DNA from: an uncultured Gammaproteobacteria bacterium
GTDB taxonomy: Bacteria; Pseudomonadota; Gammaproteobacteria; Steroidobacterales; UBA11654
Assembly: GCA_902595845.1 (NCBI GenBank)
Contig: CACJRN010000004.1
Span: 53,737-117,736 of the forward strand
Length of the DNA: 64,000 bases
Reading direction: 5' to 3'
Position 1 is the stretch's first letter. Every line of letters starts with the position of its first letter. The position numbers were made by a program, and so were the translations under genes. Below, in pieces: positions 1 through 64,000 of the stretch. The notes below the pieces were generated by a model. The model was given only the letters and a program-made list of their open reading frames with translations, did no database searches and had not been told where the DNA came from.

Positions 1-1
1 A

Positions 2-277
2 AACTCATTTTATGAAGATAGTAAATCTCCAACTGGCGTAAATAATCATGTGCAGGAAGCTTCAAGCATGCCCCATGTTTTATGGGATATCCAAGAAAGA
101 TATAGTGAGGAAGAATACAGTCAGTTTCTAAATGATACTGTTGGGTTTTTGGTCTATGCAGGCGAACCAATTATTGAAAAACGAAAATCAATGGGAGCTT
201 GGGTCATTGGTTTTTTACTTATCTTCCTGATATTTAGTTATGCTCTATATAAGGATATTTGGAGGGAAGTTAAGTGA
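2..277 (+). CDS. petC: cytochrome c1 (ubiquinol-cytochrome c reductase), C-terminal part, truncated by window start
   Basis: Open frame from base 2; C-terminal PHVLWDIQ motif and terminal TM helix followed by a short cytoplasmic tail; located upstream of sspA as in many gammaproteobacteria. Confidence 0.85.
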   Translation, partial: NSFYEDSKSPTGVNNHVQEASSMPHVLWDIQERYSEEEYSQFLNDTVGFLVYAGEPIIEKRKSMGAWVIGFLLIFLIFSYALYKDIWREVK

Positions 278-903
278 CAAACGTTTCTAACAGAAGGTCA
301 ATGATGGGCTTATTTTCTGGGAATACATGTATCAGGTCCCACCAAGTTAGATTTGTGCTCAGAGAAAAAGGAATCACAACGGATATTCAAAATGTTGATG
401 GCAAAAAGGTTCCTGAAGATCTCATTGCTCTCAATCCATACGCTTCAATACCAACTCTCACTGACAGGGAGCTAGTGATATATGACTCTGGCGTGATTAT
501 TGAATATCTTGATGAAAGATATCCTCATCCACCTCTAATGCCTGTTAGTCCTGTTGACAGAGCGAAGATAAGATTGGCCCTCGTTTCCTTAGAAGCAGAT
601 ATTGTTTCAACCGCTATTGAGCTTGATGCTGCACTTGGAAGCAGGAATGAAAACAGCTTAAGAAAAAAACTGAAATCAATGCTCAACTCGTCATTGGATT
701 TATTTTCTGTGAACAATTACTTTCTGAATGATGAATTGACAGTCATAGACTGTGTCTTGGCCCCAATACTCTGGAGATTAGAGTACTTTGGTATCTCGCT
801 CGGAAAAGAACATAAAGCCATAACTGATTATATGGAGAGAGTGTTCTCTCGCGAAACATTTCAAAATAGCCTTAGCGAGGATGAAGAAGAGATGCACCTC
901 TAG
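274..903 (+). CDS. sspA: stringent starvation protein A (GST fold)
   Basis: GST-N thioredoxin-like domain (FSGNTCIRSHQVRFVLREKGI, PYASIPTLTDRELVIYDSGVIIEYLDERYPHPPLMP); follows petC. Confidence 0.9.
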   Translation: MTNVSNRRSMMGLFSGNTCIRSHQVRFVLREKGITTDIQNVDGKKVPEDLIALNPYASIPTLTDRELVIYDSGVIIEYLDERYPHPPLMPVSPVDRAKIRLALVSLEADIVSTAIELDAALGSRNENSLRKKLKSMLNSSLDLFSVNNYFLNDELTVIDCVLAPILWRLEYFGISLGKEHKAITDYMERVFSRETFQNSLSEDEEEMHL

Positions 904-924
904 TGCTTGATTAATGCAGATCAG

Positions 925-1764
925 ATGACAGGCACCCTTTATCTTGTTTCAACACCAATAGGCAACATCAATGACATTTCAATTCGAGCAATCGATATAT
1001 TGAGTAGTGTTGATATCATTCTCACTGAAGACACAAGGGTCACATCTAAACTTTTGAAGCATCACTCAGTGGTGGCAAAGTCATCTTTGCAATCATTCAA
1101 TCAGATCAATGAGGATAGGAAAGCTTCTAATATTATTTTGTCATTAAAAGAAGGAAAAGACATAGCGCTTGTATCGGATGCAGGCACACCATTGATCAGT
1201 GACCCAGGTTATAAATTCATCAAGCATGCAAGAGAGAGTAATATTAAAGTGGAACCTGTCCCTGGTTGCTGTGCACTTATAGCTGCAATCACATCGTCAG
1301 GCTTACCATCCGATCGATTTTCCTTTCATGGGTTTTTACCGAGAAGCTCTAACAAAAGGATCAATGAGCTTAAGAAAATAAGTGACAAAGAAGAAACATT
1401 AATTTTTTTTGAATCCGTTCACAGAATCCAATCTGCGATAGAGGATATGATCAGTGTTTTTGGAGGCAATAGGCCTGCGGTGCTTTGCAAAGAGATCACT
1501 AAGATTCATGAATCATTTATAGGCGAGACATTGTCTGATATCTCTATCTTTTTTAAAAAGAACGAAGATAAGATAAAGGGTGAGTTTACAGTTGTTGTTC
1601 AAGGCTCTTCTGCAATCGAAGGCATTGGTGAAGAGCTTGATAGAGTTTTGAGGATACTCATGGGTGAACTGTCTTTGAAGAAAGCTGTCGAGATTGCCTC
1701 AAAGATAACCAAACATAGCAAGTCAAAAATTTATGATCGAGCACTAAAGATTAAAAATCAATAG
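925..1764 (+). CDS. rsmI: 16S rRNA (cytidine1402-2'-O)-methyltransferase
   Basis: TGTLYLVSTPIGNINDISIRAI, EDTRVTSKLL, VSDAGTPLISDPGY motifs; ORF track starts at 907, internal ATG at 925 fits the family start. Confidence 0.92.
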   Translation: MTGTLYLVSTPIGNINDISIRAIDILSSVDIILTEDTRVTSKLLKHHSVVAKSSLQSFNQINEDRKASNIILSLKEGKDIALVSDAGTPLISDPGYKFIKHARESNIKVEPVPGCCALIAAITSSGLPSDRFSFHGFLPRSSNKRINELKKISDKEETLIFFESVHRIQSAIEDMISVFGGNRPAVLCKEITKIHESFIGETLSDISIFFKKNEDKIKGEFTVVVQGSSAIEGIGEELDRVLRILMGELSLKKAVEIASKITKHSKSKIYDRALKIKNQ

Positions 1765-1800
1765 CCTTGAATTTTTAGACACATTGATTAATAATCCAGC

Positions 1801-2135
1801 TTGGAGTTGGCCAGACAATCGCTGAATTTCAGAGGAAAGTCCGGGCTCCTTCGGGAACGATGCCAGGTAACACCTGGAAGGCGCGAGCCTATGGAAAGTG
1901 CATCAGAAAATATACCGCTCTGATTATTTAGAGTAAGGGTGAAAAGGTGTGGTAAGAGCACACCGCCTTATTGGCAACAATAAGGGCATTGCAAACCCCA
2001 TCGGGAGCAAGACCAAATAGAAGAGTAATGATAACCCGTAATCACTCTTGGGTAGGTCGCTTGAGGTGTTTGGTGACAAACATCCCAGATGAATGATTGT
2101 ACAAAGACAGAACCCGGCTTATAGGTCAACTCCAA
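1801..2135 (+). ncRNA. rnpB: RNase P RNA (bacterial type A)
   Basis: GAGGAAAGTCCGGGCTCC core, AGACAATCGC, ACAGAACCCGGCTTATAGGTCAACTCC 3' end; outer P1 pairing TTGGAGTTG/CAACTCCAA at both ends; classic position between rsmI and mraZ. Confidence 0.96.
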
Positions 2136-2159
2136 ATTCTTAAATATCCCTTTTATCTA

Positions 2160-2187
2160 TTGACATCATTTTATTATAAACTATAGT
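2160..2187 (+). promoter_or_regulatory. sigma70-like promoter of the dcw cluster (-35 TTGACA, 16-bp spacer, -10 TATAGT)
   Basis: TTGACA at 2160-2165 and TATAGT at 2182-2187, just upstream of mraZ. Confidence 0.75.
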
Positions 2188-2211
2188 TGTCTATTAGTGG
2201 TAAAAAGTGGG
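2187..2211 (+). promoter_or_regulatory. MraZ box-like repeats (TTGTC / GTGGT / GTGGG at 10-bp period)
   Basis: GTGGT at 2197 and GTGGG at 2207, with a degenerate third copy TTGTC at 2187; 5-bp repeats spaced by 5 bp match the described MraZ operator architecture. Confidence 0.65.
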
Positions 2212-2241
2212 ATAAAACGCTTGATCTTACTTATAAACATG

Positions 2242-2688
2242 ATGTTTAGAGGATTAAATAAAATTAGTTTAGATACTAAGGGACGGATATCGATTCCTAC
2301 AAAGTATCGTCCAGAACTCGCAAACTATGGCTCCAATAAGCTCATATGCACCATTGATATAGATCAATGCTTGCTTCTGTATCCAAAAAAGATCTGGCTT
2401 AAGATTGAAAAAACAATTATGGATCTACCCTCGCTTGATCCTTCTAGCAGGATGCTTCAACGCTTAATGGTTGGCCATGCAAGCGAGATAGTACTCGACA
2501 GTCATAATAGAATATTGGTTCCAATTGAATTAAGAGAATTTTCTGGGATCAAAAAATCAGCAATGTTTATTGGTCAAGGACAACGTTTTGAGATCTGGAA
2601 TTATCAATCATGGAATCAGTCAAGAGATGCATGGCTGAAGAAAAGTGATTTTACATTAACAGAACAACTTAGGGATATTTCAATTTAG
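2242..2688 (+). CDS. mraZ: transcriptional regulator MraZ
   Basis: MFRGLNKISLDTKGRISIPTKYR and C-terminal AbrB-like repeat; ORF track start 2197 lies inside the operator, so internal ATG 2242 preferred. Confidence 0.93.
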   Translation: MFRGLNKISLDTKGRISIPTKYRPELANYGSNKLICTIDIDQCLLLYPKKIWLKIEKTIMDLPSLDPSSRMLQRLMVGHASEIVLDSHNRILVPIELREFSGIKKSAMFIGQGQRFEIWNYQSWNQSRDAWLKKSDFTLTEQLRDISI

Positions 2689-2699
2689 GCAGAATACAT

Positions 2700-3875
2700 A
2701 TGGGTGAATTTGCTTTTGAATTAATGGATACAGATAGCCAAAGGGCCAACATAAAAGTCATTGGTGTCGGCGGAGGGGGCGGTAATGCTGTCAATCATAT
2801 GATCAGAGAGGGCATCCAAGGTGTTAATTTTGTTTGTGCAAATACCGATACACAGGACCTCTCATCATCGCCGGCTGAAGAGAAAATTCAGCTTGGTGTT
2901 GAAACTTCAAAAGGACTGGGTGCTGGCATGAATCCAGAGATTGGAAAAGCTTCTGCTGAAGAAGCGGCTGAAGCTATAAAAGCACTTCTTTCTGACACCG
3001 ATATGTTATTCATAACAGCTGGATTCGGTGGAGGCACGGGTACTGGAGCCAGTCCAGTTATTGCAAAAATTGCGAAAGAGATGGATATCTTAACAGTTGG
3101 CGTAGTTACAAAACCATTTCAATGGGAAGGCGATGAAAGGTCTTCTCTTGCTGAGCATGGGCTGAGGGACCTTGAACAACATGTTGACTCTTTGATTGTG
3201 ATTCCTAACGATCGATTACAGTCATTGGGCAAAAAAATTACCGTGTTTAATGCGTTTGATGCAGCAAATGATGTTTTATTAAATTCTGTTCAAGGGATAG
3301 TAGAGTTAATTACTGTTCCGGGTGTAATCAATCTTGATTTTGCTGATGTGAAAGCAGTCATGGGCAAGAAAGGGCGAAGCATTATGGGTTCAGCTATTGC
3401 ATCTGGACCCGATAGAGCAAGACTTGCTGTAGAAAAAGCAGTCAAGAGCCCCTTATTGGAAGACATCAATTTAGAAGGCGCATCTGGAATACTTCTCAAT
3501 GTCACTGTGGGAACAGATCTTGAGATTTCGGAGTTTAATCAAATCGGAGATATTGTTCAGGGTTATGCAGCAGAAAAATCAAAAGTCATTGTTGGTACTG
3601 CACTATCGAGTGATCTTGAGGATGACAGCATAAGAGTGACACTGGTTGCTACAGGCTTAAGCGCATCAAAAACAGATGATGCCAAAGAGAAAGATCGTGA
3701 AAGGTCCTTTGATGATTTAGATCGTCCCATTACAGCCAGGAATGGATTAAAGCAACAAACGACTCAAGACATGTTCGAAAGCTTTGAGAAAGCAAAGCCA
3801 ACTGGAGATCTCGAAGAAGAGTTACTGGATATACCTCGCTTTTTAAGAAGACAAGATCCTGATCTAGATTTCTGA
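2700..3875 (+). CDS. ftsZ: cell division protein FtsZ
   Basis: GGGGNAVNHM, FGGGTGTGASP, NPD-type T3/T7 regions, conserved C-terminal peptide LDIPRFLRRQ. Confidence 0.98.
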   Translation: MGEFAFELMDTDSQRANIKVIGVGGGGGNAVNHMIREGIQGVNFVCANTDTQDLSSSPAEEKIQLGVETSKGLGAGMNPEIGKASAEEAAEAIKALLSDTDMLFITAGFGGGTGTGASPVIAKIAKEMDILTVGVVTKPFQWEGDERSSLAEHGLRDLEQHVDSLIVIPNDRLQSLGKKITVFNAFDAANDVLLNSVQGIVELITVPGVINLDFADVKAVMGKKGRSIMGSAIASGPDRARLAVEKAVKSPLLEDINLEGASGILLNVTVGTDLEISEFNQIGDIVQGYAAEKSKVIVGTALSSDLEDDSIRVTLVATGLSASKTDDAKEKDRERSFDDLDRPITARNGLKQQTTQDMFESFEKAKPTGDLEEELLDIPRFLRRQDPDLDF

Positions 3876-3889
3876 TACTGGCGCAAAGT

Positions 3890-4807
3890 ATGATCGACGA
3901 ATCATTTCATATCCCGGTATTAACTGAGGAAGTTATTGATTTGCTTCTCGTTAAGAAAAGCGGCACGTTTCTGGATGTGACATCAGGTTTTGGCGGTCAT
4001 TCTGCTGCTATTTTGGAAGAATTGAATGGTGGTTCACTTATTGCAACGGATCAGGATCCTGAAGCTATTAGATTTCTAAAATCAAAATTCAAAACTGAGA
4101 AGAGAATCAGTATTCACCAAGCTCGTTTTAGCGAATTACATAAATTATTTAGCGCAAATGATTTTGATGGAATACTGGCTGATATTGGAATTTCTTCATA
4201 TCAATTGGATACTGCAGAAAGAGGCTTTAGTTTCATGAAAGATGGTCCTCTTGATATGAGAATGAATCAAAATATAGGTGAAGATGCATCAAGCTGGCTG
4301 AATAATGCTTCAGAACAAGAGATTTCAAATATTATCTGGAAATACGGCGAAGAAAAAAAAGCAAAAAGAATCGCCAAAGCAATTGTTGAGGCTAGGAAGA
4401 GTTTTAAAATCAGAACAACAAAAGAACTGGCCGAAATCATTCTTGAAGAGACTCCAAGAAGATTTAATGACAAGAAACATCCAGCAACAAAAACATTTCA
4501 AGCGATAAGGATATTTATTAATAATGAGCTTGAAGAGCTTGATTTACTTTTGGATTTCGCATCAAAACATCTAAAAATTGGTGGCAGAACTTGCATCATT
4601 AGCTTCCATTCATTAGAAGACAGAATGGTGAAACGATTCTTTAGAGATCATTCAAGACGAGATCCGAAACTATCTAAGCTTCCAAACCTAGCAGATGATT
4701 CATCATTTAAGTTAGTCACCAAGGCCATAAAGCCAAGTGAAAATGAAATGAATATTAATCCAAGGTCAAGAAGTGCGACGCTTAGGGTGATTGAAAGGAT
4801 AAAATGA
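3890..4807 (+). CDS. rsmH: 16S rRNA (cytosine1402-N4)-methyltransferase
   Basis: HIPVLTEEVIDLL, DVTSGFGGHSAAIL, RGFSFMKDGPLDMRM, FHSLEDRMVKRFF motifs. Confidence 0.97.
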   Translation: MIDESFHIPVLTEEVIDLLLVKKSGTFLDVTSGFGGHSAAILEELNGGSLIATDQDPEAIRFLKSKFKTEKRISIHQARFSELHKLFSANDFDGILADIGISSYQLDTAERGFSFMKDGPLDMRMNQNIGEDASSWLNNASEQEISNIIWKYGEEKKAKRIAKAIVEARKSFKIRTTKELAEIILEETPRRFNDKKHPATKTFQAIRIFINNELEELDLLLDFASKHLKIGGRTCIISFHSLEDRMVKRFFRDHSRRDPKLSKLPNLADDSSFKLVTKAIKPSENEMNINPRSRSATLRVIERIK

Positions 4808-5094
4808 AGTCAGAGAATATTAAATATAAATGGCTCTTTTTTTGGTATCTGATGGTTTGTCTTTCAGGTTTATACGAAGTTCAATTGCATTTTAATAAAA
4901 GGAATCTATTTCAAGAATACCAAACCATTGTTTCAGAAACTCAGAAAATCGAAATGGAATGGAGGGAGCTTCAGCTTGATTATTCTGCATTGACATCTGG
5001 ACAAAAAATTGGATTAACGGCTAAAGATAAAGCCAGTATGAAACTTCCAGATTCTAGGAAAATAAATTTACTTAGCAAAGATGAAGAGAACTGA
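4804..5094 (+). CDS. ftsL: cell division protein FtsL
   Basis: Short single-TM coiled-coil protein between rsmH and ftsI; LQLDYSALTS. Confidence 0.8.
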   Translation: MKSENIKYKWLFFWYLMVCLSGLYEVQLHFNKRNLFQEYQTIVSETQKIEMEWRELQLDYSALTSGQKIGLTAKDKASMKLPDSRKINLLSKDEEN

Positions 5095-6751
5095 GAAAGG
5101 ATTAATGCAATCAAGATTTATATTCTTATTATGCCTGATATCAGTCATGCTTTTGGGTCTATTCGCTCGTTCTTTTTATTTGCAGTATCTTGAATCCGAC
5201 TTTCTGAATTCAGAGGGTGACAAGAAGCATATTAAACACAAAACTATTCCCGCGAACAGAGGTAGTATCTATGATAAGAATGGTGTGCCACTTGCTGTGA
5301 GTATTCCTGTATATAGATTGATAGTTGACCCAAAAACTTTGCTTAAGAGGGATAATTACTCTCAACTGTTGAGTTCACTCTCAAAAATAATCTCAAAGCC
5401 TGAAAGAGAAATCGATTCAGAAATAAGAAAGAGGAGCAGCAAAAGATACTTTGTGCTCAAAAGAGAATTAAGAAAATCTGAGGTCGAAATCGTACGCAAG
5501 GATAATTTTGGAAACTATATATGGCTTGAAACTTTTTATAAGAGGTTTTATCCGAATGGAGAAACTTCATCTCATTTATTGGGCTTCACTGACAATGAGG
5601 GCAGAGGACAAGAGGGTTTAGAGTATGCTTTAAATAAGGGACTCTCTGGAACCAATGGCTTAAAAAAGACACTTACAGATGTGCATCAAAAAAGTATTGC
5701 AGATGTGGAGATCATCAATGACCCTATAATTGGCGAAGATTTTTATGCAAGCATAGATATTAAAATACAACATTTTGCACATGAAGCTCTGAAATCAGCA
5801 ATTGAAAAAAATAATGCGAAGGGCGGATCCGTCGTTGTAATGGACGTAACCACTGGAGAGATTTTAGCAATTTCAAATCAGCCAGCCGGAGATCTTTCAT
5901 TGTCAAAAAATAGAACACCCAAAATATATAAGAATAAAGCAATCACAGATAAGTTCGAGCCTGGCTCAACATTCAAGCCTTTAATGATGGCTGCAGCTTT
6001 GGAAAACCAAATTTATCAGGCTGACGACACTATAGACACATCGCCATACAAAATTGGTTCGAGAACCATTCAAGATCCAAGATATCATGGTGTTTTATCT
6101 ATGGAAGAGGTGCTCATAAAATCAAGCAATACTGGCATCTCCAAGATAGCCTTGGAGCTTGACCCTTGTAATCTATACACATTTTTTAACGGCCTTGGTT
6201 TTGGCCAAGTCACATCTTCTGGTTTTCCTGGTGAAGCATCAGGAACGCTCGATTATCAATGTAGCAGATGGAGAGAAGGCATGATTGCTTCTCTTTCATA
6301 TGGATACAATGTTGATGTCAGTCTCATACAGCTTGCAGGGGCATATGCAACCATTGCAAATGGCGGAATTAGGAAGCCCGTTACTTTGAGAAAGATTGAA
6401 GGTGGCATAATAGATGGTGAACGCGTTCTTTCGGAGCAAACTTCCAAGGAGATCATGTCAATGCTTGAAAAAGTTGCCATAAGAGGCGCACCACGCGCAA
6501 AGATCAATGGTTATAGGATTGGCGGTAAGACTGGAACAGCTCAAATTGCAGCTGCAAATTATGCTTCAGATAAGCACAATGCTTTATTCGTGGGTTTGGC
6601 GCCACTCACAAAACCAAAGATAGCAATTGCCGTTATTGTTAATGAGCCTGGTGGAAAAGAATATTATGGCGGACAAGTTGCAGCACCAGTTTTTTCTGAG
6701 ATAGGTTCGCATACGCTTAGGCTTCTGGGAATAGCACCTGATGACAAATAA
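5081..6751 (+). CDS. ftsI: peptidoglycan transpeptidase FtsI/PBP3
   Basis: N-terminal TM, RGSIYDKNGVPLAVS, active site STFKP, SSN, KTGTAQ motifs. Confidence 0.97.
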   Translation: MKRTEKGLMQSRFIFLLCLISVMLLGLFARSFYLQYLESDFLNSEGDKKHIKHKTIPANRGSIYDKNGVPLAVSIPVYRLIVDPKTLLKRDNYSQLLSSLSKIISKPEREIDSEIRKRSSKRYFVLKRELRKSEVEIVRKDNFGNYIWLETFYKRFYPNGETSSHLLGFTDNEGRGQEGLEYALNKGLSGTNGLKKTLTDVHQKSIADVEIINDPIIGEDFYASIDIKIQHFAHEALKSAIEKNNAKGGSVVVMDVTTGEILAISNQPAGDLSLSKNRTPKIYKNKAITDKFEPGSTFKPLMMAAALENQIYQADDTIDTSPYKIGSRTIQDPRYHGVLSMEEVLIKSSNTGISKIALELDPCNLYTFFNGLGFGQVTSSGFPGEASGTLDYQCSRWREGMIASLSYGYNVDVSLIQLAGAYATIANGGIRKPVTLRKIEGGIIDGERVLSEQTSKEIMSMLEKVAIRGAPRAKINGYRIGGKTGTAQIAAANYASDKHNALFVGLAPLTKPKIAIAVIVNEPGGKEYYGGQVAAPVFSEIGSHTLRLLGIAPDDK

Positions 6752-6813
6752 TTTTAATATGATAAGTGTTAATCTAACGACAATATTTTTTAGGAGATGT
6801 TGAGTAAGTAACC

Positions 6814-7893
6814 ATGTTTTTATATTTTTCTGAAAATTTGATTGAGTGGTTTTCGCCATTGAATGCTTTCACTTATATTACAACCAGAGGCATTCTCGCT
6901 GCACTAACAGCTCTTATTATTTCTTTCCTTTTTGGCCCCAAGATCATCACTGTGCTTCAGGGGAAAAAAATCGGTGAGACAATCAGAACCGATGGCCCAT
7001 CCAGTCACTCTTTAAAAGGTGGCACTCCAACGATGGGAGGAATCATAATTATTCTCTCAATTGTTGTCAGCGTTCTTATGTGGTCAGACTTAAGCAATGT
7101 TTATAATTTGGTTCTCATTGCATCAATCATTTCTTTTGGACTCATTGGATTTATTGATGATTTCACAAAACTTAAAAAAAGCAAAAAAGGAATGTCTGCA
7201 AAAACAAAGTTTGCTTTGCAGCTTATCGTCGCTGCTTCATCGACTTATTATCTATTGGGGCAAGGGAGCGAAGTATTGAGTTCAGAGGTCCTTATTCCTT
7301 TCACAAATAATATTCGAGTTGATTTAGGCTGGCTCTTTTTGCCTTTTGCAATTTTCGTAATTGTTGGCTCAAGCAATGCAGTTAATCTAACCGATGGATT
7401 GGATGGTTTGGCAATCATGCCTGTCTCAATGATTGCAATTGCCTTAGGAATTTTTGCTTATGTGACTGGTAATTTTAACTTTGCTGAATATCTGGATTTG
7501 CCATTCCTAAAAGATGCGGGCGAAGTTTTTGTTTTTTGTTGTGCGATCTCTGGTGCTGGATTGGGGTTTCTTTGGTTTAACACTTATCCAGCTCAGATTT
7601 TTATGGGAGATGTCGGTGCAGTGTCACTTGGCGGAATTCTTGGAACCATTGCTGTCATTGTCAAACAAGAGTTGATTTTGGCTATCATGGGCGGGGTTTT
7701 TATCATGGAAACCTTATCAGTGATTCTTCAGGTTGGTTCATTCAAGCTGAGAGGAAAAAGAATCTTTAATATGGCTCCAATACATCATCACTTCGAATTA
7801 AAAGGATGGGCTGAGCCCAAAGTGATTGTGAGGTTCTGGATCATCACCGTTTTTCTTGTGCTCATAGGCTTATCAAGTCTAAAGATAAGGTGA
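6814..7893 (+). CDS. mraY: phospho-N-acetylmuramoyl-pentapeptide transferase
   Basis: GGTPTMGG, NLTDGLDGLA, APIHHHFELKGW motifs. Confidence 0.98.
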   Translation: MFLYFSENLIEWFSPLNAFTYITTRGILAALTALIISFLFGPKIITVLQGKKIGETIRTDGPSSHSLKGGTPTMGGIIIILSIVVSVLMWSDLSNVYNLVLIASIISFGLIGFIDDFTKLKKSKKGMSAKTKFALQLIVAASSTYYLLGQGSEVLSSEVLIPFTNNIRVDLGWLFLPFAIFVIVGSSNAVNLTDGLDGLAIMPVSMIAIALGIFAYVTGNFNFAEYLDLPFLKDAGEVFVFCCAISGAGLGFLWFNTYPAQIFMGDVGAVSLGGILGTIAVIVKQELILAIMGGVFIMETLSVILQVGSFKLRGKRIFNMAPIHHHFELKGWAEPKVIVRFWIITVFLVLIGLSSLKIR

Positions 7894-7894
7894 T

Positions 7895-9046
7895 ATGAAT
7901 ATCGCGACGAGAGGATCAAACGATGCATTCGATCGACTCTTTTTAATAGCTTGTGCATTTTTAGTCATCGGAGGCATTGTGATGTTGGCTTCAGCATCCA
8001 TGCCAATTTCCATGAAACATTTTGGAAGTCCTTATGGCTATGTGAATAAGCAACTTTTTTCAATCGGACTTGGCTTGGCTGGCGGTCTGTTTATATTTGT
8101 TATACCCACACAATTTTGGGAAAAAATAGGAATATTTTTGCCACTCTTATCTCTTATTCTTTTGGCATCCGTTTTTATTCCTGGCATGGGTTTGACTGTG
8201 AATGGATCAACAAGATGGCTCACTATACCTGGTCTTCCTAATATTCAAGTTATTGATCCTGCTAGATTGTTGCTGATGATGTATATGGCAGGATATTGCT
8301 ATAGGCAACAAGAGAATGTAAAAGATAATTTTATGAGTTTCGTGAAACCGATGATTTTTATCATCCCAGCATGTCTTCTCTTATTGCTTCAGCCTGATTT
8401 TGGCTCAACGGTTATTATTTTATCAGTTACGGCTGGACTGTTTTTCTTAGCAGGATTTAAAATGAGATTCTTTATCTTATTGGTTATGCTCCTCGCGTCA
8501 TTATTTGCAGTGCTCATATATATTGCGCCATACAGAATGGCTAGGCTGACATACTTTCTTGAGCCATGGAATGACCCTCTTGGAGCTGGCTACCAGCTCA
8601 CTAATTCGCTCATTGCGATTGGCTCGGGTGGATTATTTGGCTTAGGGCTCGGGGAAAGCTTGCAAAAGCTTTTTTATCTACCAGAAGCGCATACAGATTT
8701 TATATTTGCAATCATAGCTGAAGAGCTTGGCTTGCTTGGCACAATCATTCTGTTGTTACTTTATAGTCTTTTGATCTATCGAATCTTTGCGATTGGATTT
8801 ATGGCGCTGAATGCAAAAAGAGTCTTTCAAAGTTACTTATGTATGGCAATAGGACTATGGTTAGCGATGCAAGTGATCATTAACTTGGGGGTAAACATGG
8901 GCATGCTGCCGACCAAAGGTCTCACCTTGCCACTGATTAGTTACGGAAGCAGTAGTATTTCTATGACATTGGTCACTCTCGCGATTGTTCTAAAGATTGG
9001 GTACGAGAACCCCAGGAAAAAGAAGAATTTAAGAACCAATGGGTGA
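7895..9046 (+). CDS. ftsW: lipid II polymerase/glycosyltransferase FtsW (SEDS family)
   Basis: Multi-TM SEDS protein; QPDFGSTVI, LPEAHTDFIFAIIAEELG, LPLISYGSSS. Confidence 0.95.
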   Translation: MNIATRGSNDAFDRLFLIACAFLVIGGIVMLASASMPISMKHFGSPYGYVNKQLFSIGLGLAGGLFIFVIPTQFWEKIGIFLPLLSLILLASVFIPGMGLTVNGSTRWLTIPGLPNIQVIDPARLLLMMYMAGYCYRQQENVKDNFMSFVKPMIFIIPACLLLLLQPDFGSTVIILSVTAGLFFLAGFKMRFFILLVMLLASLFAVLIYIAPYRMARLTYFLEPWNDPLGAGYQLTNSLIAIGSGGLFGLGLGESLQKLFYLPEAHTDFIFAIIAEELGLLGTIILLLLYSLLIYRIFAIGFMALNAKRVFQSYLCMAIGLWLAMQVIINLGVNMGMLPTKGLTLPLISYGSSSISMTLVTLAIVLKIGYENPRKKKNLRTNG

Positions 9047-10166
9047 TCAGTATAGAATACTTATTGCCACTGGCGGCACTGGCGGCCATATTTATCCTGC
9101 AATTGCTTTGGCTCATCACTATGAAAACGACGGACATCAAGTCATTATTGTTGGGACTGGGAATGAGACAGAGAAAAAGATCTTTGCATCTGAAGACCTT
9201 ACGGTGAAGTATTTCCCATCAAAACTCAAAGATTATCCAACTTATAAAAAATTCTTATACAGCTTTTGGGTGGGTAAAGAAGTTAAGAATTTTGTAAAAG
9301 AAATAAAACCTGACATGATTCTTGGAATGGGCGGATATGCATCATCCGAAATTTGTCGTGCTGGAGGTAGAAATGTATGTGTGATCATTCAAGAGCAAAA
9401 CTCGATAGCAGGTAGAGTGAATAGATTTCTTATTTTTTTTAGGAAAGCGAGCGCTGCAATACAAGGTTTGCCAGGTGCATTTGGTAAATTAGACAGATTG
9501 ATGATGAGATTTTCGGATGACATGAGATTTTTAGGAAATCCAATCAGGAAAGAGATTTTAGATATTAAAAGAGATTCTCTCAAAGCGGATCAATCTAAAG
9601 ATTTAAAAGTTTTTATTATGGGAGGAAGCCAGGGAGCAAGATCAATAAATATGAGTGCTCCAAATGCATTAGCAGCTCTCAACAGGACTATGAATATAAA
9701 GGTTGTGCACGATACTGGAGATCATGATTATGATGAAGTCAATGATGCATATAAAAGGCTTGGTATAGATGCAAAAGTATCAAAATTTAATCCAAATGTA
9801 GAATCGGCATATGGCTGGGCAGACTTATTTATAGGAAGAGCTGGAGCAATGACTGTTTCTGAGCTCAGTGCTATTGGACTTCCCTCCATTCTGATTCCTT
9901 TCCCATATGCCATGGATAATCATCAATTTTATAATGCCCGCTTTCTAGAAGAGAAAGGCGGGGCAGTAATCATTGATGATAAGAATCTTACATCTGAACA
10001 TCTAGCAGACGTAATTAAGGACCTAAGCGAAGATAGAGAAATATTAAAAAAAATGAGTGAATCAGCCTTTGACGATCGTTTTGTTCACGCCACAAAGAAT
10101 ATTGTTGATTTTACTTATCAAGTTATTAAGAAATTTAAGCTAATGGGTGACCATTATCCAATGTGA
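9039..10166 (+). CDS. murG: UDP-GlcNAc:lipid I GlcNAc transferase MurG
   Basis: ATGGTGGHIYPAIALA, GMGGYAS, QEQNSIAGRVNR, GGSQGARSIN, RAGAMTVSEL. Confidence 0.97.
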   Translation: MGDQYRILIATGGTGGHIYPAIALAHHYENDGHQVIIVGTGNETEKKIFASEDLTVKYFPSKLKDYPTYKKFLYSFWVGKEVKNFVKEIKPDMILGMGGYASSEICRAGGRNVCVIIQEQNSIAGRVNRFLIFFRKASAAIQGLPGAFGKLDRLMMRFSDDMRFLGNPIRKEILDIKRDSLKADQSKDLKVFIMGGSQGARSINMSAPNALAALNRTMNIKVVHDTGDHDYDEVNDAYKRLGIDAKVSKFNPNVESAYGWADLFIGRAGAMTVSELSAIGLPSILIPFPYAMDNHQFYNARFLEEKGGAVIIDDKNLTSEHLADVIKDLSEDREILKKMSESAFDDRFVHATKNIVDFTYQVIKKFKLMGDHYPM

Positions 10167-11032
10167 TGAGGAATAATATTATCCTTAATGAGCCTTTATC
10201 GAGGCATACCTCATGGAAGGTTGGTGGTCCTGCTGATATTTTTTTTACACCAAATGATCGAAAAGACCTCTCTGATTTTTTGAAATCAAATGATTGCATA
10301 ATCACCTGGTTAGGAAATGGAACAAATATTTTAGTAAGGGATGCTGGCGTTAGAGGTGCGGTAATTTCAACAAGAAAGTCTCTTAATAAAATTGAATTAA
10401 TAGACCAATCTAATTATTTGGTTGAAGTCGGCGTTTCATGTTTTCAATTAGCCATGTATGCAACAAAGAATAATTTCGGACCAGCTGCATTTTTTTCTGG
10501 AATACCTGGATCAATTGGAGGAGCGCTGACTATGAATGCGGGTTGTTTTGGCAATGAAACATGGGAATTTGTTAAGAGTGTTGAGGTGATGGATCGAAAT
10601 GGAGAGATTCACCAACTAGACCCAAAAGAATTTTCAATTTCATATCGATCAGTGGGTTTCCCATTTCCTCTCTGGTTCTTATCTTGCGTGATGTCTTTTC
10701 CGGAAGAGGGGTTTACCACAATAGAAGAGTTGAAGAGCATGAGAGATTCTAGATTAGAGCGCCAACCCCTTACTGAGAATACATGCGGATCTGTTTTCAA
10801 GAATCCAGATGGAAACTATGCTGGCGATCTCATAGAAAGATCTGGCCTGAAAGGTTTTAGAATTGGAGGATGCGCCGTTTCAGAAAAACATGCAAACTTT
10901 ATTGTTAATGACAAAGAGGCAACCGCCAGTGATATTGAAACACTGATCAAGCATATTCAGAAAACTGTTAAGGATCATTATGGGATAGACTTAGAAACTG
11001 AGGTCAGGATCATCGGTGAGTATCATGAGTGA
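10163..11032 (+). CDS. murB: UDP-N-acetylenolpyruvoylglucosamine reductase
   Basis: SRHTSWKVGGPADIF, GNGTNILVRD, SGIPGSIGGALTMNAGCFGNE, CGSVFKNP. Confidence 0.96.
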   Translation: MMRNNIILNEPLSRHTSWKVGGPADIFFTPNDRKDLSDFLKSNDCIITWLGNGTNILVRDAGVRGAVISTRKSLNKIELIDQSNYLVEVGVSCFQLAMYATKNNFGPAAFFSGIPGSIGGALTMNAGCFGNETWEFVKSVEVMDRNGEIHQLDPKEFSISYRSVGFPFPLWFLSCVMSFPEEGFTTIEELKSMRDSRLERQPLTENTCGSVFKNPDGNYAGDLIERSGLKGFRIGGCAVSEKHANFIVNDKEATASDIETLIKHIQKTVKDHYGIDLETEVRIIGEYHE

Positions 11033-11945
11033 TGAAATAAAATCTTTTTCAAAAGTAGCAGTGCTTTATGGTGGGAGCTCTTCTGAGAGAGAAATATCAC
11101 TTATAACTGGTAAAGCTGTATTTGAATCTTTGCAATCTAAAGGGCTAGAAGTGATTCTTGTTGACACCATTGACCCATTTATTGAAGTTTTGAAGACTGA
11201 AAAAGTCACTCACGCATGGATAGCTCTTCACGGTTCTGACGGCGAAGACGGAAAGATACAGTCAATCCTAAATATGCTAAAAATAAAATATACAGGAAGT
11301 GATCCAATCACTTGTTCGATTACGATGAATAAGTATTTTACTAAGACAATTTTGAAATCTAATGGATTTAAAACTCCTGAGTTTATGGTTGTCGATTCAA
11401 GCACTCAATATGAAAACATTATTAAAAAATTAAAAGAACCCTTTGTATTAAAACAATGCTCAGAGGGATCAAGTATTGGCATTTATATTATTCAAAGCAA
11501 AGAGGAGTACTTACAATATTTTTCTGAAATTGAAAAAAGCAATGATTGGATCATTGCCGAGCAATTCATGCAAGGTGATGAATACACTTCTACATTTTTA
11601 GACGGCAGAGCGCTCCCAATCATCAAGATCCAAGCAAAAAATCATGAATTCTATGACTATGATGCAAAATATTTGAGTGATGAAACCAAATATATATGTC
11701 CCTGTGGATTAGATGCAGAAATAGAAATGGCAATTAACGAAGAATGTGAGAGGGCTTTCAATTTATTTAATATCAAAGGGTGGGGGAGGCTTGATTTTTT
11801 TCTAGATCAGCATAATGCTCCAGTAATCCTTGAAATCAATACAGTTCCTGGAATGACAACGCATAGCCTAGTGCCGATGTCAGCAAAAGAAGCAGGAATT
11901 GATTTTGAATCATTGTGTTTTGAGATTCTAAAATCATCGGATTGA
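11016..11945 (+). CDS. ddlB: D-alanine--D-alanine ligase
   Basis: VLYGGSSSEREISL, HGSDGEDGKIQ, ATP-grasp EINTVPGMT. Confidence 0.95.
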   Translation: MSIMSDEIKSFSKVAVLYGGSSSEREISLITGKAVFESLQSKGLEVILVDTIDPFIEVLKTEKVTHAWIALHGSDGEDGKIQSILNMLKIKYTGSDPITCSITMNKYFTKTILKSNGFKTPEFMVVDSSTQYENIIKKLKEPFVLKQCSEGSSIGIYIIQSKEEYLQYFSEIEKSNDWIIAEQFMQGDEYTSTFLDGRALPIIKIQAKNHEFYDYDAKYLSDETKYICPCGLDAEIEMAINEECERAFNLFNIKGWGRLDFFLDQHNAPVILEINTVPGMTTHSLVPMSAKEAGIDFESLCFEILKSSD

Positions 11946-11948
11946 ACT

Positions 11949-12710
11949 TTGGCACTGCTTGCAAAAAAAAGAATAAGAAAGAATAGAAGAAGAGGCGCTT
12001 TTTCTTCTAGAACAAAACTCCACCAAGAGAGAAGCCCAAGGGGAATGGCCAGAAAAATAATTTATTTAATGATTTTCTCAGGGGCTCTTTTCTCTGCTTT
12101 CTCACTGATCAATCAAAAGATTACTGAAGTTCAATATGTGACCGAAATAAATAGAGTTTCTTTGGATGATCTGGAAGCAGTTTCATCAAGAATTTATAAC
12201 CAAGGTTTTTTGCAAATTAATTTGAGCCATGCCAAGCAAGAAATAGAAGCAATTAATTGGGTAAAAAGTGCGAGCATCGAAAGACGATGGCCTGATCGTG
12301 TAAATATCTTCATTGAAGAAGAGAATATTATTGGTCGCTGGAACAATCAGTCGATTATTAACTCAAAAGGCAATCTTTTTAATCTCAACCAGCAAACATT
12401 GCCAAGTGGCTTAATTGAATTTTATGGACCCAATGGTCAGCAAGACATAGTTTTTAAAAAGTACTTAGTATTTTCACAAGAATTGGCTGCGAGAGGAATC
12501 CTAATTGAAAGAATGACACTTGATTTTAAGGGATCATGGAGTATTACAATTAGGCCTGGTATCTCCATAAGGTTTGGAAAAGATAATGTCAGTGAGAGAT
12601 TTGAACGTTTTTTGATGATTTGGGATGAATCTCTATTAGATAATTTGGCAGTAATTGAATATATTGACCTAAGATATACAGAAGGTTTTTCAATTAAAAA
12701 AAGAAAGTAA
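11949..12710 (+). CDS. ftsQ: cell division protein FtsQ (TTG start)
   Basis: N-terminal basic region, TM, POTRA-type domain, WVKSASIERRWPDRVNIFIEE motif; between ddl and ftsA. Confidence 0.88.
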   Translation: MALLAKKRIRKNRRRGAFSSRTKLHQERSPRGMARKIIYLMIFSGALFSAFSLINQKITEVQYVTEINRVSLDDLEAVSSRIYNQGFLQINLSHAKQEIEAINWVKSASIERRWPDRVNIFIEEENIIGRWNNQSIINSKGNLFNLNQQTLPSGLIEFYGPNGQQDIVFKKYLVFSQELAARGILIERMTLDFKGSWSITIRPGISIRFGKDNVSERFERFLMIWDESLLDNLAVIEYIDLRYTEGFSIKKRK

Positions 12711-12718
12711 ATATTCAA

Positions 12719-13951
12719 ATGGCAAGAAGTGGCTCAAGTGAAATCATTGCATCTGTGGATATAGGAACATCCAAGATCGTAGCTTTGATAGCAGAAATAA
12801 ACGGTGACAATGAGCTGAAGATTATCGGAGTAGGTACGGAACCCTCTCGAGGACTAAAGAAAGGTGTGGTTGTAAATATTGAGTCCACCGTGGATTCAAT
12901 TGGAAAAGCAATCAAGCAAGCAGAGGGAATCGCAGAATGTGATATCAATACTGTATTCGCAGGCATAGCAGGCAGCCATGTCAGAAGCTATGATGGCCAC
13001 GGTTTTGTCCGTATCAATGAAGGAGAAGTCTCTCAAGAAGACATTGATGGGGCAGTCGATGCATCCATTGCGATGAAGATTCCATCAGAAGAGAGAATAT
13101 TGCATGTACTCCCAAAAGATTTTGTGATTGATGGACAAGATGGAATCTCTGAACCAATAGGTATGTCAGGAATTAGACTTGAAGCAGATGTGCACATTGT
13201 AACCATATCGAAAACAGCTGAAGAGAATATTGTGAAATCGCTTGATCAATGCGACCTTGATATACAAGAAGTAGTCCTGGAACCGCTTGCATCGAGTATG
13301 TCGGTTTTATCGCAAGATGAGAAAGAATTGGGCGCTTGTTTGATTGACATAGGTGGCGGGACAACAGATATTGCAATCTTTAAGGATGGTCAAATTATAA
13401 CCACGAAGGTTATTCCTGTTGGCGGTGATCATGTGACAAGGGATATAGCTCATGAACTAAAAACCCCTGTAGATGAGGCTGAGGTCATAAAAATTAAACA
13501 TGCTGCAACACTCTCAAAGCTCAATGGTTCAGATGAACTCATTGATGTTCCGAGTGTTGGAGATCGAGAGGCGAGAAAGACAGACAGAAAGGTACTTGGT
13601 TCTGTGGTCGAGCAAAGATATGAGGAAATATTTGAGGTTATCAAGAGCGAGGTTGGCAAGATCAGTCTTGAAAGCATAAGAGCCGGTGTCATTTTGACAG
13701 GCGGTGCATCTAAATTAGATGGAGCTGTTGAATTGGCTGAGGCTGTTTTTGACTGTGATGTTAGATTAGGATATCCCAAACCAATGAGCGGAGCATTTGA
13801 ATCAATCAATGGGCCTGAGCATGCAACTGGTGCAGGTCTTCTCTTGTATGCGCTTGAAAAATATAAATCCAAGCCGGATGATTTGGTAAAACAAAAATCT
13901 GCTGCGCCCTTGTTCCAAAAAATACAAAACTGGTTTTCATCAAATTTATAA
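12719..13951 (+). CDS. ftsA: cell division protein FtsA
   Basis: VDIGTSKIVALIAE, LIDIGGGTTDIAIF, ILTGGASKL, C-terminal amphipathic FQKIQNWFSSNL. Confidence 0.97.
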   Translation: MARSGSSEIIASVDIGTSKIVALIAEINGDNELKIIGVGTEPSRGLKKGVVVNIESTVDSIGKAIKQAEGIAECDINTVFAGIAGSHVRSYDGHGFVRINEGEVSQEDIDGAVDASIAMKIPSEERILHVLPKDFVIDGQDGISEPIGMSGIRLEADVHIVTISKTAEENIVKSLDQCDLDIQEVVLEPLASSMSVLSQDEKELGACLIDIGGGTTDIAIFKDGQIITTKVIPVGGDHVTRDIAHELKTPVDEAEVIKIKHAATLSKLNGSDELIDVPSVGDREARKTDRKVLGSVVEQRYEEIFEVIKSEVGKISLESIRAGVILTGGASKLDGAVELAEAVFDCDVRLGYPKPMSGAFESINGPEHATGAGLLLYALEKYKSKPDDLVKQKSAAPLFQKIQNWFSSNL

Positions 13952-14025
13952 AAAAATATTTGGGATATAGTATCTTTATGATAGTCTTTAGCTGCCTATA
14001 TCATTGATTTATAGGGAAAAGATAA

Positions 14026-14940
14026 ATGTTACATCAAAGAACAATTGCGAGCAGTATAGAAACATCAGGTGTTGGTTTGCACAGTGGGAAAAAGGTGCAA
14101 ATGACATTGAGACCTGCCTTAGAGAATTCTGGAATAAGATTCAGAAGAATGGATACTGATCCAATTCAGGAAGTCCATGCCATTGCTGACAATGTAACTG
14201 ATACGAATCTTGGCACAACAATATCTGAGAATGAAACTTCAATAATGACCGTTGAGCACTTGCTTTCTGCATTGGCAGGACTCGGTATTGATAATGTGTA
14301 CATTGACCTTCATGGTCCAGAGATACCCATCATGGACGGGAGTGCTGCGTCTTTTATACTTCTTATTGAATCAGCGGGTATCCAAGAACAATCCGCTGCA
14401 AAAAAATTCCTTAGAATCAAAAAGAATATAAGGGTTGAAGAGGATGGAAAATTCGCAGAGTTTAGACCATTTGACGGCTATCGTCTTACTTTTGATATTG
14501 AATTTGAGCATCCAATGATTCAAAACGAATTAACACATTTCAGTTTTGATTTTTCTACCATGAACTTTCTTGAGCATATATCGAGAGCCAGAACGTTTGG
14601 TTTTTTGAGAGATATCGAATCACTGAGATCAAATAATCTAGCCTTGGGTGGAAGTTTAGATAACGCCATTGTGCTCGATGATTATACGATCATAAATAAA
14701 GATGGACTCAGATTTGAGGACGAGTTTGTGAGACATAAAATATTGGATGCAGTTGGTGATCTATATCTGATGGGCCATATATTGGTGGGGGAATATCATG
14801 GCTATAAATCTGGCCATGACCTGAATAATAAATTGATCAGAAAGCTCTACGCTGATTCTTCAGCTTGGGAGGAGGTCAAGGAAAAAGACATTAAAGAGAT
14901 ACCAATTTCATATTGGACTGCTGCACTTGGCAAAGCTTAG
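14026..14940 (+). CDS. lpxC: UDP-3-O-acyl-N-acetylglucosamine deacetylase
   Basis: QRTIASSIETSGVGLHSGKKV, TVEHLLSALAGLGIDN, HKILDAVGDLYLMG, GHDLNNKLI... zinc-binding motifs. Confidence 0.97.
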   Translation: MLHQRTIASSIETSGVGLHSGKKVQMTLRPALENSGIRFRRMDTDPIQEVHAIADNVTDTNLGTTISENETSIMTVEHLLSALAGLGIDNVYIDLHGPEIPIMDGSAASFILLIESAGIQEQSAAKKFLRIKKNIRVEEDGKFAEFRPFDGYRLTFDIEFEHPMIQNELTHFSFDFSTMNFLEHISRARTFGFLRDIESLRSNNLALGGSLDNAIVLDDYTIINKDGLRFEDEFVRHKILDAVGDLYLMGHILVGEYHGYKSGHDLNNKLIRKLYADSSAWEEVKEKDIKEIPISYWTAALGKA

Positions 14941-15224
14941 TTTTTGATCGTTGTTCTAAATCTGACCTTGTCAGGGAAGATATTGATTTTCGATAATAAT
15001 TTCATAATATTTCTTTCTTCATACCGCAATGCTTCTGTTTCTTCAGCGCTCTTGCTTTCTATATAAAGTATTTTATTTTTTAGATATGCATTCTCAATTT
15101 TATATGGTTTATCCTTTAGGCAATTTTTAAGATGCTTCTGTATTTTTGTTTTTTCATCAAGCAGGCTTGAATTTTCCTTATTGAGCCCTAAATCTTTAAT
15201 GATGACCTCTGATATATGTTTCAT
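14937..15224 (-). CDS. DciA/DUF721-like protein
   Basis: Short basic protein on the opposite strand between lpxC and secA, the position of DUF721 genes in several gammaproteobacteria; C-terminal helical pattern compatible. Confidence 0.55.
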   Translation of the reverse strand: MKHISEVIIKDLGLNKENSSLLDEKTKIQKHLKNCLKDKPYKIENAYLKNKILYIESKSAEETEALRYEERNIMKLLSKINIFPDKVRFRTTIKN

Positions 15225-15297
15225 GATTTTTTTGTAAGATGTGAACTATTGGGCAAAATTATTTTTCTTACCAGTATAATATCAGCCAAATAATTCT

Positions 15298-18045
15298 ATG
15301 GGCATGAATTTGCTTATGGAGAGTTTAAAAAGGTTTCGATTGAAGAAATTATTCAAAAAAATATTTGGTAGTCGTAATGATAGGCTGTTGACTGATTACT
15401 CAAAGATTGTCGAGGAGATCAATCTTTTTGAGGATCAATTAAAGGAACTATCAGATGAAGCAATATTGGCTAAGACTGAGGAGCTTAAATCCAAGTATGC
15501 AGAGCATAATGATTTAGATGCAATACTTCCAGAGGCTTTCGCAGTTGTAAGAGAGGCATCTGTAAGGACATTGGGCCTAAGACATTATGATGCCCAAATG
15601 ATTGGCGGAATCACACTTCATCAGGGAAAGATTGCTGAGATGAAAACAGGAGAGGGTAAGACCCTGGTTTCAACCTTACCAGCCTATCTAAATTCTATTT
15701 CAGGTGAACCTGTGCATATTGTCACAGTGAATGAGTATCTTGCAGAAAGAGATGCTGAATGGATGAAACCCATCTATGAATTTTTAGGTCTTAGTGTTGG
15801 ATGTATTAAATCTGAGCAAAATCCAAGGGAAAGAAAAGAGTCATATGCTTGTGATATCACCTATGGAACAAACAATGAATTCGGGTTTGATTATTTAAGA
15901 GACAATCTGGCTTTTGAGAGAGAAAACCAATCACAGGGAGATTTAGGTTTCGCAATTGTCGATGAGGTAGACTCCATTCTAATTGATGAAGCCAGAACTC
16001 CTCTCATCATTTCCGGTAAGGCAGAAGACAGCACGGAGCTTTATAAAAGAATGAACTCAATTGTTCCAAAGCTAGAAGAGGCAATTGATGAAGAAGACAC
16101 CAAGGATTTCACTGTCGATGAAAAAACAAAGCAGATTTATCTTACAGAATTGGGGCATTCAAATGTTGAGGCGCTTCTAAATGGTATGGGATTATTAGAG
16201 ACAGGTGAGAGTTTATATGATCCGCAAAATATTCGTTTGATGCACCATATCAATGCTGCCATTAGGGCCCATAAGTTATTCCAGAAGGATGTCGATTATA
16301 TCGTCAAAGATGGCGACGTTATTATTGTTGACGAGTTTACAGGTAGGACAATGGCTGGAAGAAGGTGGTCTGATGGACTACACCAAGCAGTTGAAGCAAA
16401 GGAAAATCTCAGCATCAAAGAAGAAAATCAAACCATTGCATCCATTACATTCCAGAACTATTTCAGGCTATACAATAAATTATCAGGAATGACTGGAACA
16501 GCAGATACCGAGGCATTTGAGTTTGAACAAATATACGGTTTAGAGGTTGTTGTTATACCGACCCATGAGCCAATGATTCGAAAAGATATGCCTGACTTGG
16601 TCTATCTCAATCAAGATGGGAAATTTAGAAACATTATTAATGATATCAAAGAGAAACAGGAGAAGGGCCAGCCTGTTTTACTTGGTACTGCATCCATTGA
16701 AAATTCTGAATATATTTCAAAACTATTACAGAAAGAGAAAATCAAGCATGAGGTTCTTAACGCAAAGCAACATAAGAAAGAATCGATGATTATTGCTCAG
16801 GCTGGTAGGCCAGGAGCTGTAACAATTGCAACAAACATGGCAGGTCGAGGAACAGACATTGTACTTGGTGGAAGTTTAGACTCCGAGATCAAATCACTTG
16901 GTGAAGGCATCTCTCAAGATCAGATTGATAAAACTAAAAAGGAATGGTCGCAAAGACATCAAGAAGTCATCGATGCTGGTGGATTGCACATTATTGGTAC
17001 AGAACGGCATGAGTCTAGGAGAATTGATAATCAATTAAGAGGCCGATCTGGCAGACAAGGCGATCCTGGATCCAGTAGATTCTATTTATCTTTGGATGAT
17101 GACTTGCTTCGAATATTTGGAGATCCACAGAAAACACAAGCAATGTTATCGAGAGTTGGCATGGAGCAAGAAGAGGCGATTGAGAGCAATCTTCTGACAA
17201 AACAAATTGAAAGAGCGCAAAGGAAAGTCGAGTCTCATAATTTTGATATTCGAAAGAATCTTTTGGAATATGATGATGTAGCCAATGATCAGAGAAGTGT
17301 CATATATCAACTTAGAAAGGACATATTAGATGCAGAGAGCATCGGTGAGATGATTGATGGCATCAGCGAGGAAGTGCTCCAGGACTTGGTTGCTCAATAT
17401 ATTGAACCAGAGTCAATGGAAGAAACATGGGATCTTGAGGGCTTAGAGCAAGCTTTGTTGAATGATTTCATGATCAATATAGATTTGGAAAGCATTGTGG
17501 AAAGAGATGAGACCATTGATTCTGAAAATCTTTGGAATGTTATTCATCAAGAATTTCAAAAAAACTATAGCATCAAAGAAAATGCAATAGGGCAACGCCC
17601 CATGAGAGAGATAGAGAAGGCAATAATGATTCAACAACTCGATATGCAATGGAGAGAACATCTTGCATCAATGGATCATCTGCGTCAGGGAATACATTTA
17701 AGAGGTTATGCCCAAAAGAATCCAAAGCAAGAATACAAGAGAGAGTCTTTCGAGATGTTTTCTTTCATGATGGATCAAGTCAAGACCAATGCCATAGGTA
17801 TATTGGCAAAAGCAAGATTTAAGGGTGAAGAGGACGCAGAATCAGTAAACCAACAGTCACCAAAGATTGATAAGGTGAAATTATCACACAATCAAGGCTC
17901 GGCATTTCAGCCTTCAGATTTGGGTCAAAAGAAGAGTGATACTAAGACATTTGTAAGAGGACAAGACAAAATTGGAAGAAATGAACCATGTCCATGCGGT
18001 TCCGGTAAGAAATATAAGAAATGCCATGGCATGATTTCTCAATGA
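15298..18045 (+). CDS. secA: preprotein translocase ATPase SecA
   Basis: [44 protein letters not shown]-terminal zinc motif [14 protein letters not shown]. Confidence 0.98.
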
Positions 18046-18057
18046 TCAATGATCTGC

Positions 18058-18813
18058 TCAGCAAAGAGATAATTTGAATTCAATATTCTCATCAGTTTGA
18101 AGGAATTTTCCTTCACTATTTCTCTCCAAAAAACGAATGGCAATCATGTGTCTTCCACCACTGATTTCTGGATATACAGATGGATTATCTAGAAAAACCC
18201 TTATGAGTGAGATCTGAGCAGTTTTTCCAATTTGATGATTATACTGACCACTTGCTGCCACTGTGCCGATGGGCTCACTACTTTCCCGTATGATCCACAT
18301 AAGCTTTTCAATCCCTCCACATATGGGTTTGATTACATTGATCCACTTATCTAAATCATCCTTTAGTGCTTTTGAATCTCCCTCTAGCCAAAATTTATAT
18401 CGAGGCATATCAAACTCGGCCTTACCACCTGGCAATGTGTGTCTATGCAATAGTGCAGAAATATAGTCATCATCTCTGAGTGGATGAAGGTAACCAGTTC
18501 CTAGCTGAATCATTTTTTCTTTTATAATATTCAAATCTTCCAATAAATTCGTGGCCATTTCATTGTCAGCATCTGGCATTGATTGAAATCTTTGCATTTG
18601 AATAATATAACGATCCAAATCTGCTAGAACCTCTCTTCTGACATCAGTTCTGGCAAGGATTGTGTATATTTCAAGGAGCGTGTGTATTGTTGTTCTAATC
18701 TGCCAGTGATCTTTTGACCCGCTGAAATTATTGAGTCTGCTGTATAAAAATTCGATCCTCATGAAAGTTCTGAGTCTTTCATTCAGTGGTAATTCATATA
18801 TTCCCTGTTCCAT
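18058..18813 (-). CDS. zapD: cell division protein ZapD (DUF1342)
   Basis: YELPLNERLRTFMRIEFL; next to coaE. Confidence 0.9.
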   Translation of the reverse strand: MEQGIYELPLNERLRTFMRIEFLYSRLNNFSGSKDHWQIRTTIHTLLEIYTILARTDVRREVLADLDRYIIQMQRFQSMPDADNEMATNLLEDLNIIKEKMIQLGTGYLHPLRDDDYISALLHRHTLPGGKAEFDMPRYKFWLEGDSKALKDDLDKWINVIKPICGGIEKLMWIIRESSEPIGTVAASGQYNHQIGKTAQISLIRVFLDNPSVYPEISGGRHMIAIRFLERNSEGKFLQTDENIEFKLSLC

Positions 18814-18826
18814 CTATCTGAAATTA

Positions 18827-19429
18827 TTACAATTTGGAATAAAGCTTGTTGAGTTCAAGCACTTCTTTTTCTAATTCATTCAAAGTGACATTTTTTTCAT
18901 TAACAATCAAGTCATCAGAGGCTTTTAAACGAGTTGACCTATTTGTTTGATTCCTCAATATAGATTTTGCTTCACCCAAGGTAATTTTATCTCGATGCAT
19001 TAAGCGTTCAATTTGAGTCTCTTCTGAGCAATCTACCACAAGGGTTCTATCCATCATTTCATTCATTCCAGTCTCGACCAATAAGGGCACAGAGATAATC
19101 AAATAATGATCATTTGATTGCGACGCTAAATTGAACATTTCCTCTCTGACTTTGGGGTGAATAATTCTTTCAAGCATCTCCTTCTTGCTTACATCATCAA
19201 AAATTATTTTCCTCATTTTTTTTCTATCGATTAAACCATTTTCATCAAGAACGCTTGATCCAAAGGAAGATATGATTTCTTGAAAAGCAGTTCCATCTGG
19301 TTTTGTGACTTGATGAGATATTACATCTGCATCGATCACTTCTGTTCCAAATTGCTTAAAAAAATTACTGACGGTTGTTTTTCCTGATGCTATTCCACCG
19401 GTCAGCCCAATTTTTATACTCTTACTCAT
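18827..19429 (-). CDS. coaE: dephospho-CoA kinase
   Basis: IGLTGGIASGKTTVSNFF, DADVISHQV, VPLLVETG. Confidence 0.95.
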   Translation of the reverse strand: MSKSIKIGLTGGIASGKTTVSNFFKQFGTEVIDADVISHQVTKPDGTAFQEIISSFGSSVLDENGLIDRKKMRKIIFDDVSKKEMLERIIHPKVREEMFNLASQSNDHYLIISVPLLVETGMNEMMDRTLVVDCSEETQIERLMHRDKITLGEAKSILRNQTNRSTRLKASDDLIVNEKNVTLNELEKEVLELNKLYSKL

Positions 19430-19523
19430 AAATTTATTAGAAAAAAGGTTTCAATAGATTATAGTTTAGATCAAAATATCACTCTTGTTATTAGTCTATG
19501 ACCAATCTTTTGGGTTTCAAATT

Positions 19524-20696
19524 ATGAATTTACATGAATACCAGTCAAAGAAACTATTTTCTGATCATGGAATACCAGTACTAGAAGGAAATATAGCAAG
19601 CTCTCCAGATGAAGCTAAATCCTCAGCAGAGAAGCTTAAGGGAGACATTTGGGTAGTAAAAGCACAAGTTCATGCTGGTGGACGCGGTAAAGCGGGTGGA
19701 GTAAAGATTGCTAGAAGCATTGCAGAAGTTCATGAAATGGCCTCTGAGATGCTTGGCACTAATCTCATAACAAAGCAAACAGACGAAAAGGGATTGCCTG
19801 TGAATCAGGTCTATATTGAGTCTGGTACATCGATTCAGAGTGAATATTATTTGAGCTTGTTGGTTGATCGAACAAAAGAGTCATGGACATACATTGCATC
19901 AATAGAAGGTGGAGTTGATATTGAGGCTGTTGCTGAGGAGTCTCCAGAAAAGATCATTAATTACACCATTGACCCATTGAAGGGGCTAGAATTGTCCTCT
20001 TTGAAACAAATGGCAGACCGTATGGGTTTCACCGATGATGTTCACTCTCAATTTGTTTCAATCACAAAAAAGATGTTTGAAATCGCCAAAGAGAAGGATG
20101 CCAACCTCATTGAGGTCAATCCCCTTATTTTGGATGATCACAATCAGCTGATTGCATTGGATGCAAAAATATCAATTGAAAGTAACGCATTATTCAGACA
20201 AGAGGAGCTCCTATCTTTCAAAGATAACTCTCAAGAAAATAAACTGGAAGTAAAGGCTTCAGAACATGATCTGAGTTATGTATCTTTGGATGGAAATATT
20301 GCATGCATGGTTAACGGCGCTGGACTTGCAATGGCAACGATGGATCTGATCAAGCTGCACGGTGGAGAGCCGGCAAATTTTCTTGATGTTGGTGGAGGCG
20401 CTACAACCGATAGAGTAAAGATGGCAATTGATATCATTATGGAAAACCCAAATGTCGATGCGATTTTAATCAATATTTTCGGCGGTATTGTTCGTTGTGA
20501 TGTCATCGCACAAGGCATTACAGAAGCAGTGAAGTCGACAGCGATTGATATTCCCATAGTTGTTCGCTTGCAGGGAACCAATGTGGAGCTAGGAACAAGG
20601 ATCCTCGAAGAGTCTGGGATGAAAATTATTTCAGCGAGCGATCTCACAGATGCCGCAATAAAGGTTGTGTCTTCAGTTAAGGAGGCTGTCCAATGA
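19524..20696 (+). CDS. sucC: succinyl-CoA synthetase beta subunit
   Basis: [45 protein letters not shown] track start 19485 extended, ATG at 19524 preferred. Confidence 0.97.
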
Positions 20697-21565
20697 GTGT
20701 TCTGGTGAATCAGGAAACTAGAATCCTTTGTCAAGGAATCACAGGTTCCCAAGGCTCATTCCATGCGGAACAGTGTATTGAATACGGTTCAAACATAGTC
20801 GCGGGTGTGACTCCAGGAAAAGGCGGATCAACTCATCTTGATGTTCCTGTCTTTAATTCAGTTGCTGAAGCGACATCCGAAGTAGAAATAGATGTCAGCA
20901 TGATATTTGTACCTGCAAAATTTGCAGCTGATGCCATGAAATCAGCAATTGAATCAGAAATTGGACTGATTGTTTGTATTACAGAAGGGGTCCCAGTCCA
21001 AGATATGATCGAAGTCAAAGCCATGTTGAAGGGCTCAGATTCAATATTATTGGGGCCAAATTGTCCTGGCATCATAACTCCTGAAGAAACAAAGATTGGA
21101 ATTATGCCTGGTTTCATACATCAAAAAGGTTCTATAGGAATTGTTTCCAGATCTGGCACCCTGACTTATGAGGCTGTTCATCAGACTTCTATGTGTGGTC
21201 TGGGTCAAAGTACTTGTATTGGAATAGGGGGCGATCCCATTAAGGGTCTCAATTTCATTGAATGTCTGTCACTTTTTGAGGAAGATCCAGCAACAGAAGG
21301 AATTGTGATGGTTGGTGAAATTGGAGGTTCAGACGAAGAAAAGGCAGCAGAGTTCATCAAAGACAGTATCACTAAACCTGTTGTTGCCTATGTCGCTGGT
21401 GTTTCAGCACCACCGGGGAAAAGAATGGGTCATGCCGGAGCAATCGTTACTGGCAATGAAGGTACCGCTTCAAGTAAATACAAAGCACTGAATGACGCGG
21501 GAGTTAAAACAACTGATTCCCCAGCTTTGATTGGTGAAATCATGAAAGAATTACTCAATCAATGA
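20693..21565 (+). CDS. sucD: succinyl-CoA synthetase alpha subunit
   Basis: [45 protein letters not shown]. Confidence 0.97.
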
Positions 21566-21567
21566 TT

Positions 21568-22353
21568 CTACCAAAGTCGGTACCAAGGCTTATCTTCATC
21601 AATCTCTAACTCCGATTCATAATCTTCGGGTATATTCACGACATATATTTCTCGTGCTTGTTCAGCAAGATCCATCATTCCAAGTTTTTCATATGCTCTT
21701 GTGATGATTTCCAATGATTTGACTGTCTCAGGCGCACCATTATATTGCTCAAGTGCATATTTGGCTCGATTCGCTGCTGCAACATAAGCACCTCTTTCCA
21801 TGTAATGTTCCGCAACATGATTTTCATATTGAGCAAGGCGATTTCTTAGGAAGGTCATTCTTTGTGTTGCATCATCCACATAGATACTATTTGGATATCT
21901 TCTGATGAGTTGTGAAAACACAGAGAAAGCCTCTTCTGTGTTTGCAGGAGGTCTTTTGCTTAAGTCGACATTGAACCACTCGTGATACCAACTATGCTGC
22001 CCTTCAAATAGTGCAAGCCCCCTCATATAAAGCGCATAATCAACCCTTGGGTGAGTGGGATTTTCTTTTTCAAACTGTTTTGCTTCATCAATTGCCTCTT
22101 CCATTCCATTGCTTCTGTAATAAGCAAATATTAGGTCCAGCTGAGCTTGTTTGGCTTCGTTACTGAATGGAAAAGAAGTTGTGAGAACTTCCAGGTAATT
22201 TGTTGCATTTCTGTAATTACCATCTGCCATTGCTTTAGCAGCTCTGTCATAAATAATCGCAGAGGACGACCTTGTGTCGGTTTGTTCATCTTCTCTGCTG
22301 CATCCAGCCGTAAAGAGAATAAGTACAAAAAGAATGTATAGTTTGTTTTGCAT
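21568..22353 (-). CDS. bamD: outer membrane assembly lipoprotein BamD
   Basis: Lipobox LFTAGC, TPR repeats, SFPFSNEAKQAQLDLIFAYY; divergent from rluD. Confidence 0.92.
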   Translation of the reverse strand: MQNKLYILFVLILFTAGCSREDEQTDTRSSSAIIYDRAAKAMADGNYRNATNYLEVLTTSFPFSNEAKQAQLDLIFAYYRSNGMEEAIDEAKQFEKENPTHPRVDYALYMRGLALFEGQHSWYHEWFNVDLSKRPPANTEEAFSVFSQLIRRYPNSIYVDDATQRMTFLRNRLAQYENHVAEHYMERGAYVAAANRAKYALEQYNGAPETVKSLEIITRAYEKLGMMDLAEQAREIYVVNIPEDYESELEIDEDKPWYRLW

Positions 22354-22427
22354 TGTTCTATTTGTTAAATATTCGATGAATTATAGCCTAAAATGTAATC
22401 AAAAGATCTCGAACAATAATTTTATTC

Positions 22428-23417
22428 ATGGAAAAGAAAACAGAAAAAATTCAATTGATGGTCGAGGAAGCAGGAAAAGATCAAAGAATAGATAAGTATA
22501 TAAGTACTGTGCTCACTCAATTTTCAAGATCCTCGATAAAATCTTGGATAGAATCAGGAAATATCTTGCTTGATGGATCTAAGGTTAAGCCCAGAACGAT
22601 GCTCTCACCTCAACAAATAATTGAAATCCAACCTCAATTTGAAAACCGTGAAGAAACCAAAGCTGAAAAAATCGATCTAAATATTGTTCATGAAGACGAG
22701 CATATCTTGGTTATTGATAAGCAGTCTGGAATGGTTGTACACCCGGGTCACGGTAATTTAAGTGGCACACTGCAAAACGGATTGCTTTTTTACAATCAGG
22801 ATTTAAACATCTTACCTAGAGCAGGATTGGTTCACCGATTGGATAAAGATACAACAGGACTAATTTTAGCCGCAAAAACTACAGATGCTTATAATCAGCT
22901 TGTTAAAGATATGCAGGCAAGATTGATTCAAAGAGAGTACAGAGCGATATGTAGAGGCGAAATGGTTGCTGGAGGAATGATTGAAGTTAACCTTGCAAGG
23001 GACCCATATAATCGATTGAAATTTAAGGTTTCAGATTCAGGCCGTGAGTCAAGGACACACTATAGAGTCCTTGACCGCCTAAAAGGGTATACATTTTTAG
23101 GGATTCGTCTTGATACTGGAAGAACCCATCAAATCAGAGTTCATATGGCGCATATTGATTATCCAATACTTGGCGATCAATTATATGGCGGTAGATTGGC
23201 ATTCCCTAAAAGTTTGGATGAGGAGAGTAGGCAAATGCTTATGAAATTTAAGCGACAGGCATTGCATGCTTTTCGTTTGAATTTTAAGCATCCAATTACT
23301 GATGAAATGATTTCACTTACTTCATCAATACCTGATGATATGGACTCAATGATTATTGCTCTTTCTGACCAGAAATTGGACTCAGAAGCCATCAATGCAT
23401 TCAACTATCCGGAGTGA
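22428..23417 (+). CDS. rluD: 23S rRNA pseudouridine synthase RluD
   Basis: S4 domain, GMVVHPGHGN, GLVHRLDKDTTGL, RTHQIRVHMAHIDYPILGD. Confidence 0.95.
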   Translation: MEKKTEKIQLMVEEAGKDQRIDKYISTVLTQFSRSSIKSWIESGNILLDGSKVKPRTMLSPQQIIEIQPQFENREETKAEKIDLNIVHEDEHILVIDKQSGMVVHPGHGNLSGTLQNGLLFYNQDLNILPRAGLVHRLDKDTTGLILAAKTTDAYNQLVKDMQARLIQREYRAICRGEMVAGGMIEVNLARDPYNRLKFKVSDSGRESRTHYRVLDRLKGYTFLGIRLDTGRTHQIRVHMAHIDYPILGDQLYGGRLAFPKSLDEESRQMLMKFKRQALHAFRLNFKHPITDEMISLTSSIPDDMDSMIIALSDQKLDSEAINAFNYPE

Positions 23418-23492
23418 AAAATTTAGAATATTTTTTTCTGCTGAAGTAGTATAGTCCCGTTTTTATAGTCTGATTTTTAAATAAAAAAAGAA

Positions 23493-23804
23493 ATGCCGAT
23501 ATATGAATATAAATGCAGTGATTGCGGACATTTTTTGGATGCGCTCCAAGGAGTCAATGATGCTCCCTTAGAAGAATGTCCTGAGTGTTCAAAAAGCAGC
23601 TTAAAGAAACTCATTTCTGCCCCAAATTTTAGACTAAGTGGGGAGGGTTGGTATGAAACAGACTTTAAAACAGAGAATCGAAAGAATATTGCTGATAGTG
23701 GCAAAACAGAGACAAAGAAAAAAGAATCAAGCAAGCAATCTACTGATTCAAAAAAAGAAAAGAATAAAGATAAAAAGAAAGATAATTCATCAAAGAAAGA
23801 TTGA
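23493..23804 (+). CDS. FmdB-family zinc ribbon protein with Lys/Ser-rich tail
   Basis: MPIYEYKCSDCGHFLDALQ...CPECSKSSLKKLIS; upstream of DUF502 and aspS. Confidence 0.88.
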   Translation: MPIYEYKCSDCGHFLDALQGVNDAPLEECPECSKSSLKKLISAPNFRLSGEGWYETDFKTENRKNIADSGKTETKKKESSKQSTDSKKEKNKDKKKDNSSKKD

Positions 23805-23825
23805 ACGTATTAATATAGTGTTTAG

Positions 23826-24446
23826 ATGAAAAAATTAAGAACAATAATTGTTGCAGGCCTTTTGGTATGGATTCCGCTCGGATTGACCATTTTTGTCATC
23901 AAGCTTTTAATCGATTTGCTGGGGCAAACATACCTTCTGATTCCACCTGCTCTTAGACCAGAGAACCTTATTGGAACAGAAATACCAGGCATTGGAGTCA
24001 TTGTTGCTATCATTGTAGTGCTTCTTACAGGCTTGGTTACAGCAAACTATTTTGGAAAGAGCATAGTTAAGGCATGGGATGCTTTTTTGGATCGAATACC
24101 ACTTATCCGAAGCATTTACTCTCCGCTTAAGAAATTTTCTGAACTGGTTCTATCGGACCAAACTCAATCATTTTCAAAGGTTCTATTAATCGAGTACCCA
24201 AGAAAGGGAATCTATAGTCTGTGTTTTCAAACTTCTAAAGAGTTGGGGGAGGTGCAAAATCAGGCTGGCGAGGAGATGGTTTGCGTATATATTCCTACAA
24301 CCCCGAATCCGACATCAGGGTATATTGTGTTGGTTCCTCAAAATGAGGTAAAAGAGCTCAAGATGAGTGTTGAAGATGCGCTTAAAATGATTATCTCACT
24401 AGGCGTCGTGGTTCCAGACCCCGATGCTGTTATTGAAAAAGAATAA
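23826..24446 (+). CDS. DUF502 family membrane protein
   Basis: GLLVWIPLGLTIFVIKLL, IPLIRSIYSPLKKFSE, PTTPNPTSGYIVLVP. Confidence 0.9.
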   Translation: MKKLRTIIVAGLLVWIPLGLTIFVIKLLIDLLGQTYLLIPPALRPENLIGTEIPGIGVIVAIIVVLLTGLVTANYFGKSIVKAWDAFLDRIPLIRSIYSPLKKFSELVLSDQTQSFSKVLLIEYPRKGIYSLCFQTSKELGEVQNQAGEEMVCVYIPTTPNPTSGYIVLVPQNEVKELKMSVEDALKMIISLGVVVPDPDAVIEKE

Positions 24447-24451
24447 TAGAT

Positions 24452-26230
24452 ATGAGCAAAAAATATAGAACTCACTTGTGTGAAGACATCGATCATTCAG
24501 ATATTGGTAAACAGGTATCTGTATCAGGATGGGTCCATCGAAGAAGAGATCATGGCGGAGTGATTTTCATAGACTTAAGAGATGTCTCAGGGATATTGCA
24601 ATTGGTTTTTGACCCCGAAAATAAAGAACTCTTTACTACGGCAGAAAAAATAAGAAATGAATTTGTTTTGTCTGTAACAGGGATCATAAGAGAGAGACCT
24701 GAGGGAACAGCTAATGATCAGATGAAGACCGGAGCAGTTGAATTGCTTGTTGAATCAGGAGAGGTTCTCAATTCTTCAAAAACACCCCCATTTCATCATG
24801 ATGAAGCAACCAATGAAGATATCCGTCTTAAATATAGATACCTCGATCTCAGGCGAGAAGGGATGTCAAAGAATATTAAAATCCGACATGAGATCACAAG
24901 GTCACTTAGAGATTATTTAAATAAGTCTGCTTATTTTGAAATTGAAACACCGATTTTAACGAAAGCGACCCCAGAAGGTGCAAGAGACTATTTGGTTCCA
25001 AGTAGAACTCAGCAAGGCAATTTTTTTGCTCTTCCTCAATCGCCACAATTATTTAAGCAGCTCCTAATGATGTCAGGATTTGACCGTTACTATCAGATCG
25101 CAAGATGTTTTAGAGATGAAGATCTCAGGGCGGATCGCCAGCCTGAATTTACCCAACTCGATGTTGAAATGTCATTTGTTGATCAAGATGATGTCAAAAG
25201 TGAGATGGAATCAATGGTTAGAGAACTGTTTAAGTCCGTGCTAGATGTAGATCTCGAAAATCAATTCTCACAAATCACACATGCTGAAGCAATGGATCGC
25301 TTTGGCTCAGACAGCCCACATTTGGGTATAGAAATGGAGCTTACTGAAGTCAGTGATCTCATGAAGGATGTTGAATTTAAAGTTTTCGCTGGTCCAGCAA
25401 ACGATGATGATTCTAGAGTCGCATGTCTTGTTCTGAAAGATTCATCTGATTTGTCCAGAAAGCAAATCGATGATTATACTGATTTTGTCTCGAATTACGG
25501 CGCAAAAGGTTTGGCCTATATTCGAGTCAATGAGATTGAAAAGGGAATTGATGGTCTTCAGTCACCAATACTTAAATTTTTAAATGATTCTGTTATCAAT
25601 CAACTGATTGAAAAACTCTCATTGGAAAATGGTGATACGGTATTTTTTGGTGCTGATAAGAAAGAAATCGTGAATGCTTCTCTGGGTGCTCTTCGAGTTA
25701 AAATGGCAGAGGATTTCGATTTAATCAAAAACGGATGGTTTCCTCTTTGGATAACTGACTTTCCTATGTTTCACTGGGATGATAAAGAAAAAAGATGGTC
25801 TTCTGAGCATCATCCATTCACCTCACCAGTAAATTTGGATCCAGAGGAACTAAAAAATAATCCAAAAGACGCGTTATCAAAAGGCTATGACATGGTGCTC
25901 AATGGACATGAAATAGGTGGTGGATCCATTCGTATTCATTCTGAAGAAATGCAACAAGCTGTTTTTTCAATACTGGGCATAAATGAAGAAGAAGCAGATG
26001 AAAAATTTGGTTTTTTCCTTGAGGCACTAAAGTATGGATGCCCACCACATGGTGGAATTGCATTTGGAATTGACCGAATTGTCATGCTCATGACAGGATC
26101 TTCCAGTATCAGGGATGTGATTGCATTCCCTAAGACACAAACTGCAAGTTGTCTACTCACTGATGCGCCAAGCCTTGCTGGTAAAGCGCAATTAAATGAA
26201 TTGGGCATCTCAGTCAAAAAGAAAAGCTAA
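24452..26230 (+). CDS. aspS: aspartyl-tRNA synthetase
   Basis: GWVHRRRDHGGVIFIDLRD, FRDEDLRADRQPEFTQLD, GIAFGIDRIVMLMTG. Confidence 0.97.
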   Translation: MSKKYRTHLCEDIDHSDIGKQVSVSGWVHRRRDHGGVIFIDLRDVSGILQLVFDPENKELFTTAEKIRNEFVLSVTGIIRERPEGTANDQMKTGAVELLVESGEVLNSSKTPPFHHDEATNEDIRLKYRYLDLRREGMSKNIKIRHEITRSLRDYLNKSAYFEIETPILTKATPEGARDYLVPSRTQQGNFFALPQSPQLFKQLLMMSGFDRYYQIARCFRDEDLRADRQPEFTQLDVEMSFVDQDDVKSEMESMVRELFKSVLDVDLENQFSQITHAEAMDRFGSDSPHLGIEMELTEVSDLMKDVEFKVFAGPANDDDSRVACLVLKDSSDLSRKQIDDYTDFVSNYGAKGLAYIRVNEIEKGIDGLQSPILKFLNDSVINQLIEKLSLENGDTVFFGADKKEIVNASLGALRVKMAEDFDLIKNGWFPLWITDFPMFHWDDKEKRWSSEHHPFTSPVNLDPEELKNNPKDALSKGYDMVLNGHEIGGGSIRIHSEEMQQAVFSILGINEEEADEKFGFFLEALKYGCPPHGGIAFGIDRIVMLMTGSSSIRDVIAFPKTQTASCLLTDAPSLAGKAQLNELGISVKKKS

Positions 26231-26307
26231 ATTTGATTATTTTTTCTTTTAAATTTGATCAAAGATCATCGATAATACGACCTCAATTCATCAAAGTCTG
26301 AATTTAA

Positions 26308-27192
26308 ATGTTTCAAGACAAAGCTTTATCAAAAAATATTGCCTTGATTTATCAAGCTGGAAAAGTCCGTTTGGGATTTTTGATTATGGCATGCACATTG
26401 GCTGGTATTGCTGTTTCACCAAGTTCTCCGTTATCAGCTATGGAAATCTTTGCTTTGGCGGTTTATGTTTTGGTTGCTTCATCTACTTCTGGCGCATTTA
26501 ATCAATGGTATGAGCGTGATATTGATGCAGTCATGGATCGAACAAAAGACAGGCCATTTGTCACAAAAGAATTGGAACCAACAAATACTTGGAATCTTTG
26601 GCTGGTAATCATAAGCGCACTGGCACTTTATGCCACATATCAAGTCAGCAATTTAGAAGCAACGCTTTATCTTTTTGCTGGAATCTTTACCTATGGCATT
26701 GTATATACCGTCTGGCTCAAACGGTGGACATGGATGAATATTGTGATTGGAGGACTTGCGGGAAGCTTTGCTGTTCTTGTTGGCTCTGCTGCAACAGGAA
26801 ATACATTTTCACCGGCTCCACTCATTCTATCTGTTGTTCTTTTTTTATGGACACCACCGCATTTTTGGGCATTGGCCATCAGCTTTAAAGATGAATATGC
26901 AAAGGCAGATATTCCTATGTTGCCTGTAGTGCACGGTGATAAAGTCACGAGCCAAGCCATCTTTTGGCATACTTTGGTGCTTGTGATACTGTCATGGTCG
27001 CTGTTCTTCTATGGCATGAGCTGGGTTTATCTGTTCTTTGCTATATTCGGTGGGGGATATTTCCTTTATTGTTCATTCTTGCTTCTCAAGGAGCAAAGCA
27101 AAGCTTTAGCGAGAAAAACATTCTTCTCTTCAATAATTCATTTAGGACTCCTCTTATTAGGTGCCATGTTTGATGCTATGATATTTGCTTAA
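26308..27192 (+). CDS. cyoE: protoheme IX farnesyltransferase (heme O synthase)
   Basis: UbiA-type prenyltransferase; NQWYERDIDAVMDRTKDRP, WTPPHFWALAI. Confidence 0.95.
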   Translation: MFQDKALSKNIALIYQAGKVRLGFLIMACTLAGIAVSPSSPLSAMEIFALAVYVLVASSTSGAFNQWYERDIDAVMDRTKDRPFVTKELEPTNTWNLWLVIISALALYATYQVSNLEATLYLFAGIFTYGIVYTVWLKRWTWMNIVIGGLAGSFAVLVGSAATGNTFSPAPLILSVVLFLWTPPHFWALAISFKDEYAKADIPMLPVVHGDKVTSQAIFWHTLVLVILSWSLFFYGMSWVYLFFAIFGGGYFLYCSFLLLKEQSKALARKTFFSSIIHLGLLLLGAMFDAMIFA

Positions 27193-27211
27193 AGAGCAAA
27201 TATTTATAGTC

Positions 27212-28876
27212 ATGAAAAAAATTATCTACGCCGTTGTTTTAAGCACTTTTATCTATACCTCAGGGTATTATGTATGGGTTGGATCTTCTCCAATTCAATT
27301 CAAAGATGAAAGTTATCAATCAGGAGTTGCCAGTGAGGGCGTCAATTCTTCTGGACCAACTTTCATTGATTATGACAATGACGGCGATATCGATATCTAT
27401 GTGGTCACTGAATATCATGGTGAAGGACAAGGAAATAGATTATTTGAGAATCAAGGAAATCGCATTTTTATTGATGTTGCATCAATAAGAGGAGTGGACA
27501 ATGAGAATGCCCTGGGTCGTGGTGCATCATGGGGTGATTATGACAATGATGGTGACATGGACTTGGCCATTTCAAACTTACCTCCGACAGATAAAAGTAC
27601 ACATATCCCAACAACTCTTTATAAGAACCTTCTCATAGAAACAGGTGAACCAAATTTTGAAAACGTGACTAAAGAGGCGCAGTTATTTAGAAAGGGCAAT
27701 GAGAATGATCGAAAAATAGGTGGCATAGGCAATACTGGCGCTGGAATAGCTTGGGCTGATTATGATAATGATGGTGATTTAGATCTCTATTGGAAATGTG
27801 CCGATTTTGATATCGATAGCGCACTCTTTAGAAACAATGGTGACGGTACTTTTACTGATGTGACCGATGAGACTGGTACCGGAGTACTTCAATTTGTTTT
27901 AGAAGCAAACTCACAAGGTGCACCGAGCTGGACTGATGTTGACCATGATGGATATATTGATCTTCTGGTTACCAATGAAGGGGATAAGAAAATATTATTT
28001 TTAAATGATCAGAAAGGATCATTTAAAAACATTACGACTTCTTTTAGACCTCCATCTGGTGTAGCTTTTCTTAATCCTGGTAATGCAAATGGTGCATGCA
28101 TAGGAGACATCGATAATGATGGTGACATGGATGTTTTCCTACCCACTGCAGACCAAGCAAATCGTCTCTATATCAGTCTTTTAAAGGATACAGGTCAACT
28201 GAGCTACAAAGACATCACGCTCTCATCTGGCGTAGGTCATAAATCAGGCGCAAGAGGATGTGCGATGGGTGATTTTGATAATGATGGATTGATTGATATT
28301 TATGTCAACAATGGCGGATTGGCAGATACTTTAATCAATGATGTGATTGATATTCCAATTTTCGTTCAGTTTTATATCGCCATTGAGCCTGATGTCAACA
28401 AACTCTTCAGAAATAATGGAGATTTAACTTTCTCGGATCTTACTTGGCGATCGAGAGCCAGTGGATATGGTGTGGGCAGTGGTGTTGGAACAGCCGATCT
28501 AGATGAAGATGGTTTTCTTGATATCTTTTTCACCAATCGGACCTTCTATACAGGTGGTGAACAAATCACAGAATCCGATAGAAATTATTTATTGTTCAAT
28601 AAAGGAAATAAAAACAATTGGCTGAAGATCGATCTGGTTGGCACAGACAGTAACACGAATGGTTATGGGGCAAGAGTTTCAGTCGCTTCGAATGATCTGA
28701 CTCTATATCGAGAGGCCACAAGTGCACATGGTTATAATTCAGGAAATGATCCAAGAATCCATTTTGGATTGGGAGAGAAAGACTCAGTAGATTTCATTGA
28801 AGTCATTTGGCCAAGTGGTAAAAAGTCAAAATTACTCAATCCATCAATCAATCAGACTGTCAGTATTAAGGAATGA
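27212..28876 (+). CDS. CRTAC1-like secreted protein: FG-GAP/VCBS propeller plus ASPIC/UnbV domain
   Basis: Seven D-x-D-x-DG-x-x-D repeats (DYDNDGDID, DYDNDGDMD, DYDNDGDLD, DVDHDGYID, DIDNDGDMD, DFDNDGLID, DLDEDGFLD) and C-terminal GYGARVSV...IHFGLGEKDSVDFIEVIWPSGKKSKL. Confidence 0.9.
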   Translation: MKKIIYAVVLSTFIYTSGYYVWVGSSPIQFKDESYQSGVASEGVNSSGPTFIDYDNDGDIDIYVVTEYHGEGQGNRLFENQGNRIFIDVASIRGVDNENALGRGASWGDYDNDGDMDLAISNLPPTDKSTHIPTTLYKNLLIETGEPNFENVTKEAQLFRKGNENDRKIGGIGNTGAGIAWADYDNDGDLDLYWKCADFDIDSALFRNNGDGTFTDVTDETGTGVLQFVLEANSQGAPSWTDVDHDGYIDLLVTNEGDKKILFLNDQKGSFKNITTSFRPPSGVAFLNPGNANGACIGDIDNDGDMDVFLPTADQANRLYISLLKDTGQLSYKDITLSSGVGHKSGARGCAMGDFDNDGLIDIYVNNGGLADTLINDVIDIPIFVQFYIAIEPDVNKLFRNNGDLTFSDLTWRSRASGYGVGSGVGTADLDEDGFLDIFFTNRTFYTGGEQITESDRNYLLFNKGNKNNWLKIDLVGTDSNTNGYGARVSVASNDLTLYREATSAHGYNSGNDPRIHFGLGEKDSVDFIEVIWPSGKKSKLLNPSINQTVSIKE

Positions 28877-28879
28877 GTT

Positions 28880-30337
28880 TTGACAAAATCTTCTAAGAAA
28901 AATAAATACTCCGATATCAGAAGAACACTACTCAAAGCAATGGGCTATGCACCCATTTTAAGCTTTCCCAATATCATTCGATCAAAAGCATCCACAGATG
29001 TTTTGATTATTGGTGCTGGATTATCGGGCCTTTATGCTGCAAATCTCTTAGAAGAAGAGGGTTATAAAGTCACAGTATTGGAGGCAGACAAAAGAGTTGG
29101 AGGCAGGGTCCTTACTCAGAAAGAAATACCTGGCAATCCAGAGACTGGGGGAACAGCATTTGGCTCAGGCTATGCTCGCGTGATTGATACTGCCAATCGA
29201 TTTGGGATTAATTTGATCGATTTAAAACCCGTGATCCCTTATTTCAGAGAAAGAACGCTTTCTCTCGGTGGCGAAATCATTCCCAAAGAAGAATGGCCGA
29301 GCCATCCAAGAAATGTTTTACCCGATGAGTTTCGCAATCTCCCCCCTAATGCTTTCTTCCATACTTTTCTGGGCAGTAATAATCCACTCAGTGCGCCTCA
29401 AGAATGGATGAATGAAGATCAATTCATTCATGATATTTCAGTCCATGAATGGCTCAATAAAAAAGGATTCTCTGACGAATTGGTTGATCTTGCATATAAC
29501 CTTAATATCAGTCATGGGTATAGCGCTAAAGATGTTTCAGTGCTCATGCTGATGTTTGTAAATGCTTTTGCTGCATCTCAAAGCAGATTGGGCTTTCAAA
29601 CCAGTCTAGTGGCAGATGGTGGAAACATCAGAATTGCAGAAGAGATGGCAAATAATTTGAAACATGAAGTTCTATTGAATAAAGAGGTGACATCCATCGA
29701 TCTGTCTCAAGATTCAGCAAAAGTTTCTTGTGATGATGGAACTTCATTCTCTGCAGATAGAATCATTTGTTCTTTACCCTTTTCTGTTCTAGAGGGAATA
29801 TCAATTTATCCAAAAATTATGGGACCACAATCTCAAGCCATAAAATCTCTAAAGTCACAAAAAATTAATATGCTTCACTTGGTTCCCAAAAAACCATTCT
29901 GGGAGAGTGATGGAATGAGTCCGAATATGTATACCGACCAACTGGCAGGGATGATTCTTTCTCAGCGGCAAGCTTCCTCTCCAGAGAAAGTTGATAGTCT
30001 AACAGTATGGCTCAGAGGACCAATTGCTGAAAGACTCGATAGGATGGATCAAAATGAGGCAATTGCAAGTGTGATTCAATCAATAGAAGATCTGAGACCA
30101 AGCGCAAAAGGGCAGCTAGAAGTAGCCGCATATCATTCTTGGTTTTTGAATCCATATTCGAAGGGCGACTGGGCTTATTGGGCACCTGGTCAAATAAAAG
30201 AATTTGGCCGTGAGATTTCTAAGCCTCATCATAGGCTTCACTTTTGTGGGGAGCATACAGCGATCGCTAATCGTGGAATGGAAGGTGCTTTGGAGTCAGG
30301 GGAAAGGGCTTTCTTTGAAATATTGGATTTGGGCTGA
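28880..30337 (+). CDS. FAD-dependent flavin monoamine oxidase family protein with Tat-like leader
   Basis: RRTLLKAMG leader, DVLIIGAGLSGLYAANLLEEEGYKVTVLEADKRVGGR, C-terminal HFCGEHTAIANRGMEGALESGERA. Confidence 0.9.
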   Translation: MTKSSKKNKYSDIRRTLLKAMGYAPILSFPNIIRSKASTDVLIIGAGLSGLYAANLLEEEGYKVTVLEADKRVGGRVLTQKEIPGNPETGGTAFGSGYARVIDTANRFGINLIDLKPVIPYFRERTLSLGGEIIPKEEWPSHPRNVLPDEFRNLPPNAFFHTFLGSNNPLSAPQEWMNEDQFIHDISVHEWLNKKGFSDELVDLAYNLNISHGYSAKDVSVLMLMFVNAFAASQSRLGFQTSLVADGGNIRIAEEMANNLKHEVLLNKEVTSIDLSQDSAKVSCDDGTSFSADRIICSLPFSVLEGISIYPKIMGPQSQAIKSLKSQKINMLHLVPKKPFWESDGMSPNMYTDQLAGMILSQRQASSPEKVDSLTVWLRGPIAERLDRMDQNEAIASVIQSIEDLRPSAKGQLEVAAYHSWFLNPYSKGDWAYWAPGQIKEFGREISKPHHRLHFCGEHTAIANRGMEGALESGERAFFEILDLG

Positions 30338-31120
30338 TCACCAACCTATAACTCTTCCATCTTCATAGTCGAGAAAAAGTCCATTCGCATCCATTGTGAT
30401 GTTTTCAATCACAACCATCATTTTGGAAACGCTTTCATCGATATCAATTGCACCCATCAGCCCCATCCCTAAAGTAGTATTGACTGTCCCAGGCGAGATT
30501 GCGATCACTATGATATTTTTTTCAGCTGTTTCAAAAGAAAGTGTTTTCACCATGCTATTCATTGCTGCTTTGCTCATTGCATAGCTATACATCATGGGAA
30601 TCTCTGGCCTCTCCTCAAAAGACGCCGCTTTTGTTGAGAGATTTATGATTTTACCATTATTCGATTCTTCTACATTTGAGATGAATGCTTGAATGACTTT
30701 CATGGTTCCGATGGTATTAACCTCAAAACTTTTTCGTGTCGCCTCATGATCGACGCCATCTATGCCTCTAAATGAGGATAAGTATCTCGGTGTATAAGCA
30801 GCATTATTCAGAAGCACATCAATCACATCATCATTGTATTTTTTCTTCAGATTACGAAGGTGCTCATCATTGGTGATATCCAATTGTTCTATGATGACAT
30901 TATTATTTTCTTTCGAAAATTCGATTAACTCATCTGCAGAATCTATTGATCTAGTGGTGGCAATGACCCTCCATCCCTTGTTTGCGAACTGTTTTACAAA
31001 CTCAAAACCTATATTTCTATTGGATCCAGTGATTAAAACTGTAGATTGATCTTCAGCTGCATTTAAATTTGCATTTAAAGAAAGTATGAATGGAACCAAG
31101 GCTATAAATATTCTTATCAT
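30338..31120 (-). CDS. short-chain dehydrogenase/reductase with N-terminal signal peptide-like segment
   Basis: VLITGSNRNIGFEFV, LLNNAAYT, YAMSKAAMNSM; N-terminus MIRIFIALVPFILSLNANLNAAEDQ. Confidence 0.88.
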   Translation of the reverse strand: MIRIFIALVPFILSLNANLNAAEDQSTVLITGSNRNIGFEFVKQFANKGWRVIATTRSIDSADELIEFSKENNNVIIEQLDITNDEHLRNLKKKYNDDVIDVLLNNAAYTPRYLSSFRGIDGVDHEATRKSFEVNTIGTMKVIQAFISNVEESNNGKIINLSTKAASFEERPEIPMMYSYAMSKAAMNSMVKTLSFETAEKNIIVIAISPGTVNTTLGMGLMGAIDIDESVSKMMVVIENITMDANGLFLDYEDGRVIGW

Positions 31121-31123
31121 ATT

Positions 31124-31717
31124 TTATTCCACATTCTGATTATGACCAATTGGCGGATAGTTTTTAGGATTACAATCTTCTGGTGAATAAGCTAAGACAG
31201 ATTGATAGAGTTCATTTTCCTTTTGAACGGCTTCCTCTGAGATACAGGCGATTGCTTCCCAATCATCTTCTGAAAATACTTCTTTTTCTAGTTCATATGT
31301 TGAGTGTCTATTTGAAGCTAGCATATTTAAAAATGCATTGAGGAATTCTTCGGCATCTATTTTGAAATCTTGTAATCCATATAATCCAGTTGTAATCAAA
31401 TGATTTTTACTATTCTCAAGATTATCAATGAATTGTTCCATTGAGACCAATCCAGTTTCTAGTTTATTTAATTTCTCTTTATATTCTTTGTTATCTTCAC
31501 TTACATGAGGGATGAGCCTTTGATGTAAAACATGATCTTGTTCAATGAGCCTTCTCAACGAAAAAGAAAGATAATCACAGCACGCAATTAAAAAATTAAC
31601 TGATCTTGGGTCAGGATTTTCAGTTTTTATTCCATCTGCAAAGGCTCTTCTGACTTGAGAAAGATGAGTTCTTTCATTTGAAACATGTTTCTCGAAACCA
31701 TTCTTATCTTTTTCCAT
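31124..31717 (-). CDS. hypothetical helical protein, possibly hemerythrin-like
   Basis: Predicted all-helical; LIEQDHVLHQRLIPHV and RHSTYELEKEVFSEDDWEAI segments; immediately downstream of the propeller gene. Confidence 0.5.
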   Translation of the reverse strand: MEKDKNGFEKHVSNERTHLSQVRRAFADGIKTENPDPRSVNFLIACCDYLSFSLRRLIEQDHVLHQRLIPHVSEDNKEYKEKLNKLETGLVSMEQFIDNLENSKNHLITTGLYGLQDFKIDAEEFLNAFLNMLASNRHSTYELEKEVFSEDDWEAIACISEEAVQKENELYQSVLAYSPEDCNPKNYPPIGHNQNVE

Positions 31718-32790
31718 TATTCCTCCAATTTACAAACATAGACCTTATCATCTGTTATGGAGCCAATTAGCAAATTATCCTCCCATTGCACACCAACACT
31801 GGCGGTTGAAATATCATCACCAAGACTGAGGAACAAGACTTCCCTTGTTTTTAAGTATTTTGCTTTATTCGAATCAAATATAAGCGACTCTATCTTTGAT
31901 GGAGAGGGCTTGTATTCACCTTTTTGAAGCGATACAAAATGCTGAATCAATGAAAGAACACTCGCAACTTGTGCAACATTTATTTTATCTTCCAAGACGC
32001 TTATGTTATCGGGTGATCCATCAAGCGAGATAGACCCTAACTTCTCTAGCTTGCCATCATCAAGTTGCTTCAGAACTCTGATTCTTTTTGCATTTGTTTC
32101 TGAAGCAATAATGTAGCCCTCTTTAGTGACATTAAGACCGGATACAGATGCGAGGTTTTCAGCAGCAATGCTCATATCGATGCCATCATAAAAAATGATT
32201 GTTGAATAAGGTCTTCCGAGTTGTTGTTGAATCTTTTCAAATGAACTGATGTTTGAATTAAACATACTGTCATTCCCAATATATAGTTTATCTTCGGCGA
32301 CTAATACGAGGTCATTGGGGCTTTCCAGCAATGAACTACTCAAAGTTTTGATATGCTCAACGCCTGTTTCAGATATCAAAAACATTTCAATTGATTCAGG
32401 CTCTATGCCTCTCTCTTTGGGATGATTAATAGCAACCAAAGTATCTCCATATAAGGATAAGCCATGCGGTCTAAAATTATCCAAGCCTTCACCAGAGAAA
32501 ACGTTTTCTACTTTCCATGGCATGCTATTGAGATCAATCTTTTCAATGCTTCCTTGGACATCTTTTTTTTCAATTAAACCTCTGCGGTCAAGTATGGAAA
32601 GATAAGCAATTCCATTTTTATAATCTATTTCGATATCTTCAGCGCTTCCATCAAGTTCAATTGCTTGACAGCTGTTTGGCTTCTTTTCATTGATTGTGAC
32701 AAAGACATCTAATCTCCAAGCCATTAGTAGAGAGAACGCCATTATTACCAAAATGATACAAAGTGTTACTTTTGTTATTTTTTTTATCAT
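31717..32790 (-). CDS. membrane-anchored paraoxonase/arylesterase-like beta-propeller protein
   Basis: N-terminal TM; FRPHGLSLYGDTLVAINHP, ESPNDLVLVAEDKLYIGNDS, VTKEGYIIASETNAKRIRV; ATG at 32790 preferred over extended start. Confidence 0.75.
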   Translation of the reverse strand: MIKKITKVTLCIILVIMAFSLLMAWRLDVFVTINEKKPNSCQAIELDGSAEDIEIDYKNGIAYLSILDRRGLIEKKDVQGSIEKIDLNSMPWKVENVFSGEGLDNFRPHGLSLYGDTLVAINHPKERGIEPESIEMFLISETGVEHIKTLSSSLLESPNDLVLVAEDKLYIGNDSMFNSNISSFEKIQQQLGRPYSTIIFYDGIDMSIAAENLASVSGLNVTKEGYIIASETNAKRIRVLKQLDDGKLEKLGSISLDGSPDNISVLEDKINVAQVASVLSLIQHFVSLQKGEYKPSPSKIESLIFDSNKAKYLKTREVLFLSLGDDISTASVGVQWEDNLLIGSITDDKVYVCKLEE

Positions 32791-32841
32791 CACACTTAGT
32801 GTAGTGTTATTATTTTTAATAATAAAATTTAAAATCAAAAT

Positions 32842-34182
32842 ATGGATATAGGAAATAATTCTGATCAGCCAATGGGCTTAAAGTTTGGTCCCATAGTCTT
32901 GTTACCTGAGATTGAAAAACGTCATTTATTTACCTTATTTTTCGGAGCTTTCTTTGGCATAGCCAGCATGGCTTTTGTCAATGTTTTTAATTATTCGATT
33001 TTTAGCGCTCTTGGCATTCCACAAGAAGAATTCGGGAGTGTAGCTGGAACCCTGACTGCTGTTCAAGAAGTTGTCGTTGTCTCAGTGATTGGCCTTTTTG
33101 GCGCGCTGTCAGATAAGATAGGCAGAAGATTTGTATACTCCTTGGGTTTCTTCTTATTGGGCGTTGGTTATTTTATTTATCCTTTAGCAGATAACACCAC
33201 AGAACTATATTTCTTCAGGATTTTTGTTGCATTGGGCTGTGCTGCAAACACTGTTATGTTACCAACCGTTGCTAATGACTATGTGCATGGTAGTACTAGA
33301 GGAAGGTTGATTGCATTCACATCAATACTCAATGGTCTCGGACTCGTTCTGATCATTTCAACATTTAGAAATTTTGCAACATTCTATGAGCAACTTCAGG
33401 CTCCCGAATATTTAATAAACCTTGGGTACGATTCAGCAAACTGGGCTCAGTATGTCTTTTGGTCTGCTTCCACTATGGTTTTTATCGTTTCAGTGGTTTT
33501 GTTTTTCAATCTCAAAAAAGGGACCGCAGAGGCGACTGCTAAAAAAGATTCATATTTTTCTACTCTAGGAGTTGCTGTAAAAGAAGCTAAAAACCCGAGA
33601 GTTGCTTTGGCATACACAGCCGGAGTTGTTTCCAGAGGTGATCTGGCAGTTGTCAGTACCTTTTTTGCTCTTTGGTTAGGCATTGAGTTTGAATCGTTGG
33701 GCATGAGCAAATCTGAAGCTCAGAAAATGGCAGCACTTTTATATGTTGCGGTTCAAGCATGTGCAATTCCAGGGGCATTGCTAATCAATTTTTTCATCGA
33801 TAAGTTTGACCGTGTTTTGGCGCTTGCCATATCCATGGGTATTGCTGCCACTGGTTATTTATATCTTGGCTTTATTGAGGATGTTCAAGGCATTCAGATG
33901 TACATCGGTGTCGGTCTGCTTGGTCTAGGGGAGATATTTGCCAACATTTCTGCCATATCTCTTATCGGGAGTGTCGCACCTCCAAAAGCAAGAGGAGCTG
34001 TGATTGGTGGATTCAGTTTCTTCGGAGCGGTTGGAATTTTTCTTGTTGCAGGGATTGGAGGCCAAATATTTGATAGCATCAGCCCAACTGCACCGTTTAC
34101 CATGGTTGGCATCGCCAATCTTACCCTTTTAATGTTAGCTCTACTGTTGTTATTCATAGAGCGAAGAAAAAAAGAAAACTAA
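32842..34182 (+). CDS. major facilitator superfamily transporter
   Basis: 12-TM pattern; GALSDKIGRRFVYSLGFF MFS signature. Confidence 0.9.
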   Translation: MDIGNNSDQPMGLKFGPIVLLPEIEKRHLFTLFFGAFFGIASMAFVNVFNYSIFSALGIPQEEFGSVAGTLTAVQEVVVVSVIGLFGALSDKIGRRFVYSLGFFLLGVGYFIYPLADNTTELYFFRIFVALGCAANTVMLPTVANDYVHGSTRGRLIAFTSILNGLGLVLIISTFRNFATFYEQLQAPEYLINLGYDSANWAQYVFWSASTMVFIVSVVLFFNLKKGTAEATAKKDSYFSTLGVAVKEAKNPRVALAYTAGVVSRGDLAVVSTFFALWLGIEFESLGMSKSEAQKMAALLYVAVQACAIPGALLINFFIDKFDRVLALAISMGIAATGYLYLGFIEDVQGIQMYIGVGLLGLGEIFANISAISLIGSVAPPKARGAVIGGFSFFGAVGIFLVAGIGGQIFDSISPTAPFTMVGIANLTLLMLALLLLFIERRKKEN

Positions 34183-34194
34183 TTTGAGGTAATT

Positions 34195-35187
34195 ATGAAA
34201 AGAAGAGATTTTTTTAAGAATGTCGGAAATGTTGGAGCTTTCGGTGCTGGAGCAATGGCTCTTGGTATGATGGCAGATAATGCGAAAGCAGATCAAGCGG
34301 CTGCATATGGCTCATCAACTGGTGAAGCCCTAAATGGCCCATATTTGGATTTATCCAAGGGACCAGATAATAAGATTGCATATTCAAGAATGAATGGCGA
34401 CTTGGATGAATCAAAGCAAAAGTATGGCTGGTTTAAAGGCTATATAATGGCGGTAAGACCAAATAAACCAATAGTTGACTGTGTTGGAATTGAGGGCTTT
34501 GGGGTTTCAAGATTGGAACAACAAGCCGATGGTTCTTATGCAAAAATACTTAGAGAGGTGGGACTATACACTGACCTTAGAACTGGCGAGGTTCTTGAAG
34601 AATGGAAAAACCCAATGACCAACGAAACAGTCAAGGTATATCCCATTGCCAATGATCCATTTAATTATGTTATTGAGGATTATTTCCCTGCACCCCCACA
34701 ATTTGGTGGACTGAATACTGAAAAACCGCCTCGAATCCCATTTGTACTGCCATGGCAGCAAAGGGGAAACAGAATTGATATGGAAATACATATTAATCTG
34801 TTTTATCCGAATGCATTGGATCCAAAGAAATGGGTCCGAGAATCAAGCGGCCCAATGGTGACAGTATCAGAAATGTTTGCTTTTCATGTGGATGCTCAGC
34901 AGATGCAGGATCCAAGCTATACAACATTACCATTCAGCGGTACATGGGGTAGGATAACTCCATTTTTGCCATGGATGCTTATGGGTCAAGAGCCAGGGCA
35001 TTGTTTGTATCAGGCATTTATGGGATCAGGTGAGGATCTTGAGCAAGTTCATAGTAGACAAATGCTTGATTACGTTGAAAAGCATTATCCAAAATACTTT
35101 ACTGCTCCAGAAACATACGATCCAAATACGCCAAGCTTATCGAGTCTTGAGTTGTATGCCATTGAGCAAGAACCCTTCCAAGGATAG
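34195..35187 (+). CDS. DUF1838-family protein with Tat signal
   Basis: MKRRDFFKNVGNVGAFGAGAMALG leader; TGEVLEEWKNPMTNETVKVYP; paralogous to 49916-50782. Confidence 0.8.
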   Translation: MKRRDFFKNVGNVGAFGAGAMALGMMADNAKADQAAAYGSSTGEALNGPYLDLSKGPDNKIAYSRMNGDLDESKQKYGWFKGYIMAVRPNKPIVDCVGIEGFGVSRLEQQADGSYAKILREVGLYTDLRTGEVLEEWKNPMTNETVKVYPIANDPFNYVIEDYFPAPPQFGGLNTEKPPRIPFVLPWQQRGNRIDMEIHINLFYPNALDPKKWVRESSGPMVTVSEMFAFHVDAQQMQDPSYTTLPFSGTWGRITPFLPWMLMGQEPGHCLYQAFMGSGEDLEQVHSRQMLDYVEKHYPKYFTAPETYDPNTPSLSSLELYAIEQEPFQG

Positions 35188-35192
35188 CTGAA

Positions 35193-35750
35193 GTGACAAA
35201 ACCAACACCTCATTTGAAAAGAGTGAGCAAGAATAATTTGCCTGATGATATGAAGCAGAGCTGGGATCAGGCAAATGATTTAACTGGCGATGCAACCTTC
35301 GTTGAAGTATCAGGTAACAACCCAGATGTATACCGATGGTACCTTGATGAGTTCTATCAAAAGCTATTTTATTCGGATCGACTAGAAACAACTCTTGTTG
35401 AATTGGTCAGACTCAGGCTTGCAAATGTTCATGGATGCGCCTTTTGTAATAAAGGGGATACTGCACATGCCCTTCAATCAGGAATCTCTCAAGAGCAAAT
35501 CGATTCATTGGAGGATTATATGAACGGACCTTTTTCTGATCGTGAAAAGTCTGCATTGATGCTCGCAGATCAAATGGTACTGACTAATGAAAAGGGCAAT
35601 ATATCCTCAGATTTATACTCCGAGCTTAATACCCATTTTAATGATGGAGAAATTTATGAACTGGGTATGATAATGGCTGTACTTGTAGGTGTTGCGAAAT
35701 TTACTTTTGTCTATGATTTGGTAGAGAAAGAGGATTATTGCCCCTTTTAG
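35193..35750 (+). CDS. carboxymuconolactone decarboxylase/AhpD-like protein
   Basis: VRLRLANVHGCAFCNKGDTAHALQSG CxxC motif. Confidence 0.85.
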   Translation: MTKPTPHLKRVSKNNLPDDMKQSWDQANDLTGDATFVEVSGNNPDVYRWYLDEFYQKLFYSDRLETTLVELVRLRLANVHGCAFCNKGDTAHALQSGISQEQIDSLEDYMNGPFSDREKSALMLADQMVLTNEKGNISSDLYSELNTHFNDGEIYELGMIMAVLVGVAKFTFVYDLVEKEDYCPF

Positions 35751-36139
35751 CTTTCAGGCACCAACCCCTCATGATGATGCAATATTTTCCATTGTTCATT
35801 CTCCAATATAAGAACATCAGTAATTCTTACTTTACCTTTTAGAGAATTTGGTTCCTGGTATTCAAACTCAAGGCAGTAAGTTGCAATGGCAAAGTCTCCC
35901 ATGACTCTGATCACTGGTTCATCCAAATCAATAGTCAAATGACCTCTTGATTTCTTTTGAGATTGATCACGTTCATGAAATATTTCTAATTCTTTCTTGC
36001 CAACAATAATATCGGGAGTAAATACATCCCAGACACTCGCTTCCTCATGTAAGTGACTTTCAATCTTATGTGTATTCCCATCTTTAAAAGCATCAAAGAT
36101 GGACTGGATCATTTCCTTAATTTTTTCAGTATCTTCCAC
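35747..36139 (-). CDS. SnoaL-like/NTF2-fold protein
   Basis: Small cone-fold pattern IQSIFDAFKDGNTHKIESHLHEEASVWDVFTPDIIVGKKEL ... VRITDVLILENEQWKILHHHEGLVP. Confidence 0.85.
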   Translation of the reverse strand: MEDTEKIKEMIQSIFDAFKDGNTHKIESHLHEEASVWDVFTPDIIVGKKELEIFHERDQSQKKSRGHLTIDLDEPVIRVMGDFAIATYCLEFEYQEPNSLKGKVRITDVLILENEQWKILHHHEGLVPES

Positions 36140-36205
36140 GTTTATTGAAATTATGTTTCTATTTAGTCTACTATTTGTAGATCGTTAATAAAGGGGCACA
36201 GGGGT

Positions 36206-37543
36206 ATGAGCGATTCATTTCTTTCAATTAAAGTTTTAGGAAGCAGTAGATACAAAGTTGATTTAGTCGAGGGAGTGACAAGAGTAAATTTTTTATCTAT
36301 TTGCTACGCAGCACTAACAACCATAGGTTTATTAACATTTATTTCTTATGCCACAACTTATGTTGTCGTTGAAAACCTCAATTATCAAAGAGATCAGATA
36401 GGAACCATTGTTGGAGATCTTCAAGTTGTTGCAGAAATAGTCCTTTTACTTGTTTTTCTCCCGGTCGGGCTCATTGCTGACAAGATAGGACGGAGGCAAG
36501 TCTATGCCTTCGGCATGGCAACTATGGCACTCTCTTATTTCCTCTATCCACTGGCAACAGGCATCCAAGAACTGACCATGTATCGAGTTGTATACGCAAT
36601 AGGAATGGGTGCTGCAACTGGTATGCTTGGCACTGTTACAGCAGATTATCCTCAAAATCATACAAGGGGGAAGATGATTGCTGTTACTGGGATTATGAAT
36701 GCATTGGGTGTTATTTTCGTGTCACTTGTTTTTGCTAGATTACCAAAAACCTTTGCTGATGCTGGATATGATGAAGTCACTGCAGGAATGTATGCAATGT
36801 GGATTGTTGCTGGTATGTGCTTGATTACAGCAACAGTTGTTGGTTTTGGTTTGAAGAAGGGAACTCCAACTGAAGAGCAAAAGAAAATTCCTTATCGTGA
36901 ACAGATCCGCTCAGGATTGGCAGAAGGGAAGAACCCAAGGATTCTTTTGGCTTACTTTGCCGCATTTGTCGCAAGGAGCGATCTTGTGATACTTGGTACT
37001 TTTGTCGTCTTATGGGGCGTTGCATCTGGAGTGGATGCTGGCCTTGAAACTTCAGAGGCAACGCGCAAGGCAAGACTTTTATTTGTCACATCGACATCTG
37101 CCGCACTTATTGCCTCACCATTCATTGGTTATTTGATGGATAAGGGCGATCGAATCATATCTGTGAGTATTTGTATGGCAATTGCTGCTGTGGGTTACTG
37201 CTCAATGTTTTTTATAGACAATGTTCTTGATCCAAAATATTTACCACTTTTCGCCTTACTTGGATGGGGTCAGCAATGTGCCTTCTTTGCGGCCACTACA
37301 TTATTGGGACAAGAAGCTCCAAAAATGAAGAGAGGAGCCATCGTTGGTGTTTTTAATCTAGCGGGTGCAATAGGAATTTTAATTTCTTCTGGAATTGGTG
37401 GAAGGATGTTTGATGCAATTGGCCCATCTGCACCATTTATTCTGATTGGAGTTTGCAATATCTTTGTTAGCATCTTTGCCATATATGTTTCAAGAGTTGC
37501 ACCTACACCTCTGGTTGATTCCACTCAAAGTCAAAGACCTTAG
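36206..37543 (+). CDS. major facilitator superfamily transporter (paralogue of 32842-34182)
   Basis: VGLIADKIGRRQVYAFGM; multi-TM; shared TADYP..TRGKMIA region with the first MFS. Confidence 0.9.
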   Translation: MSDSFLSIKVLGSSRYKVDLVEGVTRVNFLSICYAALTTIGLLTFISYATTYVVVENLNYQRDQIGTIVGDLQVVAEIVLLLVFLPVGLIADKIGRRQVYAFGMATMALSYFLYPLATGIQELTMYRVVYAIGMGAATGMLGTVTADYPQNHTRGKMIAVTGIMNALGVIFVSLVFARLPKTFADAGYDEVTAGMYAMWIVAGMCLITATVVGFGLKKGTPTEEQKKIPYREQIRSGLAEGKNPRILLAYFAAFVARSDLVILGTFVVLWGVASGVDAGLETSEATRKARLLFVTSTSAALIASPFIGYLMDKGDRIISVSICMAIAAVGYCSMFFIDNVLDPKYLPLFALLGWGQQCAFFAATTLLGQEAPKMKRGAIVGVFNLAGAIGILISSGIGGRMFDAIGPSAPFILIGVCNIFVSIFAIYVSRVAPTPLVDSTQSQRP

Positions 37544-37572
37544 TATTTAAAAAAAAGAATTAAGTAGAGATC

Positions 37573-37649
37573 TGGCGCGCCCGGAGAGATTCGAACTCCC
37601 GACCTTGTGGTTCGTAGCCACACGCTCTATCCAGCTGAGCTACGGGCGC
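37573..37649 (-). tRNA. tRNA-Arg (anticodon ACG), encoded CCA
   Basis: Reverse complement GCGCCCGTAGCTCAGCTGGATAGAGCGTGTGGCTACGAACCACAAGGTCGGGAGTTCGAATCTCTCCGGGCGCGCCA; acceptor, D, anticodon and T stems all pair. Confidence 0.97.
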
Positions 37650-37689
37650 ACTCAAATAACATTATAGAGAATAAGTTACTTTCTGTGAG

Positions 37690-38463
37690 CTAGAATTGAT
37701 CTTTACGATTTCTTATTTCAGCAAAAACCTCAGTTCTTGTTGATTCCATCATGCCTAATCCCATCCTTATTTCTTGATCATCTGACCTAAGAAAAGGATT
37801 TGTCTTCTTCTCTAAATGAAGTTGAGTGGGCACAGTAGGAATCAACTCTCTTCGCAAATCATCAACTTCTGATTTTCTTTGGATAAGATCCTGATTCATT
37901 CCATCAACCGTGATTGCAAATTCAGCATTGGCTTGAGTATATTCATGAGCACAATAGAGCAAGGTTTCATCTGGCCATGACATAATTAGATCAAGTGATT
38001 CAATCATTTGTTGAGGTGTGCCCTCAAATAATCTGCCACAGCCCATGACAAAAATCGTGTCACCGACAAAAGCAATTTTTTCACTTTCAAAATGATAGAC
38101 CATGTGTCCTGTCGTGTGGCCCGGTGTATGAAATCCCTTAACCTCAAAAGATCCAAACTTAAATTCTTGTCCATGTTCTATGGGAAGATCTATTCCTGGA
38201 ATCCTTTCTATGTCCTCAGCTGGTCCAATGATTATGCAATTTGTTTTTTTCTTGAGCTCTAGATTGCCTCCTGCATGATCGTAATGATGATGTGTATTGA
38301 TAATATGAGTTAACTCCCAACCCTTTTGATTCAGCGCATCCTCGATTGCACTGACATCTGGCGTATCAATTGAAGCTGTTAGATTCTCTTCTGAATCATG
38401 GATTAGGAAACCATAATTATCTGATAAACATGGAAACATATGGACTTCTAGTTGAGCATTCAT
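37690..38463 (-). CDS. gloB: hydroxyacylglutathione hydrolase (glyoxalase II)
   Basis: INTHHHYDHAGGN, GHTTGHMVYH, VGDTIFVMGCGRLFEGTPQQM. Confidence 0.95.
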   Translation of the reverse strand: MNAQLEVHMFPCLSDNYGFLIHDSEENLTASIDTPDVSAIEDALNQKGWELTHIINTHHHYDHAGGNLELKKKTNCIIIGPAEDIERIPGIDLPIEHGQEFKFGSFEVKGFHTPGHTTGHMVYHFESEKIAFVGDTIFVMGCGRLFEGTPQQMIESLDLIMSWPDETLLYCAHEYTQANAEFAITVDGMNQDLIQRKSEVDDLRRELIPTVPTQLHLEKKTNPFLRSDDQEIRMGLGMMESTRTEVFAEIRNRKDQF

Positions 38464-38469
38464 CGAAGC

Positions 38470-39000
38470 TTATTCCTCATTCAATCGGGGCATCAATTCC
38501 ACAAGATTGCAGGGTTTTGTTCTGCTGTCTAATTGATCTTTGATTAAGAAATTCCAACCATCCTTACATGCACCTGGTGAGCCAGGAAGACAGAAAATAA
38601 ATGTTCCATTAGCCACACCCGCAAAGGCTCTCGACTGCAGTGTGGAGGTTTTAATGTTTTGATAAGAAAGGCTTCTAAACATTTCTCCAAAACCATCAAT
38701 TGTCTTATCGAGAAGAGGAAGGATGGCTTCAGGCGTTCCATCTTTTCCAGTAATTCCCGTTCCACCAGTTGTGATGATCCCATGGATATTCTCATCCAGG
38801 ATCCATTGTGAAATGATTGCTCTGATTTCATATAGATTGTCTTTACAGATCTTTCGATCACTTAGAAAGTGCCCTTGCTCTTTCAATGCAGAGACAAGAT
38901 ATTCACCAGAGTCATCTTGTTCAATACTTCTCGTATCTGAGATCGTCAAGACAGAAATATTAATTGCCTTGAAGTCATTATTTGTATCGTTAGTCATCAC
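38470..39000 (-). CDS. moaB: molybdenum cofactor biosynthesis protein B
   Basis: VLTISDTRSIEQDDSGEYL, ITTGGTGITGKDGTPEA, FCLPGSPGA. Confidence 0.92.
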   Translation of the reverse strand: MMTNDTNNDFKAINISVLTISDTRSIEQDDSGEYLVSALKEQGHFLSDRKICKDNLYEIRAIISQWILDENIHGIITTGGTGITGKDGTPEAILPLLDKTIDGFGEMFRSLSYQNIKTSTLQSRAFAGVANGTFIFCLPGSPGACKDGWNFLIKDQLDSRTKPCNLVELMPRLNEE

Positions 39001-39090
39001 TACATTTTATTTTACATTTAGAGACATATCCATTGATTGAGTTAGAAATTAGAGCGTACAATAGGCATATATTTTTTTGAGGACAATTCG

Positions 39091-40407
39091 ATGAGCAATG
39101 CTTTACCAAATTTAGAACATTATTGGATGCCATTCACTGGCAATAGATACTTTAAGAAGAATCCAAGAATGTTTAAGGAAGCGAGTGGCATGCATTACAC
39201 CACATATGATGATAAAACTGTTATGGATGGTGTCTCAGGTCTTTGGTGTTGCAATGCAGGACACTGTCATCCAAAAATAGTTGAAGCCATCCAAAAACAA
39301 GCAGAAACATTGGATTACGCAACTGCCTTTCAGCTTGGCCATCCAACAATCTTTGCAATGGCTGAAAAGTTGGTAGACATGGCACCAAAGGAACTGACGC
39401 ATGCTTTTTTCACAAATTCTGGTTCAGAGGCTGTCGATACAGCTCTTAAAATTGCTCTTGCATATCATCGAGCCAGAGGCGAGGGACATAGAACAAGACT
39501 GATCGGCAGAGAAAAGGGATATCATGGTGTTGGTTTTGGCGGGATTTCAGTTGGCGGTATGTCACCCAATCGCAAGATGTTTGGCGCAATGCTACCTGGA
39601 GTCGATCATCTGAAACATACTCATAATCTAGAGCACAATGCTTACTCAGTTGGTCAACCAAAATGGGGAGATCATCTTGCTGATCAGCTAACAGAAATAT
39701 TGATGTTGCATGACCCGTCCACTGTGGCGGCAGTCATTATGGAGCCCATCGCTGGTTCGGCTGGTGTTTATCTTCCACCTGTTGGTTACCTCAATCGGAT
39801 CAGAGAAATATGTGATGAGCATGGAATTTTACTCATCCTTGATGAAGTCATTACCGGATTTGGCAGAACTGGAAGTAATTTTGGTTCAGATGCATTTGGT
39901 GTGACACCGGATATCATGACCATTGCAAAAGGGATGACGAGTGGAACAGTTCCAATGGGTGGGGTATTGGTTAAGGAAGAGATTTACGATACTTTCATGA
40001 CTGGACCTGAGGATGCGATCGAGTTTTTTCACGGTTATACCTACTCAGGACATCCTTTGGCTGCAGCAGCAGGACTGGCAACACTCAAGGTTTATGAAGA
40101 AGAAGGACTTTTTGAAAATGCAAGGAAACTGGCACCAGTTTTGGAAGAAGAGATCCATCAAATCAAAGGAACGAAACATGTGATTGATATCAGAAATTTT
40201 GGTTTATTGGGCGCAGTTGAACTGAATCCAATTGAAGGCAAGCCAACTGCAAGGGCGCTCAGTGTATTTAGAGAGTGTTATGACAGAGGCGTTCTGATCA
40301 GAACCACTGGTGACACAATTGCGATGTGCCCTCCATTTATTGCAACTGCCGATGATATTAGAAAAGTGGTGCATACTGTCAAAGAATCACTAGAAGCAAT
40401 CGAATAA
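39091..40407 (+). CDS. omega-amino acid (beta-alanine)--pyruvate aminotransferase, class III
   Basis: HYWMPFTGNRYFKKNPRMF, FFTNSGSEAVDTALKIA, LILDEVITGFGRTG, HGYTYSGHPLAAAAGLA. Confidence 0.9.
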   Translation: MSNALPNLEHYWMPFTGNRYFKKNPRMFKEASGMHYTTYDDKTVMDGVSGLWCCNAGHCHPKIVEAIQKQAETLDYATAFQLGHPTIFAMAEKLVDMAPKELTHAFFTNSGSEAVDTALKIALAYHRARGEGHRTRLIGREKGYHGVGFGGISVGGMSPNRKMFGAMLPGVDHLKHTHNLEHNAYSVGQPKWGDHLADQLTEILMLHDPSTVAAVIMEPIAGSAGVYLPPVGYLNRIREICDEHGILLILDEVITGFGRTGSNFGSDAFGVTPDIMTIAKGMTSGTVPMGGVLVKEEIYDTFMTGPEDAIEFFHGYTYSGHPLAAAAGLATLKVYEEEGLFENARKLAPVLEEEIHQIKGTKHVIDIRNFGLLGAVELNPIEGKPTARALSVFRECYDRGVLIRTTGDTIAMCPPFIATADDIRKVVHTVKESLEAIE

Positions 40408-40416
40408 GAGCCAACT

Positions 40417-41907
40417 ATGACATCAATTATTAATCATTGGATTAACGGTGAATTACAACCATCAGCATCTGAAAGATATGGTGATGTATTCAATCCTGCA
40501 ACAGGAGAAGTCAGCGCATCGGTCTCAATGGGTAATTCTGATGATCTAGAAAAAGCAGTTGAATCTGCTTCAAAAGCATTTGAGACTTGGTCACAAACCT
40601 CTGTGACAAAACGTGCTCAGATTTTCTTCAAATACAAAGAGTTACTTGAATCAAATAGAGAAGAGCTAATAGATCTCATTACGGCAGAACATGGAAAAGT
40701 TGCTGCCGATGCTGCAGGATCTTTGCAGAGGGGCATTGAAGTCGTTGATTTTGTATGTGGCATCCCTCATTTGCTAAAAGGCGAATTCAGTGAGCAAGTT
40801 GGGACGGGCATCGATTGCTATTCTACGCGACAGCCAATCGGGGTTTGTTCTGGTGTAACACCATTTAATTTTCCAGCAATGGTACCGATGTGGATGTTTC
40901 CGATTGCCATTGCTTGTGGGAATACGTTTATCTTAAAACCTTCAGAAAAGGATCCATCATGTGCAATGAAACTTGCTGAACTTCTGCAAGAGGCTGGATT
41001 ACCCAAGGGGGTCTTAAATGTATTAAATGGCGATAAGGAAATAGTCGATGCCATTTTAGATCACCCTTCAATTAAGACATTTAGTTTTGTTGGTTCAACT
41101 CCTGTAGCCCAATATGTGCATGAGAAAGCATCAGCCAATGGAAAGAGAGTTCAAGCATTGGGAGGAGCAAAGAATCATGCAATTGTTCTTGAGGATGCGT
41201 CGCTTGATCAAACTGCGAATGCGATCATTGGAGCGGCATATGGCTCAGCAGGAGAAAGATGCATGGCAATTTCAGTTGTGGTGGCTGTAGAGAGTGTTGC
41301 TGATGAACTTTGTGGTCTTTTAACCAAAAAAGCTGAGTCACTGAGAATAGGTCCAGGAAATGAACCTGAAAATGAAATGGGACCGCTCATAACAGATGAT
41401 CATAAAAATAAAGTCATTGATTATATTCAACAAGGTGAAGACGCTGGAGCAACTATCTTATTGGATGGTCGTGATCATGAGGTCACAAGCAAACCCGGAT
41501 TTTTCCTAGGTCCCACACTCTTTGATCATGTCAATCCAGAGATGAGCATCTATAAGGAAGAAATATTTGGTCCGGTTCTAGTTGTGCTCAGAGTGAAAGA
41601 TTTTAATGCTGCCATTAAATTAGCGAATGAGCACCAATTTGGAAACGGAGTCGCCATTTTTACAAATCAAGGCTCAAAGGCTAGAGAATTTGTTCACTCA
41701 GTCGAGGTTGGAATGGTTGGAATCAATGTCGCAATACCTGTGCCACTGTCTTTTTATACATTTGGTGGATGGAAAGATTCAATTTTTGGTTCATCTAATA
41801 TTTATGGGATGGACGGGATTAGGTTTTTTACAAGAACGAAAACAGTTACAGCCAGATGGGTTGATGATGATGGATCAATTAATCTCTCAATGCCAACAGT
41901 TAAGTAG
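40417..41907 (+). CDS. mmsA: CoA-acylating methylmalonate/malonate-semialdehyde dehydrogenase
   Basis: GVTPFNFPAMVPMWMFPIAIACGNTFILKPSEKDPS, GSAGERCMAISVVV; family-specific. Confidence 0.93.
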   Translation: MTSIINHWINGELQPSASERYGDVFNPATGEVSASVSMGNSDDLEKAVESASKAFETWSQTSVTKRAQIFFKYKELLESNREELIDLITAEHGKVAADAAGSLQRGIEVVDFVCGIPHLLKGEFSEQVGTGIDCYSTRQPIGVCSGVTPFNFPAMVPMWMFPIAIACGNTFILKPSEKDPSCAMKLAELLQEAGLPKGVLNVLNGDKEIVDAILDHPSIKTFSFVGSTPVAQYVHEKASANGKRVQALGGAKNHAIVLEDASLDQTANAIIGAAYGSAGERCMAISVVVAVESVADELCGLLTKKAESLRIGPGNEPENEMGPLITDDHKNKVIDYIQQGEDAGATILLDGRDHEVTSKPGFFLGPTLFDHVNPEMSIYKEEIFGPVLVVLRVKDFNAAIKLANEHQFGNGVAIFTNQGSKAREFVHSVEVGMVGINVAIPVPLSFYTFGGWKDSIFGSSNIYGMDGIRFFTRTKTVTARWVDDDGSINLSMPTVK

Positions 41908-41921
41908 AAAGGAGTTTTGAC

Positions 41922-43049
41922 ATGTTGATTGGTGTACCAAAGGAAATTAAATCAGATGAATACAGAATTGGGCTAACTCCGGAGAGTGTTGAGATGCTAA
42001 CTCAATCTGGACATGAAGTCATGATTGAGCAAAATGCTGGATTAGGTATTGGTAAGGACAATAAAGATTACGAAGATGCAGGTGCTGAGATTGTTACGAC
42101 AAGAGAAGAAATTTTTCAAAGAGCAGAAATGATCGTAAAGGTAAAAGAGCCTCAGCTTGATGAGTGTGCTTTATTGAGATCCGATCAAATTCTATTTACA
42201 TATCTTCATTTGGCTCCAGACCCTGAGCAAGTCAAAGCACTTCTGGCCTCTGGCTGCAGAGCAATCGCTTATGAGTCAGTCAAAGCCGATGACGGATCAT
42301 ATCCATTGCTGACCCCAATGAGTGAAGTTGCTGGAAGAATGGCTGTTCAAGCTGGAGCGACATGTCTTGAGAAAGCAAAAGGAGGATTGGGGCGATTGAT
42401 CGGTGGTGTGACCAATGTCGATCCCGCAGAAGTGGTGGTGATTGGAGGAGGAGTTGTTGGATACAACTCGATCGAGATTGCGATTGGCATGCAAGCCAAT
42501 GTCACTGTTTTAGATAAGTCAGCAGAGCGTTTGGATCAATTGGAGTCAATTTTTGGGGACAAGCTTAATGCGGTGCTTGCCACAGATAAAAACAACCATG
42601 AATGCATAAAAGCCGCAGATATTGTCATCGGAGCTGTGTATATTCCGGGGGCATCTGCACCCAAATTAATCAGTCGAGAGTTGGTAAAATCAATGAAAGA
42701 TGGCTCAGTCTTTGTTGATGTTGCAATCGATCAGGGAGGCTGCTCGGAGACTTCAAAACCAACCACTCATTCAGAGCCCACTTATGTTGAAGAAGGAGTG
42801 CTGCATTATTGTGTAGCAAATATGCCTGGCGCCGTTCCTATGACTTCAACATATGCATTGAATAATGCGACAATTTCATATGTATTGAGCCTTGCCAACA
42901 ATGGATTCAATGCGGCACTTACTCTTGATGATGGATTTTGTGAAGGACTGAATATACATACCGGTAAAGTCACTATTGCTGCAGTCGCTGAAGAGCATGG
43001 TTATGAGTACCATGAACCCATCGACCTGATCAAAGGCCTCAGTGAGTAA
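41922..43049 (+). CDS. ald: alanine dehydrogenase
   Basis: MLIGVPKEIKSDEYRIGLTP, VVIGGGVVGYNSIEIAIGM, NMPGAVPMTSTYALNN. Confidence 0.96.
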   Translation: MLIGVPKEIKSDEYRIGLTPESVEMLTQSGHEVMIEQNAGLGIGKDNKDYEDAGAEIVTTREEIFQRAEMIVKVKEPQLDECALLRSDQILFTYLHLAPDPEQVKALLASGCRAIAYESVKADDGSYPLLTPMSEVAGRMAVQAGATCLEKAKGGLGRLIGGVTNVDPAEVVVIGGGVVGYNSIEIAIGMQANVTVLDKSAERLDQLESIFGDKLNAVLATDKNNHECIKAADIVIGAVYIPGASAPKLISRELVKSMKDGSVFVDVAIDQGGCSETSKPTTHSEPTYVEEGVLHYCVANMPGAVPMTSTYALNNATISYVLSLANNGFNAALTLDDGFCEGLNIHTGKVTIAAVAEEHGYEYHEPIDLIKGLSE

Positions 43050-44084
43050 ATGGCAAATTTAACTCATTTGAGTCCCATAAGGGACCATCTTGGAAGACCG
43101 CTGAAAGACCTTAGAATTTCTGTTATGGATCGCTGTAACTTCAGATGTATCTATTGCATGCCAGAGGAGAAGTTTCACTCAGGCTTTAATTTTCTCAAGT
43201 CCAGTGAGAGGTTGTCATTTGATGAGATTTTAAGAGTCACCAAGCTTTTTACTGATTTAGGCGTGAGCAAGATCAGGATCACAGGCGGTGAACCTTTATT
43301 GAGAGTAAATTTAACTGAACTCATAGGCGATCTATCAACACTCAAAAAGATTGAGGATATTGCTCTTACAACAAATGGAGTTTTACTGAAGAAATACTCA
43401 GAGGAGCTTAAAGCATGTGGATTGAATCGAATCACTGTGAGTCTTGATTCAATTGATCCAGAGCAATTTAGGAAAATGTCAGGAGGAAGAGGTAATCTTG
43501 AAACAGTGTTGGAGGGCATCAATGCAGCACTCTCTGTTGGCTTTAAGAAACTAAAAATCAACGCGGTCATAAAAAGAGGCACAAATGATGATCAAGTGAT
43601 TGAGATGATTGATTATTTTAAAGATCAATCAGTCATCATTCGTTTTATCGAGTACATGGATGTTGGTAATTTGAATCAGTGGAAACTGAATGAGACAGTC
43701 GGCAGTGATGAGATTATTAAAAAACTTTCACAGAAGTGGCAATTAGATCCACTCGATAAGAACTATGAAGGAGAGACCGCTCAGAGATATCAGATTAGCG
43801 GAAGTGAAACCGAAATTGGCTTGATTTCTTCTGTAACAAAACCGTTTTGTGGTTCTTGTACCAGAGCAAGATTGTCATCGGATGGCAAGCTTTATAATTG
43901 CTTGTTTGCATCGGAAGGCAAAGACATCAGAAGCTGGGTTCGTGATGGCAAGTCAGATGAATATATAAAAAATGAACTCGCATCGATATGGAAAGAAAGA
44001 AGAGATAGATACAGTGAATTAAGATATAGCGAGGAGATCGATAACACCGATGAAAAAGTAGAAATGTATTACATAGGTGGATAG
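43050..44084 (+). CDS. moaA: GTP 3',8-cyclase
   Basis: Radical SAM CNFRCIYC, ITGGEPLLR, C-terminal CGSCTRARLSSDGKLYNCLF. Confidence 0.97.
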   Translation: MANLTHLSPIRDHLGRPLKDLRISVMDRCNFRCIYCMPEEKFHSGFNFLKSSERLSFDEILRVTKLFTDLGVSKIRITGGEPLLRVNLTELIGDLSTLKKIEDIALTTNGVLLKKYSEELKACGLNRITVSLDSIDPEQFRKMSGGRGNLETVLEGINAALSVGFKKLKINAVIKRGTNDDQVIEMIDYFKDQSVIIRFIEYMDVGNLNQWKLNETVGSDEIIKKLSQKWQLDPLDKNYEGETAQRYQISGSETEIGLISSVTKPFCGSCTRARLSSDGKLYNCLFASEGKDIRSWVRDGKSDEYIKNELASIWKERRDRYSELRYSEEIDNTDEKVEMYYIGG

Positions 44085-44119
44085 ATTGTTCTAATGAAGC
44101 AAAGAATGGAGAAAAAAAG

Positions 44120-45757
44120 ATGAAGGGATTGATGATGGATACGCCATTAATGATTGGCTCAATAATGGATCATGCCGATAAGAATTTTCCTGACCAAGAG
44201 ATCGTTTCGGTCGTGGCGGATCAGCCAGACTTTAGGTATACATTCAAAGAGGCTTTCCAGAGAACAAGGCAGTTGGGAAATGCACTTAAGTCATTGGGGA
44301 TTGATATCGGTGATCGTGTTGGGACACTTGCATGGAATGATCACAGACACTTCGAGCTTTACTATGCCATTTCTTCATCAGGAGCCATTTGCCATACCGT
44401 TAACCCACGATTATTCCCTGAGCAACTCATATACATTATGAATCATGCTGAAGACAAAGTTGTTTTTTGTGACCCCATGTTTGTTCCATTGCTTGAGAGC
44501 ATTCAAGACCAGTTAGAGAGTATTGAGCATTTCATTGTTTTAACTTCTGAAGACTCAATGCCAGATTCATCCCTGAAGGGATTGTTATGCTATGAATCCA
44601 TTCTGGCTAAAGAATCAGATGAGATAGAATGGCCTGAGTTTGATGAGACCACTGCAAGTGGCATGTGTTATACATCGGGAACCACAGGAGACCCAAAAGG
44701 CGTTCTCTATAACCACCGAGCTACTGTTCTGCATGCATATGCGGCTGGTCTGCCTGATGTCTTTGGCGTTTCAGCAACGGATGTCATTTTGCCGATCGTT
44801 CCAATGTTTCATGTCAATTCTTGGGGTTCGATTTATGTCGGCCCAATGGTTGGCAGCAAGATCGTGCTTCCTGGACCTAAAATGGGTGACGGAGAAACGC
44901 TGCAACAACTCATTGAAGCAGAGAAAGTCACAATCTCTATGGGTGTGCCAACTGTATGGTTGAATTTATTACAGTTCCTAGAAGAGTCAGGAAAAACCGT
45001 GCCAACACTTAAAAGAGTGGTTGTTGGAGGTGCAGCATGCCCTTCATCTGTGATGACAGAGATGCAGGAAAAACATGGTGTTTATGTTCATGTTGCATGG
45101 GGCATGACTGAAATGAGCCCGCTTGGGACTTTCAATACTTTCAGAACTGGTATGGAACATCTCGAAGGAGAAGAACTTCTTGAAATGAAGTTGAAAGCTG
45201 GACGAGGTGTATTCGGTGCTGAGATGAAGATAACAGATGATGACAACAATGAGCTTCCTTGGGACGGAGTTGCTTTTGGAAGTCTAAAAGTAAGGGGTGC
45301 TTGGATACTGAATGAATACTTCAAGGCAGAACCAGGTTCGACTCTAGAAGATGACGGTTGGTTTGAGACCGGTGATGTTGCAACAATTGATCCAAATGGG
45401 TTTATGGCCATTACAGACCGAACAAAAGATGTCATTAAATCTGGTGGAGAATGGATCAGTTCAATCGATCTTGAAAACACTGCCACGGATCACCCAAAGG
45501 TTGCTGAGTCTGCTGTGATTGGGGTATACCATCCACAATGGACTGAAAGACCATTGCTTCTTGTGCAAACAAAAGAGGGCGAGAGTGTTTCTAAAGAAGA
45601 GATTCTTGCGTGGTTTGATGGAAAAGTTGCTAAATGGTGGATCCCAGATGATGTTGTATTTGTGGATTCATTGCCTCATACAGCAACAGGAAAGATCCAA
45701 AAGTTTGAGTTACGACAAGAGTTCAAAGATTATAAATTACCAAATACAGAGGACTAG
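44120..45757 (+). CDS. fatty acyl-/acyl-CoA synthetase (AMP-forming)
   Basis: [63 protein letters not shown]. Confidence 0.93.
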
Positions 45758-45789
45758 AAAACCTCAATATAATCAAATCAGTCGAAGAG

Positions 45790-46221
45790 ATGGGTAACAA
45801 AGAAGAAATCCTAAAAATGCTATCTGGTAATAAGCCACCTTGCTTAGAGACCCTAAGAGGCAATGTCACTGTGTTTGATGAAAAGGAAAAAACAGTGACA
45901 ATGGAGTTTGATGCAATCCCAGAGTTTTGTCATTCAGAAGCACAAATTGTACAAGGCGGTTTTGTTACAGGAATGTTAGATGCTTCAATGGCTCATCTTG
46001 TCATTATTCTGGAGGAGTTTAAGTACAATCCTGTTTCATTGGACATCAACGTGAGCTTTATTAGACCGGCTCATCCGGGTCTATTGATTGTTAAATCAAG
46101 AATACTCAGAATGGGAAAAAGCATTGCATTCATGTACGCAACCATGAAGCAGGGAGAAGAGATGGTAGCATCTGCAACATCTACATTAAAATTGATACCT
46201 GTCTCAAAAAGGCCACTTTAA
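45790..46221 (+). CDS. PaaI-type hotdog-fold thioesterase
   Basis: QGGFVTGMLDASMAHLV, hotdog pattern; adjacent to CoA ligase. Confidence 0.85.
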   Translation: MGNKEEILKMLSGNKPPCLETLRGNVTVFDEKEKTVTMEFDAIPEFCHSEAQIVQGGFVTGMLDASMAHLVIILEEFKYNPVSLDINVSFIRPAHPGLLIVKSRILRMGKSIAFMYATMKQGEEMVASATSTLKLIPVSKRPL

Positions 46222-46233
46222 GAATTGATAAAA

Positions 46234-47136
46234 TTATTGAGCAGGAATCGTATTTTTTACTGCCTGATCTGAGTCTTTATTCCTCGTTAAGAGCATTACC
46301 CCAAGTCCAGTGATCATAAGGGAGAGAAAAGGCTCAAAAGGCCAAAAAGGCAACCACAATTCAAACGTTGCTGACCAAGAGAAAAATGTAAGATATTCTG
46401 AGAGAATTGCTTGCCAATAAAGACTAGTGACTGACATTGTTAGGCCAAGCAAAACCACGAAGATACCAAAATATTGATCCATCATATTTTTGTTGGTCAA
46501 TTTTTCATATCTCATTTTTCCCCAAGCAACTATCCTTGCCAGAAATGCCAAAAAGCCCATCCAATAAAAAAGGTAATCAATCATCAATGGATTCCCATAG
46601 TATGAAATTGCCCACCAGTAGACACTGAAAGGATAGGCCCAAAGAAAATAAACACCCGTTTTATGGATGATTCTCCATTGGCTTGAGCTAACCATCTTGC
46701 TTCCAAACTTAAAAGAGGTCAGCACCATTGCCATCAAGAATATATATCCAATACTGCCTTCAATTTCATCTCTAAAGTAATAGACTTCTGAAAAGTAATA
46801 ATCATGAAAGTAATAAGACATGATGAAAATAAATAAGCCCTGCCAAGCCATGGCAACTGCAAAGACCAGCCCAATGTATTTTCTATTCCTCATCAGCCAA
46901 CGCGTGAATGCATTAGGGAATAATATCTGCAATGAAGAAATAGCAATGACAAGATAAATAAAAGGAACAGCCTATCTGACAGAAAAACTGATCATCTCTG
47001 ATATTTCCGCTCCAGTGATCGATTCGAAGCTCAAAAGTGGAACAAACATAAAGGCCGAAATCGGTAATGAGATTAGGAAGAACAGATTCCAGTTATTCAC
47101 CCACTTGTTTTTCAATAATTCCTTCAATTCAGACAT
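46234..47136 (-). pseudogene. ferric-reductase-like transmembrane protein interrupted by in-frame TAG at codon 55 (46972-46974)
   Basis: Reading minus strand from ATG 47136: MSELKELLKNKWVNNWNLFFLISLPISAFMFVPLLSFESITGAEISEMISFSVR*AVPFIYLVIAISSLQILFPNAFTRWLMRNRKY... continuing in the same frame to 46234. The ORF track only lists the 3' part from an unlikely TTG start. Confidence 0.75.
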
Positions 47137-47203
47137 TTTTTTAAATTATGATTCAATCAGCCTATACGAGCTTTTGCCAACATGATAGTCTTTTGATGAG
47201 CTC

Positions 47204-47398
47204 ATGTTGATCAATAAACTTAAACTCTTTTTTCTATCTTTGATGCCAATACTGGCGTGCATATTTTTGTTATATTGGCTCGAATCAAATGGCATATTAA
47301 CAATTGAGTTTGAACACAGAGGCAAATTATCCGTAATTACGCTTTCGATCGGTCTGATCTGCTCTTTAATGGTGCACTCATTCCTCAGCAAGAAATGA
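47204..47398 (+). CDS. possible small membrane protein (two TM segments)
   Basis: 64-aa ORF with two hydrophobic stretches in an otherwise unassigned gap; no recognised family. Confidence 0.35.
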   Translation: MLINKLKLFFLSLMPILACIFLLYWLESNGILTIEFEHRGKLSVITLSIGLICSLMVHSFLSKK

Positions 47399-47412
47399 TT
47401 CATTTTCTCATT

Positions 47413-48048
47413 CTATGAGTTATATCGTATGACCATATTATTGGTCATCTCTTTCTTTATTGATGTCTCAGGTCCGTGACCTGTGATAACGGTGGTTGAT
47501 TCGTCAAGCGTATAAATTTTATTTTGAATGGATGACTTTAGCTTTTTAAAATCTCCACCAGGTAAATCAGTTCTTCCCACCGAACCATTGAATAGAGTAT
47601 CACCAGCAACAAGTAAATCGGCTGAATCAAAATGAAAACTCACAGATCCCGGAGTATGACCTGGAGTATGCAGACATACCCCATCACAATGAACCAAGTC
47701 TTGCTCATCCTCAATCTTAAAATCAGGAGGAGGGGTGGGTTTAAATTCTATATTGAAATAGCTGCATTGCATTTCAAGGCTATCCCATAGGAATCGATCA
47801 TCATCGTGCAAATAAATTGGCGCTCCTGTCTTTTCTTTTATTTCAGCTGATGCTAGAAAGTGATCAAAATGTGCATGTGTGTGATATATGCCTTCCAATT
47901 CTATCTTCATCTCTTCTAGGGTTTGCATTATGAGCTCAGGATCGCCACCAGGATCAATCAGGTAACCTTTGCCTGTCTCAGTATTGCCAAGAATGGTGCA
48001 ATTGCATTGCAATGGACCCACTGGAAAGCTTTTATGAATAATTGTCAT
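47413..48048 (-). CDS. MBL-fold metallohydrolase (glyoxalase II-like)
   Basis: YHTHAHFDHFLA, HTPGHTPGSVSFH, GDTLFNGSVGRTDLPGG. Confidence 0.92.
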   Translation of the reverse strand: MTIIHKSFPVGPLQCNCTILGNTETGKGYLIDPGGDPELIMQTLEEMKIELEGIYHTHAHFDHFLASAEIKEKTGAPIYLHDDDRFLWDSLEMQCSYFNIEFKPTPPPDFKIEDEQDLVHCDGVCLHTPGHTPGSVSFHFDSADLLVAGDTLFNGSVGRTDLPGGDFKKLKSSIQNKIYTLDESTTVITGHGPETSIKKEMTNNMVIRYNS

Positions 48049-48128
48049 GTGATTTTAAATTTAATATGTGGCTATAATATCAGTAAGTAAATATTGTAAA
48101 AAATATATCTGTGAAATAGGGGATTTCA

Positions 48129-49892
48129 TTGAAAAAGATTAATTTTCTCATTCTATCGCTTTTTTGTTTATTGCTCATAAACGCATGCTCTCAATATTCT
48201 TCACAACTTGATCCCAGGGATCAGAATATAGAGAGAGTAGGAGTGCTTTATGTTTCTCACGGTGGCAATGAGGTATTCAATGAGAAAGGCATATGGGATG
48301 TTACCGTTCAAATCTTCTCATATGACGAAAACAGCCCTTTATATCGTTCCATTCTTTGGAATGAGGAGTTTTGGCCGAAACTTTTAAAATATGGAAATGC
48401 ACAAAAAAATCTTGGCAAATATTCATTTGAATATGAACGAATCGGCGGAAGAGATCCTTATCCAGCAGCAAAAAGGAAAGTAACAAAGGAGTTGATCAAG
48501 GCCCTCAATCGAAGAGAGGGAAATATGGATGTTGATTTCATTGTAGATAAGATGACCTGGATCAGCCCTGAGATTGATGAAATTGCACATCCAAGAAGAC
48601 TTTATAATCCAGGCGTGGAAGACGGTTCGACTCTTCGTTTTTGTGACAACGATTGGAGAAGATGCAGACTCAATCGATTCGATGTTGATGGGCCAGTGGA
48701 GAGATTATTATCGGTTGGTGTTGATCGGATCATCATGATTGATCTCACCACGGCAGGCGCCCGATTCTCAAAAACATACGACAGTTACATGATTGCAAGG
48801 ACTCTGATCAATGAACACAATGAAAGAAACAATGAAAACGTCGTTCTCGAATGGGCCAATGATCCAATGTCTGCAATGGATGCCTCTTATCCGGATGCTG
48901 ATCCAAAATGGACAAGGTCTTCAAGGCAATTTAAATCCAATCCAATGATTGATATCCAATCTTATCCTAATCCTGTTATTTCTGATCCTCGATTGGCTGA
49001 CTTTCATGTAGAGGGTATTGAGCAAAAATTCAGTCAGAAAATACCAATCAAGGAAACAGGGATTTTATTGGTGAACCACGGAATTTTCCCTGGAAATGAG
49101 CTTTTTGACCCGAAGATCAACGATACACTCATTCTCAATAACAATATCAAAGACACCCTCCTGCAAAAATATCCGGATTTAAGTTCGGCAAATATTTTGG
49201 GCGGTTGGTTTGGCGATCTGACGGTTAATGAGGACTTGGAAGGTCGAAGTAAGCTTGAGCGATCTAGAGAGATGCGAGGAGAAAATCTTGGATATATTCG
49301 TTTTCTTGATGAAGAGTCTGGGCCAAAAGATGAAATGGGATATCGCTATTGGGAAGGGCTTGAGGCTTTAAAGAACAATGGGGTCAAGCACATCGTTATC
49401 GCTTTTCCTCAGATTACAGAAAATTCAGTTTTGAATCTTGTCGAAGTGCCCAATCAAATGGCAAAAGAGATTGGTTACAAGGGCTGGCTAGAGCATGGCG
49501 GTTATGATTTTAATCGTTATCCAAAAGTTGGACATCCCTTCGCTGATTATTGGGGAGTTTGGGTAAGAACAATGTGCAAGAACGTCAATAATCCGGAGAT
49601 TCAAGAGCCGTGTTGTTTTGAAATGGGAGGTTGTGAAAACGGCCAACCTTATCCTCCGTTAAGGCAGGTAGCGAGCAACCAAAAAATCGATGATCTGGAT
49701 CCTTCACTTGCTTATGACGTTTCGGCATACGGGCATCTTGGATTTGATCCGAATTTGGGTCCAGCCAATGAAAACTTTGCTGTTCAAGACCAATACGATG
49801 GAACTTGGGCCATGTGGGAAGTGGTTGATGATCACAAAGCTGTGGCAGCGTTTCTTGCCGATAAGATCATTGAACATATAGAATCAAAATAA
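48129..49892 (+). CDS. lipoprotein with two ferrochelatase/CbiX-like halves
   Basis: Lipobox LLINAC; half 1 VGVLYVSHGGNEVFNEKG, half 2 GILLVNHGIFPGNELFDPKINDT; function unknown. Confidence 0.55.
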   Translation: MKKINFLILSLFCLLLINACSQYSSQLDPRDQNIERVGVLYVSHGGNEVFNEKGIWDVTVQIFSYDENSPLYRSILWNEEFWPKLLKYGNAQKNLGKYSFEYERIGGRDPYPAAKRKVTKELIKALNRREGNMDVDFIVDKMTWISPEIDEIAHPRRLYNPGVEDGSTLRFCDNDWRRCRLNRFDVDGPVERLLSVGVDRIIMIDLTTAGARFSKTYDSYMIARTLINEHNERNNENVVLEWANDPMSAMDASYPDADPKWTRSSRQFKSNPMIDIQSYPNPVISDPRLADFHVEGIEQKFSQKIPIKETGILLVNHGIFPGNELFDPKINDTLILNNNIKDTLLQKYPDLSSANILGGWFGDLTVNEDLEGRSKLERSREMRGENLGYIRFLDEESGPKDEMGYRYWEGLEALKNNGVKHIVIAFPQITENSVLNLVEVPNQMAKEIGYKGWLEHGGYDFNRYPKVGHPFADYWGVWVRTMCKNVNNPEIQEPCCFEMGGCENGQPYPPLRQVASNQKIDDLDPSLAYDVSAYGHLGFDPNLGPANENFAVQDQYDGTWAMWEVVDDHKAVAAFLADKIIEHIESK

Positions 49893-49915
49893 AGAAAAAA
49901 TAGAGGAAGAAGATA

Positions 49916-50782
49916 ATGGCTTTAAAAATTCAAAGACGAAATTTCATACTTGGACTTGGACTTGCAAGTTTAATGAGTCATGAAGAAGTGAATGCAAGAG
50001 TTACAGGCATTATTCCTGATAATATACCCGATCTCAATTTACCGGTGAATAATGTAACCAGCATGCTTCGTATGCAAGCGACAATCGGGAACGAGGAACA
50101 GATTCCTTGGCACTATACAGGAATTCTTTGGGCTCAGAAGCATTCTGAACAGCCCATACCAATGGTTAAAATCGAGGGCATGGAGAGCTATAAAGTCATA
50201 CCGCTGGAGGATGGATCATATGAGATATTAGGAAACATGGTGACATTTTTCAGAGACATTGAGACTGGCGAGATGATCGATGAATACAAAAACCCTTTTA
50301 CTGGCAAAACAAACAAAGTGGAGCCAAATCTCAGAAAAGCAACTAGCATTGGCAGAGGTCTCAATATTTCCACTATGGGTATAAGACCTACATCATTTAT
50401 AGACAAGATGCCTGACAAGCCTCTTTTGATAGATTGGAATTTTGGGGCAGATACGGTATGGATGCAAAATCAGACTGCATATCCACCTGGATTGACACCA
50501 CCTAGATTGCAACGATTCACGATGTTTTCTCCATTGGATAAATTCGTCGATCAATCAATTCTTTCGTTGCCGACTATGTTTACCGCAACAGTTCTGATGC
50601 CATATTTGCATTGGATGGACATGGATGATGAGGAAGGCCACACGCTCTGGCATGCCTCAGGAGTGAAACTGAACGACATGAGTGAGTTACCAGAAGAATA
50701 TAGCTCAAGGCTTATGAGTGAATACAGTGATTACTCTTACTTCGATCTAACTAAAGATTCAGGGCCTGTCACTTACGAATAG
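49916..50782 (+). CDS. DUF1838-family protein with Tat-like leader
   Basis: QRRNFILGLGLASL leader; TGEMIDEYKNPFTGKTNKVEP matches paralogue at 34195. Confidence 0.75.
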   Translation: MALKIQRRNFILGLGLASLMSHEEVNARVTGIIPDNIPDLNLPVNNVTSMLRMQATIGNEEQIPWHYTGILWAQKHSEQPIPMVKIEGMESYKVIPLEDGSYEILGNMVTFFRDIETGEMIDEYKNPFTGKTNKVEPNLRKATSIGRGLNISTMGIRPTSFIDKMPDKPLLIDWNFGADTVWMQNQTAYPPGLTPPRLQRFTMFSPLDKFVDQSILSLPTMFTATVLMPYLHWMDMDDEEGHTLWHASGVKLNDMSELPEEYSSRLMSEYSDYSYFDLTKDSGPVTYE

Positions 50783-50862
50783 AGCCATTTTGACAAGCAT
50801 TCATTTGGTAAGGCAGCACTTATTGATATAATGCTTTTCAAATATTCAATGATTGATGTGCT

Positions 50863-51333
50863 TTGAAAGCATCTATGAAAAATATAACTCCTAAATTGTT
50901 TCTAGTCTTATTTATTTTGACCCTCACTGCGTGCGGAAAAGATGAGCAAAAAAATGAAACTATAGACGTTCAATCCAATGTTGATCAAACGCAGATTTTA
51001 TCGAATCTTAAAGACGACTTCGCTGGCGATCCTGAAAGAGGAAAGAGGTTATATCTTCAATGCAGGGCATGTCATTCTTTGAAAAAAGGGGAACCTCATA
51101 AGATCGGTCCGAATCTTTATAATTTTTATGGCAAACAGGCGGGCAGTCAGGAAAGGTTCAATTATTCATCTGAGCTCTTAGATTCAAAGATTTTATGGGA
51201 TTATGATAATTTAGACCGATGGCTTGAGAATCCTCAAGCATTGATCCCTGAGAATAAAATGGTCTATGTTGGCATGAGAAATCCCAAGGACAGAGAGGAC
51301 TTGATTGCCTACCTGTTGATTGAAACACAGTAG
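50863..51333 (+). CDS. class I c-type cytochrome, lipoprotein-anchored
   Basis: Lipobox LTLTAC; heme motif CRACH; KIGPNLYNFYGKQAG; distal MVYVGM. Confidence 0.9.
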   Translation: MKASMKNITPKLFLVLFILTLTACGKDEQKNETIDVQSNVDQTQILSNLKDDFAGDPERGKRLYLQCRACHSLKKGEPHKIGPNLYNFYGKQAGSQERFNYSSELLDSKILWDYDNLDRWLENPQALIPENKMVYVGMRNPKDREDLIAYLLIETQ

Positions 51334-51349
51334 CAATATAAGGAAGATA

Positions 51350-51367
51350 TTTAACATAATTGTAATA
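51350..51367 (+). promoter_or_regulatory. weak candidate Pho box upstream of phoB
   Basis: TTTAACA and TGTAATA starting 11 bp apart. Confidence 0.4.
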
Positions 51368-51421
51368 TTCATTTAGTAAAAAACACGGGTAAAAAAAATT
51401 AACGCAAAGCAGGAAAAGAAA

Positions 51422-52111
51422 ATGCAAGAAATACTCGTTGTTGAGGATGAAAAAGCCATCAGGTCCATGATTAATTTTTCATTATCCAGAGCTGGATATA
51501 GTGTTATTGAGGCACCGGATGTGAAATCAGCTAAAAATCAAATTGATAAAAAGATTCCGGACCTGGTTCTCATTGATTGGATGCTACCAGATGAAAGCGG
51601 ACTTGAGTTAGCCAAATCATTAAAGAAAGATGAGCTTACAAAAAATATCGGGGTAATTATGCTGACTGCAAAAGCAGAGGAGCGGGATAAGATTGCTGGT
51701 TTTAATAGTGGTGCAGATGACTATGTGACAAAGCCATTTTCTCAAAATGAGTTGATTGCTCGGATCAAAGCATTGCTTAGAAGAACATCATACGTTGATT
51801 CAGAAGTCCTTAAGTCAGGGCGAATCAGTATTGACTTGAGAAGCATGAGGGTGCTCATCGATGACAAGGAAGTTCATTTTGGACCCAAAGAATTTAAACT
51901 CCTTGAGCATTTTATTGTGAATGATGGAAGGGTATTCAGTCGATCACAATTGTTGGATCAAGTTTGGGGAAGGTCTGTATATGTTGAGGAAAGAACTGTG
52001 GATGTCCACATCAGGCGTCTGAGATCAAGTTTAGAGCAATATGGTCTCTCAGAATTAATTCAAACAGTAAGGGGTTCTGGATACCGGTTCTCTCATACAG
52101 GAGACGATTGA
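51422..52111 (+). CDS. phoB: phosphate regulon response regulator PhoB
   Basis: REC domain (LVVEDEKAIRSMINFSL, LIDWMLPDESGLEL, KPFSQNELIARIKALLRR) and winged helix (VDVHIRRLRSSLEQYG, VRGSGYRF). Confidence 0.95.
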   Translation: MQEILVVEDEKAIRSMINFSLSRAGYSVIEAPDVKSAKNQIDKKIPDLVLIDWMLPDESGLELAKSLKKDELTKNIGVIMLTAKAEERDKIAGFNSGADDYVTKPFSQNELIARIKALLRRTSYVDSEVLKSGRISIDLRSMRVLIDDKEVHFGPKEFKLLEHFIVNDGRVFSRSQLLDQVWGRSVYVEERTVDVHIRRLRSSLEQYGLSELIQTVRGSGYRFSHTGDD

Positions 52112-53157
52112 GCTTGAATTCATTTTTCTCACGTGGCCCTAAGTATTCAGAAGAGACAATAAAAGAAGCTCTGAATGCATTGAGGGATGGCGTCATTCTC
52201 ATTGATAAAAATAATAAAATCATTTGGAGTAATGAAAATGCTTCAAAATGGCTGAACCTGAATGATCCTTTCTCTCAGGAAAATATTCGAGCTTATTTCC
52301 CAACCAGTGAATTTGATGAGTTTCTCAGCCAAAGCGATCAAAATTCATCCCTTGAGGCGATATCGCCATTGAATAAGTCAATTTTTCTCTCTCTTCAAAT
52401 CATTCCTTTAGGCGAAACTGAGAAAATTTTGGTTTTGAGAGACATTACAACGCCCATTCGGCTTGAGAAGGTACGGACTGATTTTGCTGCCAATGCCTCT
52501 CATGAATTAAGGTCACCGCTTACAGTAATTGCTGGATATATTGAACTGATGGTCGAGGATGAATCCATCCCAAATAATTGGAAAAAACCGATTGAGGATC
52601 TTGCAAAGCAATCGGAAAGAATGAAGTCTGTTTTGTCGGATCTTTTGGTATTGTTTCAATTGGAATCTGAATCCAGGATAACTGATGAGGAGATCGTTGA
52701 TTTGCAAGCAATTGTAATGGCAGTTAGAAAAGACTGCATGTTGGCAAAAAAACCTCCAAAAGAGTTTAAAGTTGACTTCAAAGACAGTGCTGTAATATTG
52801 GGTGATGAAGTGAAGACTCAATCCATAGTGAATAATATTGTTGAAAATGCACTGCGGTATTGTGACAAAGATGGTGAAATTTCAGTGAATTGGTTCATCG
52901 ATAAAGCAGGTGGGCATTTATCCATTAAAGACAATGGGATTGGCATGGAGGAAAAGCATCTTAATAGAATCACTGAGCGTTTCTATCGAATTGACAAAGG
53001 ACGGTCAAGAAAACTGGGTGGTACGGGCCTTGGATTGGCCATTGTCAAATATGCATTGCAAGCACATGAAGCAACACTCGAGATCAAGAGTGAGCTTGGG
53101 ATCGGAAGCGAATTCATTTGCCACTTTCCAGTCTCACGAATCCAGATTGAGCAATAA
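52108..53157 (+). CDS. phoR: phosphate regulon sensor histidine kinase PhoR, lacking N-terminal TM helices
   Basis: PAS-like domain then FAANASHELRSPLTVIAGYIE H-box, NIVENALRYC, GGTGLGLAIVKYAL; overlaps phoB stop. Confidence 0.92.
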   Translation: MSLNSFFSRGPKYSEETIKEALNALRDGVILIDKNNKIIWSNENASKWLNLNDPFSQENIRAYFPTSEFDEFLSQSDQNSSLEAISPLNKSIFLSLQIIPLGETEKILVLRDITTPIRLEKVRTDFAANASHELRSPLTVIAGYIELMVEDESIPNNWKKPIEDLAKQSERMKSVLSDLLVLFQLESESRITDEEIVDLQAIVMAVRKDCMLAKKPPKEFKVDFKDSAVILGDEVKTQSIVNNIVENALRYCDKDGEISVNWFIDKAGGHLSIKDNGIGMEEKHLNRITERFYRIDKGRSRKLGGTGLGLAIVKYALQAHEATLEIKSELGIGSEFICHFPVSRIQIEQ

Positions 53158-53166
53158 ACAGTTAGA

Positions 53167-53188
53167 CTGTAACAAAACTGTAACAAAC
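53167..53188 (+). promoter_or_regulatory. Pho box (PhoB-binding direct repeat)
   Basis: CTGTAACAAAA CTGTAACAAAC: exact CTGTAACAAA repeat with 11-bp period, upstream of DUF47-PiT operon. Confidence 0.85.
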
Positions 53189-53285
53189 GAAACCTAATAT
53201 TACGAAGATGTAATTAATCATTGGGTTTCTAAATCAACAAAAATTAAGTCTTAAAAAACTTAATCATCAAAATAGGAGTAATCAA

Positions 53286-53963
53286 ATGAATAATGAAAGT
53301 TTCCTCGGAATGTTGGCTGAATCTCCATTTGCTGGACTTCAGGAACACATGAAAGTAGGCGATGAAGCCGTTACAAAGCTGGGTGATTTTCTCACTGCTA
53401 TCTCAGAAGACGATTGGAGGACTGCAGAGGAATGCAGAGAAGCAATTGTTGAGTTGGAAAATCGTGCTGATGATATTAAAAACAATATTCGTAATAATCT
53501 TCCCAAATCACTTTTTATGTCAGTCTCAAGAGAGGATCTACTCGGTTTGGTTATGACTATGGATGAAATTCCCAATGCTGCAAAGGATATTTCAGGAATC
53601 ATTATTGGGCGTAAAATGAGCATACCTGAGCAAGTAAAAGATCAGTTTATTTCATGCTCGAATGCCGCTATCAAAGCTGCCAACCAAGCGTCCGAAGCAG
53701 TCAGAAAGGTTGATGAAATGCAAAAGAGTGGATTTGGATCAAACGATGCTGCGGCGCTTTCAGATCTGGTTGCACACTTAGAGCAAATAGAAAGAGAAAA
53801 TGATGAACTTGAAATTGAACTTAGACATTCATTATTTCAGTGTGAAAAAGAATACGATCCAATCGATATGGTTTTTTTGTATGACATCATCAATAAAATT
53901 GGCTCTCTTGCCGATATTTCACAAACAGTGGGCCATTTGTTGGTTCGATTAATCTCAAGATAG
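53286..53963 (+). CDS. DUF47/TIGR00153 family PhoU-like protein
   Basis: Helical PhoU-like; DIKNNIRNNLPKSLFMSVSREDLLGLVMTMDEIPNAAKDI; adjacent to PiT permease. Confidence 0.93.
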   Translation: MNNESFLGMLAESPFAGLQEHMKVGDEAVTKLGDFLTAISEDDWRTAEECREAIVELENRADDIKNNIRNNLPKSLFMSVSREDLLGLVMTMDEIPNAAKDISGIIIGRKMSIPEQVKDQFISCSNAAIKAANQASEAVRKVDEMQKSGFGSNDAAALSDLVAHLEQIERENDELEIELRHSLFQCEKEYDPIDMVFLYDIINKIGSLADISQTVGHLLVRLISR

Positions 53964-53975
53964 AAAGGGGAAAAA

Positions 53976-55241
53976 ATGGAAATTATTGCTGAGTACGGAC
54001 AACTTTTTATAATCATTGGTTGTGTTGTTGGCTTCTTTATGGCCTGGGGAATTGGTGCCAATGATGTTGCCAATGCGATGGGCACATCAGTTGGTTCAAG
54101 AGCATTGACATTAGGCCAAGCTGTAATGGTTGCATGTATATTTGAATTTGCAGGTGCATATCTCGCTGGCGGTGAAGTTACTTCAACAATCAGGAAAGGC
54201 ATCATTGAAGTCGGTGTCATTTCAGATTCACCAGAACTGCTTATTTATGGAATGACCTCTGCTTTATTGGCAGCTGGCATTTGGTTACTGATCGCTTCGT
54301 ACTTTGGGTGGCCGGTATCAACAACCCACTCAATAGTCGGAGCAATTGTTGGTTTTGCAGCAGTCGGTATCAGTGTAGATGTTGTCAATTGGGGAAAGGT
54401 TGCATCAATTGTGGCAAGCTGGGTGGTTTCACCGGTTTTGGCTGGAACGATTTCATTCCTCCTATTCACCAGTGTAAGACGATTGATACTTCAATCTGAC
54501 AATCCTTTTATGAGCGCTAAAAGATATGTCCCTTTTTATATGTTTTTGGCTGGCTTTACAGTTGCAATGGTGACTTTCTTAAAGGGCCTTAAACATGTTG
54601 GATTAGAATTTACAGCATCTGAGAGTATCGCATGGGCACTAGTGATTGCACTTGTTATCTCCTTAATCGGGACCCTTCTCTTGCAAAAAATTGATGATTC
54701 TATCAAAGAAAAAAATGGGGCCATGTTCAATGGTGTTGAAAGAGTCTTTGCAGTACTCATGATATTTACAGCATGTGCGATGGCATTTGCGCATGGTTCA
54801 AATGATGTTGCAAATGCGATTGGACCTCTTGCAGCAATCGTTTCGGTTGTTCAATCAGGTGGTGAGATTGCAGCAAAATCGACTCTTCCGGCATGGGTGC
54901 TATTGATTGGTGCATCTGGGATCGTAATAGGTCTCGTGATGCTTGGTTATCGGGTTATGAAAACAATTGGAACTGCGATTACAGAGTTGACTCCAAGTAG
55001 AGGGTTTGCTGCAGAGTTAGCGGCTGCAGGTACAGTGGTGATTGCTTCAGGAACGGGTCTCCCAATATCAACCACGCATACGCTCGTTGGGGCAGTGCTT
55101 GGTGTAGGTCTTGCAAGAGGCATTGGCGCCATCAATCTGGGTGTTGTAGGGAAAATTATACTCTCCTGGATCGTGACACTACCTGTTGGTGCAGGCCTAT
55201 CAATTCTTTTCTTCTTCGCACTAAAGGGTGCATTTGGCTAA
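53976..55241 (+). CDS. PiT-family inorganic phosphate permease
   Basis: GANDVANAMGTSVGSRALTLGQA and HGSNDVANAIGPLAAI duplicated signature, PISTTHTLVGAVLGVG. Confidence 0.96.
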   Translation: MEIIAEYGQLFIIIGCVVGFFMAWGIGANDVANAMGTSVGSRALTLGQAVMVACIFEFAGAYLAGGEVTSTIRKGIIEVGVISDSPELLIYGMTSALLAAGIWLLIASYFGWPVSTTHSIVGAIVGFAAVGISVDVVNWGKVASIVASWVVSPVLAGTISFLLFTSVRRLILQSDNPFMSAKRYVPFYMFLAGFTVAMVTFLKGLKHVGLEFTASESIAWALVIALVISLIGTLLLQKIDDSIKEKNGAMFNGVERVFAVLMIFTACAMAFAHGSNDVANAIGPLAAIVSVVQSGGEIAAKSTLPAWVLLIGASGIVIGLVMLGYRVMKTIGTAITELTPSRGFAAELAAAGTVVIASGTGLPISTTHTLVGAVLGVGLARGIGAINLGVVGKIILSWIVTLPVGAGLSILFFFALKGAFG

Positions 55242-55278
55242 AAGAAAAATTTAAACAAAAGATATCTCGGGGTGTGAT

Positions 55279-56319
55279 ATGAATAAAGTTTTAATAACTG
55301 CGGTACTTTTATCTCTATTTACTGGAACGCTTGCAGCTGAAGATTTTAATCTAAGCTATGATTTCCGCTTCAGATATGAATATACAGATGACAGCGGTAA
55401 AGCAGATACCAGAAATCGAAACAGAATCAGAACAAGACTTGGTGCAAAATACTCAGCCTCTGAAAAGCTTGATCTATTTGTAAGATTTGCAACCGCAGAA
55501 GAAAATACCACATCAGGAAATCAAACATTGGGAACTGGCTTTACAGTATCTGATATCGGTATGGATCAGATGTATCTAAAATATGATCTTTCAAAAAATA
55601 CCGATCTTTTATTTGGAAAAATGAAAAATCCATTTTTTAAGCCAAATAAAAGTGAGTTGATATTTGATGGAGACTATAACCCGAAAGGACTTGCATTCAC
55701 TCTAAAGTATGGAGAAATCTTCTCAAATATTGGCTACATAAAGTTTGATGAAAATCCCCTACAAACAATTGATTTGAGAAGTCTTCAGGTGGGTTGGAGT
55801 AAGAACATCAATGATTTATCCAAGGCAAAGATTTCTTTTGCAATCTATGATTTTGATAAATTAAATGAATTTAGTCCAAGCGTGATTACCTTCAATGGAA
55901 AAAACTTTGGTAACTCTCTAGATGACAACGGCAATTATCTTTATGACTTCAGTTTGAAGAATCTCTCATTGGAGATAAAAACAAGTTTGATGAGCATGCC
56001 TGCAACCTTTTTTCTGGATATGGTTAAGAACTCAGATGCAGATCAGAATGATAGCGGCTTCCAATCTGGATTAAGCCTTGTAATTAGTGATAAATGGAAA
56101 TTTACATATCTATACAAAGACATCGAATCGGACTCAACCTTTGGTGCATTGACTCACTCTGATTTTGGTGGAGGAGGGACAAATCATAAAGGGCATCAAT
56201 TTAATCTCAGTTATCCAGTTACTAAGAGGTTTTCAGTCGATGTGGTTTGGTTTGATAACAAAAAGAAGATGACCGTAGATTACAATAAACTCTTCTTGGA
56301 TTTTAAATATAAGTTGTAA
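55279..56319 (+). CDS. outer membrane porin
   Basis: Signal peptide; alternating beta-barrel pattern; LSYDFRFRYEYTDDSG...RNRNRIRTRLGAKY; terminal beta strand FLDFKYKL. Confidence 0.8.
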   Translation: MNKVLITAVLLSLFTGTLAAEDFNLSYDFRFRYEYTDDSGKADTRNRNRIRTRLGAKYSASEKLDLFVRFATAEENTTSGNQTLGTGFTVSDIGMDQMYLKYDLSKNTDLLFGKMKNPFFKPNKSELIFDGDYNPKGLAFTLKYGEIFSNIGYIKFDENPLQTIDLRSLQVGWSKNINDLSKAKISFAIYDFDKLNEFSPSVITFNGKNFGNSLDDNGNYLYDFSLKNLSLEIKTSLMSMPATFFLDMVKNSDADQNDSGFQSGLSLVISDKWKFTYLYKDIESDSTFGALTHSDFGGGGTNHKGHQFNLSYPVTKRFSVDVVWFDNKKKMTVDYNKLFLDFKYKL

Positions 56320-56441
56320 GAAAAAATCCTCTTAGATTTTGAAAAAAAAGATTGAAAAATAAGTTCAGTAATATTTCTGAAACATAAGGGATATAGTTTA
56401 GAGCGTGTGAGAGGCAATCTTCGTACAGCCCAATTAGAAGA

Positions 56442-57392
56442 CTAGCTTCTCACAATCCCCCAGCCTTTCTCATAACCAATTGGTAGACCCGAATCTTTTG
56501 TAAATCCATATATACTCTCATCTGGTATGAATGACTGAACTTTGTTGGTCACTTCCAGTAGTTTATTGATATCTATTCCAGTTTCTACACCCATTGCATC
56601 GAGCATAAATACCAAATCTTCAGTAACAATATTTCCACTTGCTCCTGGTGCAAATGGGCATCCACCGATTCCACCCAATGAAGAATCCAATGTGGTTATT
56701 CCTTCTTCTAGTGATGCCAACGCATTGGCAAGCCCAAGTCCACGCGTATTGTGCAAATGCATACTTTTCAGATTCTCCTGACCGACTTCTTTGTTTAACA
56801 GTCTGATGAGTCGCTTGATCTGATTTGGATTTGCGTATCCAGTGGTGTCAGATAGGCCGATTTCATTACAGCCGAGTTCCATCATTCTAGCACCCAGCTT
56901 CAACACCAAGTCTTCCGAAACCTTGCCTTCCAAAGTGCATCCAAATGCGGTAGAAAGATTGCCTTCAAATTCAGGTCTCTGTGATTTTTCAAGTTGCTCT
57001 ATATATTCTGAGATTTTTCTGATCTCTTCCAGGACTTCATCGTGGCTTTTTCTTAGGTTAGCTTGGCTGTGTGTTTCGCTTACAGATAGGGGTAAGCAAA
57101 TCTTATCAGCGCCGGCATCAATTGCATTCTTTGCTCCAATGAAATTTGGAACAAGTGCAACCACGGTCAGATTTGGAATATCTTTTGCGTATTGAACAAT
57201 TTCAAAGGCATCTGCCATTTGAGGCAATAATTTTGCAGGAACAAAGGAGCCAACCTCAATTTCTCTGACGCCTGATTCTGCCTCGGCTTTGATCCATTCT
57301 TTTTTATGTTCAGTCGACATGATGGTATCAATGCTTTGAAGCCCATCTCTTGGTCCAACCTCACTAATTAATACATCAATTTCTGTCATCAC
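56442..57392 (-). CDS. hydroxymethylglutaryl-CoA lyase family protein
   Basis: EVGPRDGLQ, HLHNTRGLGLANALASLEEG, GGIGGCPFAPGASGNIVTEDLVFML. Confidence 0.9.
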   Translation of the reverse strand: MMTEIDVLISEVGPRDGLQSIDTIMSTEHKKEWIKAEAESGVREIEVGSFVPAKLLPQMADAFEIVQYAKDIPNLTVVALVPNFIGAKNAIDAGADKICLPLSVSETHSQANLRKSHDEVLEEIRKISEYIEQLEKSQRPEFEGNLSTAFGCTLEGKVSEDLVLKLGARMMELGCNEIGLSDTTGYANPNQIKRLIRLLNKEVGQENLKSMHLHNTRGLGLANALASLEEGITTLDSSLGGIGGCPFAPGASGNIVTEDLVFMLDAMGVETGIDINKLLEVTNKVQSFIPDESIYGFTKDSGLPIGYEKGWGIVRS

Positions 57393-57407
57393 TTTCCTTT
57401 CTTGTTC

Positions 57408-58670
57408 TCAATTCAAAGTACACTCTTTGTTAGGAATCTCGCTGGTTCCAATTGCTTCCTTAAGTGAAAAAAATACATCAGTATTATCAATTACTCCAGT
57501 AAAGTTGATTGCACCAGGCCCATATGAGAACGCAGGAATCATGGTACCGGTGTGTGTTCCTTCTTCTAATGCGGTATTCCATGATACGAGCATGCTGCTA
57601 CTGGGTTTTCTTCTCAGTTCATCCATTTCAATCAAAAGTCCGCCAGTCTCGTGGTCAGACAATACTATCAAAAGAGTATCATCTCTGGATTGAACAAACT
57701 CTAGCGCATGACCTACCACATCGTGAAATTCATCCATTTCTTTGTATTGATAATCAAAATCATTTTCATGTCCTGCCCAATCAATTTGTGAGCCTTCTGC
57801 CATGATAAAGAAGCCAGAGCAACCGTTTTGATCTACCATCTTTTTTGATTGATCAAGAGTGAACTTAAACATATCCAACAAGCTCGGTTCATCTTCTGAC
57901 CTGATCAAGCCCTCTTTGGCAAAGAGTCCAAATATTCTTTTCGAGGCTCCACTATCAAAGCTCATAAGGGCTTCTTTTGAATCAAGGTAGATGCCGTCAT
58001 TATTGATCATATCAAGCAAGTTAATTTCATCCTCTCTTTGTCCGCCTTTTGATTCAGGTATAAAGAAATCCTTGCCTCCGCCCATCAGTATGTGATTTTT
58101 TGATTCATACATGCTCTTTGCAATTTCGTCTGTGTTGTATCTTGAGATATTGTGAATTGTAAAACCCGCTGGTGTGGCATGAGTAATTTCTGATGTTGCA
58201 ACAAGTCCAGTGATAAAGCCTTTCTGAAGAAGAATTTCTGTAATGAGCTCCACTTCATCACCATTGCTATCGACTCCTAGATAACGATTTTTTGTTTTAA
58301 TACCAGAGCTAAATGCAGTGGCGGATGCAGCAGAGTCGGTAATGAGATTGTCAAAGGAATGTACTTTGACCAATCCTGTGAATGGAAATTGATCAAATGC
58401 AGTTGAATAATTGGGCCCACCTTTAGCAATTTTATATGCTGTGATTTGATTGATTCCCATGCCATCTCCAATCAGTACGATGACATTTTTCGCCTTTTTT
58501 TCTATTTTTTGTAGTTGCCTTCTTTCGATTTCTTTTGAGAATTCAATAGACATTCGTTGTGAAGTTTTCTCCGGTACCTCGACAATAATTGGTGCATGTT
58601 GATCCAAGTAAAAGATCGTCAAAGCAATAGATAATATAGCTACCAGTAGGTATTTAATGATTTGATTCAT
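57408..58670 (-). CDS. phoA: alkaline phosphatase (PhoA family) with N-terminal membrane anchor/signal
   Basis: VIVLIGDGMG, catalytic DSAASATAFSSGIKT, SDHETGG. Confidence 0.92.
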   Translation of the reverse strand: MNQIIKYLLVAILSIALTIFYLDQHAPIIVEVPEKTSQRMSIEFSKEIERRQLQKIEKKAKNVIVLIGDGMGINQITAYKIAKGGPNYSTAFDQFPFTGLVKVHSFDNLITDSAASATAFSSGIKTKNRYLGVDSNGDEVELITEILLQKGFITGLVATSEITHATPAGFTIHNISRYNTDEIAKSMYESKNHILMGGGKDFFIPESKGGQREDEINLLDMINNDGIYLDSKEALMSFDSGASKRIFGLFAKEGLIRSEDEPSLLDMFKFTLDQSKKMVDQNGCSGFFIMAEGSQIDWAGHENDFDYQYKEMDEFHDVVGHALEFVQSRDDTLLIVLSDHETGGLLIEMDELRRKPSSSMLVSWNTALEEGTHTGTMIPAFSYGPGAINFTGVIDNTDVFFSLKEAIGTSEIPNKECTLN

Positions 58671-59476
58671 TTAGGATCTAATGCATCAAACTTCTTCTCG
58701 ACCAATTCTTTCCTAGGAGGGCTGTAATCAAAATCGATGATAGCTCCTTCCCATGCTCCATACATTGGATTTGTAAGCATATACCAGGATGTGCCCCAGT
58801 ATTTTTTATATTTTTTAATGGTTTCAACTCGTTCTTTTGGAGAAAGCAGATTTTCATTGATGTCTACAAAGTCACCAAAGTTATCACCAAACATCATTAC
58901 TATTCGATAATCTTTTGCAATCAACTCCCTTCTTGATGTTTTATTAGATCCCCATCCATTTTCACCACGTGAAAGGATATGATCCTCTGAAGAGGTATCG
59001 TAACCAAGGGCTATATAGTTATTGACTGTGGCTTTTTCAATTTCAAGATCTCGGTTGGTTACAAAAAATATTTCCACTCCTTTCGACTCTGCATATTGCA
59101 TGAATTCAAATACTCCAGGCATGAACTCAGCTTGCTCTTCTTTTGCCCAATCAAACCATCCATTTGGGTAAGAGATTCCTTTTTCTATAATTCTGGCTTG
59201 ATATGCACTGTTATCTAGAACAGTTTGATCAACATCAAGAATGATTGCAGGAGGCTTATCGCTAAAATTTTCTAATTGCTCAAGTGCAGCTGTGTGGCTT
59301 TTATCTAATAATAATGCGTCCAAGTTATTCTGTGCTGCACGATAAATGGTGCTTGAGTTGGCATAAAACTCGGCAGAAGACTGAACGTATAGAGTTGCCA
59401 TAAGCAATTCATGATCTTTTTCATTTGCATGAATACTCAAAGGAATGATTAATAAAAATAAGAAGATATTTTTCAT
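58667..59476 (-). CDS. HAD-family acid phosphatase, class B/lipoprotein e(P4)-like
   Basis: Signal peptide; IILDVDQTVLDNSAYQARI, FFVTNRDLEIEK, FGDNFGDF. Confidence 0.88.
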   Translation of the reverse strand: MKNIFLFLLIIPLSIHANEKDHELLMATLYVQSSAEFYANSSTIYRAAQNNLDALLLDKSHTAALEQLENFSDKPPAIILDVDQTVLDNSAYQARIIEKGISYPNGWFDWAKEEQAEFMPGVFEFMQYAESKGVEIFFVTNRDLEIEKATVNNYIALGYDTSSEDHILSRGENGWGSNKTSRRELIAKDYRIVMMFGDNFGDFVDINENLLSPKERVETIKKYKKYWGTSWYMLTNPMYGAWEGAIIDFDYSPPRKELVEKKFDALDPK

Positions 59477-59529
59477 AGCGACATCATAAACTATTTAATC
59501 GCAAAAACATCTATTTTGAGATTGCTATT

Positions 59530-60141
59530 TTACAACCACGGATTCTGCTTTAGATGTTTTTCTTCAAAGGAAGATATTTCGTCACTGAGCTTTAAAGTTT
59601 GCTGTATCTCATCGAGACCCTCTAAGAGCGAAGCTTGATATTTTTTATCGAATTCAAAATTAATTTCAGATGATCCAAAATTAATACTCAACGTCTCCAG
59701 ATCAATTAGGATTTGATTTGATTCTGGGTCTTTTTCAACAAAATCAATTAATTTTTGAAGATCATCAGTGGATAGTTGAATGGGAAGTAAGCCATTTCTT
59801 ATGCAGTTGCCATAAAAGATTGATCCAAATGTTGAACCAATCACTGCTTTGATGCCCCATTCTTGTAGTGCCCATACTGCATGCTCTCTTGATGAGCCAC
59901 AGCCAAAATTATCGCCAGTAAGCAGTATGACAGATCGATTAAATGGCTCTCGATTGAGAATGAATTCATCATTTGGTGTTCTATCAGGAATCGAAGTGTA
60001 TCTCCACTCCGAAAAGAGCCCTTCTGATAGTCCTTTTTTTGAGACAGCCTTTATTTCTCGGCTGGGTATGATCGCATCGGTATCGACATTGATCCTTAAA
60101 AAAGGTGCAGCAATTCCAGAAATTATTTTTACTGGATTCAC
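59530..60141 (-). CDS. leuD: 3-isopropylmalate dehydratase-like small subunit
   Basis: DTDAIIPSREIK, GDNFGCGSSREHAVWALQEWGIKAVIGSTFGSIFYGN. Confidence 0.85.
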   Translation of the reverse strand: MNPVKIISGIAAPFLRINVDTDAIIPSREIKAVSKKGLSEGLFSEWRYTSIPDRTPNDEFILNREPFNRSVILLTGDNFGCGSSREHAVWALQEWGIKAVIGSTFGSIFYGNCIRNGLLPIQLSTDDLQKLIDFVEKDPESNQILIDLETLSINFGSSEINFEFDKKYQASLLEGLDEIQQTLKLSDEISSFEEKHLKQNPWL

Positions 60142-61550
60142 GTTTCATTCTCCGTTAGATGTGCGGCTGTTATTTCACCTTTGATGGCTGAAGCGGCTAC
60201 TGTAGCGGGTGATGCCAAGTGGGTTCTGGTTTTCTTTCCTTGTCGATTTTCAAAATTTCTATTGGTGGTTGATATCACGCGCTCATCTTCACCAAAGCTC
60301 TCTCCGCCTGCAAAGAAACACATGGAACAGCCTGATTCTCTCCATTCGAAACCAGCAGATTTAAAAATTTTATCTATGCCTTCTGATTCAGCTTCTTTTT
60401 TGACCTTAGATGATCCAGGTACACAGATTGCTTTTATTCCAGGAGCAATTTTATTTCCTTTAAGAATTGATGCTGCAACCCTCAAATCAGACAACCTACT
60501 ATTGGTGCAAGAACCTATAAATGCAGCATCAATTTTGGTTCCTCTGATTGCATCATTTTCTTCCAAGCCCATGTAATCAAGGGCCTTTTTTATCGATGTA
60601 TTTTCTTTAGAGCTGTTTGCTTGATCAATACTTGGTATTTTTTCTTTGATTTCGATAGCATGTTCCGGGCTAGTGCCCCAAGTCACATATGTATTTAATT
60701 TTGATGCATCGATATCAATGACCTTGGAAAAATGTGCGCCATCATCTGATTTTAAGCTTGCCCAGTACTCTTTTGCCAATTTTTGATCTCCTTTCTCTGG
60801 GGCGAATGCTTTGCCGGATATATATTCAATGGTTTTTTTATCAGGACTAATGATTCCGGTCATTGCCCCGAATTCAACTGCCATATTGCATAGTGTGAGC
60901 CTTGATTCTATGCTCATTCGATCAATGGTATCTCCCTGGAATTCAATCGCATGCCCATTTGCACCATTGGCCCCATGCTTTGAAATCAAATGAAGAATAA
61001 TATCTTTAGCGGTCACTCCATCTTTTGGGATCCCATTGATGTTGATAAGCATGGATTTTGGTTTTTTCTTGACCAATGTATTTGTTGCTAGCGCATGCTC
61101 GCATTCACTTGATCCAACCCCCCATGCCAGTGCACCAAGCGCACCTAAGCTGCATGTATGTGAATCAGGACAGATATATGTTATGCCTGGGAGGGCAATA
61201 CCTTGTTCAGGGGAGACCACATGAACAATGCCTTGACGAGAAGTATTCAGGTCAAAAAAATTGATTTTTTCTCTTTGGACAGATTCTCTAAATGATTCAA
61301 TGAATTGTGACCCACTTGGCATCATTGTCTCATCTCCTCTGCCTGGAAGAGTGTCAACAATATGATCTATGGTTGCAAAGACCTGGCTGGGTTTTCTGAC
61401 TGAAATCCCTCTCTCTTCAAGGCTTTTAAGTGCGACACTGCCAGTCCTCTCGTGAAGAAAGATTCGATCAATATAAATCAAATCATTACCATCTCCTAAG
61501 TCAGAGATGATGTGTTGATTCCAAATTTTATCGAATAGAGTTTCTGCCAT
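60138..61550 (-). CDS. leuC: 3-isopropylmalate dehydratase-like large subunit
   Basis: PDSHTCSLGALGALAWGVGSSECEHALAT, FIGSCTNSRLSDLR, GCSMC ... STTNRNFENRQG. Confidence 0.85.
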   Translation of the reverse strand: MAETLFDKIWNQHIISDLGDGNDLIYIDRIFLHERTGSVALKSLEERGISVRKPSQVFATIDHIVDTLPGRGDETMMPSGSQFIESFRESVQREKINFFDLNTSRQGIVHVVSPEQGIALPGITYICPDSHTCSLGALGALAWGVGSSECEHALATNTLVKKKPKSMLININGIPKDGVTAKDIILHLISKHGANGANGHAIEFQGDTIDRMSIESRLTLCNMAVEFGAMTGIISPDKKTIEYISGKAFAPEKGDQKLAKEYWASLKSDDGAHFSKVIDIDASKLNTYVTWGTSPEHAIEIKEKIPSIDQANSSKENTSIKKALDYMGLEENDAIRGTKIDAAFIGSCTNSRLSDLRVAASILKGNKIAPGIKAICVPGSSKVKKEAESEGIDKIFKSAGFEWRESGCSMCFFAGGESFGEDERVISTTNRNFENRQGKKTRTHLASPATVAASAIKGEITAAHLTENET

Positions 61551-61644
61551 TATTCTATTTTGATTGCCTAAACCACTGGCATTTCAAATACGAAAATTAC
61601 ATTATATCTTGCTGGTTAAATCCCAACCATGAATAATTAGAATT

Positions 61645-62109
61645 ATGTTCAGTCATATTAAAAAAAATAATCAACCAGGCATGGTCGATGTGAGTGAAAA
61701 AGATATCACGCACCGAAATGCCAAAGCATCTGCTTTGATTCAACTTCCAAATGAGATTAAAAGCCTTGTTGAAGACGGAGAAATAGAATCAAAAAAAGGG
61801 CCCGTATTAACAACAGCGATCATTGCAGGCACACAAGCTGTCAAAAAGACTCACGATCTCATTCCTTTTTGCCATCCACTGAGTATCAATTCTTGTGATA
61901 TTTCAATTGATTTTAATGATGAGTCTAATCTTGTTGTTACATGTACCGTAGGCATAAATGCCAAGACGGGTGTTGAAATGGAGGCGCTAACTGGAGTATC
62001 CGTTGCCTCACTTACAATTTATGATATGTGCAAATCAATCAGTCATGAGATTGTCATTTCCGATATTCAATTATTGGAAAAGACTGGTGGAAAATCTGAC
62101 ATTTCTTGA
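61645..62109 (+). CDS. moaC: cyclic pyranopterin monophosphate synthase
   Basis: MVDVSEKDITHRNAKASA, KKTHDLIPFCHPL, GVEMEALTGVSVASLTIYDM. Confidence 0.96.
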   Translation: MFSHIKKNNQPGMVDVSEKDITHRNAKASALIQLPNEIKSLVEDGEIESKKGPVLTTAIIAGTQAVKKTHDLIPFCHPLSINSCDISIDFNDESNLVVTCTVGINAKTGVEMEALTGVSVASLTIYDMCKSISHEIVISDIQLLEKTGGKSDIS

Positions 62110-62121
62110 ATACATACTAAA

Positions 62122-62694
62122 ATGCTAGGCTTGGTTCTAACTGGTGGTCACAGCAAGCGCATGGGCAAAGACAAGGCTTTAATTAGAATCAATGGCATTA
62201 CTATTCTTGATCGAACCATTGATTTATTAATGAACCACTCTGATCAAGTATTTGTTTCCTTAAGAAACGATCAGGCGAATGAGTCTCATCGTTCAAAATA
62301 TGAGATGCTTTTCGATGATTCTGATTATAAAGGTCCAATTGCAGGAATCATGAGTGCTGCAACACATGATGCTTCTTCACCATGGATTATTGTTTCATGT
62401 GATTTACCTCTTTTAGATTGCGAAACAATTAATCAATTGTTAGAAATGAGAGCTGAAGATAAAGATGCAACCATTTTTTTCAATCATGAAACCGGAATAG
62501 AGCCTCTATGTGCCATATATGAACCAAGCTTACTGCAAAAAATAAAAGAGAAACCTGAAATAATTGAAAAAATGAGCCCTCAAATGACACTCAAAAAAAT
62601 GAACATCAATATCATCGAACCCAAAAATGAGAGAGCTCTTTATAATCTGAATCGAATGACACCTGAGATAGCGAATATTATTGATATCGAATGA
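62122..62694 (+). CDS. mobA: molybdenum cofactor guanylyltransferase
   Basis: [34 protein letters not shown]. Confidence 0.9.
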
Positions 62695-62758
62695 AAACTT
62701 GCATAATGCGCTTCATTTAGATAGTTTCTCGATTATTGAAATACAATTGGATAAAAAA

Positions 62759-63349
62759 ATGAGCAAAAAAGACGATGTTACCAGAGAGCAAGCTGAAAGC
62801 GCTGTTAGAACCTTGATTCAGTGGGCAGGCGATGATCCTGATAGAGAGGGAATGCTTGATACTCCCAAAAGAGTGGCAAATGCATATAAAGACTGGTTCA
62901 GCGGATATAGCGAAGACCCACATGATTTTCTTAATCGAACGTTCTCAGAGGTCGAGGATTACGATGAAATGGTCACATTGAGAGCCATTGATTTTGAGTC
63001 TCACTGCGAACATCATATTGCTCTCATAACTGGTAAGGCATATGTTGCATATCTACCAAAAAACAGAGTGGTTGGAATAAGTAAATTGGCGAGAGTTGTT
63101 GATACTTATGCAAGACGTTTTCAGGTCCAAGAGAAAATGACAGCTCAAATTGCAAATTCAATTGAAGAAGTTCTCCAGCCCAAAGGAGTCGGAGTTGTTA
63201 TTGTTGCAAGACATGCATGTATGACAACCCGAGGCGTTCATAAAAGTGGTGTAGATATGGTCACAAGCACCATGACGGGAAGCTTCAGGAAGAATGAAGC
63301 CACAAGAATCGAATTCATGAACACAATTGGAAATTTATCGATTGACTAA
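62759..63349 (+). CDS. folE: GTP cyclohydrolase I
   Basis: [72 protein letters not shown]; internal ATG 62759 preferred. Confidence 0.95.
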
Positions 63350-63810
63350 TGACTCATACCATTTCTTCATACGATGATTTTAAAGCTCTTGAGGGATCAG
63401 AGATTGGTGTTTCAGACTGGTACCAAATAGATCAGAATCAAATCAATATTTTCGCTGATGCAACGCATGATCATCAGTGGATCCATACAGATGTAGAGCG
63501 AGCAAAAGATGAAATGCCGGATTCTAAAACAATTGCACATGGTTATTTGACACTCTCAATGACTCCTGCAATGACTGCACAATTTGTACAATTCACAAAT
63601 CTAGAAAGAGCAATCAATTATGGCGTTAATAAAGTAAGGTTCATGAACATGGTCCCAGTTGATAGCCGTGTTCGAGCAAGAACAGAGATCATCAAAGTCA
63701 GACAAAGGGCAGGAGCAATTCAAGTGACTGCTCAAACCACAGTTGAGATTGAGAATAGAGACAAGCCTGCGTGTGTTGCAGAAACCGTCTCATTTTATTA
63801 TTTGAAATAA
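63349..63810 (+). CDS. MaoC-like dehydratase/NodN family
   Basis: FADATHDHQWIHTDVERA, IAHGYLTLSM, NYGVNKVRFMNMVPV. Confidence 0.9.
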   Translation: MTHTISSYDDFKALEGSEIGVSDWYQIDQNQINIFADATHDHQWIHTDVERAKDEMPDSKTIAHGYLTLSMTPAMTAQFVQFTNLERAINYGVNKVRFMNMVPVDSRVRARTEIIKVRQRAGAIQVTAQTTVEIENRDKPACVAETVSFYYLK

Positions 63811-63811
63811 T

Positions 63812-64000
63812 ATGTCACAGGAAAACTCACTCGATACTTCCATTGAGCGTTTGATTGAAATTCTCAGTCTTGAAATGATTGAGAAGAATATTTTCAGAGG
63901 CGAGAGTCAAGACATAGGAAGCCCACAAGTATTTGGTGGTCAAGTTTTAGGTCAGGCACTCAGAGCAGCATCTTCAACGGTCGAAGACCGCATGGTTCAT
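63812..64000 (+). CDS. tesB: acyl-CoA thioesterase II, N-terminal part (truncated by window end)
   Basis: Translated from 63812: MSQENSLDTSIERLIEILSLEMIEKNIFRGESQDIGSPQVFGGQVLGQALRAASSTVEDRMVH. Confidence 0.85.
   Translation, partial: MSQENSLDTSIERLIEILSLEMIEKNIFRGESQDIGSPQVFGGQVLGQALRAASSTVEDRMVH

Follow-up and report, generated by a model that had tools for sequence, protein, structure and literature searches.

MurC, MurD and MurE are regarded as essential in walled bacteria and as antibiotic targets, and the related ligase Mpl is regarded as an optional recycler. Mpl joins the tripeptide and, less well, the tetra- and pentapeptide to UDP-MurNAc, and its specific peptide-site residues are found in the motifs EPRSNT and SNG (PMC3060825). 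ElsL is a cytoplasmic L,D-carboxypeptidase of recycling (PMC8649774). Dependence on exogenous muropeptides has been shown by culture for Fidelibacter multiformis IA91 (Marine Group A/SAR406, with class AB16; PMC11652737). A search of the open-access literature turned up no gammaproteobacterial lineage described as having Mpl and lacking MurC, MurD and MurE.

Here, we analysed the dcw cluster in a 64-kb window (the whole stretch of DNA under study) and the genome from which it comes, which comprises 1.435 Mb in 25 contigs and is 92.4% complete. The family set included 11 genomes, namely the source genome (G000) and 10 relatives, all of them draft MAGs with a completeness of 64–92%.

The dcw cluster and the Mur ligases of the genome

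The dcw genes were called from open reading frames and NCBIfam profile matches, and all of them lie on the forward strand. The cluster begins with mraZ (2242..2688; TIGR00242, 129 bits against a cut-off of 98) and ftsZ (2700..3875; TIGR00065, 404 bits). It is worth noting that ftsZ has left its place after ftsA and now follows mraZ, an arrangement that is family-wide. The next gene, rsmH (3890..4807), was named from its reading frame, sequence and position rather than from a profile score; like ftsZ, it occupies the same position in the relatives. Then follow ftsL (4804..5094), assigned by position and length, ftsI (5081..6751), recognised from its reading frame, and mraY (6814..7893), the product of which shares 54–59% identity with MraY of other gammaproteobacteria. 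The next four genes exceeded their profile cut-offs: ftsW (7895..9046; TIGR02614, 374 bits), murG (9039..10166; TIGR01133, 251 bits), murB for UDP-MurNAc synthesis (10163..11032; TIGR00179, 204 bits) and ddl for D-Ala-D-Ala synthesis (11016..11945; TIGR01205, 283 bits). The cluster ends with ftsQ (11949..12710; NF008043, 89 bits), ftsA (12719..13951) and lpxC (14026..14940), the last two identified by reading frame and synteny.

The reading frames and NCBIfam matches thus bear out the order mraZ-ftsZ-rsmH-ftsL-ftsI-mraY-ftsW-murG-murB-ddl-ftsQ-ftsA-lpxC given by the first-pass annotation. Its statement that the three usual Mur ligase sites are closed without remnants also held: the murE-murF site is reduced to a gap of 62 bp between ftsI and mraY, the murD site to 1 bp between mraY and ftsW, and the murC site to a 4-bp overlap of murG and murB. 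A tblastn search of the window with MurC, MurD, MurE, MurF, Mpl and DapF gave nothing better than E = 0.7. The annotation had also proposed a comparison with related genomes. The gene order was identical in 8/8 other family genomes with a readable cluster (G001, G002, G004, G005, G006 and G008, as well as G003 and G009 in part), which rules out a chimeric assembly at these junctions. The flanks are common to these relatives too, with murA-petABC-sspA-rsmI upstream and a DUF721-like gene and secA downstream.

A Mur_ligase_M search of the whole source genome returned three proteins only, MurF on contig C20 (TIGR01143, 319 bits, cut-off 288.6), Mpl on C1 and FolC on C7; the profile was sensitive enough to recover FolC at 25 bits. 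Nearly all family relatives possess the same set, and genomes from other families of the order yield 5–9 matches. Since MurF, Mpl and FolC are the only Mur-fold proteins of the source genome, MurC, MurD and MurE are absent from it and not relocated. Profile searches found all three absent in 10 of the 11 family genomes, including the source genome, which consequently lacks the canonical de novo Mur pathway as defined by their presence. The relocation suggested by the first-pass annotation therefore applies to MurF, encoded elsewhere in the genome, and not to MurC, MurD and MurE, missing here and in 9/10 relatives.

Peptide branch, recycling genes and Mpl

The same annotation considered the Mur ligases to be the only missing family and expected peptidoglycan synthesis to be intact. 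The former is correct for the dcw cluster and incorrect for the genome, and the latter fails for the peptide branch, because the genome also has no MurI, Alr, DapF or DapA/B/D. MurI gave no match over the cut-off in any of the 11 family genomes. The weak PF01177 matches were rejected as hidden MurI, as they lie among catabolic genes (G001, G003, G008 and G009) and none occurs in the source genome. Alr was not found in 11/11 family genomes and was found in 5/5 order relatives searched. DapF was absent in 10/11 family genomes, and DapA, DapB and DapD in 9/11, the source genome included; DapA and DapD were detected in 6/6 order relatives. Two of these searches (one for the DAP set, the other for MurA, Alr and the recycling set) were run with composite protein queries. 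As in Fidelibacter, therefore, the search for MurI, Alr, DapF and DapA/B/D recognised no synthesis of D-Ala, D-Glu or DAP in the source genome; alternative racemases such as GlyA or D-amino acid transaminase might take their place.

In contrast to Fidelibacter, MurNAc synthesis is retained, since both MurA and MurB are present. The source genome also keeps ddl, although alanine racemase was not found there. Pairwise dN/dS values within the genus were 0.06–0.10 for mpl, 0.10–0.11 for murF, 0.12–0.16 for murB and ~0.06 for ddl, which lie within or close to the spread seen for other dcw genes (0.05–0.07 for ftsI, ~0.05 for mraY). MurB, Ddl, MurF, MraY, MurG, FtsI, FtsW and Mpl are all under purifying selection, and such low values point to a working pathway and not to decay.

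The muropeptide recycling set of the source genome includes AmpG (TIGR00901, 464 bits, cut-off 350), NagZ, Mpl, an ElsL-like protein and a secreted amidase. The ElsL-like YkuD protein is encoded next to nagZ; it is leaderless, 155 aa long, matches PF03734 and carries the catalytic Cys in ...SMGCINM.... Its match to NF040925 covers the full length at 146 bits, below the curated cut-off of 270, and it is proposed to work like the L,D-carboxypeptidase ElsL, by likeness of function only. The secreted Amidase_2 protein has the AmiD architecture, and its metal-binding residues are kept throughout the family. Cytoplasmic AmpD was not found with the E. coli sequence as a query, which points to a release of the peptide outside the cytoplasm; muropeptides imported by AmpG may stay unsplit inside. 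For peptide import, the source genome contains an Opp operon (OppABC-DF), which encodes OppB and OppC together with an OppA/MppA-like lipoprotein and a fusion of OppD with OppF. In four relatives (G001, G005, G008 and G009), the E. coli query detected no OppA/MppA-like protein. The importer is thus not uniform in the family, an uptake system of the outer membrane was not recognised, and import is where the model is weakest. It should be noted that the negative results for AmpD, LdcA and OppA come from E. coli sequence queries, which are weaker than profile searches.

Mpl of the source genome scored 464 bits against TIGR01081 (curated cut-off 388.7) and matched PF01225, PF08245 and PF02875. In the 10 readable family Mpls, the motifs E[LI]A[SC]NT and TN[KR] stand in place of EPRSNT and SNG. 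In E. coli numbering, Pro360 is replaced by Leu/Ile, Arg361 by Ala, Ser434 by Thr and Gly436 by Lys/Arg in 10/10 sequences, and Arg361 and Gly436 are retained in all 26 Mpls outside the family. The 10 family Mpls were aligned with those of E. coli and 25 order relatives. Of 140 columns conserved outside the family, 11 carry a replacement in each of the family Mpls. The Mpl-specific peptide-site residues described in PMC3060825 account for four of these 11 (P360, R361, S434 and G436; hypergeometric P = 0.014). The positive charge of the peptide site has apparently shifted between loops, and the accepted peptide may consequently differ from the standard one. With the conserved peptide-site Arg lost, the substrate may be something other than the standard tripeptide. 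We file the protein as an Mpl homologue and do not claim substrate use identical to that of Mpl.

Based on the computed presence and absence of genes, their conservation across the family, the purifying selection and the altered peptide-site motif of Mpl, we suggest, with a probability of roughly 0.7, that these bacteria make UDP-MurNAc de novo, scavenge the stem peptide mainly from other bacteria and attach it by Mpl. The peptide flow, its outside source and the origin of D-Ala we infer from gene content. MurA and MurB would provide UDP-MurNAc. The secreted AmiD-type amidase would free stem peptides from muropeptides, for net growth mainly those of other bacteria; a cell's own turnover cannot double its wall, which implies an outside peptide source. 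The peptides would be imported by the Opp-type ABC transporter where it is present, or enter as muropeptides by AmpG. Then, the ElsL-like enzyme would convert the tetrapeptide to the tripeptide and D-Ala, and Mpl would join the peptide to UDP-MurNAc, bypassing MurC, MurD and MurE. MurF would add the D-Ala-D-Ala made by Ddl, and MraY, MurG, FtsW and FtsI would carry out the final wall steps. We lean, by a narrower margin over even odds, towards the further proposal that Mpl with a remodelled pocket replaced MurC/D/E as the sole entry point of the stem peptide, the sugar being self-made and the peptide coming from other bacteria. The replacement offered by the first-pass annotation as an alternative to relocation may be right insofar as Mpl offers an entry point downstream of MurC-E.

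The G008 locus and alternative explanations

One family genome, G008, has the missing ligases. On its contig C14, outside the dcw cluster and beside the ccm genes, murE-murD-murC-dapF are contiguous and are followed by a cluster on the opposite strand, which comprises an AstE-like gene, a lysA-like gene, dapD, dapA and dapB. Relocation of Mur ligases therefore did occur within the family, and the separate contiguous locus anticipated by the first-pass annotation exists in G008 and not in the source genome. A contaminating contig was ruled out, since CcmF of G008 is single-copy and 62–68% like that of the family, against ~49% elsewhere. At the same site, G004 carries dapB-dapA-dapD-lysA-like and then an arginine gene set, with no mur genes. 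The site is closed in the source genome, G002 and G009, and its readable parts in G005, G006 and G007 contain no mur or dap genes; G001, in which CcmF was not found, was excluded from this comparison. G008 possesses the altered Mpl site together with MurC/D/E, so the Mpl change predates their loss or is independent of it.

It is possible that the compact murE-murD-murC-dapF locus was formed in the family ancestor and repeatedly lost, so that G008 alone would still be prototrophic for the ligase steps. Such a history is compatible with peptide salvage and not opposed to it, and we hold it tentatively, at somewhat less than an even chance. Besides the existence of the locus itself, DapA and DapD of G008 and G004 speak for it, as they occupy the same site and are 67–69% alike, a similarity on a par with that of CcmF, the vertical marker (63%). 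However, a quick and unsure tree joined MurC of G008, by a long branch, to two other marine gammaproteobacteria that are not among its order relatives, which makes transfer into G008 equally possible.

We consider it unlikely that these bacteria continue to synthesise the stem peptide de novo with ligases and racemases that escaped recognition through high divergence or lack of homology, perhaps including an Mpl turned to L-Ala or a dipeptide. The Mpl C-terminal site, remodelled in 10/10 readable family members, speaks for it, and substitute enzymes are known from Chlamydia, where D-Glu is made via DapF (PMC5885031) and D-Ala probably via GlyA (PMC3935232). Yet the Mur_ligase_M profile that detects FolC at 25 bits revealed no additional member, and the recycling enzyme set is retained. 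Furthermore, with DapF gone in 10/11 genomes and DapA/B/D in 9/11, DAP would need a new source.

Even less probable is the location of MurC, MurD, MurE, MurI, Alr and the DAP genes in unassembled or unbinned parts of the genomes, for example, a second replicon or an island. All the genomes are MAGs, and the G008 genes do form one island. In a survey of 276 genomes of the class, MurC exceeded the cut-off in 255 and was not detected in 21, 16 of which were followed up. Seven of these (94–100% complete) have only Mpl and FolC, as a missing dcw contig would explain, and G323 has only MurF, Mpl and FolC; the rest either possess further Mur ligases or could be accounted for by missing dcw contigs. 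A missing dcw contig is the simpler reading there, and we claim no second case. However, the dcw contig of the source genome is present and closed, so missing dcw contigs cannot explain its losses. The sites of a G008-type island are likewise closed, or free of mur and dap genes where readable, in the six genomes named above. If contigs were lost at random, a single linked block would be missing from each of the ten genomes with a probability of ~6e-9 (product of 1 − completeness), and the missing genes are usually unlinked, yet belong to one common pathway.

Least probable of all is a vestigial wall peptide, with little or no cross-linked peptidoglycan and heading for loss as in a host-bound symbiont: the small genome and the lost racemases and DAP synthesis would agree with it, but MurF, Ddl, MraY, MurG, FtsI, FtsW and Mpl are under strong purifying selection, and inspection of sampled stretches revealed degradative genes and TonB-receptor-like genes, which are typical of a free-living marine lifestyle.

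Comparison with known systems

If peptide salvage is true, a lineage living on Mpl alone would mean that the peptide branch of wall synthesis can be outsourced. The growth of a marine group would be tied to the wall turnover of its neighbours, which would help to explain the resistance of such cells to culture.

Chlamydiae retain MurC, MurD and MurE. Like the family studied here, Chlamydiales have no dedicated MurI or Alr, and Chlamydia makes D-Glu by DapF (PMC5885031) and D-Ala probably by GlyA (PMC3935232). DapF is kept there along with the three ligases, a state that G008 resembles and the source genome does not. The recycling known from E. coli, Psychrobacter and Acinetobacter (PMC3060825, PMC8649774) is similar in that Mpl exceeds its cut-off and is accompanied by AmpG, NagZ and an ElsL-like protein. 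In those bacteria, however, Mpl is optional beside MurC-E, whereas in the source genome it would be the sole peptide entry and its motif is changed. Tannerella forsythia also depends on scavenged peptidoglycan fragments via AmpG, but it is an auxotroph for the sugar MurNAc (PMC5388701), the mirror image of the peptide-lacking source genome.

The closest precedent appears to be Fidelibacter multiformis, which is likewise unable to synthesise D-Ala, D-Glu, DAP or Lys, has retained genes for recycling and builds its wall from the muropeptides of others (PMC11652737). It is an anaerobe of an unrelated phylum without MurNAc synthesis, whereas the source genome keeps MurA and MurB and its dependence is deduced from genes; by this analogy, the family would differ in having lost the peptide branch only. 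If true, the Marine Group A finding would have an independent counterpart in a second phylum.

Mur-fold proteins in the wider class

Seven class members outside the family (G068, G084, G097, G099, G101, G174 and G270; stretches L248-L254), with completeness rated 94-100%, contain only Mpl and FolC as Mur-fold proteins. The dcw contig is likely missing from these assemblies; alternatively, a real loss of the other Mur ligases may explain this set.

Gene order and gene integrity

In the window, ftsZ (2700-3875) is located in the order mraZ-ftsZ-rsmH and not behind ftsA, an arrangement shared by every family genome read. A row of three consecutive genes at 39091-43049, named by inspection as omega-amino acid aminotransferase-like, semialdehyde dehydrogenase-like and alanine dehydrogenase-like, would act on alanine, although this genome lacks an alanine racemase. 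In the relative G009 (L201, L150 and L283), frameshifts break several core genes, including mpl; the breaks resemble indel errors from sequencing, not decaying genes.

Lysine synthesis in the family

DapA, DapB and DapD were found in neither the whole genome of G000, the source of the window, nor those of eight relatives, and lysine auxotrophy is therefore probable in most of the family. The gammaproteobacterium G008 has a compact locus outside the dcw cluster (L142 2115-11931, G008:C14) with murE, murD, murC, dapF and DAP/lysine genes. The site of these mur and lysine genes is occupied in G004 by a lysine plus arginine island (L172 4607-15266, G004:C1:26607-37266), which includes dapB, dapA, dapD, a lysA-like gene, a carbamoyltransferase gene, argG, a fused argB-argA, argC, argH and a gene for an AstE-like protein, which may be a desuccinylase shared by the lysine and arginine routes.
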